Under the pieces are notes generated by a model that had not been told where the DNA came from, ran no database searches, and worked only from the letters and a program-made list of their open reading frames with translations. The translations under genes and the position numbers were made by a program. DNA of 54,205 nucleotides from an uncultured Mycobacteriaceae bacterium (GTDB lineage Bacteria; Actinomycetota; Actinomycetes; Mycobacteriales; Mycobacteriaceae), in NCBI GenBank assembly GCA_902826815.1, contig CADEGF010000050.1, positions 1 to 54,205 on the forward strand. Reading direction: 5' to 3'. Below, in pieces: positions 1 through 54,205 of the stretch. The stretch's first letter is position 1; each line of letters opens with the position of its first letter.

Positions 1-53
1 AATACCTTGAGGGCAAAGACCTGCCCGGTATCCAAATACTCGAGCAGTCCTGA
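1..53 (+). CDS. pgk: 3' end of phosphoglycerate kinase
   Basis: The frame beginning at base 3 reads [16 protein letters not shown] and then TGA at 51-53. This is the typical C-terminus of mycobacterial phosphoglycerate kinase, the glycolytic enzyme that makes ATP from 1,3-bisphosphoglycerate. Only 16 codons lie in the window. Its position directly before tpiA matches the conserved gap-pgk-tpiA order. Identification rests on the short tail and on context. Confidence 0.8.
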
Positions 54-84
54 GCACCTAAAAACCTGGAAAGGCGCACACACT

Positions 85-870
85 GTGTCTCGCAAGCCGC
101 TGATCGCCGGCAACTGGAAGATGAACCTCAACCACTTCGAAGCGATCGCGCTGGTGCAGAAGATCGCCTTCTCGCTGCCGGACAAGTACTTCGACAAGGT
201 CGACGTCGCGGTCATCCCGCCGTTCACCGACCTGCGGAGCGTGCAGACCCTGGTCGACGGTGACAAGCTGCGGCTGACCTACGGCGCACAGGACCTGTCA
301 CAGCACGACTCCGGTGCGTACACCGGCGAGATCAGCGGTGCGTTCCTCGCGAAGCTGGGGTGCACCTACGTGGTGGTCGGCCACTCCGAGCGCCGCACCT
401 ACCACGCCGAGGACGACGCGCTGGTCGCTGCGAAGGCAGCCGCGGCGTTCAAATACGAGCTCACCCCGATCATCTGCATCGGCGAGCAGCTCGAAGTTCG
501 CGAGGCGGGCAACCACGTCGAGCACAACGTCGAGATGCTGCGCGGCTCGCTGGCCGGACTGTCGGCAGAGCAGATCGGCCAGTCGGTCATCGCCTACGAG
601 CCGGTGTGGGCGATCGGCACCGGGCGCGTCGCAAGCGCGGCCGACGCGCAAGAGGTCTGCAAGGCGATCCGCGACGAACTCGGCAAGCTGGCGAGCCCGC
701 AGCTCGCCGCGGGGATCCGGATCCTCTACGGCGGTTCGGTGAACGCCAAGAACGTGGGCGAGATCGTCGCCCAGGAGGACGTCGACGGCGCGCTTGTCGG
801 GGGCGCGTCGCTCGACGGCGAACAGTTCGCGACGCTGTCGGCCATCGCGGCAGGCGGCCCGCTGCCCTGA
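85..870 (+). CDS. tpiA: Triosephosphate isomerase
   Basis: This cytosolic TIM-barrel enzyme interconverts dihydroxyacetone phosphate and glyceraldehyde 3-phosphate. The 261-residue protein has the catalytic set: Asn10 and Lys12 in AGNWKMN, His100 in VVGHSERR, and Glu172 in the loop-6 motif [11 protein letters not shown]. The phosphate-binding LYGGSV motif is near the C-terminus. I chose the GTG at 85 because a GGAAAGG ribosome site lies upstream and the product then starts at the family's normal N-terminus. The open frame extends back to a TTG at 7, but that overlaps the end of pgk. It is probably co-transcribed with pgk. Confidence 0.97.
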
Positions 871-931
871 CACATACCTGGTGGTCGAGGCGATTCGCGC
901 CTGATCAGGCGGTCCCTGTAGTCTGACGGCC

Positions 932-1168
932 ATGGAATTGGGCCTGCAGATCACCTTGGTTGTCACCAGTCTTCTGGTGATCCTGCTCGTGCTGCTTCAC
1001 CGCGCCAAGGGTGGCGGTCTGTCCACTTTGTTCGGCGGCGGCGTTCAGTCCAGCCTGTCCGGGTCGACTGTGGTGGAGAAGAACCTCGACCGGTTGACGT
1101 TGTTCGTCACCGGCATCTGGGTCGTCTGCATCATCGGCATGGCGCTCCAGATCAAATACGGCGCCTAG
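932..1168 (+). CDS. secG: Preprotein translocase subunit SecG
   Basis: This is a small membrane subunit of the SecYEG channel, stimulating protein export. The 78-residue product has two hydrophobic segments (about residues 4-22 and 54-72). Between them is the SecG signature, HRAKGGGLSTLFGGG. Its length matches mycobacterial SecG, and its place after tpiA is conserved. No strong Shine-Dalgarno is seen ahead of the ATG. Confidence 0.95.
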   Translation: MELGLQITLVVTSLLVILLVLLHRAKGGGLSTLFGGGVQSSLSGSTVVEKNLDRLTLFVTGIWVVCIIGMALQIKYGA

Positions 1169-1183
1169 CAACTTTTCGCAATC

Positions 1184-1215
1184 GCCGCACAACCATGCGG
1201 CCTGGCCTTTTGTGT
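1184..1215 (+). terminator. Possible intrinsic terminator after secG
   Basis: A perfect 6-bp stem (GCCGCA and TGCGGC, six-base loop) occurs just downstream of secG and is followed by CTGGCCTTTTGTG. The T run is short, so this is a weak candidate for the end of the pgk-tpiA-secG transcript. Confidence 0.4.
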
Positions 1216-1263
1216 GATTCAGTTATGTAACGCTCGACTCGGGCATGTCACACGAGGGGCCGT

Positions 1264-1854
1264 ATGAACACTCCGCAGGGACCGCAGCCCTATCGGCACA
1301 ACCAGCCGCCGCCACCGCAGTACCGGCAACCGCCGCCTCCGCCTCAGCACCGCTATCCACCCCCGCCGCCTCAGCAGTACCGCGGTCAGCCGCCACCGCA
1401 GCACAGCCAGCCGCCTGCGGCCCAACATCCCGGTCAGCAGCCGAGCCCGTACGGACTGGTCGGCGACGGCATCGTGGTGAACACCCAGTTCTTCCCGCTG
1501 GCCTGGCTGTTGTTCTTCTTCAAGCCGAAAATCGCCGTCGATGGCCATGAGGTGCCGGTGTCGGGGTGGGGACGCACGCACGTACCCGCTCGGCCCGGAC
1601 AGCACCATGTGCACGTCCACGTGCCGTACTTCCTGCCGTCGAAACTCGGTCCGGCCGATGCGACCGCTGATGTGCGTCCTGGTCAGGTCGCTGAACTCGA
1701 ATACAAGGCGCCGATGTGGGCGTTCAGTGCGGGCGCGCTCGGCGTCGGCCCGCAGAAGTACAACGGCGTCGGCATCACCCTGGCGTTGGTGCTGATTCCG
1801 TTCATCCTGTTGTTCCTGTTCTTCCTCTTCATCGTCGTTTTGGCGGCGATCTGA
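1264..1854 (+). CDS. Proline/glutamine-rich membrane protein, function unknown
   Basis: The 196-residue protein has three parts. Residues 1 to about 60 are almost entirely proline, glutamine, tyrosine and histidine, and probably disordered. The middle begins with a hydrophobic stretch ([11 protein letters not shown]) and continues as a soluble-looking domain containing the word [11 protein letters not shown]. The C-terminal 27 residues form a strongly hydrophobic helix (about 168-196). A GAGGGG ribosome site precedes the ATG. Similar proline-rich N-termini are common in mycobacterial cell-envelope proteins; no enzymatic motif was recognised. It lies alone between secG and ppc. Confidence 0.75.
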
Positions 1855-1903
1855 CCAACGACGTTCCCGCCCTGCGGGTTGCTCCGCGGTCACCGATAAT
1901 CGG

Positions 1904-4702
1904 GTGATGGCTGACGGATCCGACATCTCGCTGGCGCCGATCGGCTCTGTGCGCCGCACCAAGGTCGGACACGAAGCCACCGAGCCGATGCGTGAGGACA
2001 TCCGGCTGCTCGGCACCATCCTCGGCGACACCGTGCGGGACCAGAACGGGGACGAGGTCTTCGACCTCGTCGAGCGGGCCCGCGTCGAGTCGTTCCGGGT
2101 CCGGCGGTCTGAGATCGACCGCGCGGAGCTCGCAGGCATGTTCGACGGCATCGACGTGCACCACGCCATCCCCGTCATCCGCGCCTTCACCCACTTCGCA
2201 TTGCTCGCCAACGTCGCCGAGGACATCCACCGTGAGCGACGTCGCGCCATCCACGTGATGGCGGGCGAGCCACCGCAGGACAGCAGCCTGGCGGCGACGT
2301 ACCTGAGGCTCGACTCGGCCGACCTCGATTCTGCAACCGTGTCCGAAACGTTGACCGGTGCGCTGGTGTCCCCGGTGATCACCGCGCATCCCACCGAGAC
2401 CCGGCGCCGCACCGTGTTCGACACCCAGCACCGCATCACGGAGTTGATGCGTCTGCGGCTGCATGCACACACCCATACCGCGGACGGCCGCGACATCGAA
2501 ACCGAACTACGGCGCAATATCCTGACGCTGTGGCAGACCGCGTTGATCCGGTTGTCCCGGTTGAAGATTCAGGACGAGATCGAAACAGGCCTTCGCTACT
2601 ATCCGGCGGCGTTTCTCGAGGTCATTCCCAAGGTCAACGCAGAGGTTCGAGCTGCGCTGCAAGCTCGTTGGCCGGATGCCGCCCTGCTCGAGAACCCGAT
2701 CCTGCGGCCAGGGTCATGGATCGGCGGAGACCGTGACGGCAACCCCAACGTCACCGCCGACGTCGTCCGGCTGGCCACCTCAGGTGCCGCCTACACCGCG
2801 GTCGCCCACTACTTCACCGAGATCACCGCGCTGGAGGAGGAGTTGTCGATGTCGGCGCGGCTCGTCACCGTCAGCGACGATTTGGTGACACTGGCCGACG
2901 CCTGCGACGAACCCGCCCGCGCCGATGAGCCGTACCGTCGCGCGCTGCGGGTCATTCACGCCCGCTTGACCGCGACCGCCCAGCAGATCCTCGATCATCA
3001 ACCGGAACACGAGCTGGACCTCGGCCTCGACCGTTACGACACACCCGCAGAGCTTCTGGCCGATCTCGACGTCGTCGACGGTTCGCTGCGTGGCAACGGC
3101 AGTGCCGTGCTCGCCGACGACCGGTTGGCGCGGCTACGGGAAGCGTTACGCACCTTCGGCTTTCACCTCTCCGGATTGGATATGCGGCAGAACTCCGATG
3201 TGCACGAGGAGGTCGTCGCGGAGCTGTTGGCGTGGGCGGGCGTACATACCGACTATCGGTCGCTGCCCGAGCCTGACCGCATCGAGCTGCTGGTCGCCGA
3301 GCTGGGCACGAGGCGCCCGCTGACCGGCGATGGCGCTGAACTGTCCGAGCTCGCGCGCAAGGAACTCGACATCTGCGCTGCCGCCGCGCGCGCCGTCTCG
3401 GTGTTCGGCCCGTCGGCAGTGCCGAACTACGTCATCTCGATGTGTCAGTCGGTGTCGGACATGCTCGAGGCAGCGGTGCTGCTGAAGGAAGCGGGCCTGC
3501 TCGACGCATCGGCACCCGACGCGTACAGCCCGGTCGGCATCGTGCCGCTGTTCGAGACGATCGACGATCTGCAGCGCGGGTCGTCGATTCTCGAAGCGGT
3601 GCTTGAGCTTCCGCTGTACCGGTCACTGGTGGCTTCGCGCGGCGACAGTCAGGAGGTGATGCTCGGCTACTCCGACTCCAACAAGGACGGCGGCTATTTG
3701 GCCGCCAACTGGGCGCTCTACCGTGCCGAGTTGGATCTGGTGGAGTCGGCAGGCAAGACGGGAATCCGGTTGCGGCTCTTCCACGGTCGCGGCGGCACCG
3801 TCGGCCGCGGAGGTGGCCCCAGCTACGAGGCCATCCTGGCGCAGCCGCCAGGCGCGGTGACGGGCTCGCTGCGGATCACCGAGCAGGGTGAGGTCATCGC
3901 TGCCAAGTACGCCGAGCCGCGGACCGCCCATCGCAACCTGGAGACATTGCTCGCGGCGACACTCGAGGCGTCGTTGCTCGACGTCGAAGGCCTCGGGGAT
4001 GAGGCGGGCCCCGCCTACGAGGTACTCGACGATCTGGCTGCCCGCGCGCACCGCGCCTACGCCGAATTGGTCCATGAAACGCCCGGTTTCGTCGACTACT
4101 TCAAGGCGTCAACGCCGGTCGGTGAAATCGGCGCACTGAACATCGGCAGCAGGCCGACCTCGCGCAAGCCGACGACGTCGATCTCCGACCTGCGCGCGAT
4201 CCCGTGGGTGCTGGCTTGGAGTCAGTCTCGTGTCATGCTGCCCGGCTGGTATGGCACCGGTGCGGCGTTCGAGGAATGGATGGCAGAGGGCGACGGTCGG
4301 CTTGAGGTGCTGCGGGAGCTGTACCGGCGGTGGCCGTTCTTCCGCACGGTGCTGTCGAATATGGCTCAGGTGCTTGCGAAGTCGGATCTCGGCCTCGCGG
4401 CCCGTTACGCGGAGTTGGTCGATGACGAGGCGTTGCGGAAGCGCGTATTCGACAAGATCGTCACCGAACACGAACGCACCATCCGAATGCACCGGCTGAT
4501 CACCGGACACGACGACCTGCTCGCGGACAATCCCGCGCTTGCCCGCTCGGTGTTCAACCGGTTCCCGTACCTGGAGCCGCTGAACCACCTGCAGGTCGAG
4601 CTGTTGCGGCGCTACCGCTCCGGGGACGACGACGAACTCGTGCAGCGCGGCATTCTGTTGACCATGAGCGGACTCGCCACCGCGCTCAGGAACAGCGGCT
4701 AG
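1904..4702 (+). CDS. ppc: Phosphoenolpyruvate carboxylase
   Basis: This enzyme carboxylates phosphoenolpyruvate with bicarbonate to oxaloacetate, refilling the TCA cycle. The product of 932 residues is full length. It has both active-site signatures: [11 protein letters not shown] with the catalytic histidine at about residue 162, and the central [10 protein letters not shown] followed by [14 protein letters not shown]. The C-terminal [15 protein letters not shown] segment is also conserved. Translation can begin at GTG 1904 or the adjacent ATG 1907. M. tuberculosis lacks ppc, while several environmental mycobacteria and M. leprae carry it, so the gene says something about lineage. Confidence 0.97.
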
Positions 4703-4726
4703 CGCGTCGAGACTGCGCTGACGGCA

Positions 4727-5101
4727 CTACAGCCGGGTCGATCGGCGCACCGCGTTGATGGCCCCACGGACCGCGTTCTCGGTGGCGGCGAGGGGCGCCA
4801 TTGCGGCCTCCCCGACGCCGACGATGCGTTCGACGCGATCGACGATGCCCTCGAGGCGGTCGACGACCGCGTTCAGTCGCGGCGCCAGCTCGTTGATCCG
4901 GCTGATCGTGTCGTTGAAGCGCTCCAAGGTGGTGTCGAGGTTGCCCGTCGAGTTGTTGAGATCCTCGAGTGTCTCAGCCAGCCCGGCCAGGACGGCGTCG
5001 ACCTGATCGACCGTGACGTCGGCATTCAGTGCCGCCTGCGCGAGTTTCTGGATACGCTCCCGGCCGGTACGGGCACCGGACCTGCCGCCCTTGTCCACCA
5101 T
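4727..5101 (-). CDS. Small coiled-coil protein, function unknown
   Basis: From MVDKGGRS the protein has about 124 residues and no cysteine. Most of it (about residues 20-105) is a heptad-like helix with words such as LNNSTGNLDTTLERFNDTIS, consistent with a long coiled coil. I do not recognise a functional family. The open frame extends to 5170; an ATG at 5110 is another possible start, and neither has a good ribosome site. It converges on ppc with only 24 bp between them. Confidence 0.65.
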   Translation of the reverse strand: MVDKGGRSGARTGRERIQKLAQAALNADVTVDQVDAVLAGLAETLEDLNNSTGNLDTTLERFNDTISRINELAPRLNAVVDRLEGIVDRVERIVGVGEAAMAPLAATENAVRGAINAVRRSTRL

Positions 5102-5283
5102 GACGGTCATTTGAACATATTGAACGGAACCGCCGTGGTCGACTGGGCGTCTGACCTGCATGCAGCGCAAATTGTGTGCAAGCCGTCCGCGGTTGGCCGA
5201 CGAGTGTGACGCCGAAGGCAGGCGCAGCGACTACACCGCCGGATTCGCCGACGGCGAGTCCGACCGGGCCGATGCCAGCCTTG

Positions 5284-6468
5284 CTAGTGACGGAAGGACA
5301 GCAGGTTCTCGAGGCCGCGCTTATTGGTCTCGTTGGCGATGACGAGCCGCTGGATTTCGGAGGTGCCTTCCCAGATCCGGTCGACCCGCAGTTCCCGCCA
5401 CAGTCGCTCGACCGGATAGTCCCGAATGTAACCGCGGCCGCCGAAGATCTGAACGGCCCGATCCACCACGCGGTTGGATGCCTCCGATGCCGCCAGCTTC
5501 ACGGTTGCAGCCTTGGCGTGCAACGTCTTTCGCTGGTCGGCATCCTGCGGGTCGGCCTGGTCGAACTCCCAGGCCACCTGGTGGGTGAAGGCGCGGTTGG
5601 TGGTGATGTCGACGACGGAGTCCGCGATCATGCCCTGAATCAGTTGGCGGTTGATCAGGGGCTCGCCGCCCTGCACCCGCTCGCGCGCCCAGTCGACGGC
5701 CAGCGTCAGGGCCCGTTCAGCGGCACCGATGGTCCTGGCGCCGATCATCAGCCGCTCCTCGGTGAACCAGTCGCGGGTCAGGTCCAGCCCGCCGCCGATG
5801 CCGCCGAGCACGGCCTCGGCGCCAACCCGCACATCGGTGAATGTGAACTCGGGGTGCTCGTAGACGAAGGTGTGGGTGTAGCGGGGAACGTTGGTGATCT
5901 TCACCCCGGGGGTGTCGACGTCGACGAGGAACATCGTCGGAGCGTGCTCCGGTTCGACGTTCGCCAGCACGATGAGGAAGTCCGCGACGTCGCCGACCGT
6001 GACGAACCATTTCTCGCCGTTGATGACGTAGCCGCCGTCGCCGTCCGGTGTCGCGGTCGTCGTGGCCGCCGAGAAATCCGATCCGGCAGCGGCTTCCGAG
6101 ATCGCAACCGCATCGCGGCGGTCGCCCCGTGCACCGGGGACCAGGTAGCGCTCACGCTGCTCGGGGGTGGCGTGAGCGAGCGGGTTGGCCGGCCGCCAGA
6201 CACAGTCCCACAACGCATTGGTCAGCTTGCCCAGTTCGTCCTGGACAACCACCTGCTCGAGGATGCTCAGGCCCGCACCGCCGAACTCCGTCGGGGTGTT
6301 GATCGCCTGCAGTCCGGAGTCGAGAACCGCGGCCTTGATGGACGCGTGCGCCTGCGCCGACAGGCCGTTGTTCCGCTCGCACTCGTCTTCGAACGGGATG
6401 ATCTTCTCGGTAAGGGTGCGAGCCCGGGTCTTGAGTTCGAGCAGGCGTGGTGAGTATGCGAATTCCAT
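5284..6468 (-). CDS. Acyl-CoA dehydrogenase (first of a pair)
   Basis: This is an FAD flavoenzyme that introduces a 2,3 double bond into an acyl-CoA. The 394-residue protein shows the all-helical N-domain with PTEFGGAGLS, the flavin/substrate segment GYVINGEKWFVTVGDV, and the C-domain with VQIFGGRGYIRDYPVE. The likely catalytic base is Glu367 in IWEGTSEIQR. It is followed on the same strand by the coiled-coil gene, 182 bp away, and preceded by a paralogue of identical length. It is the last gene of the minus-strand catabolic operon. The acyl substrate cannot be told from the sequence. Confidence 0.93.
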   Translation of the reverse strand: MEFAYSPRLLELKTRARTLTEKIIPFEDECERNNGLSAQAHASIKAAVLDSGLQAINTPTEFGGAGLSILEQVVVQDELGKLTNALWDCVWRPANPLAHATPEQRERYLVPGARGDRRDAVAISEAAAGSDFSAATTTATPDGDGGYVINGEKWFVTVGDVADFLIVLANVEPEHAPTMFLVDVDTPGVKITNVPRYTHTFVYEHPEFTFTDVRVGAEAVLGGIGGGLDLTRDWFTEERLMIGARTIGAAERALTLAVDWARERVQGGEPLINRQLIQGMIADSVVDITTNRAFTHQVAWEFDQADPQDADQRKTLHAKAATVKLAASEASNRVVDRAVQIFGGRGYIRDYPVERLWRELRVDRIWEGTSEIQRLVIANETNKRGLENLLSFRH

Positions 6469-6506
6469 GGTGAAACAGGTCCTTTCAGATGCATAGGTTG
6501 ACGTCG

Positions 6507-7691
6507 TTATCGAGTTGTGGCGCAGCCGATCGGCAGATCGAGGAACGTGGTGCCGCGCTTGATCAGTTCGTTGGCGACGATGACGCGCTGGATCTCCGAT
6601 GTGCCTTCCCAGATGCGGTCGACGCGCACCTCGCGGTACATCCGCTCGATGGGGTAGGAGCGGTCATATCCTCTGCCGCCGAAGATCTGCAGGCAGCGAT
6701 CGACGACCCGCCCAGCGGCCTCGCTTGCGGACAGCTTGGCGATGGATGCCTTGGCGTGCAACGTCTTCCGGTCGACGCCGTTGTCGGCCTCCCAAGCGAC
6801 CTGGTGGGTGTAGGCGCGGTTCACGGCGATGTCGACGGCAGAGTCCGCCAGCATCGACTGGATCATCTGGAAGTCGCTGATCGGCTGGCCGAACTGTTTG
6901 CGCGCAATGGCCCAGTCGCGCGCCAGCTTCAGCGCGCGTTCGGCGACGCCGACGGTGCGTGCGGCGATCATCAGGCGCTCGTCGGTGAACCAGTCCTTGG
7001 TGAGTTCGAAGCCCTGGCCGACCTCACCGAGGACCGAGTCCGTCGGTACGAACACGTTCTCGAAGACGAACTCGGGATGGCCGTTGACAGCGGAGTGCAT
7101 GAAGTGCGGTGTGCGGGTGAGCTTTACCCCTGGTGTGTCCTTCTCGACGAAGAACAGCGTGGATGCGTCGTCCGGCAGGACATTCGCCTGCACCAGCAGG
7201 AAGTCGGCCACGTCACCGCAGGTGACGAACCACTTCTCGCCGTTGAGTAGCCAGCCGCCGTCGACCGGAGTCGCGGTCGTGGCGATCGCGCCCGCATCGG
7301 AACCCGAATCCGGTTCGGTCGTCGCGAACGCGTCGAATCGCTCGCCGCGCAGGATCGGCAACAGGTAGCGCTCTCGCTGCTCTTCTGATGCCAACGCCAA
7401 CACATTCGACGGCCGCCACGGGATGTCCCACAGGCAGTTCGTCACCTTGCCGAATTCCTCCTCGACGATGACCTGCTCGAGAAGGGTCAGGCCTGCGCCG
7501 CCCCATTCCTTCGGCATGTTGATCCCGTATACGCCCGCGTTCATCGCCGCGCGGGTGAGTTTGTCGACGGTCTCCTTGGGCAGCGGGCCGCCTGCCTCCT
7601 CGGCCTCGTTCTCGTAACCCATCAACAGCTCGGCGTACGCGGCAGCGCGCGCCTTCAGCTCCTGCTGTGCGGCGGTGTATGCGAAGTCCAT
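6507..7691 (-). CDS. Acyl-CoA dehydrogenase (second of a pair)
   Basis: Paralogue of the downstream dehydrogenase and also 394 residues. It carries MPKEWGGAGLT, NGEKWFVTCGDVADF, LQIFGGRGYDRSYPIE and the catalytic-base motif IWEGTSEIQR (Glu362). The start at MDFAYTAAQ is set by a clear AGGAG ribosome site; the frame is open further upstream but that part lies inside the next gene and looks like shadow coding. Mycobacteria often build alpha2beta2 acyl-CoA dehydrogenases from adjacent genes, but here both copies keep the catalytic glutamate, so two separate enzymes are equally possible. Confidence 0.93.
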   Translation of the reverse strand: MDFAYTAAQQELKARAAAYAELLMGYENEAEEAGGPLPKETVDKLTRAAMNAGVYGINMPKEWGGAGLTLLEQVIVEEEFGKVTNCLWDIPWRPSNVLALASEEQRERYLLPILRGERFDAFATTEPDSGSDAGAIATTATPVDGGWLLNGEKWFVTCGDVADFLLVQANVLPDDASTLFFVEKDTPGVKLTRTPHFMHSAVNGHPEFVFENVFVPTDSVLGEVGQGFELTKDWFTDERLMIAARTVGVAERALKLARDWAIARKQFGQPISDFQMIQSMLADSAVDIAVNRAYTHQVAWEADNGVDRKTLHAKASIAKLSASEAAGRVVDRCLQIFGGRGYDRSYPIERMYREVRVDRIWEGTSEIQRVIVANELIKRGTTFLDLPIGCATTR

Positions 7692-7701
7692 CTGTTTTCT
7701 C

Positions 7702-9753
7702 CTACTGGTCGGTGACGATTCGGGCGTCAAGGGCGGTTGCCCCGGACGGGGTGACGAGCAGCGGGTTGATCTCCAGTTCGGCGATCTCCGGATGAGCCGC
7801 GGCATACTCGCTGAGACGCGCGACAGCCCGCGCGGCCGCCGCGATGTCCACCGCAGGCCTGCCGCGGTGCTCGCGCAGCAGCGCGGCGGTGCGCAGCCGT
7901 TCGAGCATGCGATGGGCGCCCGCCTCGTCGACGGGAGCGAGCGCGATCTGCACATCGCGCAGCACCTCGGTCGCCGTCCCGCCCATGCCGACCAGAACCG
8001 TCGGCCCGAAGCGGGGATCCCAGCGGGCGCCGACGATCAACTCCACGCCACCCTTGACGTCGGCCATTTCCTCGACAGAGAACGACGGCGGATCGAGCCT
8101 GTCGACCAGCCGGGCGTGCGCATCGAGAAGCGACTCGCGCGACGCGAGCCCGACCACGACGCCGCCTGCATCGGACTTGTGCAGCACGCCCAGCGCCTTC
8201 AGGACGAACGGCCCGTTCAGTTCGCCTGCGGCGGAGGCAAGTTCGTCCCGGCTGCACACTTCGCAGGCAGGAACGAAGTCGATCCCCGCAGCGGCGAATG
8301 CGCGGCGCGACGCCGTGTAGTCCGTCGCAGTGACGGGCTGCGCGGGTGCAGGCAGCGGTGGCAGGCCGGCGGGTGCGGCGGGTGCGGTGACCGCGGCCAG
8401 CGCGGTTGCGGCGTCTTCGATCGCCGCGAAGAGCGGAACCCCGCCGTCGCGAAGGATCTGGCACGCGGGTGCGTCAGGGTAGATCGACTGCACCGCAGTC
8501 GGTTTGGTGCAGCCGGCATCCGCCGCGATCTGTTTGGCTGCCGCGCATTCCGAGGGACCCAGACCGGTCAGACCGTCCTCGCCGCTCGAGTAGCCGCCGA
8601 AGTAGCCGGTCATCAGGATCGCGTCGACCTCGTCGCAGTCCTGCAGCACGGCATAGGCGCGCGCATAGCTGTCCGGGTCCATTTCGCCTGCACCGGCGAG
8701 GTCGACAGGGTTGCCCACCTGCGACTGTGACCACAGCGCATCCTTCAGCCGGGACTGTGTCGCCGCGCTGAGTTCGGGAACATCGAGCCCAGCTGCCTCT
8801 GCGACGTCGCAGCCGATCACCCCGTGCCCGCCGCCATCGGTGAGCACCGCAACCCGTCGGCCTCGCGGAACCGCCTGCTGCCGCAGGGCGAGCAGCACAT
8901 CGGCGAGCTCGCGAGGGGTGTGCACGAGGATTGCCCCTGCCAGTTCAGCCGCGGCGGCGATCACAGCCGAGTCACTGGTCAGCGAGCCTGTATGCGATTG
9001 GGCGCCACGTGCAGCCGCGGTGCTCGCGCCCGCGGCCAACACCACGACGGGTGTTCCCGAACACACCGCAGCGGCCGCCGCGTCGACGAATCCGCGGCCG
9101 TCGCGGAAGTCTTCGATGTACACCGCGATCGCCGACGTCGCGGGATCGGCGGTGCACGCGTCAACCAACTCGACGAGGCTGACGTCGGCCTGGTTTCCCA
9201 GCGAGACGAACCTGGAGATGCCGAGTCCGCGCGCGGTGAACAGCCGGTCGAGCTCGATGGCGAGGTTGCCGCTCTGGCTCAGCACGGCGACGCTGCCCGG
9301 CGCGAATTGATTCGACGACAGATACGTCGCGGTGGTGTTGTCCACCAGGCCAAGGCAGTTGGGGCCGACCAGAACCGCGCCCGCATCGCGGACACGGGTG
9401 ATCAACGCCTCCTCGCGGGCCCGTCCCTGCGCACCCGCCTCGCCGAGGCCCGCCGTGATCGCGACAATCGCTCGCGCGCCCCTGGCGAGCGCACCGTCGA
9501 CGGCGTCCTCGAATCCGGCCTCCGGCACCGCGATGACGACGAGGTCAACCGGCCCGTCCAGCTCCTCGACCGCCGCAACGGTCTGATGCCCGAGGATTTG
9601 GCCGCCGCTGCGGTTCACCAGTTGAACGTTGTGCCGGTCGGCGCCGCGAAGCGCCTGCAGCGCAACGGCATTACCCCATTTCGCCGGGTCGGTGCTTGCG
9701 CCGACGACGGCGATCGATGCCGGGTCGAACAGCGCGCTCAGGTCCCTGTTCAC
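7702..9753 (-). CDS. ADP-forming acyl-CoA synthetase (fused alpha-beta)
   Basis: This enzyme family links an acid to CoA with ATP going to ADP and phosphate. The 683-residue protein has, in order, a CoA-binding Rossmann domain (about 1-130, starting LFDPASIAVVGAS), a succinyl-CoA-ligase-like domain (about 140-450) and an ATP-grasp domain (about 470-683). The motif QSHTGSL contains the histidine that is phosphorylated in this family. The GTG start overlaps the ferredoxin stop (GTGA), implying coupling. In context it probably activates an acid made by the neighbouring oxidases for the two acyl-CoA dehydrogenases. Confidence 0.88.
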   Translation of the reverse strand: MNRDLSALFDPASIAVVGASTDPAKWGNAVALQALRGADRHNVQLVNRSGGQILGHQTVAAVEELDGPVDLVVIAVPEAGFEDAVDGALARGARAIVAITAGLGEAGAQGRAREEALITRVRDAGAVLVGPNCLGLVDNTTATYLSSNQFAPGSVAVLSQSGNLAIELDRLFTARGLGISRFVSLGNQADVSLVELVDACTADPATSAIAVYIEDFRDGRGFVDAAAAAVCSGTPVVVLAAGASTAAARGAQSHTGSLTSDSAVIAAAAELAGAILVHTPRELADVLLALRQQAVPRGRRVAVLTDGGGHGVIGCDVAEAAGLDVPELSAATQSRLKDALWSQSQVGNPVDLAGAGEMDPDSYARAYAVLQDCDEVDAILMTGYFGGYSSGEDGLTGLGPSECAAAKQIAADAGCTKPTAVQSIYPDAPACQILRDGGVPLFAAIEDAATALAAVTAPAAPAGLPPLPAPAQPVTATDYTASRRAFAAAGIDFVPACEVCSRDELASAAGELNGPFVLKALGVLHKSDAGGVVVGLASRESLLDAHARLVDRLDPPSFSVEEMADVKGGVELIVGARWDPRFGPTVLVGMGGTATEVLRDVQIALAPVDEAGAHRMLERLRTAALLREHRGRPAVDIAAAARAVARLSEYAAAHPEIAELEINPLLVTPSGATALDARIVTDQ

Positions 9754-9944
9754 TTGGCCACCTGCAGGGCGCGGGCCGGGCAGGAGCCCACGGCGTCATG
9801 GGCGAGGTTGAGTGCGGACGAGGGGACCGTGCCGTCGCCGATCAGCTCGGCGTAGCCCGAGTCGTCAAGGTCGACGAGGTCCGGTGCGGCCATCTGGCAC
9901 AGGCCGTAACCCTGACAAACATCTGTGTCGAGGATGAGCTTCAT
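9750..9944 (-). CDS. Small single-cluster ferredoxin
   Basis: The 64-residue protein has C10-x5-C16 (CQGYGLC) near the start and a third cysteine at 55 in SCPARAL. This is the actinobacterial 3Fe-4S-type arrangement, where the usual fourth cysteine is missing. Such ferredoxins give electrons to monooxygenases, mostly P450s. Here the only oxygenase nearby is the divergent Rieske protein, so it may be its electron donor (inference). No dedicated ferredoxin reductase is in the island. It overlaps the upstream gene by ATGA and the downstream one by GTGA. Confidence 0.9.
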   Translation of the reverse strand: MKLILDTDVCQGYGLCQMAAPDLVDLDDSGYAELIGDGTVPSSALNLAHDAVGSCPARALQVAK

Positions 9945-10348
9945 GACATCTCCCTTTGGTGTCCATGTGGTTGGTTGTCGATCCGCGACTCGAGCACCGG
10001 GATCGCTTCGGCGAGGCGGCGCCGGCGCTCGGCCGTGCGGTGATAGGCGCTGCCAGGCAGCCCGATCAGCATCCGGTCGTGGTCGAGCACGACCTGCGCG
10101 ATGGCGAGCGCCAGTTCGGCGTCTCCGTCGCGGTTCCCATCGGCCACCTCGAGCGCGAGATCGGCGGCCCGGTCGAGGTAGCGCAGCCAGCGTCGGCCGG
10201 TGCCCCGCAGGACGAGGCGGGTGACGCGATTCTGCTCGTGCGTCACCGTCGACTCCTCCTGCAGGTAGGCCAGCAATTCGGGCAGAGAGCGCTCCGGCTC
10301 GGGGGTTAGGCCCAGCCACGCGGTGGCCGCCCGCGAGTGCCTGTGCAC
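9941..10348 (-). CDS. Unknown protein coupled to ferredoxin
   Basis: From GTG 10348 the product has 135 residues and is charged, mostly helical, without cysteine motifs or membrane segments. That GTG is preferred over the further upstream start because a perfect AGGAGG lies five bases before it. The stop overlaps the ferredoxin start (ATGA), so the two are translated together. I do not recognise the family. It may be an accessory factor for the oxygenase or the ferredoxin. Confidence 0.7.
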   Translation of the reverse strand: MHRHSRAATAWLGLTPEPERSLPELLAYLQEESTVTHEQNRVTRLVLRGTGRRWLRYLDRAADLALEVADGNRDGDAELALAIAQVVLDHDRMLIGLPGSAYHRTAERRRRLAEAIPVLESRIDNQPHGHQREMS

Positions 10349-10440
10349 TAGGTCCTCCTGACCCTTGACATGTGATGCGTAACACTGGCACAGTAACAAA
10401 CTAATCAGTTAGTCAGCTAGTGCCAAATTTGGAGACGCCC
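10349..10440. promoter_or_regulatory. Divergent promoter region with a TetR-type operator candidate
   Basis: This gap separates the two divergent arms of the catabolic island. It contains the inverted repeat ACTAA-TCAG-TTAGT (10400-10413), and the sequence continues as an 8-bp-spaced repetition with TCAG at 10405-10408 and 10413-10416. It is the most likely target of the TetR protein encoded in the operon (inference). The repeat overlaps the GTG at 10420, which supports a later oxygenase start at 10441. Confidence 0.5.
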
Positions 10441-11622
10441 GTGAAGACAGTCGAAAAGACCGTCGAAAACAAGAGGCCGCGCCGTCCGCGCGTGGAACTC
10501 GAACCGCTGGAGCCGGGACTGGACTCGCGGTACTACACCGATCCGCAGGTCGCCGATCTCGAACAGCAAGCCATCTTCGACCGCACCTGGCAGCTCGTCG
10601 GCCACGTCACCGATCTGCCCAACCCGGGCTCGCGCATCGTCGGCTCGATCGGCCGCAAGGAAGTCGTCGTCGTCCGCACCGAGGACGGTGGCATCCGGGC
10701 CCACCTCAACACCTGCAGGCATCGCGGCACCCGGCTGGTTTCCGAACCCGGCGAGGAGAAGGCGCTTCGCTGCCCGTATCACGGCTGGACCTACCACCTC
10801 GACGGCACGCTCGTCGGTGCGCCGGAGAACCGCACCATCCCGTGCCTCGACAAGTCGAAATTGTCGTTGTTCTCCGCGCGGGCCGAGGTGTTCTGCGGGT
10901 TGATCTTCGTCAACCTCGACGGCGCCGCCGAACCGCTTGCGCCACAGCTGGGGGGTGTCCGACCGCTGCTCGAGCGCTATCTCGGTGGCGAGATGGAAGC
11001 GTTCGGCGAGGCCCGCATCCACGTCAACCAGCCCGGCCACACGCAGCTGTCGAACTGGAAGGTCGCGGTCGACAACTACCTGGAGGGCTACCACGTGCCC
11101 GTTGCCCACCCGGGATTGATGCGGCTGCTCGACTACAAGAGGTACTCGGTGGAGACGACCGATGCCTACGTCGTCTACGACGCCCCGTTGCGCGAGAAGG
11201 CATCCGACAACTGGGCCGAGCGGGCCTACCAGCGCTACGTCCGCCCGATGCCCGGCCTGATCGAAGAGGACAGGAGCATCTTCCGCTACATCGCGATCTA
11301 CCCGAACACGGTGATCGACCTGTATCCCGATCATGTGCTGCTGTGGAAGATGAACCCGCGCGGCGTGGACCAGGTCGATGTGCCGGGTACATACCTGCGC
11401 CGAAAGGACTGCGATCTGCGCACCCGCATCGCCCAGAAGCTCAATCTCTACGTCAGCAAGATCACCAACCACGAGGACGAGGATCTGGTCGAGCGTATGC
11501 AGATCGGGTTGGGCAACACCGACTTTCGGCCGGGCCCGCTGTCGTTGCGGGAGAGGGGAGTGGCGTGGTTCGCCTCCCGTATCCGCGCCGACCTGGGTGA
11601 CCTGTCGGAGCTCGACCAATGA
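10441..11622 (+). CDS. Rieske non-heme iron oxygenase, alpha subunit type
   Basis: The protein of about 393 residues has an N-terminal Rieske domain with Cys92-x-His94-x16-Cys111-x2-His114 (NTCRHRGT and CPYHGW). The catalytic domain has the mononuclear iron motif DNYLEGYHVPVAH, with His218 and His223 as ligands. Where ring-hydroxylating dioxygenases have a bridging aspartate, this protein has Glu215. A glutamate there is known in carnitine monooxygenase CntA and similar quaternary-amine enzymes, so an N-alkyl or quaternary amine substrate is plausible. The start at GTG 10441 has a GGAG site six bases upstream. Its stop overlaps the regulator's start. Confidence 0.88.
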   Translation: MKTVEKTVENKRPRRPRVELEPLEPGLDSRYYTDPQVADLEQQAIFDRTWQLVGHVTDLPNPGSRIVGSIGRKEVVVVRTEDGGIRAHLNTCRHRGTRLVSEPGEEKALRCPYHGWTYHLDGTLVGAPENRTIPCLDKSKLSLFSARAEVFCGLIFVNLDGAAEPLAPQLGGVRPLLERYLGGEMEAFGEARIHVNQPGHTQLSNWKVAVDNYLEGYHVPVAHPGLMRLLDYKRYSVETTDAYVVYDAPLREKASDNWAERAYQRYVRPMPGLIEEDRSIFRYIAIYPNTVIDLYPDHVLLWKMNPRGVDQVDVPGTYLRRKDCDLRTRIAQKLNLYVSKITNHEDEDLVERMQIGLGNTDFRPGPLSLRERGVAWFASRIRADLGDLSELDQ

Positions 11623-12263
11623 TGGCGACCGAGTCTCGGCGCACGCGCGCCGAGATCGCCGCGGTAACCAGGGAGGCGATCCTCAACGCCGCGTGCGAGA
11701 TCATCGGCGAGGAGGGCTTCGAGAAGATCCGGATGCGGATGGTGGCGGAGCGGGCAGGCGTCTCCACGGCGGCTCTGCACTACCACTTCGACAACCGCGA
11801 AAAGCTCTTCGCCGAGGCGCTGCGCTTCTCGTTCGAGCACACCGGCCGCGACGTCTACCAGACTCCGTCCGAAACCGATACCGCGACAAAGCGGTTGGCA
11901 CGCATCATCACCGCTTCGCTTCCGACCACCGAGAGCCTGCGTCGCGAGTGGGCGATGTACCAGGAGCTGTGGTGCCGCGCGAACCGCGAGTCCGAAGCCC
12001 GCTCGGTGGCCATCGAGCTTCACCGGGCGCAGCAGGGCTGGATCGAGGAGACGCTGGCTGACGGCATCGCATCGGGGGAGTTCGCCAAGTGCGACACCGT
12101 GGCCCTGGCAGGCCTGATCAGCTCGCTGTGCGACGGACTCGGCGTGCAGCTGATGTTCGGAAACCCGTCCCTGTCCGTCGATTCCGCGCGTTCGACCATC
12201 TGGACGCAGGCAGCAGCAGTACTCGGCATCGCCGATGAATTCCCCAAGGAGAACCGCCCGTGA
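11619..12263 (+). CDS. TetR-family regulator
   Basis: The 214-residue protein starts with a TetR helix-turn-helix (about residues 15-62: REAILNAACEIIGEEGF, then VAERAGVSTAALHYHFDNRE). The rest is a helical ligand-binding domain resembling the BetI group. Four-base overlaps (ATGA upstream, GTGA downstream) place it inside the oxygenase-transporter operon. It probably represses the divergent promoter in response to the imported amine or a metabolite; this is inferred from position. Confidence 0.92.
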   Translation: MMATESRRTRAEIAAVTREAILNAACEIIGEEGFEKIRMRMVAERAGVSTAALHYHFDNREKLFAEALRFSFEHTGRDVYQTPSETDTATKRLARIITASLPTTESLRREWAMYQELWCRANRESEARSVAIELHRAQQGWIEETLADGIASGEFAKCDTVALAGLISSLCDGLGVQLMFGNPSLSVDSARSTIWTQAAAVLGIADEFPKENRP

Positions 12264-13390
12264 GAATGGTGGCAACCCCCGACTTCAGCCGAAGGCGGTT
12301 CCTGTTCGGCGCCGCCGCAACCGCGGCAGTGCTTGCCGCGCCCGGCTGTGCCTACATGTCGCCGAAGCCGAACCCGGCGGCGACCAAGCCAGTCGAGCCC
12401 AAGATCGACGGCGACCTCGTGTACTTCAACTGGGCGGACTACGTCGACCCGACGGTGTTCGAGGGATTCCAGCAGGAGTATGGCGTCAAGGTCATCCAGT
12501 CGAACTTCGACTCGATGGAGAGCATGGCCGCCAAGCTCTCCGCGGGAAACCGATACGACATCATCTTCCCCTCCGCGCAGTGGGTGCAGAAGCTGGTGGC
12601 CGCCAATCAGCTACGGGCCATCGACCCGTCGACGCTGAAGAATGCGCCGCTGATCTTCGACCACTATCCGTACTTCGCCAACCCCTGGTACGACGAGCAC
12701 TCGGCGCACTCCATCCCATTCTCGATGTACAAGACCGGGATCGCCTGGCGCAAGGACAAGCTTGGCCAGAACCTATCCGGAAGCTGGTCGGACCTGTGGA
12801 ACGAGGAGTCGAAGGGACGCACCTTCGTCCTCGACGACCGCGACGAGGTGCTCGGCATGCTCGCGCTGCTTCAGGGCTATGAACTGAACACCGCCGCCAC
12901 CGATGAACTCAACGGGATCATCGACAAGTTCCGCACATTGCGGCCGTACCTGCGCGGGCTGTCCAGCGACGACTACAACAACCTTCTGGCAGGCGACGCC
13001 TGGATACATCAGATGTGGAGCGGCGACATGGCCGCGCTGCTGTCGCAGGCACCCGACGCGTCGATCTACGGGTTCGAGGCGTCTAAGGAGGGCACGCCGG
13101 TCAACTCCGACACCTACGCGATCCCCGTCAACGCGGAACATCCTGGCACCGCACTGCTTTTCATCGACTACATGCTGCGGCCGGAGAATGTCGAGAAGAA
13201 CATCAACTACATCGGCTATCCGATGCCGGTGCACGGCACAGAGGACGTCTATCAGGAGATCATCGCCGACTATCCGGCGTGCACCGTCACCGTCGGCGAC
13301 CTGTCGCGCGACCTCTATTTCACCAACGACAGTGTGGCCAAGACCCAGACCCGCGACGCCGCCTATACGGAAATGAAGGTGGGCGTATGA
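12260..13390 (+). CDS. PotD-like polyamine-type substrate-binding protein, Tat-exported
   Basis: This is the extracellular solute-binding part of the importer encoded by the next three genes. The N-terminus has a twin-arginine signal (SRRRFLFGAAATAAVLAAPGC). Cys30 may be lipidated, although the lipobox is not canonical. The mature part has family-1/PotD-like words: VYFNWADYVDPTVFEGFQ near the start, and YAIPVNAEHPGTALLFIDY later. Translation starts at the GTG overlapping the regulator stop, or at an ATG two codons later. Polyamines, betaines and related amines are the usual ligands of this group. Confidence 0.92.
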   Translation: MRMVATPDFSRRRFLFGAAATAAVLAAPGCAYMSPKPNPAATKPVEPKIDGDLVYFNWADYVDPTVFEGFQQEYGVKVIQSNFDSMESMAAKLSAGNRYDIIFPSAQWVQKLVAANQLRAIDPSTLKNAPLIFDHYPYFANPWYDEHSAHSIPFSMYKTGIAWRKDKLGQNLSGSWSDLWNEESKGRTFVLDDRDEVLGMLALLQGYELNTAATDELNGIIDKFRTLRPYLRGLSSDDYNNLLAGDAWIHQMWSGDMAALLSQAPDASIYGFEASKEGTPVNSDTYAIPVNAEHPGTALLFIDYMLRPENVEKNINYIGYPMPVHGTEDVYQEIIADYPACTVTVGDLSRDLYFTNDSVAKTQTRDAAYTEMKVGV

Positions 13391-14304
13391 CCTCGACACT
13401 TGACCGGACGCTCGAGCGGCCCGACGCGCCGCCGGAGGCGTTACCGGAGCGGCGCCCAAGCCGTCAGCGGCTGTGGACCGCGATGTTGGTGCCCGGCACC
13501 GTGTGGATGTCGGTGTTCTTCGTCTCCGCACTGCTGCTGCTGGTCGCGCTGACCTTCGGAACCACTGATGCGCTTGGCAATCCGCGATTCGGCAGCACGC
13601 TGGACAACATCATCGGAATCTTCAACCCGACGTATCTGAGGGTGATCGTCCGCAGCCTGGCGTACGCGGTCGTCGCGTCCGCGATCTGCCTGCTGATCTC
13701 CTACCCGGTGGCATACGCCATCGCGCGACACGGCGGGCGCTACAAGAACGCTCTCGTCGCGCTGCTCGTGGTGCCGTTCTTCGCGAACTATCTGGTACGG
13801 ATGTACGGGTGGCAGACACTGCTGTCGGATGAGAGCGCCGTGATGACGTGGCTGCGCGGCATCGGCGTGCCCGCCAGCTTCCACGTACTCGACACCTCGG
13901 GCGCGGTGATCGGTGGACTGGTCTACGGCTACGTCGTGTTCATGATCCTGCCGCTTTATGCGTCCCTCGAGCGGATGGACGGCTCGCTGATCGAGGCGGG
14001 CCGCGACCTGTACGGCACGTCGCTTCGCACCTTCTTCGCGGTGACGGTGCCCGCGTCGAAGTCCGGTGCCTATGCCGGCCTCGCGCTGGTGTTCCTGCCC
14101 GCGATGGGCGATTTCATCAGTGCGCAGTTGCTCGGCGGCCCGGACAACCTGATGATCGGCAACCTCATCCAGGACAAGTTCTTCGCAGGCCAGAACTGGC
14201 CGTTGGGTGCCGCGCTGACGATGGCGCTGATGGTGCTGCTGCTGATCTGCATGTTCGCCTACCTGCGCCAGACGGCGCGGGATACCGAGGAGGCCAACCG
14301 ATGA
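13387..14304 (+). CDS. ABC importer permease, PotB type
   Basis: A 305-residue inner-membrane protein with about six transmembrane segments. Its cytoplasmic coupling loop is LIEAGRDLYGTSLRTFFAVTVP, the EAA-like motif that docks on the ATPase. The start at MTSTLDRT overlaps the stop of the binding-protein gene (ATGA). It pairs with the next gene as the two halves of the channel. Confidence 0.93.
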   Translation: MTSTLDRTLERPDAPPEALPERRPSRQRLWTAMLVPGTVWMSVFFVSALLLLVALTFGTTDALGNPRFGSTLDNIIGIFNPTYLRVIVRSLAYAVVASAICLLISYPVAYAIARHGGRYKNALVALLVVPFFANYLVRMYGWQTLLSDESAVMTWLRGIGVPASFHVLDTSGAVIGGLVYGYVVFMILPLYASLERMDGSLIEAGRDLYGTSLRTFFAVTVPASKSGAYAGLALVFLPAMGDFISAQLLGGPDNLMIGNLIQDKFFAGQNWPLGAALTMALMVLLLICMFAYLRQTARDTEEANR

Positions 14305-15128
14305 AGGGCTCGGGAATGAATCGCAAGCCGCGGTTCGCCATCGCTGTCACGGTGGTGTTCTTCGTCCTGCTTTATCTGCCGATCGCCGCGGTGGTGCTGT
14401 TCTCGTTCAACAACAAGAAGTCGCTCACCGTCTTCGAGGGTTGGTCGCTGCGCTGGTATGAGGCCTTCCTCAATGACGCGGAGCTGACCAAATCGCTGCA
14501 GACCAGCCTGCAGGTCGCCGCGGTCGCGATGGTCGGCTCCATCATCATCGGCGCACTGCTGGCGTTCGGTCTGGTGCGGGCGCGCTCGCGTCTCGGTCGT
14601 GCCGCCAACATCATCATGTTGATCCCGCTGATCACACCGGAGATCGTCACAGGCGTCGCATCGCTGATGTTGTTCAAAGGCATTGGCCTGCAGCCGTCGC
14701 TGACCACCCTGGTGATCGCCCAGACGACATTCTCCATCTCGTATGTCACGGTGATCCTGCGCGCGCGGGTGGCCGAACTCAACCCGGAGGTCGAGCAGGC
14801 GGCGATGGACCTGGGAGCGAGCCGAATCCAGGCACTGCGCCTCGTGACGCTGCCCGCGATGACGCCCGCGATCCTGTCTGCGGCGATCCTGATCTTCACG
14901 ATCGTCTTCGACGACTTCGTGCTCGCGTTCTTCACCAGCGGTGTGGATCCCCAGCCGCTGTCGGTGCGCATCTACTCGGCGATCCGCTTCGGTATCCAGC
15001 CCTCTATCAACGCCGTCGGCACCCTGATGCTGGTCGGTTCCCTGTTACTGATCGCCATCGCCCTACTCGTCCCGCGCCTCTTCGGCAGGCGCGGCGCCGG
15101 ACTCGACATCTTCGGAGGAACAACCTAA
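14301..15128 (+). CDS. ABC importer permease, PotC type
   Basis: A 275-residue permease with about six membrane helices. It has the PotC-like hydrophobic N-terminus FFVLLYLPIAAVVLFSFNN and the coupling loop EQAAMDLGASRIQALRLVTLP. The ATG overlaps the preceding stop (ATGA). A second ATG five codons later is also possible. Together with PotB it forms the transmembrane channel. Confidence 0.93.
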   Translation: MKGSGMNRKPRFAIAVTVVFFVLLYLPIAAVVLFSFNNKKSLTVFEGWSLRWYEAFLNDAELTKSLQTSLQVAAVAMVGSIIIGALLAFGLVRARSRLGRAANIIMLIPLITPEIVTGVASLMLFKGIGLQPSLTTLVIAQTTFSISYVTVILRARVAELNPEVEQAAMDLGASRIQALRLVTLPAMTPAILSAAILIFTIVFDDFVLAFFTSGVDPQPLSVRIYSAIRFGIQPSINAVGTLMLVGSLLLIAIALLVPRLFGRRGAGLDIFGGTT

Positions 15129-16256
15129 ATGTCCACAACCACTTCAACTCTGAGCCCGATCGAAACCATCGACGGGTCCGTTGCGACCACGCCGTGTGCG
15201 GTGTCATTGCGGAATGTCGCCAAGTCGTACGGCGACAGCGTGGTGGTGCGCGACCTCAACCTCGATATCGCAGCCGGCGAATTCTTCTCGCTGCTCGGGC
15301 CGTCGGGATGCGGGAAGACCACAACGCTGCGGATGATCGGCGGCTTCGTCGATCCCACGTACGGCGTGGTGGCACTGCACGGCAATGACGTCACCGACTT
15401 GCCGCCGAACCGTCGCGACGTGAACACGGTGTTCCAGAGCTATGCGCTCTTCGATCACCTGTCCATCTGGGAGAACGTGGCATTCGGCCTGCGTCGCCGC
15501 CGGGTGGCCAAGGCCGAGATGAAGCAGCGCGTCGGCGAGATGCTCGAGCTGGTGCAGCTCACCGGCCGCGACAAGGACAAGCCGACTGCCTTGTCGGGCG
15601 GTCAGCGTCAGCGCGTCGCGCTGGCCCGTGCACTCGTCAACCGCCCCTCGGTGCTGCTGCTCGATGAGCCGCTGGCCGCACTGGACCTCAAACTGCGCAA
15701 GGCGATGCAGGTGGAGTTCAAGCGTATTCAGCGGGAGGTCGGCATCACGTTCGTGTTCGTCACGCATGATCAGGAAGAAGCGCTGACGATGTCCGATCGG
15801 ATCGCCGTGATGAGTGGCGGCAAGGTGCACCAGTGCGGGACACCTGAGGACATCTACGAGCATCCGACCACCCGCTGCGTCGCGGATTTCATCGGCACCG
15901 CCAACCTGATGACGGGAACGTATGCGGGCGCCGGGATCACCCTTTCCGGCGGTGTCGAACTGCCGACCGGAGCGCTTGACGGTTGCGCCGTCGGCGATGA
16001 GGTGTCGGTCGCCGTGCGTCCGGAGAAGGTGTGGCTTTCAGACCTCACTGAAGACATGGTGCAGACCGACGGCATCCTCAAGGCCACCGTCTACAGCGGA
16101 GCGACCACGACGTACATGTTCGAGATCGCACCCGGCGTCGAGATCTCGGTGCTCGAGCAGAACCTGCACCGCGCGCGCACCGAGGAGCGCTGGGTCGACG
16201 GGGAGCGGGTCCGCCTCGGCTGGCACGCCGAACACAGCCTCGCCCCGCTGGTCTGA
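15129..16256 (+). CDS. ABC importer ATPase, PotA type
   Basis: The 375-residue ATPase drives the importer. It has Walker A at residues 57-64 (GPSGCGKT), the signature [15 protein letters not shown], Walker B VLLLDEP, and a C-terminal TOBE domain (about 290-370). The TOBE domain marks spermidine/putrescine, iron and sugar importers. The ATG follows the PotC stop without a gap. The set PotD-B-C-A is complete. Confidence 0.95.
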
Positions 16257-16272
16257 AATAGGAGTCATCACA

Positions 16273-17586
16273 GTGTCTTACGACGTCGTAGTACTCGGCG
16301 CAGGCCTGGCCGGCCTGTCCGCCGCCAGGGATCTCGTGCGGGGTGGCGCGGATGTCCTCGTCCTTGAAGCCCGCAGCCGGGTCGGCGGTCGCGTCGAGCA
16401 GGCCACGCTCGACGACGGCCGCATCGTCCAGCTCGGCGGCGAGGTCGTCGGCAATGGGCATACCGCCTATCAGCAGTTGGTCGCCGAACTCGGCCTGACG
16501 CTCATCCCGAGCTACGTCGCCGAACCAGGCGAGCTGACATACGTTCTGCACGAGGACCTGCACGTCGGCGACGACCCGTCCTGGTTCTCCGACGAGGATC
16601 ACCGGAGCATGAGGCACGTCGAGCGTGAGTTCGCCGCGCTCGCGGCGACCGTCGACGCCGACGATCCGTGGTCGCATCCGAACGCGGTCGCGCTGGACGC
16701 CATGCCGATGATGGGCTGGCTGGGCAGCATCGGCGCGACGCCGAACGTGCGTCGTGCTCTGGAGGCGGGTCAGCTCGGCCTGAGTTCCGGTTCGTTCGAA
16801 CGTACTTCGCTGCTGGCACAACTGCGCAAGTCCGCGAGCATGCCGAGCAAGGGTCTGTATTCCTATGACGAGTGGGAGAACCTGCGTGTCGCCGAAGGCT
16901 CGGCGACCGTGGCGTTGCGGATGGCCGCCGAACTCGACGGCCGCATCCGGTTGAACTCGCCGGTGCGGGCCGTCAAGGTCGCGCCAGACAGCTCGTCTGT
17001 TCAGCTGACGTCGGGAGAGATCGTGCACGCCGACGTCGTCATCAGCTCGTTGCCCGCCGGGCCGTTCCGAGATATCGCCGTCGAGGGCGTCTCCGATGGA
17101 CGTCTCGAGTCGCTGCATCGTCAACGGCACGCGTTGGCTGCCAAGTTCGTTGCGGCATACAGTCGCCCGTTCTGGCGCGACCGCGGACAGAACGGTCTGA
17201 CCGAATCCGAGGGCATCCTCGGTTCGTCATGGCCACAGAACGAAGGCGTGCTGTCCTGCCTCGTTTCGCCGGAGCGCTACGCCGCCTATCTGTCCGCCTC
17301 GGCGCGGCACCGACGGGAGGAGGCGCTCGCCGAGCTCGCCAGCTGGTTCGGGCCGGAGGCGTCGTCGCCACTGGCGACATTCGAGCGACTGTGGGGAACC
17401 GACCCGTGGACGCAGGGATACGTGACGCAGTGGCGGCCGGGCGATGTTCACCGGGTCGGTCCGTTGCACGGCACGCATGAGCCCCCGTTCTACGTCTGCG
17501 GTTCCGACCAGTGGGTGGCCGGATACATGGAAGGCGCCGTGCGGACCGGTCGTGCCGCCGCGAAGGAGGCGCTGACGCGCGGTTAG
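16273..17586 (+). CDS. FAD-dependent amine oxidase
   Basis: The 437-residue protein belongs to the monoamine/polyamine oxidase family. It has the N-terminal dinucleotide fold [16 protein letters not shown], the second FAD contact [10 protein letters not shown], and the C-terminal FAD motif [18 protein letters not shown]. Such enzymes turn a C-N bond into an imine that hydrolyses to an aldehyde. The GTG start has an AGGAG site 9 bases upstream. It is the last gene of the importer operon, so it probably acts on the imported amine. It converges on pgl, and the stop codons overlap. Confidence 0.9.
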
Positions 17587-18326
17587 AGCTTGCTCGCGGC
17601 GTCCTGATCGAGTAGCCACACCGTGGCTTCTGTGCCGTGGGCTCCCGCGGCGGGCACATCGTCGGGATCGGCCCCGCCGACCGCTGCCGCGACCGCTTCG
17701 GCCTTATCGGCACCCGCCACCACCAGCCAGACCTCGCGCGATCGCTGAACAGCAGGCAGTGTCAGGGTGATTCGCTTCGGCGGCGGCTTGGGGGAGTCGG
17801 TGACAGCGACGACCGCCCGGACCGTCTCGCGAACCGCGGCCGTATGCGGGAACAGCGAGTTGATATGGCCCTCACCGCCCATGCCGAGTAGATGGACGTC
17901 GAAAGCCGGCACTGCCTCGCCGTCGTCGGCGACCGCGGCGAGCACCTGCTCGTAGGCCAGCGCCGCGGCGTCGATGTCGCCGCCGAACTCACCGTCGCTG
18001 GCAGCCATCGCGTGCACATTGGCTGCCGGAATGTCGATGTGGTCGAGCAGCGCCTCGCGCGCCTGCTTCTCGTTGCGGTCGTCGTCGCCCGCGGGCACGT
18101 AGCGCTCGTCACCCCAGAACAGGCGGACCTTCGACCAGTCGATCGCCGCACCGTTCTCCCGAACGTGTTCCAGGAGAGCGATTCCGGTGCCGCCGCCGGT
18201 CAACACGATCAACGCCTTGCCCCTGGATGCGATCGCGTCGGTGACGGCGCCGATGAGGCGATCGCCGACTGCGGTGACGAGTGCCGTCTTGTCCGAATAC
18301 TTCTCGACGATCGTGTCTCTGCTCAT
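17583..18326 (-). CDS. pgl: 6-phosphogluconolactonase
   Basis: This enzyme hydrolyses 6-phosphogluconolactone in the oxidative pentose phosphate pathway (the gene is also called devB). The 247-residue protein has [11 protein letters not shown] for phosphate binding, [10 protein letters not shown] and [15 protein letters not shown], all typical of the family. It is the last gene of the tkt-tal-zwf-opcA-pgl operon. A GGAG ribosome site lies within the repeat just upstream. Confidence 0.95.
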
Positions 18327-18392
18327 GCCTCGGCTCCTGCTCGCTCCGGTCCTCGCTTCGCTGCGATCCTCACTCGCACTCGCCTTCGGTGC
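18327..18392 (-). repeat. Intergenic repeat copy A (opcA-pgl gap)
   Basis: The 66-bp gap is filled by a sequence that reads, on the coding strand, as a chain of GCGAG/GAGCGA-like words. It aligns with the zwf-opcA gap: both hold CGCTGCGAT, CTCACTCG and CGCCTTCG in the same order on the plus strand. It provides the ribosome site of pgl. Confidence 0.55.
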
Positions 18393-19304
18393 TCATTTGT
18401 ATTGCACCTTGTCGATTCCGGCGAGCGCCTCGAAGTAGATCTCATCGGCGTCCAGTCGCCGCATGTCCTCGGCCAGACACTCTTTGGCGTCCCTGCGGGC
18501 CAACGGAATCAGCGACTCCGGCCTGCTGGTGCGGGTCAGCTTGGCAGTAACCCCCGTCTGCGGGCGGCTCAACGTCACCGTCTCGCTTGGCCGATGCAAC
18601 TCGACCTTCAGTTCACCTACCGCACGTTGCACTGTGCCGTCGATCCGGCTGGCCAGCCAGCCCGCGAGGATATCGAGCGCGGGCTCGTCCGCCAGTCCCG
18701 ACACCACCGCCGACTGCACCGGCTCGTACGGCGCCTGGTCCAGTGCCGACGCCAGCAGGGCACGCCAGTACGTGACGCGGCTCCAGGCCAGATCGGTGTC
18801 GCCCGCCGTGTAGGTCTGCGCCCAGCTCTTGAGCGCCGCCAACGGGTCGGCGCTGTTGGTCGCGTCGGTTATCCGACGAATCGCTAACTGGCCCAGTGGA
18901 TCCTGGGCAGGAACGGCGGGTGCATCGACCGGCCACCATGCCACGACCGGCGTGTCGGGCAGCAGGAACGGCAGCACCACGCTGTTGGCGTGGTCGGCAA
19001 GCTCACCGTTGAGTCGTAACACCACGACCTCGCCCGCGCCTGCGTCGGCGCCGACCCGGATCTCGGCGTCCAGTGACGGTTCGGCGGCCTTGCGGTCGCC
19101 GGGGAGGACCGCGATGACACGACAGGGGTGTTCGCGGCTCGCGAAGTTGGCCGCCGCGATCGAATCCTCGAGACCGTCGTCTCCATCGAGTGCGATGACC
19201 AGCGTGAGCACTCGGCTCAGCGTCAGTGCGCCGCCCTCTTCGCGCAGGCCGGTGATCTTCCTGTTGACCGCGCTGGTAGTGGTCGCAGGCAAATCGACTA
19301 TCAT
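18393..19304 (-). CDS. opcA: Glucose-6-phosphate dehydrogenase assembly protein OpcA
   Basis: OpcA helps assembly and activity of glucose-6-phosphate dehydrogenase. The 303-residue protein starts MIVDLPATTTSAVNRKI and contains the central PVVAWWPVDAPAVP segment conserved in actinobacterial OpcA. The ATG at 19304 is chosen because an AAGGAG lies upstream; the frame is open to 19460, but that part is the repeat and the zwf tail. It sits between zwf and pgl, the standard actinobacterial order. Confidence 0.93.
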   Translation of the reverse strand: MIVDLPATTTSAVNRKITGLREEGGALTLSRVLTLVIALDGDDGLEDSIAAANFASREHPCRVIAVLPGDRKAAEPSLDAEIRVGADAGAGEVVVLRLNGELADHANSVVLPFLLPDTPVVAWWPVDAPAVPAQDPLGQLAIRRITDATNSADPLAALKSWAQTYTAGDTDLAWSRVTYWRALLASALDQAPYEPVQSAVVSGLADEPALDILAGWLASRIDGTVQRAVGELKVELHRPSETVTLSRPQTGVTAKLTRTSRPESLIPLARRDAKECLAEDMRRLDADEIYFEALAGIDKVQYK

Positions 19305-19377
19305 ATCGGCTCGACTCCTTCTCGCACCGCTCCTCGCTCCTGCGTCGCTGCGATGCTCACTCGGCGTCGCCTTCGCG
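19305..19377 (-). repeat. Intergenic repeat copy B (zwf-opcA gap)
   Basis: The 73-bp gap resembles the opcA-pgl gap along most of its length. Shared words include TCGGCTC, TCCTCGCT, CGCTGCGAT, CTCACTCG and TCGCCTTCG (plus strand). It carries the AAGGAG of opcA. Confidence 0.55.
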
Positions 19378-20943
19378 TCACGGCCGCCTCCATTCACGGC
19401 CCATGCGGCCAAGCATCTCGACCGACGACTCTGGACCCCAGGTACCGGATTCGTATGCATCGGGCTTACCGTGTTCGGCCCATTGGTCGAGGACGGGATC
19501 CAAGATCTCCCAGGACAATTCGACCTCCCGATTGACCGGAAAGAGCGATGGTTCGCCGAGCAGCATGTCGAGGATCAACCGCTCGTAGGCTTCGGGCGAG
19601 TCCTCGGCAAACGCTGAACCGTAGGAGAAGTCCATGTTGACGTCGCGGACTTCCATCTGGCTGCCGGGCACCTTGGACCCGAAGCGCAAGGTGATGCCTT
19701 CGTCGGGCTGGACCCTGATCACCAGTGCGTTCTTGCCGAGTTCCTCTGTCATCGTGGTATCGAACGGCAGATGCGGTGCACGCTTGAACAGCAGTGCGAT
19801 CTCAGTAACCCTGCGCCCCAACCGCTTACCGGTACGCAGGAAGAACGGAACGCCTGCCCATCGACGGGTGTCGATCTCGAGTGCGATCGCCGCATAGGTC
19901 TCGGTCTTGGAGTCCTTCGAGAAGCCTTCCTCTTCCAGCAGGCCGGGTACCCTCTCGCTGCCCTGCCAGCCCGCGGTGTACTGGCCGCGTGCAGTCGTCT
20001 CGTCCAGTGGCTCCATCGGTCTGGTCGCGCCGAGCACCTTGATCTTCTCGGCCTGCAATTCGTGTGGGCTGAAGTTGACCGGTTCTTCCATCGCGGTCAG
20101 CGCCATCAGCTGGATCAGGTGGTTCTGGATCACATCACGCGCTGCGCCGACTCCGTCGTAATAGCCACCGCGACCGCCGAGGCCGATGTCCTCTGCCATG
20201 GTGATCTGCACGCTGTCGACGTAGTTGTTGTTCCAGATGGGTTCGTACAGATTGTTGGCGAACCGCAATGCCAGGATGTTCTGCACTGTCTCCTTGCCGA
20301 GGTAGTGATCGATGCGAAACACCGATTCCTCGGGGAACACACTGTTCACGGTGGCGTTGAGCTCCTGGGCGCTCGCCAGGTCGTGGCCGAACGGCTTCTC
20401 GATCACCACCCGGCTCCAGCGGCCCTGCTGGGGGCGCGCCAGACCGGACTTCTGCAGTTCCTCGCAGACCGTCTGGAAGGCGTTCGGCGGGATCGACAGA
20501 TAGAACGCGTGATTGCCGCCGGTGCCCCGCTCGGCATCCAGCTTCTCGAGCATTTCAGCCAGCCGTTGAAAGCCCTTCTCGTCGTCAAAGGTGCCCTTTA
20601 CGAAGCGGATCCCCTCCGCGAGCCGATCCCATACCGCCTGGCGGTATGGGGTACGGGCATGGGCCTTGACCGAGTCGAGGACCAGCTTGCTGAAATCCTC
20701 GTCGGTCCAGTCCCTTCTGGCGAATCCGACAAGGGCGAAGTTGGCGGGCAACAAGCCGCGGTTGGCGAGGTCGTAGATCGCCGGCATCAGCTTCTTGCGG
20801 GCCAGATCGCCCGTGACGCCGAAGATGACGACCGCGCACGGGCCAGGGATGCGGGGCATGCGCTTGTCGCGCTTGTCTCGCAACGGGTTATGCCAACCGG
20901 ATGGGGCTGCGGAGATTTCGACGGGCTTGCCCTCCGGGCTCAT
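19378..20943 (-). CDS. zwf: Glucose-6-phosphate dehydrogenase
   Basis: This enzyme oxidises glucose 6-phosphate with NADP+, the entry step of the pentose phosphate pathway. The 521-residue product has the nucleotide-binding [17 protein letters not shown] and the active-site signature [18 protein letters not shown]. The ATG at 20943 overlaps the tal stop (ATGA). The frame is open to 21255, but that extra part is antisense-like sequence inside tal. Its partner OpcA is encoded directly downstream. Confidence 0.97.
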
Positions 20944-22070
20944 TTCTTCGCGGCGTCGAGCTGACCCTGGGTGGCTTCGAGCAATTCCTGCCACGACTTC
21001 TCGAACTTCTCGACGCCCTCGTCCTCGAGGACCTTGAACACGTCGGGCAGGTCGATACCGACCGCGGTGAGCTTGTCGAAGACCTCCTGCGCGGCGTCGC
21101 CTGTGCCGGTGACGGTGTCGCCGGTGATGACGCCGTGGTCGGCCACCGCGTCCATGGTCTTCTCCGGCATGGTGTTCACCGTGTTGGGGGCGACCAGTTC
21201 GGTGACGTAGAGAGTGTCCGAGTAGTCGGGGTTCTTCACGCCGGTGGACGCCCACAGCGGCCGCTGCACCCGCGCGCCGTCACCCTGTAGCGCTCCGAAA
21301 CGGTCACCGCCGACGAACACCTCTTCGTACGCCGCGTACGCCAGTCGGGCATTGGCGACGCCTGCCTGACCGCGCAGCGCAAGGGCTGTGTCTTCTCCGG
21401 AGTCGGAGGCTATCTTCTCCAGTCGCTTGTCGATCTCTGTGTCGACACGCGATACGAAGAACGATGCGACGGAGTGAATCTTGGACAGGTCGTGGCCCGC
21501 CTCCTTCGCGGCCTCAAGGCCCGCGAGGTAGGCGTCCATCACGAGACGATGGCGCTCGACGGAGAAGATCAGCGTCACGTTGACCGAAATGCCTTCGGCG
21601 ATAACCGAGGTGATCGCGGGTAGACCCGCGAGTGTGGCGGGAATCTTGATCAGCAGGTTCGGCCGATCGACGATCTTCCACAGTTCGATCGCCTGCAGGA
21701 TCGTCTTGTCGGTGTCATGGGCGAGTCTCGGGTCGACCTCGATGGACACCCGGCCGTCGACGCCGTCGGACAGCTCGTTCTGCTTGGCCAGCACATCGCA
21801 GGCGTTGCGGACGTCGTCGGTCGTGACGGTGCGGATGGTGGCGTCAACGTCGGCGCCGCGCTCGGCGAGCTCGGACACCTGCTCGTCGTAGGCGGTGCCC
21901 TTCGAGAGGGCCGCCTGGAAGATCGACGGGTTGGTGGTCACGCCAACAACACTCTTGGTGTCGATGAGCTCCTGCAGGTTGCCTGTCTGCAGCCTGTCGC
22001 GGGAAAGGTCGTCGAGCCATACGGAGACGCCCGCGGCGGACAGCGCGGCGAGGTTCTCGTTCTGAGCCAT
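20940..22070 (-). CDS. tal: Transaldolase
   Basis: This enzyme transfers a dihydroxyacetone unit in the non-oxidative pentose phosphate pathway. The 376-residue protein has [12 protein letters not shown] near the N-terminus and LLIKIPAT with the Schiff-base lysine. The long-form TalB/tal-pgi-type signature [16 protein letters not shown] follows. It lies between tkt and zwf and is translationally coupled to zwf. Confidence 0.96.
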
Positions 22071-22090
22071 GCTTCGTCCTTCTCTCTCTA

Positions 22091-24181
22091 TCAGTTGTCC
22101 AGTGATCGTTCCGCTGCCGCCACAACGGCTTCGGGGGTGAACCCGAACTCACGGAACAACGTCTTGTCGTCGGCGGATTCGCCGTAGTGCTCGATCGAGA
22201 CGATCTCGCCGGTGTCGCCGACCAGCTTGTACCAGCTCTGTGCGACCGCGGCCTCCACCGCGACTCGCGCGGACACCGCGGGAGGCAATACCTTGTCGCG
22301 GTATTCGGCAGGCTGGGACTCGAACCATTCCACGCACGGCATCGACACCACCGTGGCGGTGATATCCTTCTCCGCCAACAGCTTTTGCGCCTCGACGGCG
22401 AGTTGGAGCTCAGACCCGGTGGCGATCAGCACGACGTCGGGCAGCTCGTCAGGGACGCCGCCCAGCACGTAGCCGCCCTTGGCGACACCGTCGCTGTCGG
22501 TGCCTTCGAGCACCGGAATCCCTTGGCGGGTCAGGATGAAGCCCACCGGTCCGCTGCCGTTGCCGCGCGCCACAATGCTCTTCCAGGCGTAGGCGGTCTC
22601 GTTCGGGTCGCCAGGACGTACCACCGACAGGTTGGGGATCGCCCGCAGCGCCGCGAGGTGCTCGATGGGTTGATGCGTCGGACCGTCCTCGCCGAGCCCG
22701 ATCGAGTCGTGCGTCCAGATGTAGATCGTGTCGATGTTCATCAAGGACGCCAGCCGCACTGCGGGCCGCATGTAATCGGAGAACTGCAGGAAGGTGCCGC
22801 CGAACGCACGCGTCGGTCCGTGCAGCACGATGCCGGACAGGATCGAACCCATGGCATGCTCGCGGATACCGAAGTGCAGCACGCGTCCGTACCAGTCGGC
22901 GGTGAAGTCCTCGGTCGAGATAGACGGCGGGCCAAAGGATTTGACGTCCTTGATGGTCGTATTGTTGCTGCCGGCCAGATCGGCTGAGCCGCCCCACAAC
23001 TCCGGTAGCTTCGGGGCCACGTCGTTGAGCACCTGACCGAAGGCGGCGCGCGTGGCGAGCGCCTTCGATCCGGGCTCCCAATGTGTGATGTCGGCGTCCC
23101 ACCCGGCGGGCAGTTCCTGCGCCAGCAGCCGGTCGAGCAGCTTCTTGCGCTCCGGTTCCCGCTCGGCCCACGCGTCGAACTGCGGCTGCCATTTCTCGTG
23201 GGCTTCCTTGCCGCGGGCGACCAGCTTGCGAGTGTGCTCGATGACCTCGTCGCGGACCTCGAAGGTCTTGTCCGGATCGAAACCGAGGACGCGTTTGGTT
23301 GCGGCCACCTCCTCGTCGCCGAGCGCTGAGCCGTGCGCGCCGCCGGTGTTCATCTTCGTCGGCGCCGGATAGCCGATGATCGTTCGGACCGAGATGAACG
23401 ACGGCTTGTCCGTGACCTTGCGGGCGGCCTCGATGGCTTCTTCTATTCCGGTGACGTTCTCGCCGCCCTCGACCTCCTGGACGTGCCATCCGTATGCGCG
23501 GTAGCGGGCAGGCACATCCTCGGAAAGCGCGATGTTCGTGTCGTGCTCGATGGAGATCTGGTTGTGGTCGTAGAAAACGATCAGGTTGCCGAGCTGCTGG
23601 GTGCCAGCCAGCGACGAAGCCTCGCTGGTCACGCCCTCTTCCATGTCGCCGTCGGAGGCGATCACATAGATGTAGTGGTCGAACGGGCTCTCACCCCACG
23701 CCGGGTCCGGGTCGAACAGGCCGCGCTCGTAGCGCGACGCCATCGCCATGCCGACGGCCGAGGCGAGTCCCTGGCCAAGCGGACCGGTGGTGATCTCGAC
23801 GCCCTTGGTGTGGCGGAACTCGGGGTGGCCCGGCGTCTTGCTCTTCCAGGTGCGCAGCGACTCGATGTCCGACAGCTCGAGACCGAACCCACCCAGGTAG
23901 AGCTGGATGTACAGGGTCAGGCTGGAGTGCCCGCAGGACAGGACGAACCGGTCGCGCCCCAGCCAGTGCACATCGCTTGGATCGTGGCGCATCTGGCGCT
24001 GGAACAGCGTGTAGGCGAGGGGAGCGAGGCTCATCGCCGTGCCCGGGTGGCCGTTGCCGACCTTCTGCACCGCATCCGCCGCCAGCACGCGGACGGTGTC
24101 CACGGCCTCCGAATCGACGTCGGCCCAATCGTCCGGATGGTGGGGGCGAGTCAGGGCAGAGATCTCTTCGACTGTTGTCAC
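22091..24181 (-). CDS. tkt: Transketolase
   Basis: This thiamine-diphosphate enzyme moves two-carbon units between sugar phosphates. The 696-residue protein has [16 protein letters not shown] near the N-terminus and the ThDP/Mg motif [15 protein letters not shown]. The pyrimidine-domain segment [19 protein letters not shown] follows. GTG 24181 has a GAGGAG site nine bases upstream and gives a normal N-terminus. It is the first gene of the pentose phosphate operon. Confidence 0.97.
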
Positions 24182-24387
24182 CAGTTGACTCCTCAAATCG
24201 ACGACCCTTGTGCACCACATACCCTAGTGCGACGTCCGCAATCGCCGCAGGCTGCGTGTCCATCTATAGGCGCATCATTAGTTGTTCATTTGCCGAATCG
24301 ACCCAGCTAGGTTCCGGGGCACCCGGCGGTCTACCATCGTCTGTAGTAGACGCGGCGCGCTGCGCGCCCTTTCGAGGAGTTATCTGC
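24182..24387. promoter_or_regulatory. Divergent tkt/ctaB promoter region with two inverted repeats
   Basis: The region carries CGTCT-GTAGT-AGACG (24338-24352). Next to it is a GC hairpin, GGCGCG-CTG-CGCGCC (24354-24368), about 20 bp ahead of the ctaB GTG and just before its AGGAG site. The first could be an operator, the second a structure in the ctaB leader. No promoter box can be assigned with confidence. Confidence 0.4.
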
Positions 24388-25320
24388 GTGGATATTCGCG
24401 AAGGCCCCCTGCTTGAGGGATCGCCTAGTCGAATTCGCACCGCCCTCCTCGGATATTTCGCACTGACGAAGCCGCGGGTGATCGAGCTGTTGCTGGTCAC
24501 GACAATTCCGGCCATGTTGTTGGCCGACCGCGGCGCTGTGAATCCGCTGCTGATCCTGAACACGCTGGTGGGTGGGCTGTTGGCGGCTGCGGGTGCCAAC
24601 ACGCTGAACTGCGTGGCCGATGCCGACATCGACAAGAAGATGAAGCGCACCGAAGGCAGGCCACTGGCGCGCGACAGCGTGCCCCGCAGCCACGCGCTGA
24701 TCTTCGGGCTCGCGCTGTCGGTCGCCTCGTTCTTCTGGCTGTGGTGGACGACGAACATGCTGTCGGCTCATCTGGCAGGCGCGACGATCGCGTTCTACGT
24801 GCTCGTTTACACGCTGCTGCTCAAACGCCGGACGTCGCAGAACGTGGTGTGGGGCGGGGCGGCAGGCTGCATGCCGGTGATGATCGGCTGGTCGGCGGTG
24901 ACGGGAACCATCCAATGGCCCGCGCTGGTGATGTTCGCGATCATCTTCTTCTGGACGCCGCCGCACACCTGGGCGCTGGCGATGCGCTACAAGGAGGACT
25001 ACGAGGCGGCGGGTGTGCCGATGCTGCCGGTGGTCGCGACCGAGCGCGAGGTCACCAAGCAGATCCTGATCTACACCTGGCTGACCGTGGCAGCGACGCT
25101 GGCGCTGGCGCTGGCTACCGGCTGGCTGTACGCGTCGGTGGCGTTGGTCGCGGGCACCTGGTTCCTGGCGATGGCGCACCAGTTGTATGCCGGGGTCCGC
25201 CGCGGCGAGCCGATCAAACCGCTGCGACTGTTCCTGCAGTCGAACAACTACCTCGCGATCGTGTTCTGCGCGCTCGCCGTCGACTCGGCGCTCGACCTGC
25301 CGACTCTGCTGTCTCGCTAG
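24388..25320 (+). CDS. ctaB: Protoheme IX farnesyltransferase
   Basis: This membrane enzyme adds a farnesyl chain to heme B to make heme O, needed for cytochrome aa3 oxidase. The 310-residue UbiA-family protein has the first aspartate motif [20 protein letters not shown] and the second, [19 protein letters not shown], with about nine membrane helices. The GTG start has AGGAG upstream; the open frame runs much further back but only as antisense to tkt. ctaA lies about 3 kb away on the other strand. Confidence 0.96.
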
Positions 25321-25372
25321 CTCACGCCTGCTGGAGGACGGCGATCACCGGTCCAGTTGAGGAGGTAGGACG

Positions 25373-26332
25373 ATGGCATCGGACGACGCGGTACTGGTCA
25401 GCCCCGACAACTTCGCGCGCGCTGAATCCGATCTCTACTTCGGAAACATCGTCAAGGACGACGGTTTCGGTAAATTCTTCTTCCTTCGCGAACTGACCCC
25501 GATCGACCACCAACTCGTGATCAGGGCGAACCGAGACACCCTCTATTCGGCCGCTGTCTTCGACCTCGACGCAGGCCCGGTCACCATCACACTGCCCGAC
25601 GCGGGCGACCGCTTCATGTCGATGCAGGTGATCGACGAAGACCACTACACCCACGACGTGATCTACACCAAGGGTCCGCACACTATCACCCACGCACAGA
25701 TCGGCACCCGATACGTCGCCGTTCCCGTGCGCATCCTCGTCGACCCCAATGACCCCGAAGATGTGACGGCCGTGCACAATCTGCAGGACGGCATCGCCGT
25801 CAAGCAGGACAAGCCTGGCAGCTTCCAGGTACCCAACTGGGATCCGGTGAGCCAGAAGACTGTTCGCGACGCACTGGTCACACTGGCGACGACGCTGCCC
25901 GACACCAAGCGCACGTTCGGCACCAAGGAGGACACCGACCCGGTGCGCCATCTGATCGGGTCTGCCAACGCCTGGGGTGGCAATCCGGAGAAGGACGCGC
26001 TCTATCTCACCGTCGTTCCGACACAGAACGACGGTGACACGCTTCACACGCTCAGGGTCGGCGACGTCCCCGTGGCCGGATTCTGGTCGGTCACCGTCTA
26101 CAACAAGGACGGCTACTTCTCGCCCAACCCGCATAACGCGTATTCGTTCAACAACGTCACCGCACAGAAGGGGTCGGACGGAAGCACCGCCATCCAGTTC
26201 GGCGGCTGCGACGGAAACGTGCCCAACTGCCTGCCGATCACGCCCGGATGGAACTACACCGTCCGGCTGTACCGGCCGCAGCAGCAGATCCTCGACGGCT
26301 CGTGGACCTTCCCGGGTGCCCAGCCGATCTAG
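25373..26332 (+). CDS. DUF1254/DUF1214 family protein
   Basis: The 319-residue protein has an N-terminal DUF1254-like part (ANRDTLYSAAVFDLDAGPVT, then MSMQVIDEDHYTHDVIY). The C-terminal DUF1214-like part has GFWSVTVYNKDGYF and ends in SWTFPGAQ. No signal peptide is seen, and the biochemical function of the family is not established. A strong GGAGG site precedes the ATG. It converges on qor with overlapping stop codons. Confidence 0.8.
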   Translation: MASDDAVLVSPDNFARAESDLYFGNIVKDDGFGKFFFLRELTPIDHQLVIRANRDTLYSAAVFDLDAGPVTITLPDAGDRFMSMQVIDEDHYTHDVIYTKGPHTITHAQIGTRYVAVPVRILVDPNDPEDVTAVHNLQDGIAVKQDKPGSFQVPNWDPVSQKTVRDALVTLATTLPDTKRTFGTKEDTDPVRHLIGSANAWGGNPEKDALYLTVVPTQNDGDTLHTLRVGDVPVAGFWSVTVYNKDGYFSPNPHNAYSFNNVTAQKGSDGSTAIQFGGCDGNVPNCLPITPGWNYTVRLYRPQQQILDGSWTFPGAQPI

Positions 26333-27300
26333 GGAGCCAGCACGATAGAGCCGACGGTCTTGCGGCCCTGCAAGTCGCGGTGGGCTCGCTCGGCGTCCTC
26401 GAGTCGATAGCGTTCGCTGACCGTCACGTTGATCGTCCCCGATGCGATCGCATCGAGTAATTCCCCTGCGCGCCAGGAGAACTCGTCGGCACTGCGGGTG
26501 TAGTGAGCCAAGCTCGGGCGTGTCAGGAACAGTGAGCCAGCCGCGTTGAGACGCTGCGGATCGAACGGTGGGACGGGTCCGCTGGACGCCCCGAACAACG
26601 CGAGCGTGCCGCGGACGGCGAGGCTGGCCAGGCTGGCCTCGAAGGTAGCGGCGCCGACGCCGTCGTACACCGCGGCGACACCACCGTCGGTCAGCTCCTT
26701 GATCTTGGCCGCGAACTCCTCGGGGTCCTCTGGGTAGTCGAGCACCTCGACCGCGCCGGCCTGCCTGCTCAGCTCGGCCTTCTCCGGCGTCGAGACGGTG
26801 GTGATCACCCGGACCGCCTGGCTCGTCGCCCATTGGGTGAGGATGAGGCCGACCCCGCCTGCACCGGCGTGCACGAGCACGTCGTCGCCCTGCTGCACCG
26901 GGTAGACCGACTTGAGCAGGTAGTGCGCGGTCATGCCCTTCAGGAGCGACGCTGCGGCAACGTCGGGGCTGACGGCGTCGGGCACGTAGGCGCAGAAATC
27001 GGCTGGCGCCGTGCAGTATTCGGCGTACGAACCGTTCGCCTGCGCCGTGACGACGCGGTTGCCGACACCGAGCGCGGCCACGTCATCGCCGATGGCTTCT
27101 ACCGTTCCGCACACTTCGACGCCGAGGATGAAGGGAAGCTCTCGCTTGTAGAGACCCGACCGGAAGTAGGTGTCGATGAAATTTATGCCGATCGCCTCGG
27201 CCTTGATCAGCACCTCGCCCGGCCCGGGGGAGGGTGTGGACTTCTCCACGTATTGCAGGACTTCGGGTCCGCCGGTTTCGGTGACTTCAATGGCTCGCAT
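26329..27300 (-). CDS. qor: Quinone oxidoreductase (NADPH), QOR/zeta-crystallin type
   Basis: The 323-residue protein is a zinc-free medium-chain reductase. It has GINFIDTYFRSGLY near the N-terminus and the NADPH-binding HAGAGGVGLILTQWA, and lacks the structural zinc cysteines. It reduces quinones by one or two electrons in known members. The ATG at 27300 gives the family N-terminus MRAIEVTETGGPEVL. Its place between ctaB and ctaA is the usual mycobacterial one. Confidence 0.93.
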   Translation of the reverse strand: MRAIEVTETGGPEVLQYVEKSTPSPGPGEVLIKAEAIGINFIDTYFRSGLYKRELPFILGVEVCGTVEAIGDDVAALGVGNRVVTAQANGSYAEYCTAPADFCAYVPDAVSPDVAAASLLKGMTAHYLLKSVYPVQQGDDVLVHAGAGGVGLILTQWATSQAVRVITTVSTPEKAELSRQAGAVEVLDYPEDPEEFAAKIKELTDGGVAAVYDGVGAATFEASLASLAVRGTLALFGASSGPVPPFDPQRLNAAGSLFLTRPSLAHYTRSADEFSWRAGELLDAIASGTINVTVSERYRLEDAERAHRDLQGRKTVGSIVLAP

Positions 27301-27321
27301 GGTGCCTATCATGCCTACAAC

Positions 27322-28260
27322 ATGAAACTCGCACGCCCCGACATCCGCCATCCCCGCATCGTGCTGGCAGGCTGCCCCGCTCTGCCCGAAGGCGACGGTG
27401 ACGACGCCGAGCTCGTGGCCGTCCTTCGCCAGCGCGGCCTGCACGCCCGCTGGCTGTCGTGGGATGACCCGGAAACCTTGCGCGCCGACCTCGTCATCCT
27501 CCGGGCGACCTGGGACTACATCGAACGATTCGACGAGTTTCTCGACTGGAGCACCCGGGTCGCCAACCTTCTGAACCCGCCAGGCGTGGTCGCGTGGAAC
27601 ACCGACAAGCGCTATATGGCCGATCTCGCCGACGCGGGGGTGCCCACGGTGCCGAGCAAGTTCTTCGCGCCAGGGGAGACGGTCCGGTTTCCCAAGGGCG
27701 AAGTGGTGGTTAAACCAGCCATCGGCGCCGGATCGGTTGGTGCGCAGCGCTTCGCCGACGCGAGCGCGGCCCGCGAACACGCCGCGGCGCTGCATGAATC
27801 GGGAAGCACGGCTCTGGTTCAGCCGTACGACCCGAGGATCGAGAACGGTGAGACAGCGCTGGTGTTCCTCGGCGGCGAGCAGTCGCACGCCTTCACCAAG
27901 GGACCGATGCTGCCCGCGGCCGGCGAGCGGCCCGTGTTCGACCCGTCGGGAACCTACGCCGAGGAATCGCTGACCGGGGCCGATCCCGACTTCGAACTGT
28001 GGGACATCGGCCATGCCGCGCTGGACGCGGCGGCTACCCATCTGAACATCAGCGCCACCGATCTGCTGTACGCCCGCGTCGACGTCATCGGTGGCCAGGA
28101 CAATCCGCTGCTGCTCGAGTTGGAGCTCGTCGAACCGTCGCTGGGTTGGCGTCAGCTGGACCGCGCGACGCGCGATCTTCAACAGCGCAAGTTCGCGGTC
28201 GGCGTGGAGTCAGCGCTCGACCGGCTCGGGCTGGGCCCGCTCTCGCATCGAGGCCCATAG
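27322..28260 (+). CDS. ATP-grasp family protein
   Basis: The 312-residue protein has an ATP-grasp-like core: KGEVVVKPAIGAGSVGAQRF (ATP-binding lysine and loop), EHAAALHESGSTALVQPYDP, and a C-terminal metal site LLLELELVEPSLGW. Such enzymes ligate a carboxylate to an amine or thiol; the nearest familiar pattern is the RimK/DcsG-like group. It corresponds in position to the conserved gene between qor and ctaA in M. tuberculosis. It diverges from qor and overlaps ctaA tail to tail by 51 bp. Confidence 0.8.
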   Translation: MKLARPDIRHPRIVLAGCPALPEGDGDDAELVAVLRQRGLHARWLSWDDPETLRADLVILRATWDYIERFDEFLDWSTRVANLLNPPGVVAWNTDKRYMADLADAGVPTVPSKFFAPGETVRFPKGEVVVKPAIGAGSVGAQRFADASAAREHAAALHESGSTALVQPYDPRIENGETALVFLGGEQSHAFTKGPMLPAAGERPVFDPSGTYAEESLTGADPDFELWDIGHAALDAAATHLNISATDLLYARVDVIGGQDNPLLLELELVEPSLGWRQLDRATRDLQQRKFAVGVESALDRLGLGPLSHRGP

Positions 28261-29166
28261 CGCCGCGGTGGCTGCCGTGCACGCTGCCGCCCCCGCGACA
28301 TGGATCGCCACCAGCGCGGCTGGCACGCCCATCGCATATTGCACACGGCCGACAAGGGCTTGCGCGGCGACGAGAATCAGCAGCACCGCCAGTCGCCTGC
28401 TGATTCGCCGGTCAGCGCGCATCCTGCGCAGCGCGAAGCCCAGTCCAAGCAGAAGTGCCAGATAGACGATCAGCAGCGTCGCGTGCAGTTGCACAAGGGT
28501 GACGATCTCAATCTGTAGCCGCGGAACCGGGGCCTCGATGCTCTTGTCGCCGGCGTGCGGACCCGCCGCGGTCACCAACGTCCCGGAGACCAGCTGCGCC
28601 GCCAGCACCACCGCGGTCAGAACCGTCAACTGCCGCAACGGCCTCGGCACAAGCGTTGTTGGGACACCATCATCGGGCTCGCCGATCTTCACGTAGAGCA
28701 GCACGGCCAGCCACACCATCGCCATCGATACCAACAGGTGAATCGCGACGGTCCACCACAACAATCCGGTCAAAACCGTGATGCCGCCGATCACCGCCTG
28801 CATCACCGTCGACGCAGGCATCAACCAGGCATACACCAGGACCTCGCGGCGACGCCGGGCGCGGGTGACGGCCAGCACCGCAAGGGCCGCGGTGAGAACG
28901 ACGAGAAAGGTGATCATCCGGTTGCCGAATTCGACCGCTTGATGAATGCCCGCCACTTCGGCGTGCGGTACCGGCGTGTAACTGCCGGGGAAGCACTGCG
29001 GCCACGTCGGACAGCCGAGACCGGAGGCCGTCACGCGGACGATCGCGCCCGTGACGGCGATTCCGCCCTGCGTCAGGATGACCGCGGCGGCGATCAGACG
29101 CTGCGCCTGCAGGCTCGGCATCGGCAACACATCCACCAAGCGCAGCAGAAATCGTCCGACGGCCAC
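28210..29166 (-). CDS. ctaA: Heme A synthase
   Basis: This membrane enzyme oxidises the heme O methyl group to give heme A. The 318-residue protein has eight predicted membrane helices. The extracellular cysteine pair GLGCPTWPQCFPG and the heme-ligand motif IHQAVEFGNRM are both typical of CtaA. It starts at GTG. Its last 17 codons are antisense to the end of the ATP-grasp gene. Confidence 0.93.
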   Translation of the reverse strand: MAVGRFLLRLVDVLPMPSLQAQRLIAAAVILTQGGIAVTGAIVRVTASGLGCPTWPQCFPGSYTPVPHAEVAGIHQAVEFGNRMITFLVVLTAALAVLAVTRARRRREVLVYAWLMPASTVMQAVIGGITVLTGLLWWTVAIHLLVSMAMVWLAVLLYVKIGEPDDGVPTTLVPRPLRQLTVLTAVVLAAQLVSGTLVTAAGPHAGDKSIEAPVPRLQIEIVTLVQLHATLLIVYLALLLGLGFALRRMRADRRISRRLAVLLILVAAQALVGRVQYAMGVPAALVAIHVAGAAACTAATAALWASMRERAQPEPVER

Positions 29167-29312
29167 GGCCCGATCGTAGAGGATCGCAACTACAGCTCGT
29201 AGTAGGGCCGCTCCGCGGCCCCGCTCGATATTGCATACAGGGTCGTGGCCACGCCGCGCGAGCGACCGTCAGCGCAATATCTGGAACCAGATGGCGATCG
29301 CAGTCGGCGTCG
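29167..29312. other. Intergenic region with inverted repeats
   Basis: Between ctaA and the ABC permease gene there is no plausible gene. It holds a tight GC hairpin, GGGCCGC-TCC-GCGGCCC (29205-29221), without a T run. A wide inverted pair, GATATTGC (29227-29234) and GCAATATC (29274-29281), lies beside it. One may end the upstream transcript coming from the ABC operon. Confidence 0.4.
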
Positions 29313-30083
29313 TCAGGTGAATCGGAACCAGCGCAGCGCGCACAGCGCTGAGACGGTGCCCCAGACGGCGAGCACAGCGATGCCGAACCAGTCGACCGAC
29401 AACGACATGGCCTGTGTCAGCGCCTCGGTCAGCGCGCCCGACGGGGTGAGCCTCGCGGCCCATCGGATCGCCTCGGGCACGGCCTGACCCTCGAGTGTGA
29501 GCGCGCCCAGCCCGGCGAACACAAACCACAGCAGGTTGGCAACGGCCAACACGATCTCGGCGCGAAGGGTCCCACCAAGCAGCAGCCCCATGGCGGCGAA
29601 GCAGACGGTGCCCAGCGCGATGATGACCGCCCCGAGTATCAGCCCGACGATGTGCGGCCGCCACCCCAGCGCAATGCCGATGCCGCCCAACACGATTGAC
29701 TGAAGGAACACCACGGTGACGACGGCGAGTGACTTGCCGGCGATGATGCCCCACACCGGAAGCGCCGTAGCACCGAGCCTTTTCAGCGCGCCGTATCGTC
29801 TGTCGAATGCGACGGCGATCGCTTGACCGGTGAACGCGGTCGAGATCACGGCAAGCGACATGATCGCCGGAACGAACGTCGCCGCCCTGTTCGGCCCGAA
29901 CGAGCCGAACGGCAACAGCGTCAAACCCACCAGCAGCGTGATCGGGATGAAAAGGGTGAGCAACAGCTGTTCGCCGTTGCGCAACAACAGCTTCAGCTCG
30001 AGTGCGAACTGCGCCGCCAGCATCGTCGGAACGTTCGCAGGACGCGGATCGGGCGCAAACGTCCCCGGCGCGAAGCGATTCAT
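29313..30083 (-). CDS. ABC-2 type exporter permease
   Basis: The 256-residue protein has six hydrophobic segments and the ABC-2 arrangement: a cytoplasmic N-terminal helix (FALELKLLLRNGEQLLL), a RRYGALKRLGATALP loop, and LTPSGALTEALTQAM near the end. The ATG overlaps the ATPase stop (ATGA), so the pair forms a drug- or lipid-type exporter. M. tuberculosis has the same pair between ctaA and mptB. The substrate is unknown. Confidence 0.9.
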   Translation of the reverse strand: MNRFAPGTFAPDPRPANVPTMLAAQFALELKLLLRNGEQLLLTLFIPITLLVGLTLLPFGSFGPNRAATFVPAIMSLAVISTAFTGQAIAVAFDRRYGALKRLGATALPVWGIIAGKSLAVVTVVFLQSIVLGGIGIALGWRPHIVGLILGAVIIALGTVCFAAMGLLLGGTLRAEIVLAVANLLWFVFAGLGALTLEGQAVPEAIRWAARLTPSGALTEALTQAMSLSVDWFGIAVLAVWGTVSALCALRWFRFT

Positions 30084-31045
30084 GATCGCAGCTCCCGGCC
30101 CGTCAGATCGAGGAACACATCCTCGAGACTGCGCTGCTCCACCCGCATATCGGTGGCCAGCACGTTCAGCCGTGCGCACCACGCGGTCACCGTCGCCAGC
30201 ACCTGCGGGTCGATCTGGCCCTCGACGAGATATTCGCCCGGCGAGGTTTCGGTGGCTTTGTAGCTCTCTGGCAGCGCCGAGACAAGCAGCGACAGGTCGA
30301 GCATTCGGGGCGCCCTGAACCGCAACTGGTTCTCCGCGCCGCTGTTCATCAGCTCGGCAGGTGTCCCGCTGGCCACCGCGACGCCGCGGTCGATGATGAC
30401 CAGTCGGTCCGCCAATTCCTCGGCTTCGGTGAGCTGATGAGTGGTCAACACGACGGTCACCCCGTCGCGGCGCAGCGCATCGATGAGCTCCCACACCACG
30501 ATTCGGGCGTGCGCGTCCATCCCCGCGGTCGGCTCGTCGAGGAACACGAGTTCGGGACGGCCCACGACGGCGCACGCCAATGCCAAGCGCTGCTGCTGCC
30601 CGCCGGACAGCCGGCGATATGTCGTCTTCGCCGCCTCGGTCAGGCCGAGCGTCTCCATCAACCACTGCGGGTCGAGCGGGTCGGCACTGTAGGCCGCGAC
30701 CAGGTTGAGCATCTCGCCCGCCTGCGCGGCCGGATACGCGCCGCCGCCTTGCAGCATCACGCCGATGCGCTCCCGCACCCGCGCGTTGTCGGTGATCGGA
30801 TTGAGGCCGAGGATCTCGATGGTTCCGGCGTCCGGCTTGATGAACCCCTCGCACATCTCGACCGTGGTCGTCTTACCCGCGCCGTTGGGTCCGAGCAGCG
30901 CAAGCACCTCGGCGGACCGCACCTCGAGGTCGAGCTCGGAGACCGCGGTCGTCGACCCGTACCGTTTGCAGACCCCGCGCAGGCGCACGGGGGGTGCCGA
31001 CGAGCGCTCGCGCGAGGAGCCGAGCACCCGGCCGGATGAGGTCAC
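30080..31045 (-). CDS. ABC exporter ATPase
   Basis: The 321-residue protein has Walker A LLGPNGAGKTTT, signature LSGGQQQRLALA, Walker B LVFLDEPTAGMD and a switch histidine in LTTHQLTEAE. These features are typical of DrrA-like exporter ATPases. The C-terminal 80 residues match the regulatory extension of that group. The GTG start overlaps the mptB stop (GTGA). Residues 9-18 (LGSSRERSSA) are encoded by GCGAG-rich sequence like the opcA-flanking repeats. Confidence 0.92.
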   Translation of the reverse strand: MTSSGRVLGSSRERSSAPPVRLRGVCKRYGSTTAVSELDLEVRSAEVLALLGPNGAGKTTTVEMCEGFIKPDAGTIEILGLNPITDNARVRERIGVMLQGGGAYPAAQAGEMLNLVAAYSADPLDPQWLMETLGLTEAAKTTYRRLSGGQQQRLALACAVVGRPELVFLDEPTAGMDAHARIVVWELIDALRRDGVTVVLTTHQLTEAEELADRLVIIDRGVAVASGTPAELMNSGAENQLRFRAPRMLDLSLLVSALPESYKATETSPGEYLVEGQIDPQVLATVTAWCARLNVLATDMRVEQRSLEDVFLDLTGRELRS

Positions 31046-32766
31046 GGGGATTCAGCGTAGGCGTCAGCCTTCGCCGTCTGTGGCCGCGGTAGCGCGGGTT
31101 GGACCGCGACGTGCTCCCGAGGCGGCGTGATCTCCAGTTTCGGGCCGGGGTCTGGAAGCTTCCGCCAGGGCAGCCGGTAGTAGGTGATCGCGATGAGCAG
31201 CGCCACGATCACCGTGCAGGCCGCGGTCGCGAGCAGAATCTGGAAGACGGTGAACCGGTCGCCGTTGGCCGTCGGGCCGAAGATCCCGACCACGAGCGTC
31301 ACGACGATCGCCGTGGTGCGGAATGAGCGCCTGGTCGCCCACGCCGCCAGCGGGATGACGGCCCACAGCACGTACCACGGCTGCACCACCGGAAAGAGCA
31401 GGACTGTCACGCCGAGGGCGACGCCGAGCCCGCCGATCGGATGCAGCCTGCCCCGAAGGACGGCCAACAGCAGCCATGTCACCACGATCGCGATGATGGA
31501 TACGCCGATGGCACGGGTGAGCCCAAGTACCGCGGTGGTGTGATCGCCAAGCCCGAGCAGAATGCCCACCTGGCCGGTGCCGAGTGCCAAGAGCGTCGGC
31601 AGCGACATCCAGCTGCGCACCACGTTGGCGGTGCCGAGTGTGAAAAGCCAACCGAAACCGAGCCCGCTTGCCCAGCCGATCACCGCCATCACGGCAACCG
31701 ACACGGCTGTCAGCGATCCCCCCGCGATGAGGAACGCCTTGACGGTGCCGCCCCACCGGCACGCAAGGGCCATCCCGACGAACCCCACCGCCAGCAGACC
31801 CGGCAGCTTGACCTGTGAGGACAGCGTGATCAGTACGACGCCGAGAATCAGCATCGTCATCGGCCGCCATCTCGCCCACTCCTCGCGAGATTGCGGCCAC
31901 GCAGGAGGTTTCGGCAACAGCGGGGCGTCGGCGTAAATGCCGCGCAGGGCGAATTCAGTACCCGCGAGCATCAGGCCGAGCATCAACGCCTCGTTGTGGA
32001 TGCCTGCAACCAGATGCATGATCAGCAGCGGATTGGCCGCCCCCAGCCACAGCGCGCTGACCTCGGCGACACCGCAGCGGCGAGCGAGCCGCGGCACCGC
32101 CCAGACGATGAGACCGACACCGAACAGGACCACGAGCCGGTGAAGCAGCACCGCGAAGACGATGTTGTCGCCCGTCAGCGCCGAAATGCCTTTGCCGATC
32201 CACAAGAACAAGGGTCCGTACGGTGCGGGCGTCTCGCGCCACATCGTCGGCACCGAAAGGGTGAAGACGTGATCGAGACCGAGTCCGGTCGCCGGGCCGA
32301 CCTTGTACGGGTCGAGGCCGTTGATCGCGATCTCGCTCTGTGCCAGATACGAGTAGACATCGCGGCTGTACATCGGCGGCGCGATGAGCAGGGGAAGGAC
32401 CCACAACGCAAGCGTGCGATCGAGTTGGCTGCGGGTCATCCGCCGCTCGCCGAGCGCGAAGCGGCCGAGCATCAGCCACGCCAGCGTCATCATCACCGCG
32501 CCGGTGGTGGTCATCGTCAAGGAGACGGTCTGGATCCGTGAGGGAAGGTTGAGCAGCCGGACGCCGAACGTCGGATCCTGCACGACGGGGCGCGCGCCGA
32601 CGCCCAAGGCGCCGATGGCCATCAACACGGTGCCGGTCGCGCCGAACAGCCTGGTGCGCCTCAACGCGATCAGCTCGGCGTCGTTCAGCGGCGAACCGAC
32701 GGTCCGTTCATCCCCGTGCCAGCCGGCAATCGAGGTGGAAAGAGACCATAGGCGCGCAGCCATCAC
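31042..32766 (-). CDS. mptB: Alpha-(1,6)-mannosyltransferase, GT-C type
   Basis: MptB uses polyprenyl-phosphate mannose to start the alpha-1,6-mannan core of lipomannan. The 574-residue membrane protein has about 12-13 helices, with the early loop MYSRDVYSYLAQSEIAINGL holding the acidic/aromatic cluster typical of the family. A hydrophilic C-terminal tail follows. Position next to sufR and the ABC pair matches M. tuberculosis Rv1459c. Start is GTG 32766 or ATG 32763. Confidence 0.9.
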   Translation of the reverse strand: MMAARLWSLSTSIAGWHGDERTVGSPLNDAELIALRRTRLFGATGTVLMAIGALGVGARPVVQDPTFGVRLLNLPSRIQTVSLTMTTTGAVMMTLAWLMLGRFALGERRMTRSQLDRTLALWVLPLLIAPPMYSRDVYSYLAQSEIAINGLDPYKVGPATGLGLDHVFTLSVPTMWRETPAPYGPLFLWIGKGISALTGDNIVFAVLLHRLVVLFGVGLIVWAVPRLARRCGVAEVSALWLGAANPLLIMHLVAGIHNEALMLGLMLAGTEFALRGIYADAPLLPKPPAWPQSREEWARWRPMTMLILGVVLITLSSQVKLPGLLAVGFVGMALACRWGGTVKAFLIAGGSLTAVSVAVMAVIGWASGLGFGWLFTLGTANVVRSWMSLPTLLALGTGQVGILLGLGDHTTAVLGLTRAIGVSIIAIVVTWLLLAVLRGRLHPIGGLGVALGVTVLLFPVVQPWYVLWAVIPLAAWATRRSFRTTAIVVTLVVGIFGPTANGDRFTVFQILLATAACTVIVALLIAITYYRLPWRKLPDPGPKLEITPPREHVAVQPALPRPQTAKADAYAESP

Positions 32767-32779
32767 TGCAGCGTAGCGG

Positions 32780-33787
32780 TCAGAGCTTCACGATCACTTT
32801 GCCGGTGTTGCCGCCGCTGAACAACAGGTTCAGCGCCTCCGGCGCGTTTTCGAGCCCCTCGACGATGTGTTCGGACGACTTGATTTTGCCCTCGAGGATC
32901 CAGCCGGCCACCTCCATCTGCGCGGCGGGGAACCGGTCGAGGTAGTCGATGATGATGAAGCCTTCCATCCGCCCGCGGCGCACGAGCAGGCTGAGGTAGT
33001 TGCTCGGCCCCGGCGCCGGGCCGTCGCTGTTGTAGGTCGAGATCGCGCCGCACAGCACCACGCGCCCGCGCATCGCCAGGTTTGCGAGGCAGTCGTTGAG
33101 GATCGATCCGCCGACGTTGTCGAAGTAGAGGTCGATACCGTCAGGGCAGGCTTCCCGGAGTCGTTTGGCGACGTTCTCGTTCTTGTAGTCGACCGCCTCG
33201 TCGAAGCCGAGTTCGTCGACGATGTACGCGCATTTCTCGGCGCCGCCAGCGATGCCGACCACCTTCTTCGCGCCCTTGATCTTCGCGATCTGGCCTGCGG
33301 CGGATCCGGTCGCGCCTGCCGCGCCAGAGACGACGACGACGTCGCCCGCCTTGACCTGCCCGACGTCGGTCAGGCCGAAGTACGCCGTCATACCGGTGAC
33401 ACCTAGAATCCCGATGGCGATCCCGGGTGGGACGCCGTCGGGGAGCACCTGCATCGAGCGCTCGCCCGCATCGATGACCACGTAGTCCTGCCATCCGGTC
33501 ATGCCGAACACGAGCTGGCCGGGCTCATACGGGTCGCAGCGGCTCTCGACGACCTCGCCGACGCCGCCACTGCGAATGACCTCGTCGATCTGGATCGGTG
33601 GCAGATAGCTGGGAACGTCGTCCATCCAGGTGCGGATCGTCGGGTCGATCGAGAGATAGCGCACCTTGACCAGCGCCTCGCCGTCGCCGAGCTCGGGTAC
33701 CGGCTGGGTCTCCAGCCGGGTGGTTTCGTCGTCAACCAGCCCCGAGGGACGGTGGGCCAGGACAAGGCATCGGTTCTCTGCGCTCAC
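32780..33787 (-). CDS. NADP-dependent medium-chain reductase (alkenal/curcumin reductase type)
   Basis: The protein of about 335 residues has the MDR2-type N-terminus RYLSIDPTIRTWMDD, the nucleotide motif VVVSGAAGATGSAAGQIAKI, and YFDNVGGSILNDCLANLAMRG at two thirds. This is the leukotriene B4/CurA group, which reduces conjugated double bonds. GTG 33787 is chosen; an ATG at 33814 would add nine residues and reach toward the sufR promoter. It diverges from sufR. Confidence 0.88.
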   Translation of the reverse strand: MSAENRCLVLAHRPSGLVDDETTRLETQPVPELGDGEALVKVRYLSIDPTIRTWMDDVPSYLPPIQIDEVIRSGGVGEVVESRCDPYEPGQLVFGMTGWQDYVVIDAGERSMQVLPDGVPPGIAIGILGVTGMTAYFGLTDVGQVKAGDVVVVSGAAGATGSAAGQIAKIKGAKKVVGIAGGAEKCAYIVDELGFDEAVDYKNENVAKRLREACPDGIDLYFDNVGGSILNDCLANLAMRGRVVLCGAISTYNSDGPAPGPSNYLSLLVRRGRMEGFIIIDYLDRFPAAQMEVAGWILEGKIKSSEHIVEGLENAPEALNLLFSGGNTGKVIVKL

Positions 33788-33850
33788 GTGGCGATCGTAG
33801 GACGTTGCCCACATAAGGGTGACCTTCCTAGACCCGGTTCCGGAATTCCG

Positions 33851-33867
33851 TCACAATAGTGTTGTGA
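33851..33867. promoter_or_regulatory. Probable SufR operator over the sufR start
   Basis: A perfect inverted repeat, TCACAA-TAGTG-TTGTGA, covers the GTG start of sufR at 33864. SufR is a repressor known to bind a palindrome at its own promoter in M. tuberculosis. The position suggests autoregulation of the whole suf operon. Confidence 0.65.
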
Positions 33868-34616
33868 AATTAAGTCCGGAGGTCGGAGCCGCCGTTTCGG
33901 CGACATCTGGCAGCGACCGCCACACGCGTGGCGCGATCGTCCAGCTCTTGCTGGAGTCCGGACCCGTCACTGCAGGCGAGATCGGCGACCAGCTCGGTAT
34001 CTCCGCCGCAGGCGTGCGCAGGCACCTCGATGCGCTGCTCGAAGCCGGTGAAGCGCAGTCCAGCGCGGCCGCGGCCTGGCAGCACAACGGGCGCGGCAGG
34101 CCTGCTCGCCGCTATCGGTTGACCGCTGCAGGCCGCGCGAAAATGGGGCACGCCTACGACGATCTGGCCGCCGCGGCGATGCGCCAACTCCGTGAAATCG
34201 GCGGTGACGACGCGGTCCGTACCTTCGCGCGCCGCCGCATCGACACCATCCTTACGGGAGTAACCGAGGGATCCGATGACGTTGAATCGACTGTCGATCG
34301 AATGGCAGTCGCACTGACCAAGGCCGGATACGCCACCACCGCCACCCAGGTGAGCGGACCCCTGCACGGGATAGAGCTCTGCCAGCATCACTGTCCGGTG
34401 TCGCACGTCGCCGAGGAGTTCCCGGAACTGTGCGAGACCGAGCGGGAGGCGTTCGCCGAGGTACTGGGGACCCACGTGCAGCGGCTGGCCACGATCGTCA
34501 ACGGAGACTGCGCGTGCACAACGCACGTGCCGCTCAACCAAGAGAAGCAACAACCCCCTCGACGCTCAGCCCACGGCGCCGAAGCCACCACGACCAAGCA
34601 AGGAGCGTCGACATGA
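33864..34616 (+). CDS. sufR: Iron-sulfur-sensing repressor SufR
   Basis: The protein of about 250 residues has a winged helix (about 20-85: [20 protein letters not shown], then [19 protein letters not shown]). The C-terminal cysteine set includes [14 protein letters not shown] and [10 protein letters not shown], suitable for an Fe-S cluster. It represses the suf genes when its cluster is intact. GTG 33864 is preferred over the more distant start at 33819 because it gives the family N-terminus. Its stop overlaps sufB (ATGA). Confidence 0.92.
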
Positions 34617-36040
34617 CGACCACGTCCGAAGCCTTGACCCAGGAACAGACGATCGAGTCGCTGGGTCGGTACGGCTATGGCTGGGCCGATTCCGATGTTG
34701 CAGGCGCGAGCGCGCAGCGCGGGCTGTCGGAGGCTGTTGTGCGCGACATCTCGAGCAAGAAGAGCGAGCCCCAGTGGATGCTCGACGTCCGGCTCAAGGC
34801 GCTGCGCGTCTTCGACAAGAAGCCGATGCCGAACTGGGGCAGCAACCTCGAGGGCATTCACTTCGACAACATCAAGTACTTCGTGCGGTCCAGCGAGAAG
34901 CAGGCCGCGACATGGGACGACCTGCCCGAGGACATCCGCAACACCTACGACAAGCTCGGTATCCCCGAGGCGGAGAAGCAGCGCCTGGTGTCCGGTGTCG
35001 CCGCGCAGTACGAGTCCGAGGTCGTCTATCACTCCATCCGCGAGGACCTGGAGGCCCAAGGCGTCATCTTCCTCGACACCGACACCGCTCTGAAGGAGCA
35101 CCCGGAGCTTTTCAAGCAGTACTTCGGCACCGTGATCCCGGCGGGCGACAACAAGTTCTCTGCGCTGAATACCGCTGTGTGGTCGGGTGGTTCGTTCATC
35201 TACGTGCCGAAGGGTGTGCACGTCGACATCCCGCTGCAGGCCTACTTCCGCATCAACACCGAGAACATGGGCCAGTTCGAGCGGACGCTGATCATCGTCG
35301 ACGAGGATGCCTATGTGCATTACGTCGAAGGCTGCACCGCGCCGATCTACAAGAGCGACTCGCTGCACTCCGCAGTGGTCGAGATCATCGTGAAGCCCGG
35401 CGGCCGTTGCCGTTACACGACAATCCAGAACTGGTCGAACAACGTCTACAACCTGGTCACCAAGCGTGCCCGCGCCGAGGCCGGAGCCACCATGGAGTGG
35501 GTCGACGGCAACATCGGCTCGAAGGTCACCATGAAGTACCCCGCCGTGTGGATGACCGGTGAGCACGCCAAGGGTGAGGTGCTGTCGGTCGCCTTCGCAG
35601 GCGAGGGCCAGCATCAGGACACCGGCGCCAAGATGCTGCACCTGGCGCCCAACACGTCGAGCAACATCGTCTCGAAGTCGGTGGCCCGCGGCGGCGGTCG
35701 CGCTTCCTACCGTGGCCTCGTCCAGGTGAACAAGGGTGCACACGGCTCGCGCTCCAGCGTGAAATGCGATGCCCTGCTTGTCGATACGATCAGCCGCAGC
35801 GACACCTACCCCTACGTCGACATCCGCGAGGACGACGTCACGATGGGTCACGAGGCCACCGTCTCGAAGGTCAGCGAGGACCAGCTTTTCTATCTGATGA
35901 GCCGCGGCCTCACCGAGGACGAGGCGATGGCGACGGTGGTGCGCGGCTTCGTCGAGCCGATCGCCAAGGAACTGCCGATGGAGTACGCGCTCGAGCTCAA
36001 CCGTCTGATCGAGCTTCAGATGGAAGGCGCTGTCGGCTAG
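34613..36040 (+). CDS. sufB: SUF scaffold protein SufB, intein-free
   Basis: SufB is part of the SufBC2D scaffold on which Fe-S clusters are built. The 475-residue protein is complete and continuous from [12 protein letters not shown] to the C-terminal [15 protein letters not shown]. The segment [20 protein letters not shown], around the site of the M. tuberculosis SufB intein, is uninterrupted here. The ATG overlaps the sufR stop. The frame is open back into sufR, but that part is shadow coding. Confidence 0.96.
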
Positions 36041-37214
36041 TGACTCAGAACCTGACAACAGCCGTCGAGAGCCATAACAAGGGCGAGCTGTTCACTTCCT
36101 TTGACGTCGACGCCTTCGAGGTGCCCGGCGGCAGAGACGAGATCTGGCGCTTCACACCGCTGAGGCGGCTGCGCGGCCTGCACGACGGATCCGCGCAGTC
36201 GACCGGCAGCGCCGCAATCGCGGTTTCTGAGTGCGCAGGCGTCACCGTCGAAACCGTGCAACGCGGGGACGACCGTCTCGGCCAGGCCGGTGTACCGGCT
36301 GATCGCGTTGCCGCGCAGGCATTCTCGTCGTTCGACAGCGCGACGATCGTCACCATTCCGAAGAGTGCGGTGTGCGAGCAGCCAATCGAGATCGACGTGA
36401 CGGGACCCGGGGAGGGTGCGACGGCCTACGGCCACCTGCAGGTGCGGGTCGGCGAACTCGGTGAGGCGGTCGTCGTCATCGATCAGAAGGGCAGCGGAAC
36501 CTACGCCGACAACATCGAGTTCGTGGTTTCCGATGCCGCGCGGCTGACCGTGGTGTCGATCGCCGACTGGGCCGACGACGTCGTGCACGTCAGCAGCCAC
36601 CATGCGGTGCTCGGCAAGGACGCGGTGTTGAGGCACGTCGCGGTCACGCTCGGTGGCGACCTGGTGCGGCTCACCGCGCGCACCCGGTTCGACGCCCCTG
36701 GTGGGGATGCCGAGTTGCTCGGCCTCTACTTCGCCGATGACGGCCAGCACTTCGAATCGCGGCTGCTGGTCGACCACGCCCAGCCGAACTGCCGCTCGCA
36801 TGTCACCTACAAGGGTGCGCTGCAGGGAGATCCGGACTCGTCGCGGCCCGATGCGCACACCGTATGGATTGGCGACGTGTTGATCCGGGCGGCTGCGACC
36901 GGAACCGACACCTTCGAAACCAACCGGAACCTCGTCCTGACCGACGGTGCACGGGCCGACTCGGTGCCGAACCTGGAGATCGAGACCGGCGAGATCGCCG
37001 GCGCCGGACACGCAAGCGCCACCGGACGTTTCGACGACGAGCAGCTGTTCTATCTGCAGGCCCGCGGCATCCCGGAAGATCAGGCCCGCCGCCTCGTGGT
37101 GCGCGGCTTCTTCGGTGAGCTGATCAGCAAGATCGCTGTGCCCGCCGTACGCGACCGCCTCACCCAAGCCATCGAACACGAACTAGCGATAACGGAATCG
37201 AGGACAGCCACCTC

Positions 37215-37218
<4 letters not shown>
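36040..37218 (+). CDS. sufD: SUF scaffold protein SufD
   Basis: SufD is the second beta-helix subunit of the scaffold and helps iron entry. The 392-residue protein has DEIWRFTPLRRLRGL near the start and the shared SufB/D C-terminus DEQLFYLQARGIPEDQARRL. The GTG overlaps the last base of the sufB stop codon. Confidence 0.95.
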
Positions 37219-39237
<2,019 letters not shown>

Positions 39238-39246
39238 GGTCTCGCC

Positions 39247-39717
39247 GTGAGGATGGAGCAGATGTACCAGGAAGTGATCCTGGATCACTACAAGCATCCG
39301 CATCACCGTGGGCTGCGTGAGCCGTTCGGCGCCGAGGTGAAACACGTGAACCCGACGTGCGGAGACGAGGTCACCCTGCGGGTCGCGCTTTCCGATGACG
39401 GCGAGCAGGTAGTCGACGTCTCCTATGACGGTCAGGGCTGCTCGATCAGCCAGGCCGCGACATCGGTCCTCACGGACCTGGTGATCGGCCAGAGTGTCGG
39501 CGACGCGTTGAAGACGGTCACGGCGTTCAACGAGATGATTTCGTCCCGTGGCAACATTGAGGGGGACGAAGATGTGATCGGCGACGGCATCGCCTTCGCC
39601 GGGGTGGCCAAGTATCCGGCGCGGATCAAATGTGCGCTGCTGGGCTGGATGGCCTTCAAAGATGCAGTGGCGCAAGCCAGTGAGGAGACACTTGATGAGC
39701 GACACCGCAGTGCCTAA
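39247..39717 (+). CDS. sufU: SUF sulfur-acceptor SufU
   Basis: SufU accepts persulfide sulfur from SufS. The 156-residue protein has the zinc-site residues in PTCGDEV, QGCSIS and RIKCALLGW. The GTG start is chosen by similarity to mycobacterial SufU; an ATG two codons later is possible. It overlaps sufT by 23 bases. Confidence 0.94.
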   Translation: MRMEQMYQEVILDHYKHPHHRGLREPFGAEVKHVNPTCGDEVTLRVALSDDGEQVVDVSYDGQGCSISQAATSVLTDLVIGQSVGDALKTVTAFNEMISSRGNIEGDEDVIGDGIAFAGVAKYPARIKCALLGWMAFKDAVAQASEETLDERHRSA

Positions 39718-40042
39718 CGAGGAGTTCATCGCCGATCTCGAGGAGGCGATGCGCGACGTCGTCGACCCCGAGCTCGGCATCAACGTCGTCGATCTCGGCC
39801 TGGTTTACGACATGAACGTCGAGGAGGGCGATGAAGGCAAGGTCGCGCTGATCGACATGACCTTGACGTCGGCTGCCTGCCCGCTCACCGATGTGATCGA
39901 GGATCAGTCGCACCAGGCGCTGGTCGGCACCGGTCTGGTCAAGGGCATAAAGATCAACTGGGTGTGGAACCCGCCGTGGGGCCCTGACAAGATCACCGAG
40001 GACGGCCGCGAACAGCTGCGCGCTCTGGGATTCACCGTCTAA
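39695..40042 (+). CDS. sufT: MIP18/DUF59 Fe-S assembly factor SufT
   Basis: The 115-residue protein has VVDPELGINVVDLGLVYD and LTSAACPLTDVIEDQ, the two conserved parts of the DUF59 fold. It also has the C-terminal VWNPPWGPDKI. It assists cluster transfer to target proteins. AGGAG lies nine bases before the ATG, inside sufU. It ends the operon. Confidence 0.95.
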   Translation: MSDTAVPNEEFIADLEEAMRDVVDPELGINVVDLGLVYDMNVEEGDEGKVALIDMTLTSAACPLTDVIEDQSHQALVGTGLVKGIKINWVWNPPWGPDKITEDGREQLRALGFTV

Positions 40043-40194
40043 CCGCCGTTGCGGCCGAGGATCAGGTCCTTGATCTCGGCCAGTTGCTCATCGACGGAGC
40101 TGAACCGCACGTTGGTTTCTTGGCGGAAGTCGGTCAGTTGTGTTTCGACCCCGAGCGCTGCAACGCGGGCCTCGAGGTCTTCGAGCGTCGGCAC
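40039..40194 (-). CDS. 51-residue coiled-coil protein, function unknown
   Basis: From GTG 40194 the strand reads MPTLEDLEARVAALGVETQL and ends IKDLILGRNGG. The composition and heptad-like spacing indicate a short coiled coil. An in-frame TAA stands just upstream of the GTG, so the start is well bounded, but there is no good ribosome site. Its stop codon overlaps the sufT stop. I do not know its function. Confidence 0.6.
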   Translation of the reverse strand: MPTLEDLEARVAALGVETQLTDFRQETNVRFSSVDEQLAEIKDLILGRNGG

Positions 40195-40225
40195 CTCATC
40201 AGCTTAAGCAGTCACTACGCACGGT

Positions 40226-40238
40226 CAGTTGCGAACTG
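40226..40238. repeat. Short inverted repeat
   Basis: CAGTT-GCG-AACTG lies between the small coiled-coil gene and the end of the short-chain dehydrogenase gene. It could be an operator for the former. The match is short and may be chance. Confidence 0.3.
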
Positions 40239-40258
40239 CGCGGCCGTGGATAGCGTGG

Positions 40259-41008
40259 TCATGGCAATTCCTGCAGCCCCGCAGCGGTGAGTAGGTAGCC
40301 GGGGGCAGTGGTCGCCGGGTCTGCGCCCATCAAGTCCACGAGGGCCGACCCGGCCTTCTCCGGGCTCAACGGTTGCCCCAACTGTCGGAGGTATTCCTCT
40401 TGGGTCTGGCCATTGCGGGCGGCATACGCCCGAACACCTCGCTTGCCCACGTCTCCTAAGGGAGTCATCCTGGGCAGCACCGCCGTGACAGTGACGCCGA
40501 GCCCGGCGCGGTGTGACTCATCTTGGGCGTACCCGGCGATGAACCGTTGGGTGGCTTTGGATCCCGCGTAGCCTCCGCTGGCCGGTGAGCCGTTGATGGC
40601 CGCTCCGCTGCTCACCACCACGACCCTGCTGCCCGGGCTCAGCGGTTTGAGCAGTGCCTCGCGCAGCCAGGTGAACGCGATCTTGACGTCGGTATTCCAG
40701 TTGACGGAGAACGTGTCCCACGTCTGGTGCTGGAGTGGACGCATCACTGGGTTGGCGCCGGCCACCAGGATCAGAACCTGTGGGTCGTACTGGTCAAGCA
40801 GGTTCCACGCCACTGCTTCATCGGCCGCGTCAGCCACCTCTGTTCGGATGTTCGAGTTGGCGGAGGCGAGCTCGACAAGCGCGGCACCGGTTCGCGCGAC
40901 CGCGACCACTGGGGCGCCGGCCTCGGCGAACGTGCTGGCGATTCCGCGTCCCAAGCCGCGGCTCGCGCCGACGACGACAGTTGTCTTACCTGATAGTTCA
41001 CTGGTCAT
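40259..41008 (-). CDS. Short-chain dehydrogenase/reductase
   Basis: The 249-residue protein has the cofactor motif VVGASRGLGRG at the N-terminus, VAGANP in place of NNAG, and the catalytic Ser-Tyr-Lys set in VVSSGAAINGSPASGGYAGSKA. The substrate is unknown. It lies 35 bases downstream of a second family member and probably shares its transcript. Confidence 0.9.
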   Translation of the reverse strand: MTSELSGKTTVVVGASRGLGRGIASTFAEAGAPVVAVARTGAALVELASANSNIRTEVADAADEAVAWNLLDQYDPQVLILVAGANPVMRPLQHQTWDTFSVNWNTDVKIAFTWLREALLKPLSPGSRVVVVSSGAAINGSPASGGYAGSKATQRFIAGYAQDESHRAGLGVTVTAVLPRMTPLGDVGKRGVRAYAARNGQTQEEYLRQLGQPLSPEKAGSALVDLMGADPATTAPGYLLTAAGLQELP

Positions 41009-41043
41009 TGTGGTCCTTTGCGTATCAATGGTTTTGGTGCTGA

Positions 41044-41766
41044 TTAACCGATGGCGGTTGCCTGGAGGAGCTCCGCGTACTGGCTTTCGAGTGTCTTGGC
41101 CGCACCACTGCGCCAGCTTGGGGCCAGTGATTGCGACATGGCGTCGGGGAAGATTTCTTCCTGCCCTTCGTTCACGCCGTCGAAGATGGCTCGCGCGACG
41201 GACTCCGGAGTCGCCTTCGGTATGTCGAGCCCCCTTGTCATATCGGTGTCCACAGGCCCTGTCAGCACGGCATGGACTCGCACGCCGCGTGCGGCGACAA
41301 GGACGCGTAGCGATTGCGTCAGGTTGAACGCGGCCGCTTTGGAGATCGAGTAGGCGGGGATGAGCGGCAAGGGGGCCAAGGCGTTCAATGACAGGTTGTT
41401 GACGATGGCTCCATGGGAGCGAGCCAGCAGCGGCAGAAAAGCCTGCGTGACGCTGTACGTGCCGAAGAGATTGACGGCCAGATGTCGTTCGAGCACCGAA
41501 GGATCACTCAAGTCGTCGTAGAGCGCCAACCCGGCGTTGTTGATGAGAATGTCGAGTGATTCGATTTCATCGACCGCTCGCTGAATCTTCGCGGCATTGG
41601 TCACGTCTACGGTCACGGGAGTGACACGGCTGTCCGAGTGGGTCACGGGCTGGCGCGTAGCGGCATATACCCGGTTCGCGCCCCTGGTCAGGGCTTCCTC
41701 AACCAGGGCGCGGCCGATACCGCGGTTGGCCCCGGTCACCAGAACTGCTTTGTCTGCGATGGTCAT
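41044..41766 (-). CDS. Short-chain dehydrogenase/reductase
   Basis: The 240-residue protein has VLVTGANRGIGRALVEEA, ILINNAGLALYDD and the catalytic segment NLSLNALAPLPLIPAYSISK with Tyr-x3-Lys. It starts opposite the ECF sigma factor gene, 160 bp away. Short-chain dehydrogenases are common neighbours of ECF41-like sigma factors, so it may be a target of that sigma factor (inference). Confidence 0.9.
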   Translation of the reverse strand: MTIADKAVLVTGANRGIGRALVEEALTRGANRVYAATRQPVTHSDSRVTPVTVDVTNAAKIQRAVDEIESLDILINNAGLALYDDLSDPSVLERHLAVNLFGTYSVTQAFLPLLARSHGAIVNNLSLNALAPLPLIPAYSISKAAAFNLTQSLRVLVAARGVRVHAVLTGPVDTDMTRGLDIPKATPESVARAIFDGVNEGQEEIFPDAMSQSLAPSWRSGAAKTLESQYAELLQATAIG

Positions 41767-41825
41767 ACATCCTCCGATCGAATGGATTTCGAGCTGTCGA
41801 AGATGTAGGCGCTGCTACCCCGAGA

Positions 41826-41852
41826 AACTGGGCGTGGAATTTGCGCCCAGTT
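41826..41852. promoter_or_regulatory. Strong inverted repeat between dehydrogenase and sigma factor genes
   Basis: AACTGGGCG and CGCCCAGTT form a perfect 9-bp inverted repeat with a 9-base spacer in the divergent promoter region. It may be an operator for both genes, or an mRNA hairpin. Confidence 0.45.
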
Positions 41853-41927
41853 CGCGCCTTGGTCGACGTCGATACTTGAAAGTCGACGAGGAGAGCCGGA
41901 CGTGACGCGAGGGTGGAGTGGTGAGAC

Positions 41928-42935
41928 GTGGAAACAACCGACCTGATCACCAGGGCGCGGGCCGGGGACGGCGACGCGTTCCGCGAGTTGACCGAGCCGT
42001 ACCGTCGAGAGTTGCTGGTGCACTGCTACCGAATGCTCGGATCGTTTCAGGATGCCGAGGATGCCCTACAGGACACGTTGCTGTCCGCCTGGCAAGCACT
42101 CGACGGATTCGAGGGACGCGCCTCGATCCGAACATGGCTTTACCGGATCGCCACCAACCGGTGCCTCGATGTGCTTCGCTCGGCCAAGCGGCGCCCGGCC
42201 AAGGAGTGGGACATCTCGACGATTGACCCGCCAGAGCCGACCCGGCTCGGCGAAATCACCTGGCTTGAGCCATATCCCGACAGCCTTCTCGAGGGTGCGG
42301 CAAACGCGCCGCTGGACCCCGAGGCACACTACGAGCAGACCGAAGCCATCTCCCTGGCCTTCGTGACCGCTTTGCAAAGCCTACCGGCCCGCCAGCGCGC
42401 CGTGCTCATCCTGCGGGAAGTGCTCGGATACCACGCCAACGAGGTGGCGGAGATGCTCGACTCGACCATCGAATCGGTCAACAGTGCCCTCAAGCGGGCC
42501 CGCGCCACCTTGCAGCGGCGGCTACCGCCGAGGGGCGATGACGAACCGCCTCCCGCTCCCGACTCACCCGCTGAGCAGGCGCTGGTGGCAAGATTCGTCC
42601 GCGCGTACGAATCGGGCGATGTCGATGTGCTGGTCAGCTTGCTCACCGCCGACGTATCCGTCTCCATGCCGCCAGTTCCGCTCGAATACCAAGGCCGCGA
42701 CGTCGTCGCCCGCTTCTTCGCGAGCGTCTTCCGTGACCGCGGGATGTATCACCTCGTACCGACGCGGGCGAATGGTCAGCTGGCGTTCGGGGCCTATCTC
42801 CTCACCCCCAACGGTGTCCGCCACGGGGCCGGCCTGCTTGTCCTCACCGTCGTCGGCGATCGCATTTCCGCCATGACCCGCTTCGACAACGACGTGCTCC
42901 CGTCGTTCGGGCTACCGCGATCGCTTCCCGGCTGA
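41928..42935 (+). CDS. ECF sigma factor with SnoaL-like C-terminal domain
   Basis: The 335-residue protein has sigma region 2 (about 5-75: HCYRMLGSFQDAEDALQDTL) and region 4 (about 140-195: LPARQRAVLILREVLGYHAN). The tail (about 205-330) resembles the SnoaL/NTF2 fold. The linker WLEPYPDSLLEG is typical of the SigG/SigJ-like groups, whose tail controls activity in place of an anti-sigma factor. It starts at GTG. No anti-sigma gene is next to it. Confidence 0.9.
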   Translation: METTDLITRARAGDGDAFRELTEPYRRELLVHCYRMLGSFQDAEDALQDTLLSAWQALDGFEGRASIRTWLYRIATNRCLDVLRSAKRRPAKEWDISTIDPPEPTRLGEITWLEPYPDSLLEGAANAPLDPEAHYEQTEAISLAFVTALQSLPARQRAVLILREVLGYHANEVAEMLDSTIESVNSALKRARATLQRRLPPRGDDEPPPAPDSPAEQALVARFVRAYESGDVDVLVSLLTADVSVSMPPVPLEYQGRDVVARFFASVFRDRGMYHLVPTRANGQLAFGAYLLTPNGVRHGAGLLVLTVVGDRISAMTRFDNDVLPSFGLPRSLPG

Positions 42936-42943
42936 GGTCACGG

Positions 42944-44668
42944 CTACGGCACGGTGACGACGATCTTTCCGTTGGCCGCGCCGGATTCCATGAGTTGGTG
43001 CGCCTCCCGGATCTGGTCGAACCGGAACACCTGTGACGGTTTGGCATCGAGCTGACCGCTCTGAACCTGCCGGGCGATGTCGCTGAGCGGCACGTCGGAT
43101 AGTGGAAACGCCGGGGAACCGAACACGAAGCTGCCGAAGAAGCTCAGATTCACCCCGCTCGCCATTCGCAATAGCGGGTTGAAATCGCCGATCGGTTCGA
43201 GACCACCCAACCAGCCGGCCAGGCATGCGGTGCCGTCGCGGCGGAGCATGTCCAACGAGTCGAGGATGGTGCTGTTGCCTACCAGGTCGAGAACAGCGTC
43301 GATTCCGCTGGCTGCCAATTCAGGTGCCAAGACCGGCTTTTCGACGACGACGCGCGATACACCCAGCTGTTCGAGGAGCGGAAAGCGGTCTCGGCTGCGG
43401 GTGGTCGCGATGACCCGCGCGTCGGCGTTCAGCGCCATCTTGGCAGCGGCTTGACCGAACGACGATGTGGCACCCCGGATCACGATCGTCTGCCCCGGTT
43501 TCAGATCGATGTTGCGAAACAGGCACGTCCATGCCGTGGCATACGACTCCGGCAACGCAGCCAACTGCGACCACGGCAGCTCGGATTCGATTGCCGCGAC
43601 GTTCGCCACCGGGATCCGGGTGTACTCGGCGTAGCTGCCGTTGATCGTTCGGCCCATTCCGCCCATCAGCGCGGCGACTCTGGTGCCGACCGGGAACTCG
43701 CCAGATGGACAGGAGTCGACGACGCCGACGCACTCAATACCGCTGACCTCGGCGGCCTCGGCCCATTCGCCTCTGCGCATGTGCAATTCGGCATGGTTGA
43801 TGCCGAACGCCTTGACCGCGATGACGACCTCGCCGGGCTTGGGTAGCGGTTTGGGGATGTCGACATACCCATAGCTGTCGAGGCCGCCGAACTGTTCCAG
43901 GACGATCGCACGCATGGTTTCGCCATGCTCCTGTTCGCGGACCACGGCGGGACCGGACCTCGTCGCGACGGGTGCTGCGGGCGGCGGTTCCAGCTGCTGC
44001 ACGAGTTCCAGGAGATCCGGCACGACGATGTCGGGCTGCGGTACCGCCGGTGTCGGCAGTGGAGCAGTGCCTGCGCGGGTGATCAGCGCCGCGCGGAAAC
44101 CGGCGGCCTGCGCGCCGGTGGTGTCCCACACGTGCGCGGCGACCATCATGCACTGCGAAGGATCCACACCGAGCGCTGCGGCTACGCCGGTGTAGAGCTG
44201 CGGGGCCGGCTTGAACGCCCGCCACGAATCCACGCTGAACTGTTTTTCGAAGAGGTCGGCGAGCCCGGCATTCGCCAACGGTGTCGAGCCGCCCGCGATC
44301 GGTGGTGAATTCGTCAGCGCCACAAGGCGAAAACCCTTGGCCTTGAGCTTCGCCAGTGCCTCGGCGACGTCGGCATGAGCGGGCATCGTCTGCATGCCGC
44401 GAGCGAGCTCCTCCAGATCGTCGTCGGTGACGGCGACCCCGTGCCCGTCTCCGATCATCCGAAGGACAGCGCGCCCAAGTGAGAAGAAGTCGAGGTAAGT
44501 GCCGGCTATGGTGACGGTCATCGAGTAGAGGACCAGTTTGTCGAACCACTCCCGCATCACCCGCTTGTCGCCGAATAATCGGTCGAAATGCGGTTCGAGC
44601 GAGGTGATGTCGATCAACGTCTCGTTGACGTCGAACACCAGCACCGACGGCGCGTCAACGGGTGTCAT
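42944..44668 (-). CDS. Fused haloacid dehalogenase-type hydrolase and quinone reductase
   Basis: One uninterrupted frame of 574 residues encodes two complete enzymes. Residues 1 to about 225 are a HAD type II protein (VFDVNETLID with the nucleophile aspartate, ALTNSPP, and WRAFKPAPQLY). A 27-residue Pro/Ala-rich linker follows. Residues 252-574 are a zinc-free medium-chain reductase (MRAIVLEQFGG, IRGATSSFGQAAAKMAL). Met252 has a GGAG some bases upstream and could also start a separate protein. The ATG overlaps the hydrolase stop (ATGA), so the two genes form an operon. Confidence 0.85.
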   Translation of the reverse strand: MTPVDAPSVLVFDVNETLIDITSLEPHFDRLFGDKRVMREWFDKLVLYSMTVTIAGTYLDFFSLGRAVLRMIGDGHGVAVTDDDLEELARGMQTMPAHADVAEALAKLKAKGFRLVALTNSPPIAGGSTPLANAGLADLFEKQFSVDSWRAFKPAPQLYTGVAAALGVDPSQCMMVAAHVWDTTGAQAAGFRAALITRAGTAPLPTPAVPQPDIVVPDLLELVQQLEPPPAAPVATRSGPAVVREQEHGETMRAIVLEQFGGLDSYGYVDIPKPLPKPGEVVIAVKAFGINHAELHMRRGEWAEAAEVSGIECVGVVDSCPSGEFPVGTRVAALMGGMGRTINGSYAEYTRIPVANVAAIESELPWSQLAALPESYATAWTCLFRNIDLKPGQTIVIRGATSSFGQAAAKMALNADARVIATTRSRDRFPLLEQLGVSRVVVEKPVLAPELAASGIDAVLDLVGNSTILDSLDMLRRDGTACLAGWLGGLEPIGDFNPLLRMASGVNLSFFGSFVFGSPAFPLSDVPLSDIARQVQSGQLDAKPSQVFRFDQIREAHQLMESGAANGKIVVTVP

Positions 44669-45534
44669 CGAGTGCTCCTTTCGGTCAGGAAGTTTCGGAT
44701 CAGGCCCGCCACTTCGTCGACCGCGGTCTCCAGCAGGAAGTGACCTCCTTCGAGGAGATGGATCTCGGCGTCAGGCGAGTCCTTGCCGAATGCGCGTGCG
44801 CCGTCGGGCCCGAAGATCGGGTCGGCTTCGCCCCAGACCGCCAGTACCGGCACCTTGCTGGTGCGCAGGTAGTCGTGCAGCGCCGGGTACATCGGCGGGT
44901 TCGTCGCGTAGTCGCGGAACAGTTTGAGCTGAATCTGGTCATTGCCTGGCCGCGCCAGCAGTACCGCGTCGTGAAGCCAGGTATCGGGACTGACCAGGGT
45001 TTCGTCCTTGACGCCAGTGACGTACTGCCACCTGATTCCCTCGACGCTCAGCGCGGTGCGGACGGCAGCCTCAGTGAGCGGAGTCTGTTCGCGCTGGTAA
45101 TCCCACACCGCGGTCCAGAAGCTCTCGACGAACCCGTCGTCGTACCCGTTGCCGTTCTGGGTGATGATCGCGGTGATGGCCTGCGGATGACGCAACGCCA
45201 GGCGCCACCCGATCGGGGCGCCGTAGTCCTGCACGTAGATCGCATAGCGAATGACACCGATTTGGTCGATGAGGTCCTCGGTCAGATCGGCCAGCGCATC
45301 GAAGGTGTAGTCGAACTCGTCGGCGGGCGGAGCGTCGGACAGACCGAAGCCCAGATGGTCAGGGGCGATCACCCGGTAGGAATCGGCCAGCAGGGGGATC
45401 AGTTCGCGGAACATGAAGGAACTGGTTGGAAATCCGTGCAACAGCACAAGTACGGGGGCATCGGGGTGGCCTGCCTCCCGATAGAAGATCCGCCTTCCGC
45501 GCACAGTGGCGTAGCGGTGGTGCACAGCTGTCAT
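44665..45534 (-). CDS. Alpha/beta hydrolase, haloalkane dehalogenase/epoxide hydrolase type
   Basis: The 289-residue protein has the oxyanion region LLHGFPTSSFMFREL. The nucleophile elbow VQDYGAPIGW has Asp103 in place of serine, as in haloalkane dehalogenases and epoxide hydrolases. The catalytic histidine is His265 in EGGHFLLE. AAGGAG precedes the ATG. It is coupled to the HAD-reductase fusion and divergent from a CGNR-family regulator. The true substrate is unknown. Confidence 0.88.
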   Translation of the reverse strand: MTAVHHRYATVRGRRIFYREAGHPDAPVLVLLHGFPTSSFMFRELIPLLADSYRVIAPDHLGFGLSDAPPADEFDYTFDALADLTEDLIDQIGVIRYAIYVQDYGAPIGWRLALRHPQAITAIITQNGNGYDDGFVESFWTAVWDYQREQTPLTEAAVRTALSVEGIRWQYVTGVKDETLVSPDTWLHDAVLLARPGNDQIQLKLFRDYATNPPMYPALHDYLRTSKVPVLAVWGEADPIFGPDGARAFGKDSPDAEIHLLEGGHFLLETAVDEVAGLIRNFLTERSTR

Positions 45535-45619
45535 GGCTAACTCCTTATAACGATTTTAACGGTTAGCGATAGTCAACGCTCCTTCCTGTAACCTGTCAAT
45601 ATTGATTTGGAGGTTAGGC
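45535..45619. promoter_or_regulatory. Divergent promoter/operator region before the CGNR regulator
   Basis: The minus strand has TTGACT (plus-strand 45571-45576) and AT-rich CGTTAA-like words leading to the hydrolase, a plausible promoter. On the plus side a perfect palindrome, TCAATATTGA (45596-45605), sits between TAACCT (45589-45594) and AGGTTA (45611-45616), which are inverted copies of each other. The second arm overlaps the regulator's ribosome site. Confidence 0.5.
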
Positions 45620-46141
45620 ATGGATCTTGTGGTCGCGGACGCCGTGGATGAGGTATTCGTGCTCGACCTGTTGAACACAACGCCTGTCATTGACGGGGCG
45701 GTCCACGACCAGCTGGCGGATCCGGCATCGGCCAAGCGGTGGACGCGCGAGCACGGGATCGCTGCGACGAAATCGGAGATCGCGGCGCTCATCGAGGTCA
45801 GGTCGATCCTACAGAACGTGGTGCGGGGGGAGATGAGGGCGACTGCCCTGAAGCCCTTTCTCGCCGGTGTCGGGCTGCGGCCGGTCGCAACTGCAGGCGG
45901 CCTCAACTGGCGAATCGAGACGACGGACGCACCGGCGAGTCCGGTCAGGGCCGTGCTGGCCTGGGACGCCCTTCGGATAGCCAGTCCTGGGCGGCTGCGC
46001 CCGTGTGCGAACACCGAATGCCGGCTGTTCTTGATAGACCGGAGTAAGCCCAACACAGCGAGGTGGTGCTCGATGGCGATCTGCGGCAATCGGATGAAGG
46101 CCCGCAGGCACTATCGCCGCGCGCATGCAGGCGACGAGTAA
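45620..46141 (+). CDS. CGNR zinc-finger regulator
   Basis: The 173-residue protein has an N-terminal stress-response/ABATE-like helical domain (about 1-125). The C-terminal CGNR zinc finger has CANTECRLFLIDRSK followed by WCSMAICGNRMKARRHYRR. Proteins of this type are presumed DNA-binding regulators. The ATG has GGAGG upstream. Eleven bases separate it from the MOSC fusion gene, so they are probably co-transcribed, and it may control both directions. Confidence 0.9.
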   Translation: MDLVVADAVDEVFVLDLLNTTPVIDGAVHDQLADPASAKRWTREHGIAATKSEIAALIEVRSILQNVVRGEMRATALKPFLAGVGLRPVATAGGLNWRIETTDAPASPVRAVLAWDALRIASPGRLRPCANTECRLFLIDRSKPNTARWCSMAICGNRMKARRHYRRAHAGDE

Positions 46142-46152
46142 GCAAACCGCTG

Positions 46153-47892
46153 ATGTCAGTGACTCCAACCCCGAGGAATGCAGCGCCGACGCTGGTGTCG
46201 GTGAACGTCGGCATGCCCGCCGATGTGCCGTGGCGCGGCAGGACCGTTCACACCGGTATCTACAAGACTCCGGTGACCGAATCGGTGATGGTGCGCAGGC
46301 TGAACATCGACGGCGACGGCCAAGGTGACCTCGGCGGCCATGGCGGTGAACAACGTGCCGTGATGGTCTACCAGACCGAGTCATACGAATACTGGAAGCG
46401 GCACTTCGGCCGCGTCGACCTCGCGCCGGGGATGTTCGGCGAGAACTTCACCGTAACCGGCCTCGCCGACGACGAGGTCTTCATCGGCGACCGCTATCGA
46501 ATCGGCGAGGCCGAATTCGAGGTCACCCAGCCGCGGGTTACCTGCTTCCGGGTCGGTATGCGCCTCGGCGAGCCCGAGATGCCGAATCTGCTTGTCGCTC
46601 ATCATCGTCCGGGCTTCTATTTTCGGGTCATCGTCGAAGGCAGGGTCACCGCGGGCGATGTGATCGAGCGGACCCGTCGGGGGCGTCACGAGCTGACCGT
46701 CGCAGGTGTCGACGCCCTGCTCTACCTGCCAGGACGCGATGTCGAGATGCTGCGCAAGGCTGTCGACGTGCCCGCGCTGAGCCCGGGGTGGCAGCAGTCG
46801 TTCGCCGAATTGCTGGCCGTACACGGCGGCACCGCGGCCACGTCACCCCCGCCGGTCGGCGTCGAACCGGGCTGGAGCGGATTCCGCAAGCTGCGCGTCG
46901 TCGAGACGCACCGGGAAAGCCCGGCCGTCCTGTCGATCGAGTTCGAGTCCTCCGACGGTGCGCCGCTACCAGTTGCGCGGCCCGGCCAGTACCTCACCCT
47001 CAGGATCCCCGACGCGGGCAGTCCAACGCCGCTGCGCAGCTATTCGTTGTCCGGCGGTCAGCCGGGACTGCGTTATCGCATCAGCGTCAAGCGTGAGGAA
47101 CACGGGATGGTGAGCCGATGGCTGCACGGACAGGTCGAAGCCGGCTCCGTCATCGACGTCGCCGCCCCGCGCGGTGACTTCTACCTCGGCGACGGTGCAG
47201 GCCCGATCGTTCTCGCGTCGGCGGGGATCGGCGTAACCCCGGTTCTCGCAATGCTTCACGCACTTGCCGCCGCGCACAGCGACCGGGAAATCCATTGGCT
47301 GCACACCACGCGTGACGCCCAGTCGCTGGCTTTCGGTGCCGAGGTGACCGAGTTGGTCGAGGCGCTGCCCAACGCACGTCATCAGATCATCTACACCGCC
47401 GACACCGGTCGTCCGGATGAGCAGGTGATCGCAGCGCTGAACCTGCCGTGCGATGCAGACGCGTATCTGTGCGGTCCGAACCGGTTCATGGACGACATGC
47501 GTGGCGCGCTGGTGGTCGCAGGCATCGATGCGGCCCACATCCACACCGAACTGTTCGGCGCGCTGCCGCCGATCAACCCCGGTATCGTCGATTCGCCGCG
47601 ACCGGCGCCCCATCGCCCTGCAGGGCCCGCGGGCACTGGACCGCCGGTGTCATTCTCCCGCAGCGGGGTCACGGTGAACTGGTCGCCGGAGTACCCCAGC
47701 ATCCTCGAACTCGCCGAAGCCTGTGATGTGCCCACCAGGTTCTCCTGCCGCAGCGGCGTGTGCCACACATGCGTAACGCCGGTCATCGGGGGAGCGACGG
47801 TCTATGACCAGCCGCCGCTCGAGCTGCCGCCGGACGGCACGGTGCTGATCTGCGTGGCGCAACCCTGCGAAGACCTCGTGCTCGACCTCTAA
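46153..47892 (+). CDS. MOSC-domain / FNR-type reductase / 2Fe-2S ferredoxin fusion
   Basis: The 579-residue protein has three parts. Residues 1 to about 215 are a YiiM-like MOSC molybdenum-cofactor domain (GDLGGHGGEQRAVMVY; the candidate ligand cysteine is in PRVTCFRVGMRLGE). Residues about 225-470 are a flavin/NAD(P)H reductase (LRSYSLSGG, IVLASAGIGVTPVLAMLHAL, YLCGPNRFMDDM). Residues about 490-579 are a plant-type ferredoxin with CRSGVCHTC and a fourth cysteine in LICVAQP. It could pass electrons from NAD(P)H to molybdenum in one chain, perhaps reducing N-hydroxylated compounds. Confidence 0.9.
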   Translation: MSVTPTPRNAAPTLVSVNVGMPADVPWRGRTVHTGIYKTPVTESVMVRRLNIDGDGQGDLGGHGGEQRAVMVYQTESYEYWKRHFGRVDLAPGMFGENFTVTGLADDEVFIGDRYRIGEAEFEVTQPRVTCFRVGMRLGEPEMPNLLVAHHRPGFYFRVIVEGRVTAGDVIERTRRGRHELTVAGVDALLYLPGRDVEMLRKAVDVPALSPGWQQSFAELLAVHGGTAATSPPPVGVEPGWSGFRKLRVVETHRESPAVLSIEFESSDGAPLPVARPGQYLTLRIPDAGSPTPLRSYSLSGGQPGLRYRISVKREEHGMVSRWLHGQVEAGSVIDVAAPRGDFYLGDGAGPIVLASAGIGVTPVLAMLHALAAAHSDREIHWLHTTRDAQSLAFGAEVTELVEALPNARHQIIYTADTGRPDEQVIAALNLPCDADAYLCGPNRFMDDMRGALVVAGIDAAHIHTELFGALPPINPGIVDSPRPAPHRPAGPAGTGPPVSFSRSGVTVNWSPEYPSILELAEACDVPTRFSCRSGVCHTCVTPVIGGATVYDQPPLELPPDGTVLICVAQPCEDLVLDL

Positions 47893-49442
47893 CGGATCTC
47901 GTCGCTCCACCGAGTTTCTTCGCGCAGAACGGGTTTGAGCACCTTACCGGCAGGGTTGCGCGGAAGTGGTTCAGTCCGCAGACACACGAACTGCGGTGCG
48001 TTGTAGTCCGCAATGTGCTCCTTGACGAAGGTATGGATCTCGCGCGGATCGGCGTGTGCGCCAGGCGCCGGTATGACGACAGCGCCGACCTTTTCGCCCA
48101 TCATCTCGTCGGGCACACCAAGCACAGCTGCTTCGAACACAGCGGGATGCTGCGCAAGCACGTTCTCGACCTCGACGCAGTACACGTTCTCGCCGCCGCG
48201 ACAGATCATGTCCTTCAACCGGTCGACGATCTGGACGAAGCCCTCCTCATCGATGCGCGCGAGATCGCCCGTGTGCAACCAGCCGTCGATGAACGTCTCC
48301 GCCGTCTTCTCCGGATTGTTCCAATAGCCCGCGACGACGTTCTGGCCGCGAATCAGCAGCTCGCCGACGCCCGTTGCCGGGTCGGGGTCGAGGAGATCGA
48401 CCTCGACCGGCGGAGCTGCGAAGCCGACGGTCTCCGGCCGGGTCTCCGCATACTCATCGGGTAGAACGGTTGACACCGATGAGGTTTCAGTCAGGCCAAA
48501 CCCGTTGGCGAGCCTGGCATTCGGGAACGACGAGCGCAGGTGCGCGATGACGTCCGGTGCCGTTGGCGCCCCGCCGTAGGTGGCCCACCCGACGTTGCTC
48601 ATGTCGAAGTCGGAGAAGTTCGGCTGGTTCATCGCCAACCAGAAGATCGCGGGCACCGATGTCAGCACGTTGATCCGCTCGTCGGCGGTCGCCCGCAGGA
48701 ACGCCTGCACATCGAAGGCGGGCATGATCACCGCGGTGCCGCCGAGGTGGAGTGTGGGCAGGAGCTGACTGTTACACCCGGTGGCGTGAAACAGCGGGAC
48801 GGATATCAGGTTGCGGATGTGAAGTGTGGCAGGGGTTTTCAACGCCCGAATGCACGTCTCGACATTCGAGAGGAAGTTCTCGTGGGTGACCATCGCGCCC
48901 TTGGGGAACCCAGTGGTGCCGCTGGTGTACATCAGGGCGCCGAGGGTGTCCCGATCGGTGTCGACCGTGACATAGGGCTCGCCGTCGGGCAGCGGTGTGT
49001 CCGGTTGCAGCACAATGTCGGCGCCCGCGTCTGTTACGACGTAGGACACCTCGCTTTCGGCGAACCGGGTGTTGACGGGTACCACGACCGCACCGGCCAT
49101 CAGCGTCCCCCAGAATGCGAGGCACCACTCCAACCCGTTGCCGTGCCGGTTCGCGACCCGGTCGCCGGGGCCGATGCCCGCCGCGCGCAGACCGCCCGCG
49201 ACGCGTGCTGAGCGGTCCCACAACTGCTCATACGTCACCCGCTCGCCGCCGAGAACGACGACCGCCTCGCGGTCGGGATGACGATCGACCGACGCCCGCA
49301 GCATGTCCAAAAGTGATCGGGTCAGCGCCGAATAACGCAGCACATCGTCGTCGGTCCGCACCACGCCGGACATGTCGAACGGCATCGTCGCGCCGCTGCG
49401 CCCCTGTTTGGTGATTGTGCTCACATCCGACTGCTCCGACAT
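47889..49442 (-). CDS. Acyl-CoA synthetase, AMP-forming
   Basis: The 517-residue enzyme activates a carboxylic acid to its CoA ester through an acyl-adenylate. It has the A3 motif MYTSGTTGFPKGAM, the A5 segment NGFGLTETSS, the A7 WLHTGDLARIDEEGF, and the C-terminal lysine motif NPAGKVLKPVLRE. The substrate may be a fatty or aromatic acid. It converges on the MOSC fusion with overlapping stop codons and diverges from the transporter remnant. Confidence 0.93.
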   Translation of the reverse strand: MSEQSDVSTITKQGRSGATMPFDMSGVVRTDDDVLRYSALTRSLLDMLRASVDRHPDREAVVVLGGERVTYEQLWDRSARVAGGLRAAGIGPGDRVANRHGNGLEWCLAFWGTLMAGAVVVPVNTRFAESEVSYVVTDAGADIVLQPDTPLPDGEPYVTVDTDRDTLGALMYTSGTTGFPKGAMVTHENFLSNVETCIRALKTPATLHIRNLISVPLFHATGCNSQLLPTLHLGGTAVIMPAFDVQAFLRATADERINVLTSVPAIFWLAMNQPNFSDFDMSNVGWATYGGAPTAPDVIAHLRSSFPNARLANGFGLTETSSVSTVLPDEYAETRPETVGFAAPPVEVDLLDPDPATGVGELLIRGQNVVAGYWNNPEKTAETFIDGWLHTGDLARIDEEGFVQIVDRLKDMICRGGENVYCVEVENVLAQHPAVFEAAVLGVPDEMMGEKVGAVVIPAPGAHADPREIHTFVKEHIADYNAPQFVCLRTEPLPRNPAGKVLKPVLREETRWSDEIR

Positions 49443-49480
49443 GACCGTCAGTGTGGCGCGCCCGCTGCTCAGGAGGGTGA

Positions 49481-49813
49481 ACTCTGCACAATCAAGTCGA
49501 TCGGACCGACCGGTTCGGCGCCCCAGCGGTGTATGCGAGCGGACTCGCCGCGTATGCCCTTGCGGTGTTCCCCGTCGGAAGCATCGCCGCGTACACGATC
49601 GGAATGCTGTTGGTGTTCGGGGTTATTCACGCCTGGATCTACGGTCCGCAGGGCACGCTCTACGCCTCCCGTTACCCGCCCGGATCCGCTACACGGGTCT
49701 GTCGACGGTGTAACAACTCGCCCTGGCTGGCGTGCACGTAGCTGGTTGCGACGGCGGTGATCAACGTCGTCGCCACGTTGTTGCTGCGGCCGCACCAGGA
49801 GCACGACGGCTGA
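49481..49813 (+). pseudogene. Decayed MFS (MHS-type) transporter, C-terminal remnant
   Basis: One frame reads DRFGAPAVYASGLAAYALAV, then GVIHAWIYGPQGTLYASRYP. The expected continuation RIRYTGLSTV is in another frame, then an in-frame stop, then VATAVINVVATLLLRPHQEH in a third. Together these match the C-terminal half of a metabolite:H+ symporter. At least two frameshifts and a stop are present, and the N-terminal half is gone. Confidence 0.75.
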
Positions 49814-49861
49814 AGCGCCGAATTCGCAGCGCCCCGACGCCGGGCGATCCACAATCGAGCC

Positions 49862-50407
49862 ATGGTCACGGTGCCGGCGTTCGTGTGGCGGTACGGTCCG
49901 CTGCTTCGAGGGTTGATCCTTGGTGTTAGCGTCGGCGGGTTCCTCGGCGCCCTGGCGTGGATCGACTCGGGCTTCCTGTTCGTCGGCCTGATCGCGTTCG
50001 CAGCGCTTTTGTTGTTCTACGGCGGATGGATGGCGCGGAGGATGACGCGGTACTGGCCGCGCGCCGCGCATCTGACCGGGCCCGAGCGTGAGCGGGTCGC
50101 CGGCGCCGCCAGACGCGGCCTGCGTATCGACGACCCGCGGCTCGCACCCGCCGTGACCGACTACCGCGACGGCCTTCATGAGGCTGCCGAGGAGTCGAAG
50201 CCGTTCCGGTGGGTGATCTGGTTCGTGCTCGTCGTCGCCATCGGCACCGCGGTATTCGACGGGGTCTTCGGTTCGTGGGGCAACCTGATCGTGTCGGCCA
50301 TCTATCTGGTCGTGCTCGCCGGTGAAGTGTTCTGGTGGCCGAAGAGGCGCGAGGAGCTGCTCGCGAACGCTGATCGGGCAGTCGACTTGGCGCATATCTC
50401 TGACTAA
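49862..50407 (+). CDS. Membrane protein, function unknown
   Basis: The 181-residue protein has two hydrophobic segments near the N-terminus (about 13-50) and two near the C-terminus (about 120-160). A charged cytoplasmic-looking domain with GPERERVAGAARRGLRIDDP lies between them. It resembles small actinobacterial four-helix membrane proteins, but I do not recognise a function. Its stop codon lies in the loop of the dyad over the next gene's start. Confidence 0.8.
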   Translation: MVTVPAFVWRYGPLLRGLILGVSVGGFLGALAWIDSGFLFVGLIAFAALLLFYGGWMARRMTRYWPRAAHLTGPERERVAGAARRGLRIDDPRLAPAVTDYRDGLHEAAEESKPFRWVIWFVLVVAIGTAVFDGVFGSWGNLIVSAIYLVVLAGEVFWWPKRREELLANADRAVDLAHISD

Positions 50408-50420
50408 GGTCAGAGATATG
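50393..50420. promoter_or_regulatory. Perfect 28-bp dyad over the MarR-GNAT start codon
   Basis: CATATCTCTGAC and GTCAGAGATATG are perfect 12-bp inverted arms separated by TAAG. The right arm contains the ATG of the MarR-GNAT gene, and the ribosome site AAGG spans loop and arm. The spacer holds the preceding stop codon. A MarR protein could bind it to control its own gene, or the RNA hairpin could hide the start. Confidence 0.7.
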
Positions 50421-51296
50421 ACCGCGGAGATGGTCTCGCAGGTCCGCCAGTTCAACCGAACGGTGACGACTCGGATCGGCGTGCTCAACGACAACTTTCT
50501 GGCCAGCGACCGATCCCTCGGCCAGAACCGCCTGCTCTGGGAGGTCGGCGCCGACGGGTGCGACATCCGGACGCTGCGGGCGCGATTGGACCTCGACTCG
50601 GGATATCTCAGCCGACTGTTGCGGGTCCTCGAGCGCGACGGGCTCATCGTCATCGACCAGAGCGCCGACGATGGCCGTGTCCGAATTGCTCGACTCACAG
50701 CGGAGGGCCGCCGCGAAGTCGCGGCGCTCGATCAGCGTTCCGATGACGCCGCCGCCGCGATCCTTGCGCCGCTCAACGACGGTCAGCGCGATCGGCTTGT
50801 GACGGCGATGGCGGAGGTTGACCGGCTGCTGACCGCCTCGATCGTGGAGGTCCGCGAATGCGATCCGCGCCAACCGCAGGCCCAATTCTGCTTGACCACC
50901 TACTTCGCCGAATTGGCCGAACGCTTCGACGGTGGGTTCGACCCGTCGAAGAAACCGTTCCGTGAAGACGATATGACGCCGCCGGCAGGTCTGCTGCTGG
51001 TGGCCATGCTGCACGGTGAACCCGTCGGGTGCGGCGCGATGACGTTCCTGCCCCAGGATGTCGCCTATATCAAGCGAATGTGGGTCGCCCACACCGTACG
51101 AGGGCTCGGCCTCGGCCGACGGCTGCTCGCCGAACTGGAGGACCGGGCGCGTTCGGCAGGAATCCGCAGGCTGCAGCTGGAGACGAAAGACGTTCTCCGC
51201 GAAGCGATCGGCTTGTACACCTCGGCCGGATACCGCGAAGTGGCACCGTTCAACGATGAGCCGTACGCCGACCACTGGTTCGAGAAGAGGCTCTAG
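50418..51296 (+). CDS. MarR regulator fused to a GNAT acetyltransferase
   Basis: The 292-residue protein has a MarR-type winged helix (about 15-140: LRARLDLDSGYLSRLLRVLERDG). It is followed by a GNAT domain (about 155-290) with the acetyl-CoA loop VRGLGLGRRLLAELEDRA and LYTSAGYREV. Such bifunctional proteins are widespread, and their acetylation targets are mostly unknown. The ATG at 50418 lies in the dyad described separately. It precedes the mbtG iron box. Confidence 0.9.
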   Translation: MTAEMVSQVRQFNRTVTTRIGVLNDNFLASDRSLGQNRLLWEVGADGCDIRTLRARLDLDSGYLSRLLRVLERDGLIVIDQSADDGRVRIARLTAEGRREVAALDQRSDDAAAAILAPLNDGQRDRLVTAMAEVDRLLTASIVEVRECDPRQPQAQFCLTTYFAELAERFDGGFDPSKKPFREDDMTPPAGLLLVAMLHGEPVGCGAMTFLPQDVAYIKRMWVAHTVRGLGLGRRLLAELEDRARSAGIRRLQLETKDVLREAIGLYTSAGYREVAPFNDEPYADHWFEKRL

Positions 51297-51316
51297 CGCC
51301 CAGCGGCCTCACAGCA

Positions 51317-51335
51317 ATAGGGTAGCCTACGCTAA
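51317..51335 (+). promoter_or_regulatory. IdeR-type iron box before mbtG
   Basis: ATAGGGTAGCCTACGCTAA matches 14 of 19 bases of the mycobacterial iron box TTAGGTTAGGCTAACCTAA, including both outer half-sites. It ends directly at the GTG of mbtG. Iron-loaded IdeR would repress transcription here. Confidence 0.8.
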
Positions 51336-52646
51336 GTGACCAAGACACTCGCGGTCGTCGGCGCGGGCCCCAAGGCGGTAGCCGTTGCGGCGAAGGCCGC
51401 CGCGCTTCGCGACATGGGAGTCGGCGACATCGACGTCGTCGCGTTCGAACGCGCCGGTGTGGCGGCCAACTGGCGCGCTGTCGGCGGTTGGACAGATGGT
51501 CGTCAACGGTTGGGTACCAACCCGGAAAAAGACATCGGATTCCCGTACCGCTCGGTGCTCGTCCCCGGCCGCAATGCCGAACTCGACGAGCGGATGGTGC
51601 GGCTCAGTTGGCAGTCGTACCTGGTTGCGACGGGCCGGTTCGCTGGCTGGATCGACAGAGGCCGACCATCCCCGAGTCACGACACGTGGGCAGGATATCT
51701 GCGTTGGGTCGCCGAGGCTGTGGGCCTGAAAGTCGTTCGCGGGGAGGCGGTTCGGCTGTCGCTCGACGAGGACAGCTGGATGCTGCACACCCGTGAGTCG
51801 AGCCTGTCCGCCGACGCCGTGATGATCACGGGTCCAGGCCTGCCGGGCCGATCCATCCTTCCTGGCCATCCACGGGTGATGTCGATCGCACAGTTCTGGC
51901 AGCGCGCCGCTGGCCCGAGTCGGATCGTCGCCGCACGGGTCGCCGTCATCGGTGGCGGGGAGTCCGCCGCCTCGATACTCAACGAGGTTTTCCACCACAG
52001 GTTCTCTGCGATAACGGTGATCTCGCCTCAGGCGACGCTGTTCACTCGCGGTGAGGGCTTCTTTGAAAACCTGATGTTCTCGGATCCCACGGAGTGGCAG
52101 AACCTCAGCAAGGCGGAGCGCCGCAACGCCATCTCGCGCACGGACCGCGGAGTGATCTCCTCGCGGGTGCAGGAGTCGATTCTGGCCGACGAGAGAATCA
52201 GGCACCTGCGCGGTCGAGTGGCCAGCGCGGTCGACTGCGACGACCGTATCCGGATCACGCTGCACACGGACCGTCCGCCCGTTGCCGATACAGGCCGCAA
52301 CGGCGAACGACTCGAGACCGTCCACGATTTCGATCTCGTCATCGACGGGTCGGGGGTTGACCCGTTGTCCTTCGTGTCGCTTCTCGATAGGGACGCGGCG
52401 CGCATGCTGACGGTCGGTCTCGGCGGACCGCTGACGCGCGAACGGCTGGAGGAGTCCATTGGTCACGACCTGGCGGTCTCGAACGTCACGCCGAAACTGT
52501 TTCTGCCCAACCTCGCCGGTCTCAACGAGGGCCCAGGATTTCCCAACCTCAGCTGTCTGGGGCGGCTGTCCGACCGGGTGCTCGGTGCTGAGATCGGTGG
52601 CATCGACCAGTCGACTAGGAGAGACGTTGAGTACCAATCCATTTGA
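51336..52646 (+). CDS. mbtG: Lysine N6-hydroxylase of mycobactin synthesis
   Basis: MbtG hydroxylates lysine side chains to make the hydroxamate groups of the siderophore mycobactin. The 436-residue flavoprotein has the FAD motif [18 protein letters not shown], the conserved [14 protein letters not shown], and the NADPH motif [12 protein letters not shown]. The GTG abuts the iron box. Unlike the M. tuberculosis cluster, no mbtF peptide synthetase precedes it. Confidence 0.93.
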
Positions 52647-52842
52647 CGATGACAACGGAACGTTCTACGTCGTGGTCAACGACGAGGAGCAGCACAGCCT
52701 GTGGCCCGTGTTCGCGGCGGTCCCCGCGGGATGGCGCATGGTGTTCGGCGAGGACAGCCGAGCCAACTGCCTCGCCTACGTGGAGGAGCACTGGACAGAT
52801 CTGCGCCCGAGGTCGCTTCGGGAAGCGATGGCAGACGACTAG
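52627..52842 (+). CDS. mbtH: MbtH-like protein
   Basis: This small chaperone activates adenylation domains of nonribosomal peptide synthetases. The 71-residue product has the full family signature: [33 protein letters not shown] and WTDLRPRSL. Translation begins at a TTG preceded by AGGAGA and overlaps the end of mbtG by 20 bases, so it is coupled to mbtG and iron-regulated with it. Confidence 0.95.
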
Positions 52843-52886
52843 AGCGTGAATTCACTTCTGACTCTTTGGTTTCAGCAGTAACACGT

Positions 52887-52951
52887 GTTGCCTCATGTCA
52901 AGATGCGCGCGTAGGTGGAGTCGTTGCCTCATGTGAGGGTGCGCGCGTAGG
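52887..52951 (+). repeat. IS left-end tandem repeats
   Basis: Two 29-bp units (52887-52915 and 52923-52951) differ at three positions. They start with GTTGCCTCATGT and end with TGCGCGCGTAGG, 36 bp apart. They are probably transposase binding sites. Confidence 0.75.
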
Positions 52952-54041
52952 GACAGCGGTCTTGGCTTTGTGGCCGGCTTTGCTGGTGGCGAGGGTGAGT
53001 AGCCGGGCGCTGAGGGCTTGGATCTGGCGTTGGATGGCGGCGGGGTTGAGCAGAGTGTGGGTCCGGGCCATCGTGATCTTGCGGTCGACGGCGAGGGTGG
53101 GGTCTGCCGTCGCGCGGTGGAACGGGGTGGTCGCCTTGTCATATTTCTTCGACACCTTGGCGCCGTTGCGGACCTTAGATATCAGTTTCTGCTGGGGGCA
53201 GAAGTGGTTGGACAGTTGGGACTGCAAAACCCAAATTTCATTGAGTAACAACAGTTCTGCAGGGGTGTCGTAGCGGTGGTATCCAACCATCGTGCGTACT
53301 GTTGCCCAGTTCTTCTGCTCGACGTGGCAGCCGTCGTTCTTGTTGCTCGGGCGTGAGCGGGTGAACGTGATCTTGTGCTTTCTGCACCAGAGGTACAGGT
53401 AGACGTTGATGAATTCTGATCCGTTGTCCGAATCCACCCCCAGGATCGGGAACGGCATTTTGGCGGCGATCTTCTCGAGGGCGGCCAAGACGATTTTCGC
53501 GGTCTTGTTGGGCACCGAACGGTTCTCGGTCCAACCGGTAGCGATATCGGTGACCGTCAGCGTGAACGCGTGCTCCCCGGACGGGTTGCCGCCGTCGTGG
53601 CAGACCAGGTCGATCTCGACAAACCCTGGCCGGGCGTCATCCCAGTCAGCCCATGTGCGCACCGCGATCTGACTTTTCAACAGCGACCCTGGTTTGGTGG
53701 TGCATCGCCCCTTGAGCTGATGCTTGGCCCGCTCACCGGCCAAGCGTCGATCGATCGTGGCTGCTGATATCGACACCAACAGGGCAGCGGTGTCGTCATC
53801 GACGATCAGTTCCCCGAACCGAGACATCCGGGCCATACGTGGGCGGCCGAGGCGCTCTCGGGCTCACCGCCTTTGGCTGCAACGCCGCTGTGAGCGCCTT
53901 GCGGGCGTGGCTACGATGCCAGCCCGTGGTGGCGCACAACTCGTCGAGGATGATGCCCTTGGCGCGTTTACTCGCCAACTGATAGCGGATCGCGGTCGTC
54001 TCGGTTACCGCCCTGCGTTCGGCCAATGTCAACCCCATCAC
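52898..54041 (-). pseudogene. Transposase with internal deletion and frameshift
   Basis: The N-terminal part (53796-54041) reads LTLAERRAVTETTAIRYQLA with a helix-turn-helix and reaches PTYGPDV. It then loses frame. The C-terminal part (52898-53836) resumes at RFGELIVDDDTAALL and contains the catalytic triad: FVEIDLV, LGVDSDNGSEF and CHVEQKNW. In intact relatives about 30 residues lie between these parts. The deletion and frameshift should inactivate it. Confidence 0.8.
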
Positions 54042-54085
54042 TTGGGCCTACGAGGCCAGCACTCACTGGTCGCACAGGCGCGCCG

Positions 54086-54147
54086 TACACGCGCATTTTC
54101 AATGAGGCAACGAAACAGCCCTACGCGCGCATTAAGGGCGAGTCAAC
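54086..54147 (-). repeat. IS right-end inverted repeats
   Basis: On the minus strand two units read GTTGCCTCATTG...ATGCGCGTGTA (54086-54111) and GTTGACTCG...ATGCGCGCGTAGG (54120-54147). They are inverted relatives of the left-end units. Confidence 0.7.
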
Positions 54148-54169
54148 GCGGACCATTTCTGTCAGACCT

Positions 54170-54185
54170 TCGAACTAGTGTTCGG
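54170..54185 (+). promoter_or_regulatory. LexA-type SOS box
   Basis: TCGAAC-TAGT-GTTCGG differs by one base from the mycobacterial SOS box TCGAAC-N4-GTTCGA. It lies four bases before an ATG at the window edge. Confidence 0.6.
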
Positions 54186-54188
54186 AGT

Positions 54189-54205
54189 ATGGGTTCGGTG
54201 GCTGC
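54189..54205 (+). CDS. 5' end of a probable 13E12-repeat (DUF222/HNH) gene
   Basis: Only the first codons, reading MGSVA, are in the window. In mycobacteria, 13E12-family genes often begin MGS and have an SOS box close to the start. The identification rests on that context and is tentative. Confidence 0.35.

What the first reader, a model, noticed from the sequence alone, without database searches (positions are those of the whole stretch)
5284..17586. A self-contained amine uptake and breakdown island
Twelve genes in two divergent, tightly coupled operons combine a complete PotD/B/C/A importer, a Rieske oxygenase, an FAD amine oxidase, a TetR regulator, a ferredoxin, an ADP-forming acyl-CoA synthetase and two acyl-CoA dehydrogenases. 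The order suggests import, oxidative C-N cleavage, CoA activation and beta-oxidation of a polyamine, betaine or similar amine. The exact combination is not one I know as a described pathway.
Basis: partly seen in the sequence, partly recalled or inferred. Interest (0 to 1): 0.75.

Follow-up and report, generated by a model that had tools for sequence, protein, structure and literature searches.

The report
Conserved amine-import-and-oxidation gene cluster
A set of twelve bacterial genes appears to import a charged amine and burn it as fuel with an unusual mix of enzymes; the same set recurs in distantly related actinobacteria, but the molecule it feeds on is still unknown.

Summary
Window 5284-17586 has twelve coupled genes in two divergent operons: two acyl-CoA dehydrogenases, an ADP-forming acyl-CoA synthetase, a ferredoxin and an orphan protein (minus); a Rieske oxygenase, TetR, PotD/B/C/A and a flavin amine oxidase (plus). 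It is a conserved unit: of 34 other loci holding the Rieske relative, 34 have the oxidase, 33 PotD/B/C and 31 the synthetase and a dehydrogenase; those 3 misses are contig ends. A palindrome, ACTAA-N4-TTAGT, lies within 200 bp upstream of the Rieske gene in 23 of 34 and nowhere else in 643 kb. 'Self-contained' fails: relatives add an aldehyde dehydrogenase, a NuoF-like NADH flavoprotein and beta-oxidation genes missing here. The island separates pgl from a small gene that neighbours it in 10 of 12 congener loci. Best model: import of a di- or polyamine-like cation, oxidation to an omega-amino acid, CoA ligation and beta-oxidation, with one Rieske hydroxylation or N-dealkylation. Substrate and Rieske step are unproven. 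My searches found no published description.

The parts
5284..6468 (-). acyl-CoA dehydrogenase 1 (394 aa), catalytic-Glu motif WEGTSEIQR present
   Evidence: Pfam PF00441/PF02770/PF02771 above cut-off; motif; 58% aa identity to ACAD2
6507..7691 (-). acyl-CoA dehydrogenase 2 (394 aa), catalytic-Glu motif present
   Evidence: Pfam on the containing ORF; motif; nearest dehydrogenase 74-78% identical in most Streptomyces loci
7702..9753 (-). ADP-forming acyl-CoA synthetase (683 aa)
   Evidence: CoA_binding_2 + Succ_CoA_lig + ATP-grasp_5; nearest solved relatives 3-hydroxypropionate-CoA ligase, 4-hydroxybutyrate-CoA ligase, DMSP lyase; SHTGS motif
9750..9944 (-). small single-cluster ferredoxin, CxxYxxC...CP (64 aa)
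   Evidence: Fer4_15 on the containing ORF; no NCBIfam match; motif
9941..10399 (-). orphan protein, 152-aa ORF (true start probably near 10330), helical; the twelfth gene
   Evidence: no Pfam/NCBIfam; homologous ORF in 16 of 19 other loci; 11-sequence alignment with invariant W28LGLTP and W71LRYL; AF2 pLDDT 74.6, six helices, no PDB match at E<=0.001
10345..10420 (.). conserved divergent promoter block (TTGACA at about 10365)
   Evidence: alignment of 6 mycobacterial sequences, window included
10400..10413 (.). palindrome ACTAATCAGTTAGT, putative operator of the local TetR
   Evidence: one copy in the window, up to 2 mismatches allowed, one exact copy in the 6.87-Mb own genome; ACTAA-N4-TTAGT upstream of the Rieske gene in 23 of 34 loci, none elsewhere in them
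10420..11622 (+). Rieske non-haem iron oxygenase alpha subunit (start probably GTG 10441)
   Evidence: PF00355 + PF00848; metal ligands invariant in a 15-sequence alignment; best sequence match in PDB is CntA; AF2 pLDDT 81.1
11619..12263 (+). TetR regulator with BetI-type C-terminal domain
   Evidence: PF00440 + PF13977 above cut-off
12260..13390 (+). PotD-like solute-binding protein with a twin-arginine, lipobox-like leader
   Evidence: SBP_bac_8; PotD/PotF best in PDB; leader letters (reading of the leader is mine); pocket residues
13387..14304 (+). PotB-like permease
   Evidence: BPD_transp_1; NF007044 PotB best, 208 bits, cut-off 348
14301..15128 (+). PotC-like permease
   Evidence: BPD_transp_1; NF007047 PotC best, 182 bits, cut-off 326
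15129..16256 (+). PotA-like ATPase
   Evidence: ABC_tran + TOBE_2; TIGR01187 potA subfamily 358.9 bits, cut-off 355.6
16273..17586 (+). flavin amine oxidase, nearest solved relative putrescine oxidase
   Evidence: PF01593; 2yg6 best, E 2e-51; alignment

Best explanation
A catabolic island, probably spread laterally, for a di- or polyamine-like cation. Proposed flow: (1) the exported PotD-like lipoprotein binds the cation and PotBCA imports it; (2) the Rieske monooxygenase, with electrons from NADH through a flavoprotein (a NuoF-like protein encoded in the cluster in Streptomyces, Streptacidiphilus and Couchioplanes) and the small ferredoxin, performs one N-dealkylation or hydroxylation; (3) the flavin amine oxidase deaminates to an omega-aminoaldehyde; (4) an aminoaldehyde dehydrogenase (in-cluster in relatives, assumed to come from elsewhere in this genome) makes the omega-amino acid; (5) the ADP-forming synthetase makes the CoA ester; (6) the two acyl-CoA dehydrogenases, then hydratase and 3-hydroxyacyl-CoA dehydrogenase (in-cluster in some relatives, otherwise assumed housekeeping), carry out beta-oxidation. 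A dedicated TetR controls both operons from the palindrome at 10400-10413. Shown by sequence: gene content, coupling, motifs, co-conservation, palindrome, extra genes in relatives. Inferred: substrate class, order of steps, Rieske reaction, electron path, TetR binding, lateral spread.
For: Co-conservation of importer, oxygenase, oxidase, CoA ligase and dehydrogenase in Mycobacterium, Streptomyces, Streptacidiphilus, Couchioplanes and, rearranged, in a Thermoleophilia MAG. Acidic polyamine contacts kept in PotD: in 11 of 11 actinomycete sequences aligned, window included, position 36 is D, 171 is E and 257 is D. PotA passes the polyamine subfamily cut-off. The amine oxidase is nearest to putrescine oxidase. 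An aldehyde dehydrogenase gene follows it in 32 of 34 loci, directly in 31 and about 1.9 kb further in L041; the one Streptomyces copy tested passes NF010000 (622.9, cut-off 615) and is nearest in PDB to gamma-aminobutyraldehyde dehydrogenase. A 3-hydroxybutyryl-CoA dehydrogenase subfamily protein (474 bits, cut-off 319), gene in 23 of 34 loci. NuoF-like gene in 26 of 34 loci; the own genome has a separate NuoF-like/ferredoxin pair overlapping by 4 bp in a region with two P450 genes. Palindrome. Empty site.
Confidence: 0.5

Rival explanations
1. A quaternary-ammonium (betaine) pathway: the imported compound is gamma-butyrobetaine-, carnitine- or choline-like, the Rieske enzyme cleaves C-N or demethylates as CntA or GbcA do, and the oxidase and CoA branch process the remainder.
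For: CntA is the best PDB sequence match (5e-35) and GbcA the best NCBIfam match (140 bits). The CntA residues Y203 and E205 have equivalents (roles, and the claim that an aromatic residue at 203 is restricted to CntA and close relatives, from PMC7948474, passages seen). BetI-type TetR domain. Some proteobacterial loci with 32-37% identical Rieske enzymes hold Pot genes together with BKACE, 4HBT thioesterase or GcvT-like genes, families that I recall from carnitine or methylamine catabolism.
Against: GbcA cut-off is 670, so membership is not met. The Cys pair of CntA and Stc2 is absent: the motif reads NYLEGYHVPVAH in 32 of 34 loci and in the window; PMC10952381 says 'some' group V enzymes have the pair (passages seen). 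The aromatic-x-Glu pattern was not specific in this genome: of 12 Rieske paralogue matches, 9 were taken and 7 could be aligned there; 6 of 7 have an aromatic residue at 203 and 7 of 7 the Glu. A flavin amine oxidase would not be expected to attack a quaternary amine directly (recalled). The importer is Pot-type.
Confidence: 0.2
2. An aryl or otherwise bulky amine (plant or microbial amine, polyamine conjugate or xenobiotic): the Rieske enzyme hydroxylates an aromatic or hydrophobic part, the oxidase and dehydrogenase deaminate the side chain, the CoA branch degrades it.
For: Fold ranking puts aromatic ring oxygenases first. The mycobacterial aldehyde dehydrogenase also scores with phenylacetaldehyde dehydrogenase models (493.6 bits, cut-off 850). 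PotD W255 and Y85 are altered.
Against: No ring-cleavage gene and no Rieske beta subunit among the conserved genes that I annotated. The acid pattern of the polyamine site is kept in PotD. The Streptomyces aldehyde dehydrogenase tested passes the aminobutyraldehyde subfamily model.
Confidence: 0.2
3. Not catabolic: the cluster makes or modifies a metabolite, or detoxifies an amine, and the acyl-CoA enzymes are anabolic.
For: Flavin oxidases and Rieske enzymes also occur in biosynthesis (recalled).
Against: Importer, ADP-forming synthetase, two dehydrogenases with catalytic Glu motifs and, in relatives, 3-hydroxyacyl-CoA dehydrogenase or hydratase genes point to breakdown; no carrier-protein or exporter gene among the conserved genes that I annotated.
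Confidence: 0.1

Closest known systems
PotABCD/PotFGHI polyamine importers
   Same: complete four-part ABC importer; PotA passes TIGR01187; acidic ligand residues of PotD kept
   Different: PotD, PotB, PotC far below equivalog cut-offs; W255 and Y85 of E. coli PotD replaced
Quaternary-ammonium Rieske oxygenases (CntA/YeaW, GbcA, Stc2)
   Same: Rieske alpha protein with no beta subunit gene among the annotated conserved genes; Y203 and bridging E205 equivalents; best PDB sequence hit is CntA
   Different: 26% identity to E. coli YeaW in the alignment; no CxxC next to the iron; ferredoxin and NuoF-like partner genes where CntA uses the reductase CntB (PMC7948474, passages)
Rhodococcus putrescine oxidase with aminobutyraldehyde dehydrogenase
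   Same: oxidase nearest in PDB; aldehyde dehydrogenase next to it in relatives
   Different: the stretch of putrescine oxidase before and at 324 is shortened and changed, position 394 deleted; CoA branch, and no aminotransferase among the annotated conserved genes
Three-component Rieske oxygenase systems
   Same: oxygenase, ferredoxin and an NADH flavoprotein encoded together in 26 of 34 relatives' loci
   Different: flavoprotein is of the NuoF family (Complex1_51K + NADH_4Fe-4S) and the ferredoxin of the CxxYxxC single-cluster kind

Membership tests
Rieske non-haem iron oxygenase | Rieske [2Fe-2S] ligands CxH/CxxH and mononuclear iron His-His | tested here: met
   C99, H101, C118, H121, H225, H230 invariant in 15 sequences
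Group V (quaternary ammonium) Rieske oxygenases | aromatic residue at CntA Y203 and bridging E205 | tested here: inconclusive
   both present, but the pattern also occurs in 6 of 7 alignable Rieske paralogues of the genome
Group V (quaternary ammonium) Rieske oxygenases | Cys pair next to the mononuclear iron (held by some members) | tested here: not met
   Gly and Val in its place; described as present in some members only (PMC10952381, passages)
Group V (quaternary ammonium) Rieske oxygenases | placement in the group V clade of a reference tree | not tested
Glycine betaine monooxygenase GbcA | NCBI equivalog cut-off 670 bits | tested here: not met
   140 bits
Polyamine ABC importer (Pot) | PotA subfamily score | tested here: met
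   TIGR01187 358.9, cut-off 355.6
Polyamine ABC importer (Pot) | PotD equivalog score | tested here: not met
   NF007048 139 bits, cut-off 582
Polyamine ABC importer (Pot) | binding of a polyamine | not testable with these tools
   acid residues at E36/E171/D257 positions kept, which is suggestive only
Putrescine oxidase | diamine-recognition Glu (E324, recalled) | tested here: not met
   the stretch is shortened and changed, with no Glu aligned at 324; the gap placement is uncertain and conserved Glu residues lie two or more positions before it
ADP-forming acyl-CoA synthetase | CoA-binding, succinyl-CoA-ligase-like and ATP-grasp domains with SHTG His | tested here: met
Aminobutyraldehyde dehydrogenase subfamily (gene of relatives only) | NF010000 cut-off 615 | tested here: inconclusive
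   L029 622.9 passes, L026 455 does not; gene absent from the window

The most novel reading that the evidence does not exclude
An undescribed CoA-dependent beta-oxidation pathway for an imported di- or polyamine-type cation, in which the committed oxygenation is done by a Rieske enzyme fed by a new electron chain, NADH to NuoF-like flavoprotein to CxxYxxC single-cluster ferredoxin to Rieske oxygenase, assisted by a new helical protein family (window 9941-10399).
Probability: 0.3. Interest if true: 0.7.

Novelty: new variant of a known kind. Interest (0 to 1): 0.5.

Why it matters
Bacterial polyamine breakdown is usually described as ending by transamination to succinate (recalled). A conserved cluster that couples a Pot importer to a Rieske oxygenase, an amine oxidase and a CoA beta-oxidation branch suggests a different use of cationic amines as fuel. 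In most relatives it also pairs a Rieske gene with a NuoF-type flavoprotein gene, a partnership that search 53 and the passages seen of one review (PMC12445004) did not describe. The cluster recurs in culturable Streptomyces, so substrate and chemistry can be tested directly.

Tried and rejected
Rejected: chance collocation; eleven genes only (the twelfth is a conserved orphan); strict putrescine oxidase identity; GbcA or PotD equivalog membership. Led nowhere: the fold search of the orphan protein gave 336 matches at E<=10 but none at E<=0.001; the fold ranking of the Rieske model did not separate CntA-like from aromatic oxygenases; the class-wide sample shows the cluster is rare (8 of 394 genomes), so co-occurrence statistics beyond synteny were not tried; the GC profile shows no sharp step; the plasmid collection gave no relative at 60% identity or more (949 records matched). 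Hydratase, SDR and 3-hydroxyacyl-CoA dehydrogenase relatives were not sought in the own genome.

Literature: no paper describing the cluster in searches (15 listed; 15; 1; 4); one search held 15 papers, 12 were listed, and the one listed with both 'NuoF' and 'Rieske oxygenase', PMC13274426, uses nuoF to drain NADH and names a Rieske oxygenase only in a reference title (passages); search 76 (7 listed), on CoA beta-oxidation of diamines, held nothing relevant by title and abstract start. Beyond listings I saw passages of PMC10952381, PMC7948474, PMC4096761, PMC12445004 and PMC13274426. The library holds open-licence papers only.

In the layout the oxidase of L025, L026 and L028 is hidden by an overlapping aldehyde dehydrogenase hit; searches show it. 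The PotA hit of L028 is a 39% stray, so L028 (M. triplex) counts as lacking PotDBCA. L037, L134 and L136 are cut by contig ends. Aldehyde dehydrogenase misses: L023 (contig ends near the oxidase) and L042. The palindrome is absent in 11 of 34: L029, L035, L041, L042, L122, L123, L125, L126, L127, L134, L140; the upstream stretches of L029 and L035, printed, show related but different repeats. For the empty site, one search gave 13 same-genus matches besides the own one and 12 became loci; of those, 10 have the small gene within 200 bp of pgl, L147 and L149 do not.
Full report
What is there. The window is one whole contig of a 6.87-Mb genome. It belongs to the genus of M. triplex: same-genus genome G163 has the contig length of the M. 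triplex record (5,893,857). Between ppc and pgl lie twelve genes in two divergent runs. Eleven have clear Pfam families. The twelfth, ORF 9941-10399(-), has none but has homologous ORFs in 16 of 19 other loci; eleven aligned sequences share invariant WLGLTP and WLRYL. Its AlphaFold2 model is helical (pLDDT 74.6) without a solved match at E<=0.001. Six gene pairs overlap by 4 bp.

It is a conserved unit. In samples, a match at E<=1e-60 occurs in 5 of 198 genomes of the window's genus, the own genome included, 8 of 394 of its class and 16 of 199 of the genus around G363, which by shared contig lengths is Streptomyces. In 34 distinct loci other than the window, the oxidase is found in 34, PotD, PotB and PotC in 33 (M. 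triplex lacks them), the synthetase and an acyl-CoA dehydrogenase in 31 (L037, L134 and L136 are cut by contig ends), a TetR in 31, the orphan protein in 31 and the ferredoxin in 30. Order and orientation agree, apart from the TetR gene, which in Streptomyces lies at the far end of the minus operon, and apart from the Thermoleophilia MAG L042, where the genes are rearranged at 27-59% identity. Most of the 34 loci are Streptomyces, so they are not independent.

What relatives add. After the oxidase, 32 of 34 loci have an aldehyde dehydrogenase gene, directly in 31 and about 1.9 kb on in L041. The one tested from Streptomyces (L029) passes the aminobutyraldehyde dehydrogenase subfamily cut-off; the mycobacterial one tested (L026) does not and is nearer to betaine-aldehyde models, which it does not pass either. 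Between ferredoxin and orphan protein, 26 of 34 loci have a NuoF-like gene; the L029 protein has the FMN-binding and 4Fe-4S domains. A 3-hydroxybutyryl-CoA dehydrogenase gene is present in 23 of 34. Four of five mycobacterial loci (L023, L025-L027) and L033 carry an SDR and an enoyl-CoA hydratase. The window copy has none of these. Its genome has 17 aldehyde dehydrogenase matches at E<=1e-80, the best only 46% identical to the mycobacterial cluster enzyme, and one NuoF-like protein 52% identical to the Streptomyces one. That one overlaps its own small ferredoxin gene by 4 bp and lies among P450, acyl-CoA dehydrogenase and thiolase-like genes, so NuoF-like plus small ferredoxin may be a portable electron module for oxygenases (inference).

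Control. The divergent region holds a block more conserved among six mycobacterial sequences than the adjoining gene starts, including the palindrome ACTAATCAGTTAGT at 10400-10413, the only copy in the window and the only exact one in the own genome. The looser form ACTAA-N4-TTAGT occurs in 23 of 34 loci, always within 200 bp upstream of the projected Rieske start and never elsewhere in 643,347 bases. This is good evidence for a dedicated operator; that the local TetR binds it is inferred.

Placement. In 10 of 12 same-genus loci with pgl, the homologue of window ORF 4727-5170 lies within 200 bp of pgl. In the window the island separates these two. In none of the 83 loci L023-L105 did ppc, pgl or opcA of the window give a hit beside the cluster, though contig ends limit some. 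So the cluster sits at different places in different genomes. Lateral spread is the simplest reading; there is no GC step, no mobile-element gene was looked for, and no tree was built.

Chemistry. PotD has D at 36, E at 171 and D at 257 in the 11 actinomycete sequences aligned (L042: A, E, D), D (L042: E) at 168, N (L042: Q) for W255 and Q or K (L042: D) for Y85; E36, E171 and D257 contact the three amines of spermidine in E. coli PotD (PMC4096761, passages). So the ligand is probably a cation with more than one amine, but not spermidine held in the E. coli manner. The oxidase is nearest to putrescine oxidase but differs in the stretch before and at 324. The synthetase is nearest to ligases of short omega-substituted acids. 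These three point to an omega-amino acid that is made and then ligated to CoA. The Rieske enzyme is nearest by sequence to CntA and has equivalents of the Tyr and Glu that matter there, but 6 of 7 alignable Rieske paralogues of the same genome show that pattern too, although PMC7948474 calls the aromatic residue restricted to CntA and close relatives (passages); the Cys pair is absent, and by fold aromatic ring oxygenases rank as high or higher. Its reaction is therefore open; N-dealkylation or hydroxylation next to nitrogen is my best guess.

Distant relatives. Rieske proteins with motifs close to NYLE[SG]YHVP sit near one or more Pot genes in proteobacterial loci. In those whose proteins I scanned (L049, L053, L057) the neighbours include amine-oxidase-like flavoproteins, a class III aminotransferase, GcvT-like, BKACE, thioesterase and aldehyde dehydrogenase families. 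A Rieske-plus-Pot association thus extends beyond actinobacteria, apparently with other downstream routes.

Verdict.

Noticed in passing
window 4727-5170 (-): Short conserved gene without a Pfam match, homologous to a gene within 200 bp of pgl in 10 of 12 same-genus loci.
   Followed up: partly
L168 6762-8347 (own genome C26): NuoF-like flavoprotein and small single-cluster ferredoxin overlapping by 4 bp, followed by a thiolase-like/ChsH2-like protein and near two P450 genes; possible general NADH-ferredoxin module for oxygenases.
   Followed up: partly
L046, L047, L049, L050, L053, L054, L057, L058, L062, L079: Proteobacterial loci with Rieske oxygenases of the NYLE[SG]YHVP kind (NNLENYHVP in L047) near one or more Pot genes; some with BKACE, GcvT-like or aminotransferase genes.
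   Followed up: partly
L027 about 4547-5240 and upstream: In M. montefiorense the first acyl-CoA dehydrogenase gene appears in two pieces; not examined further.
   Followed up: no
L028 / L024: M. triplex keeps the enzymes but lacks PotDBCA in the cluster.
   Followed up: no
L110: One Streptomyces Rieske relative is reported with one TGA inside the match; only described.
   Followed up: no
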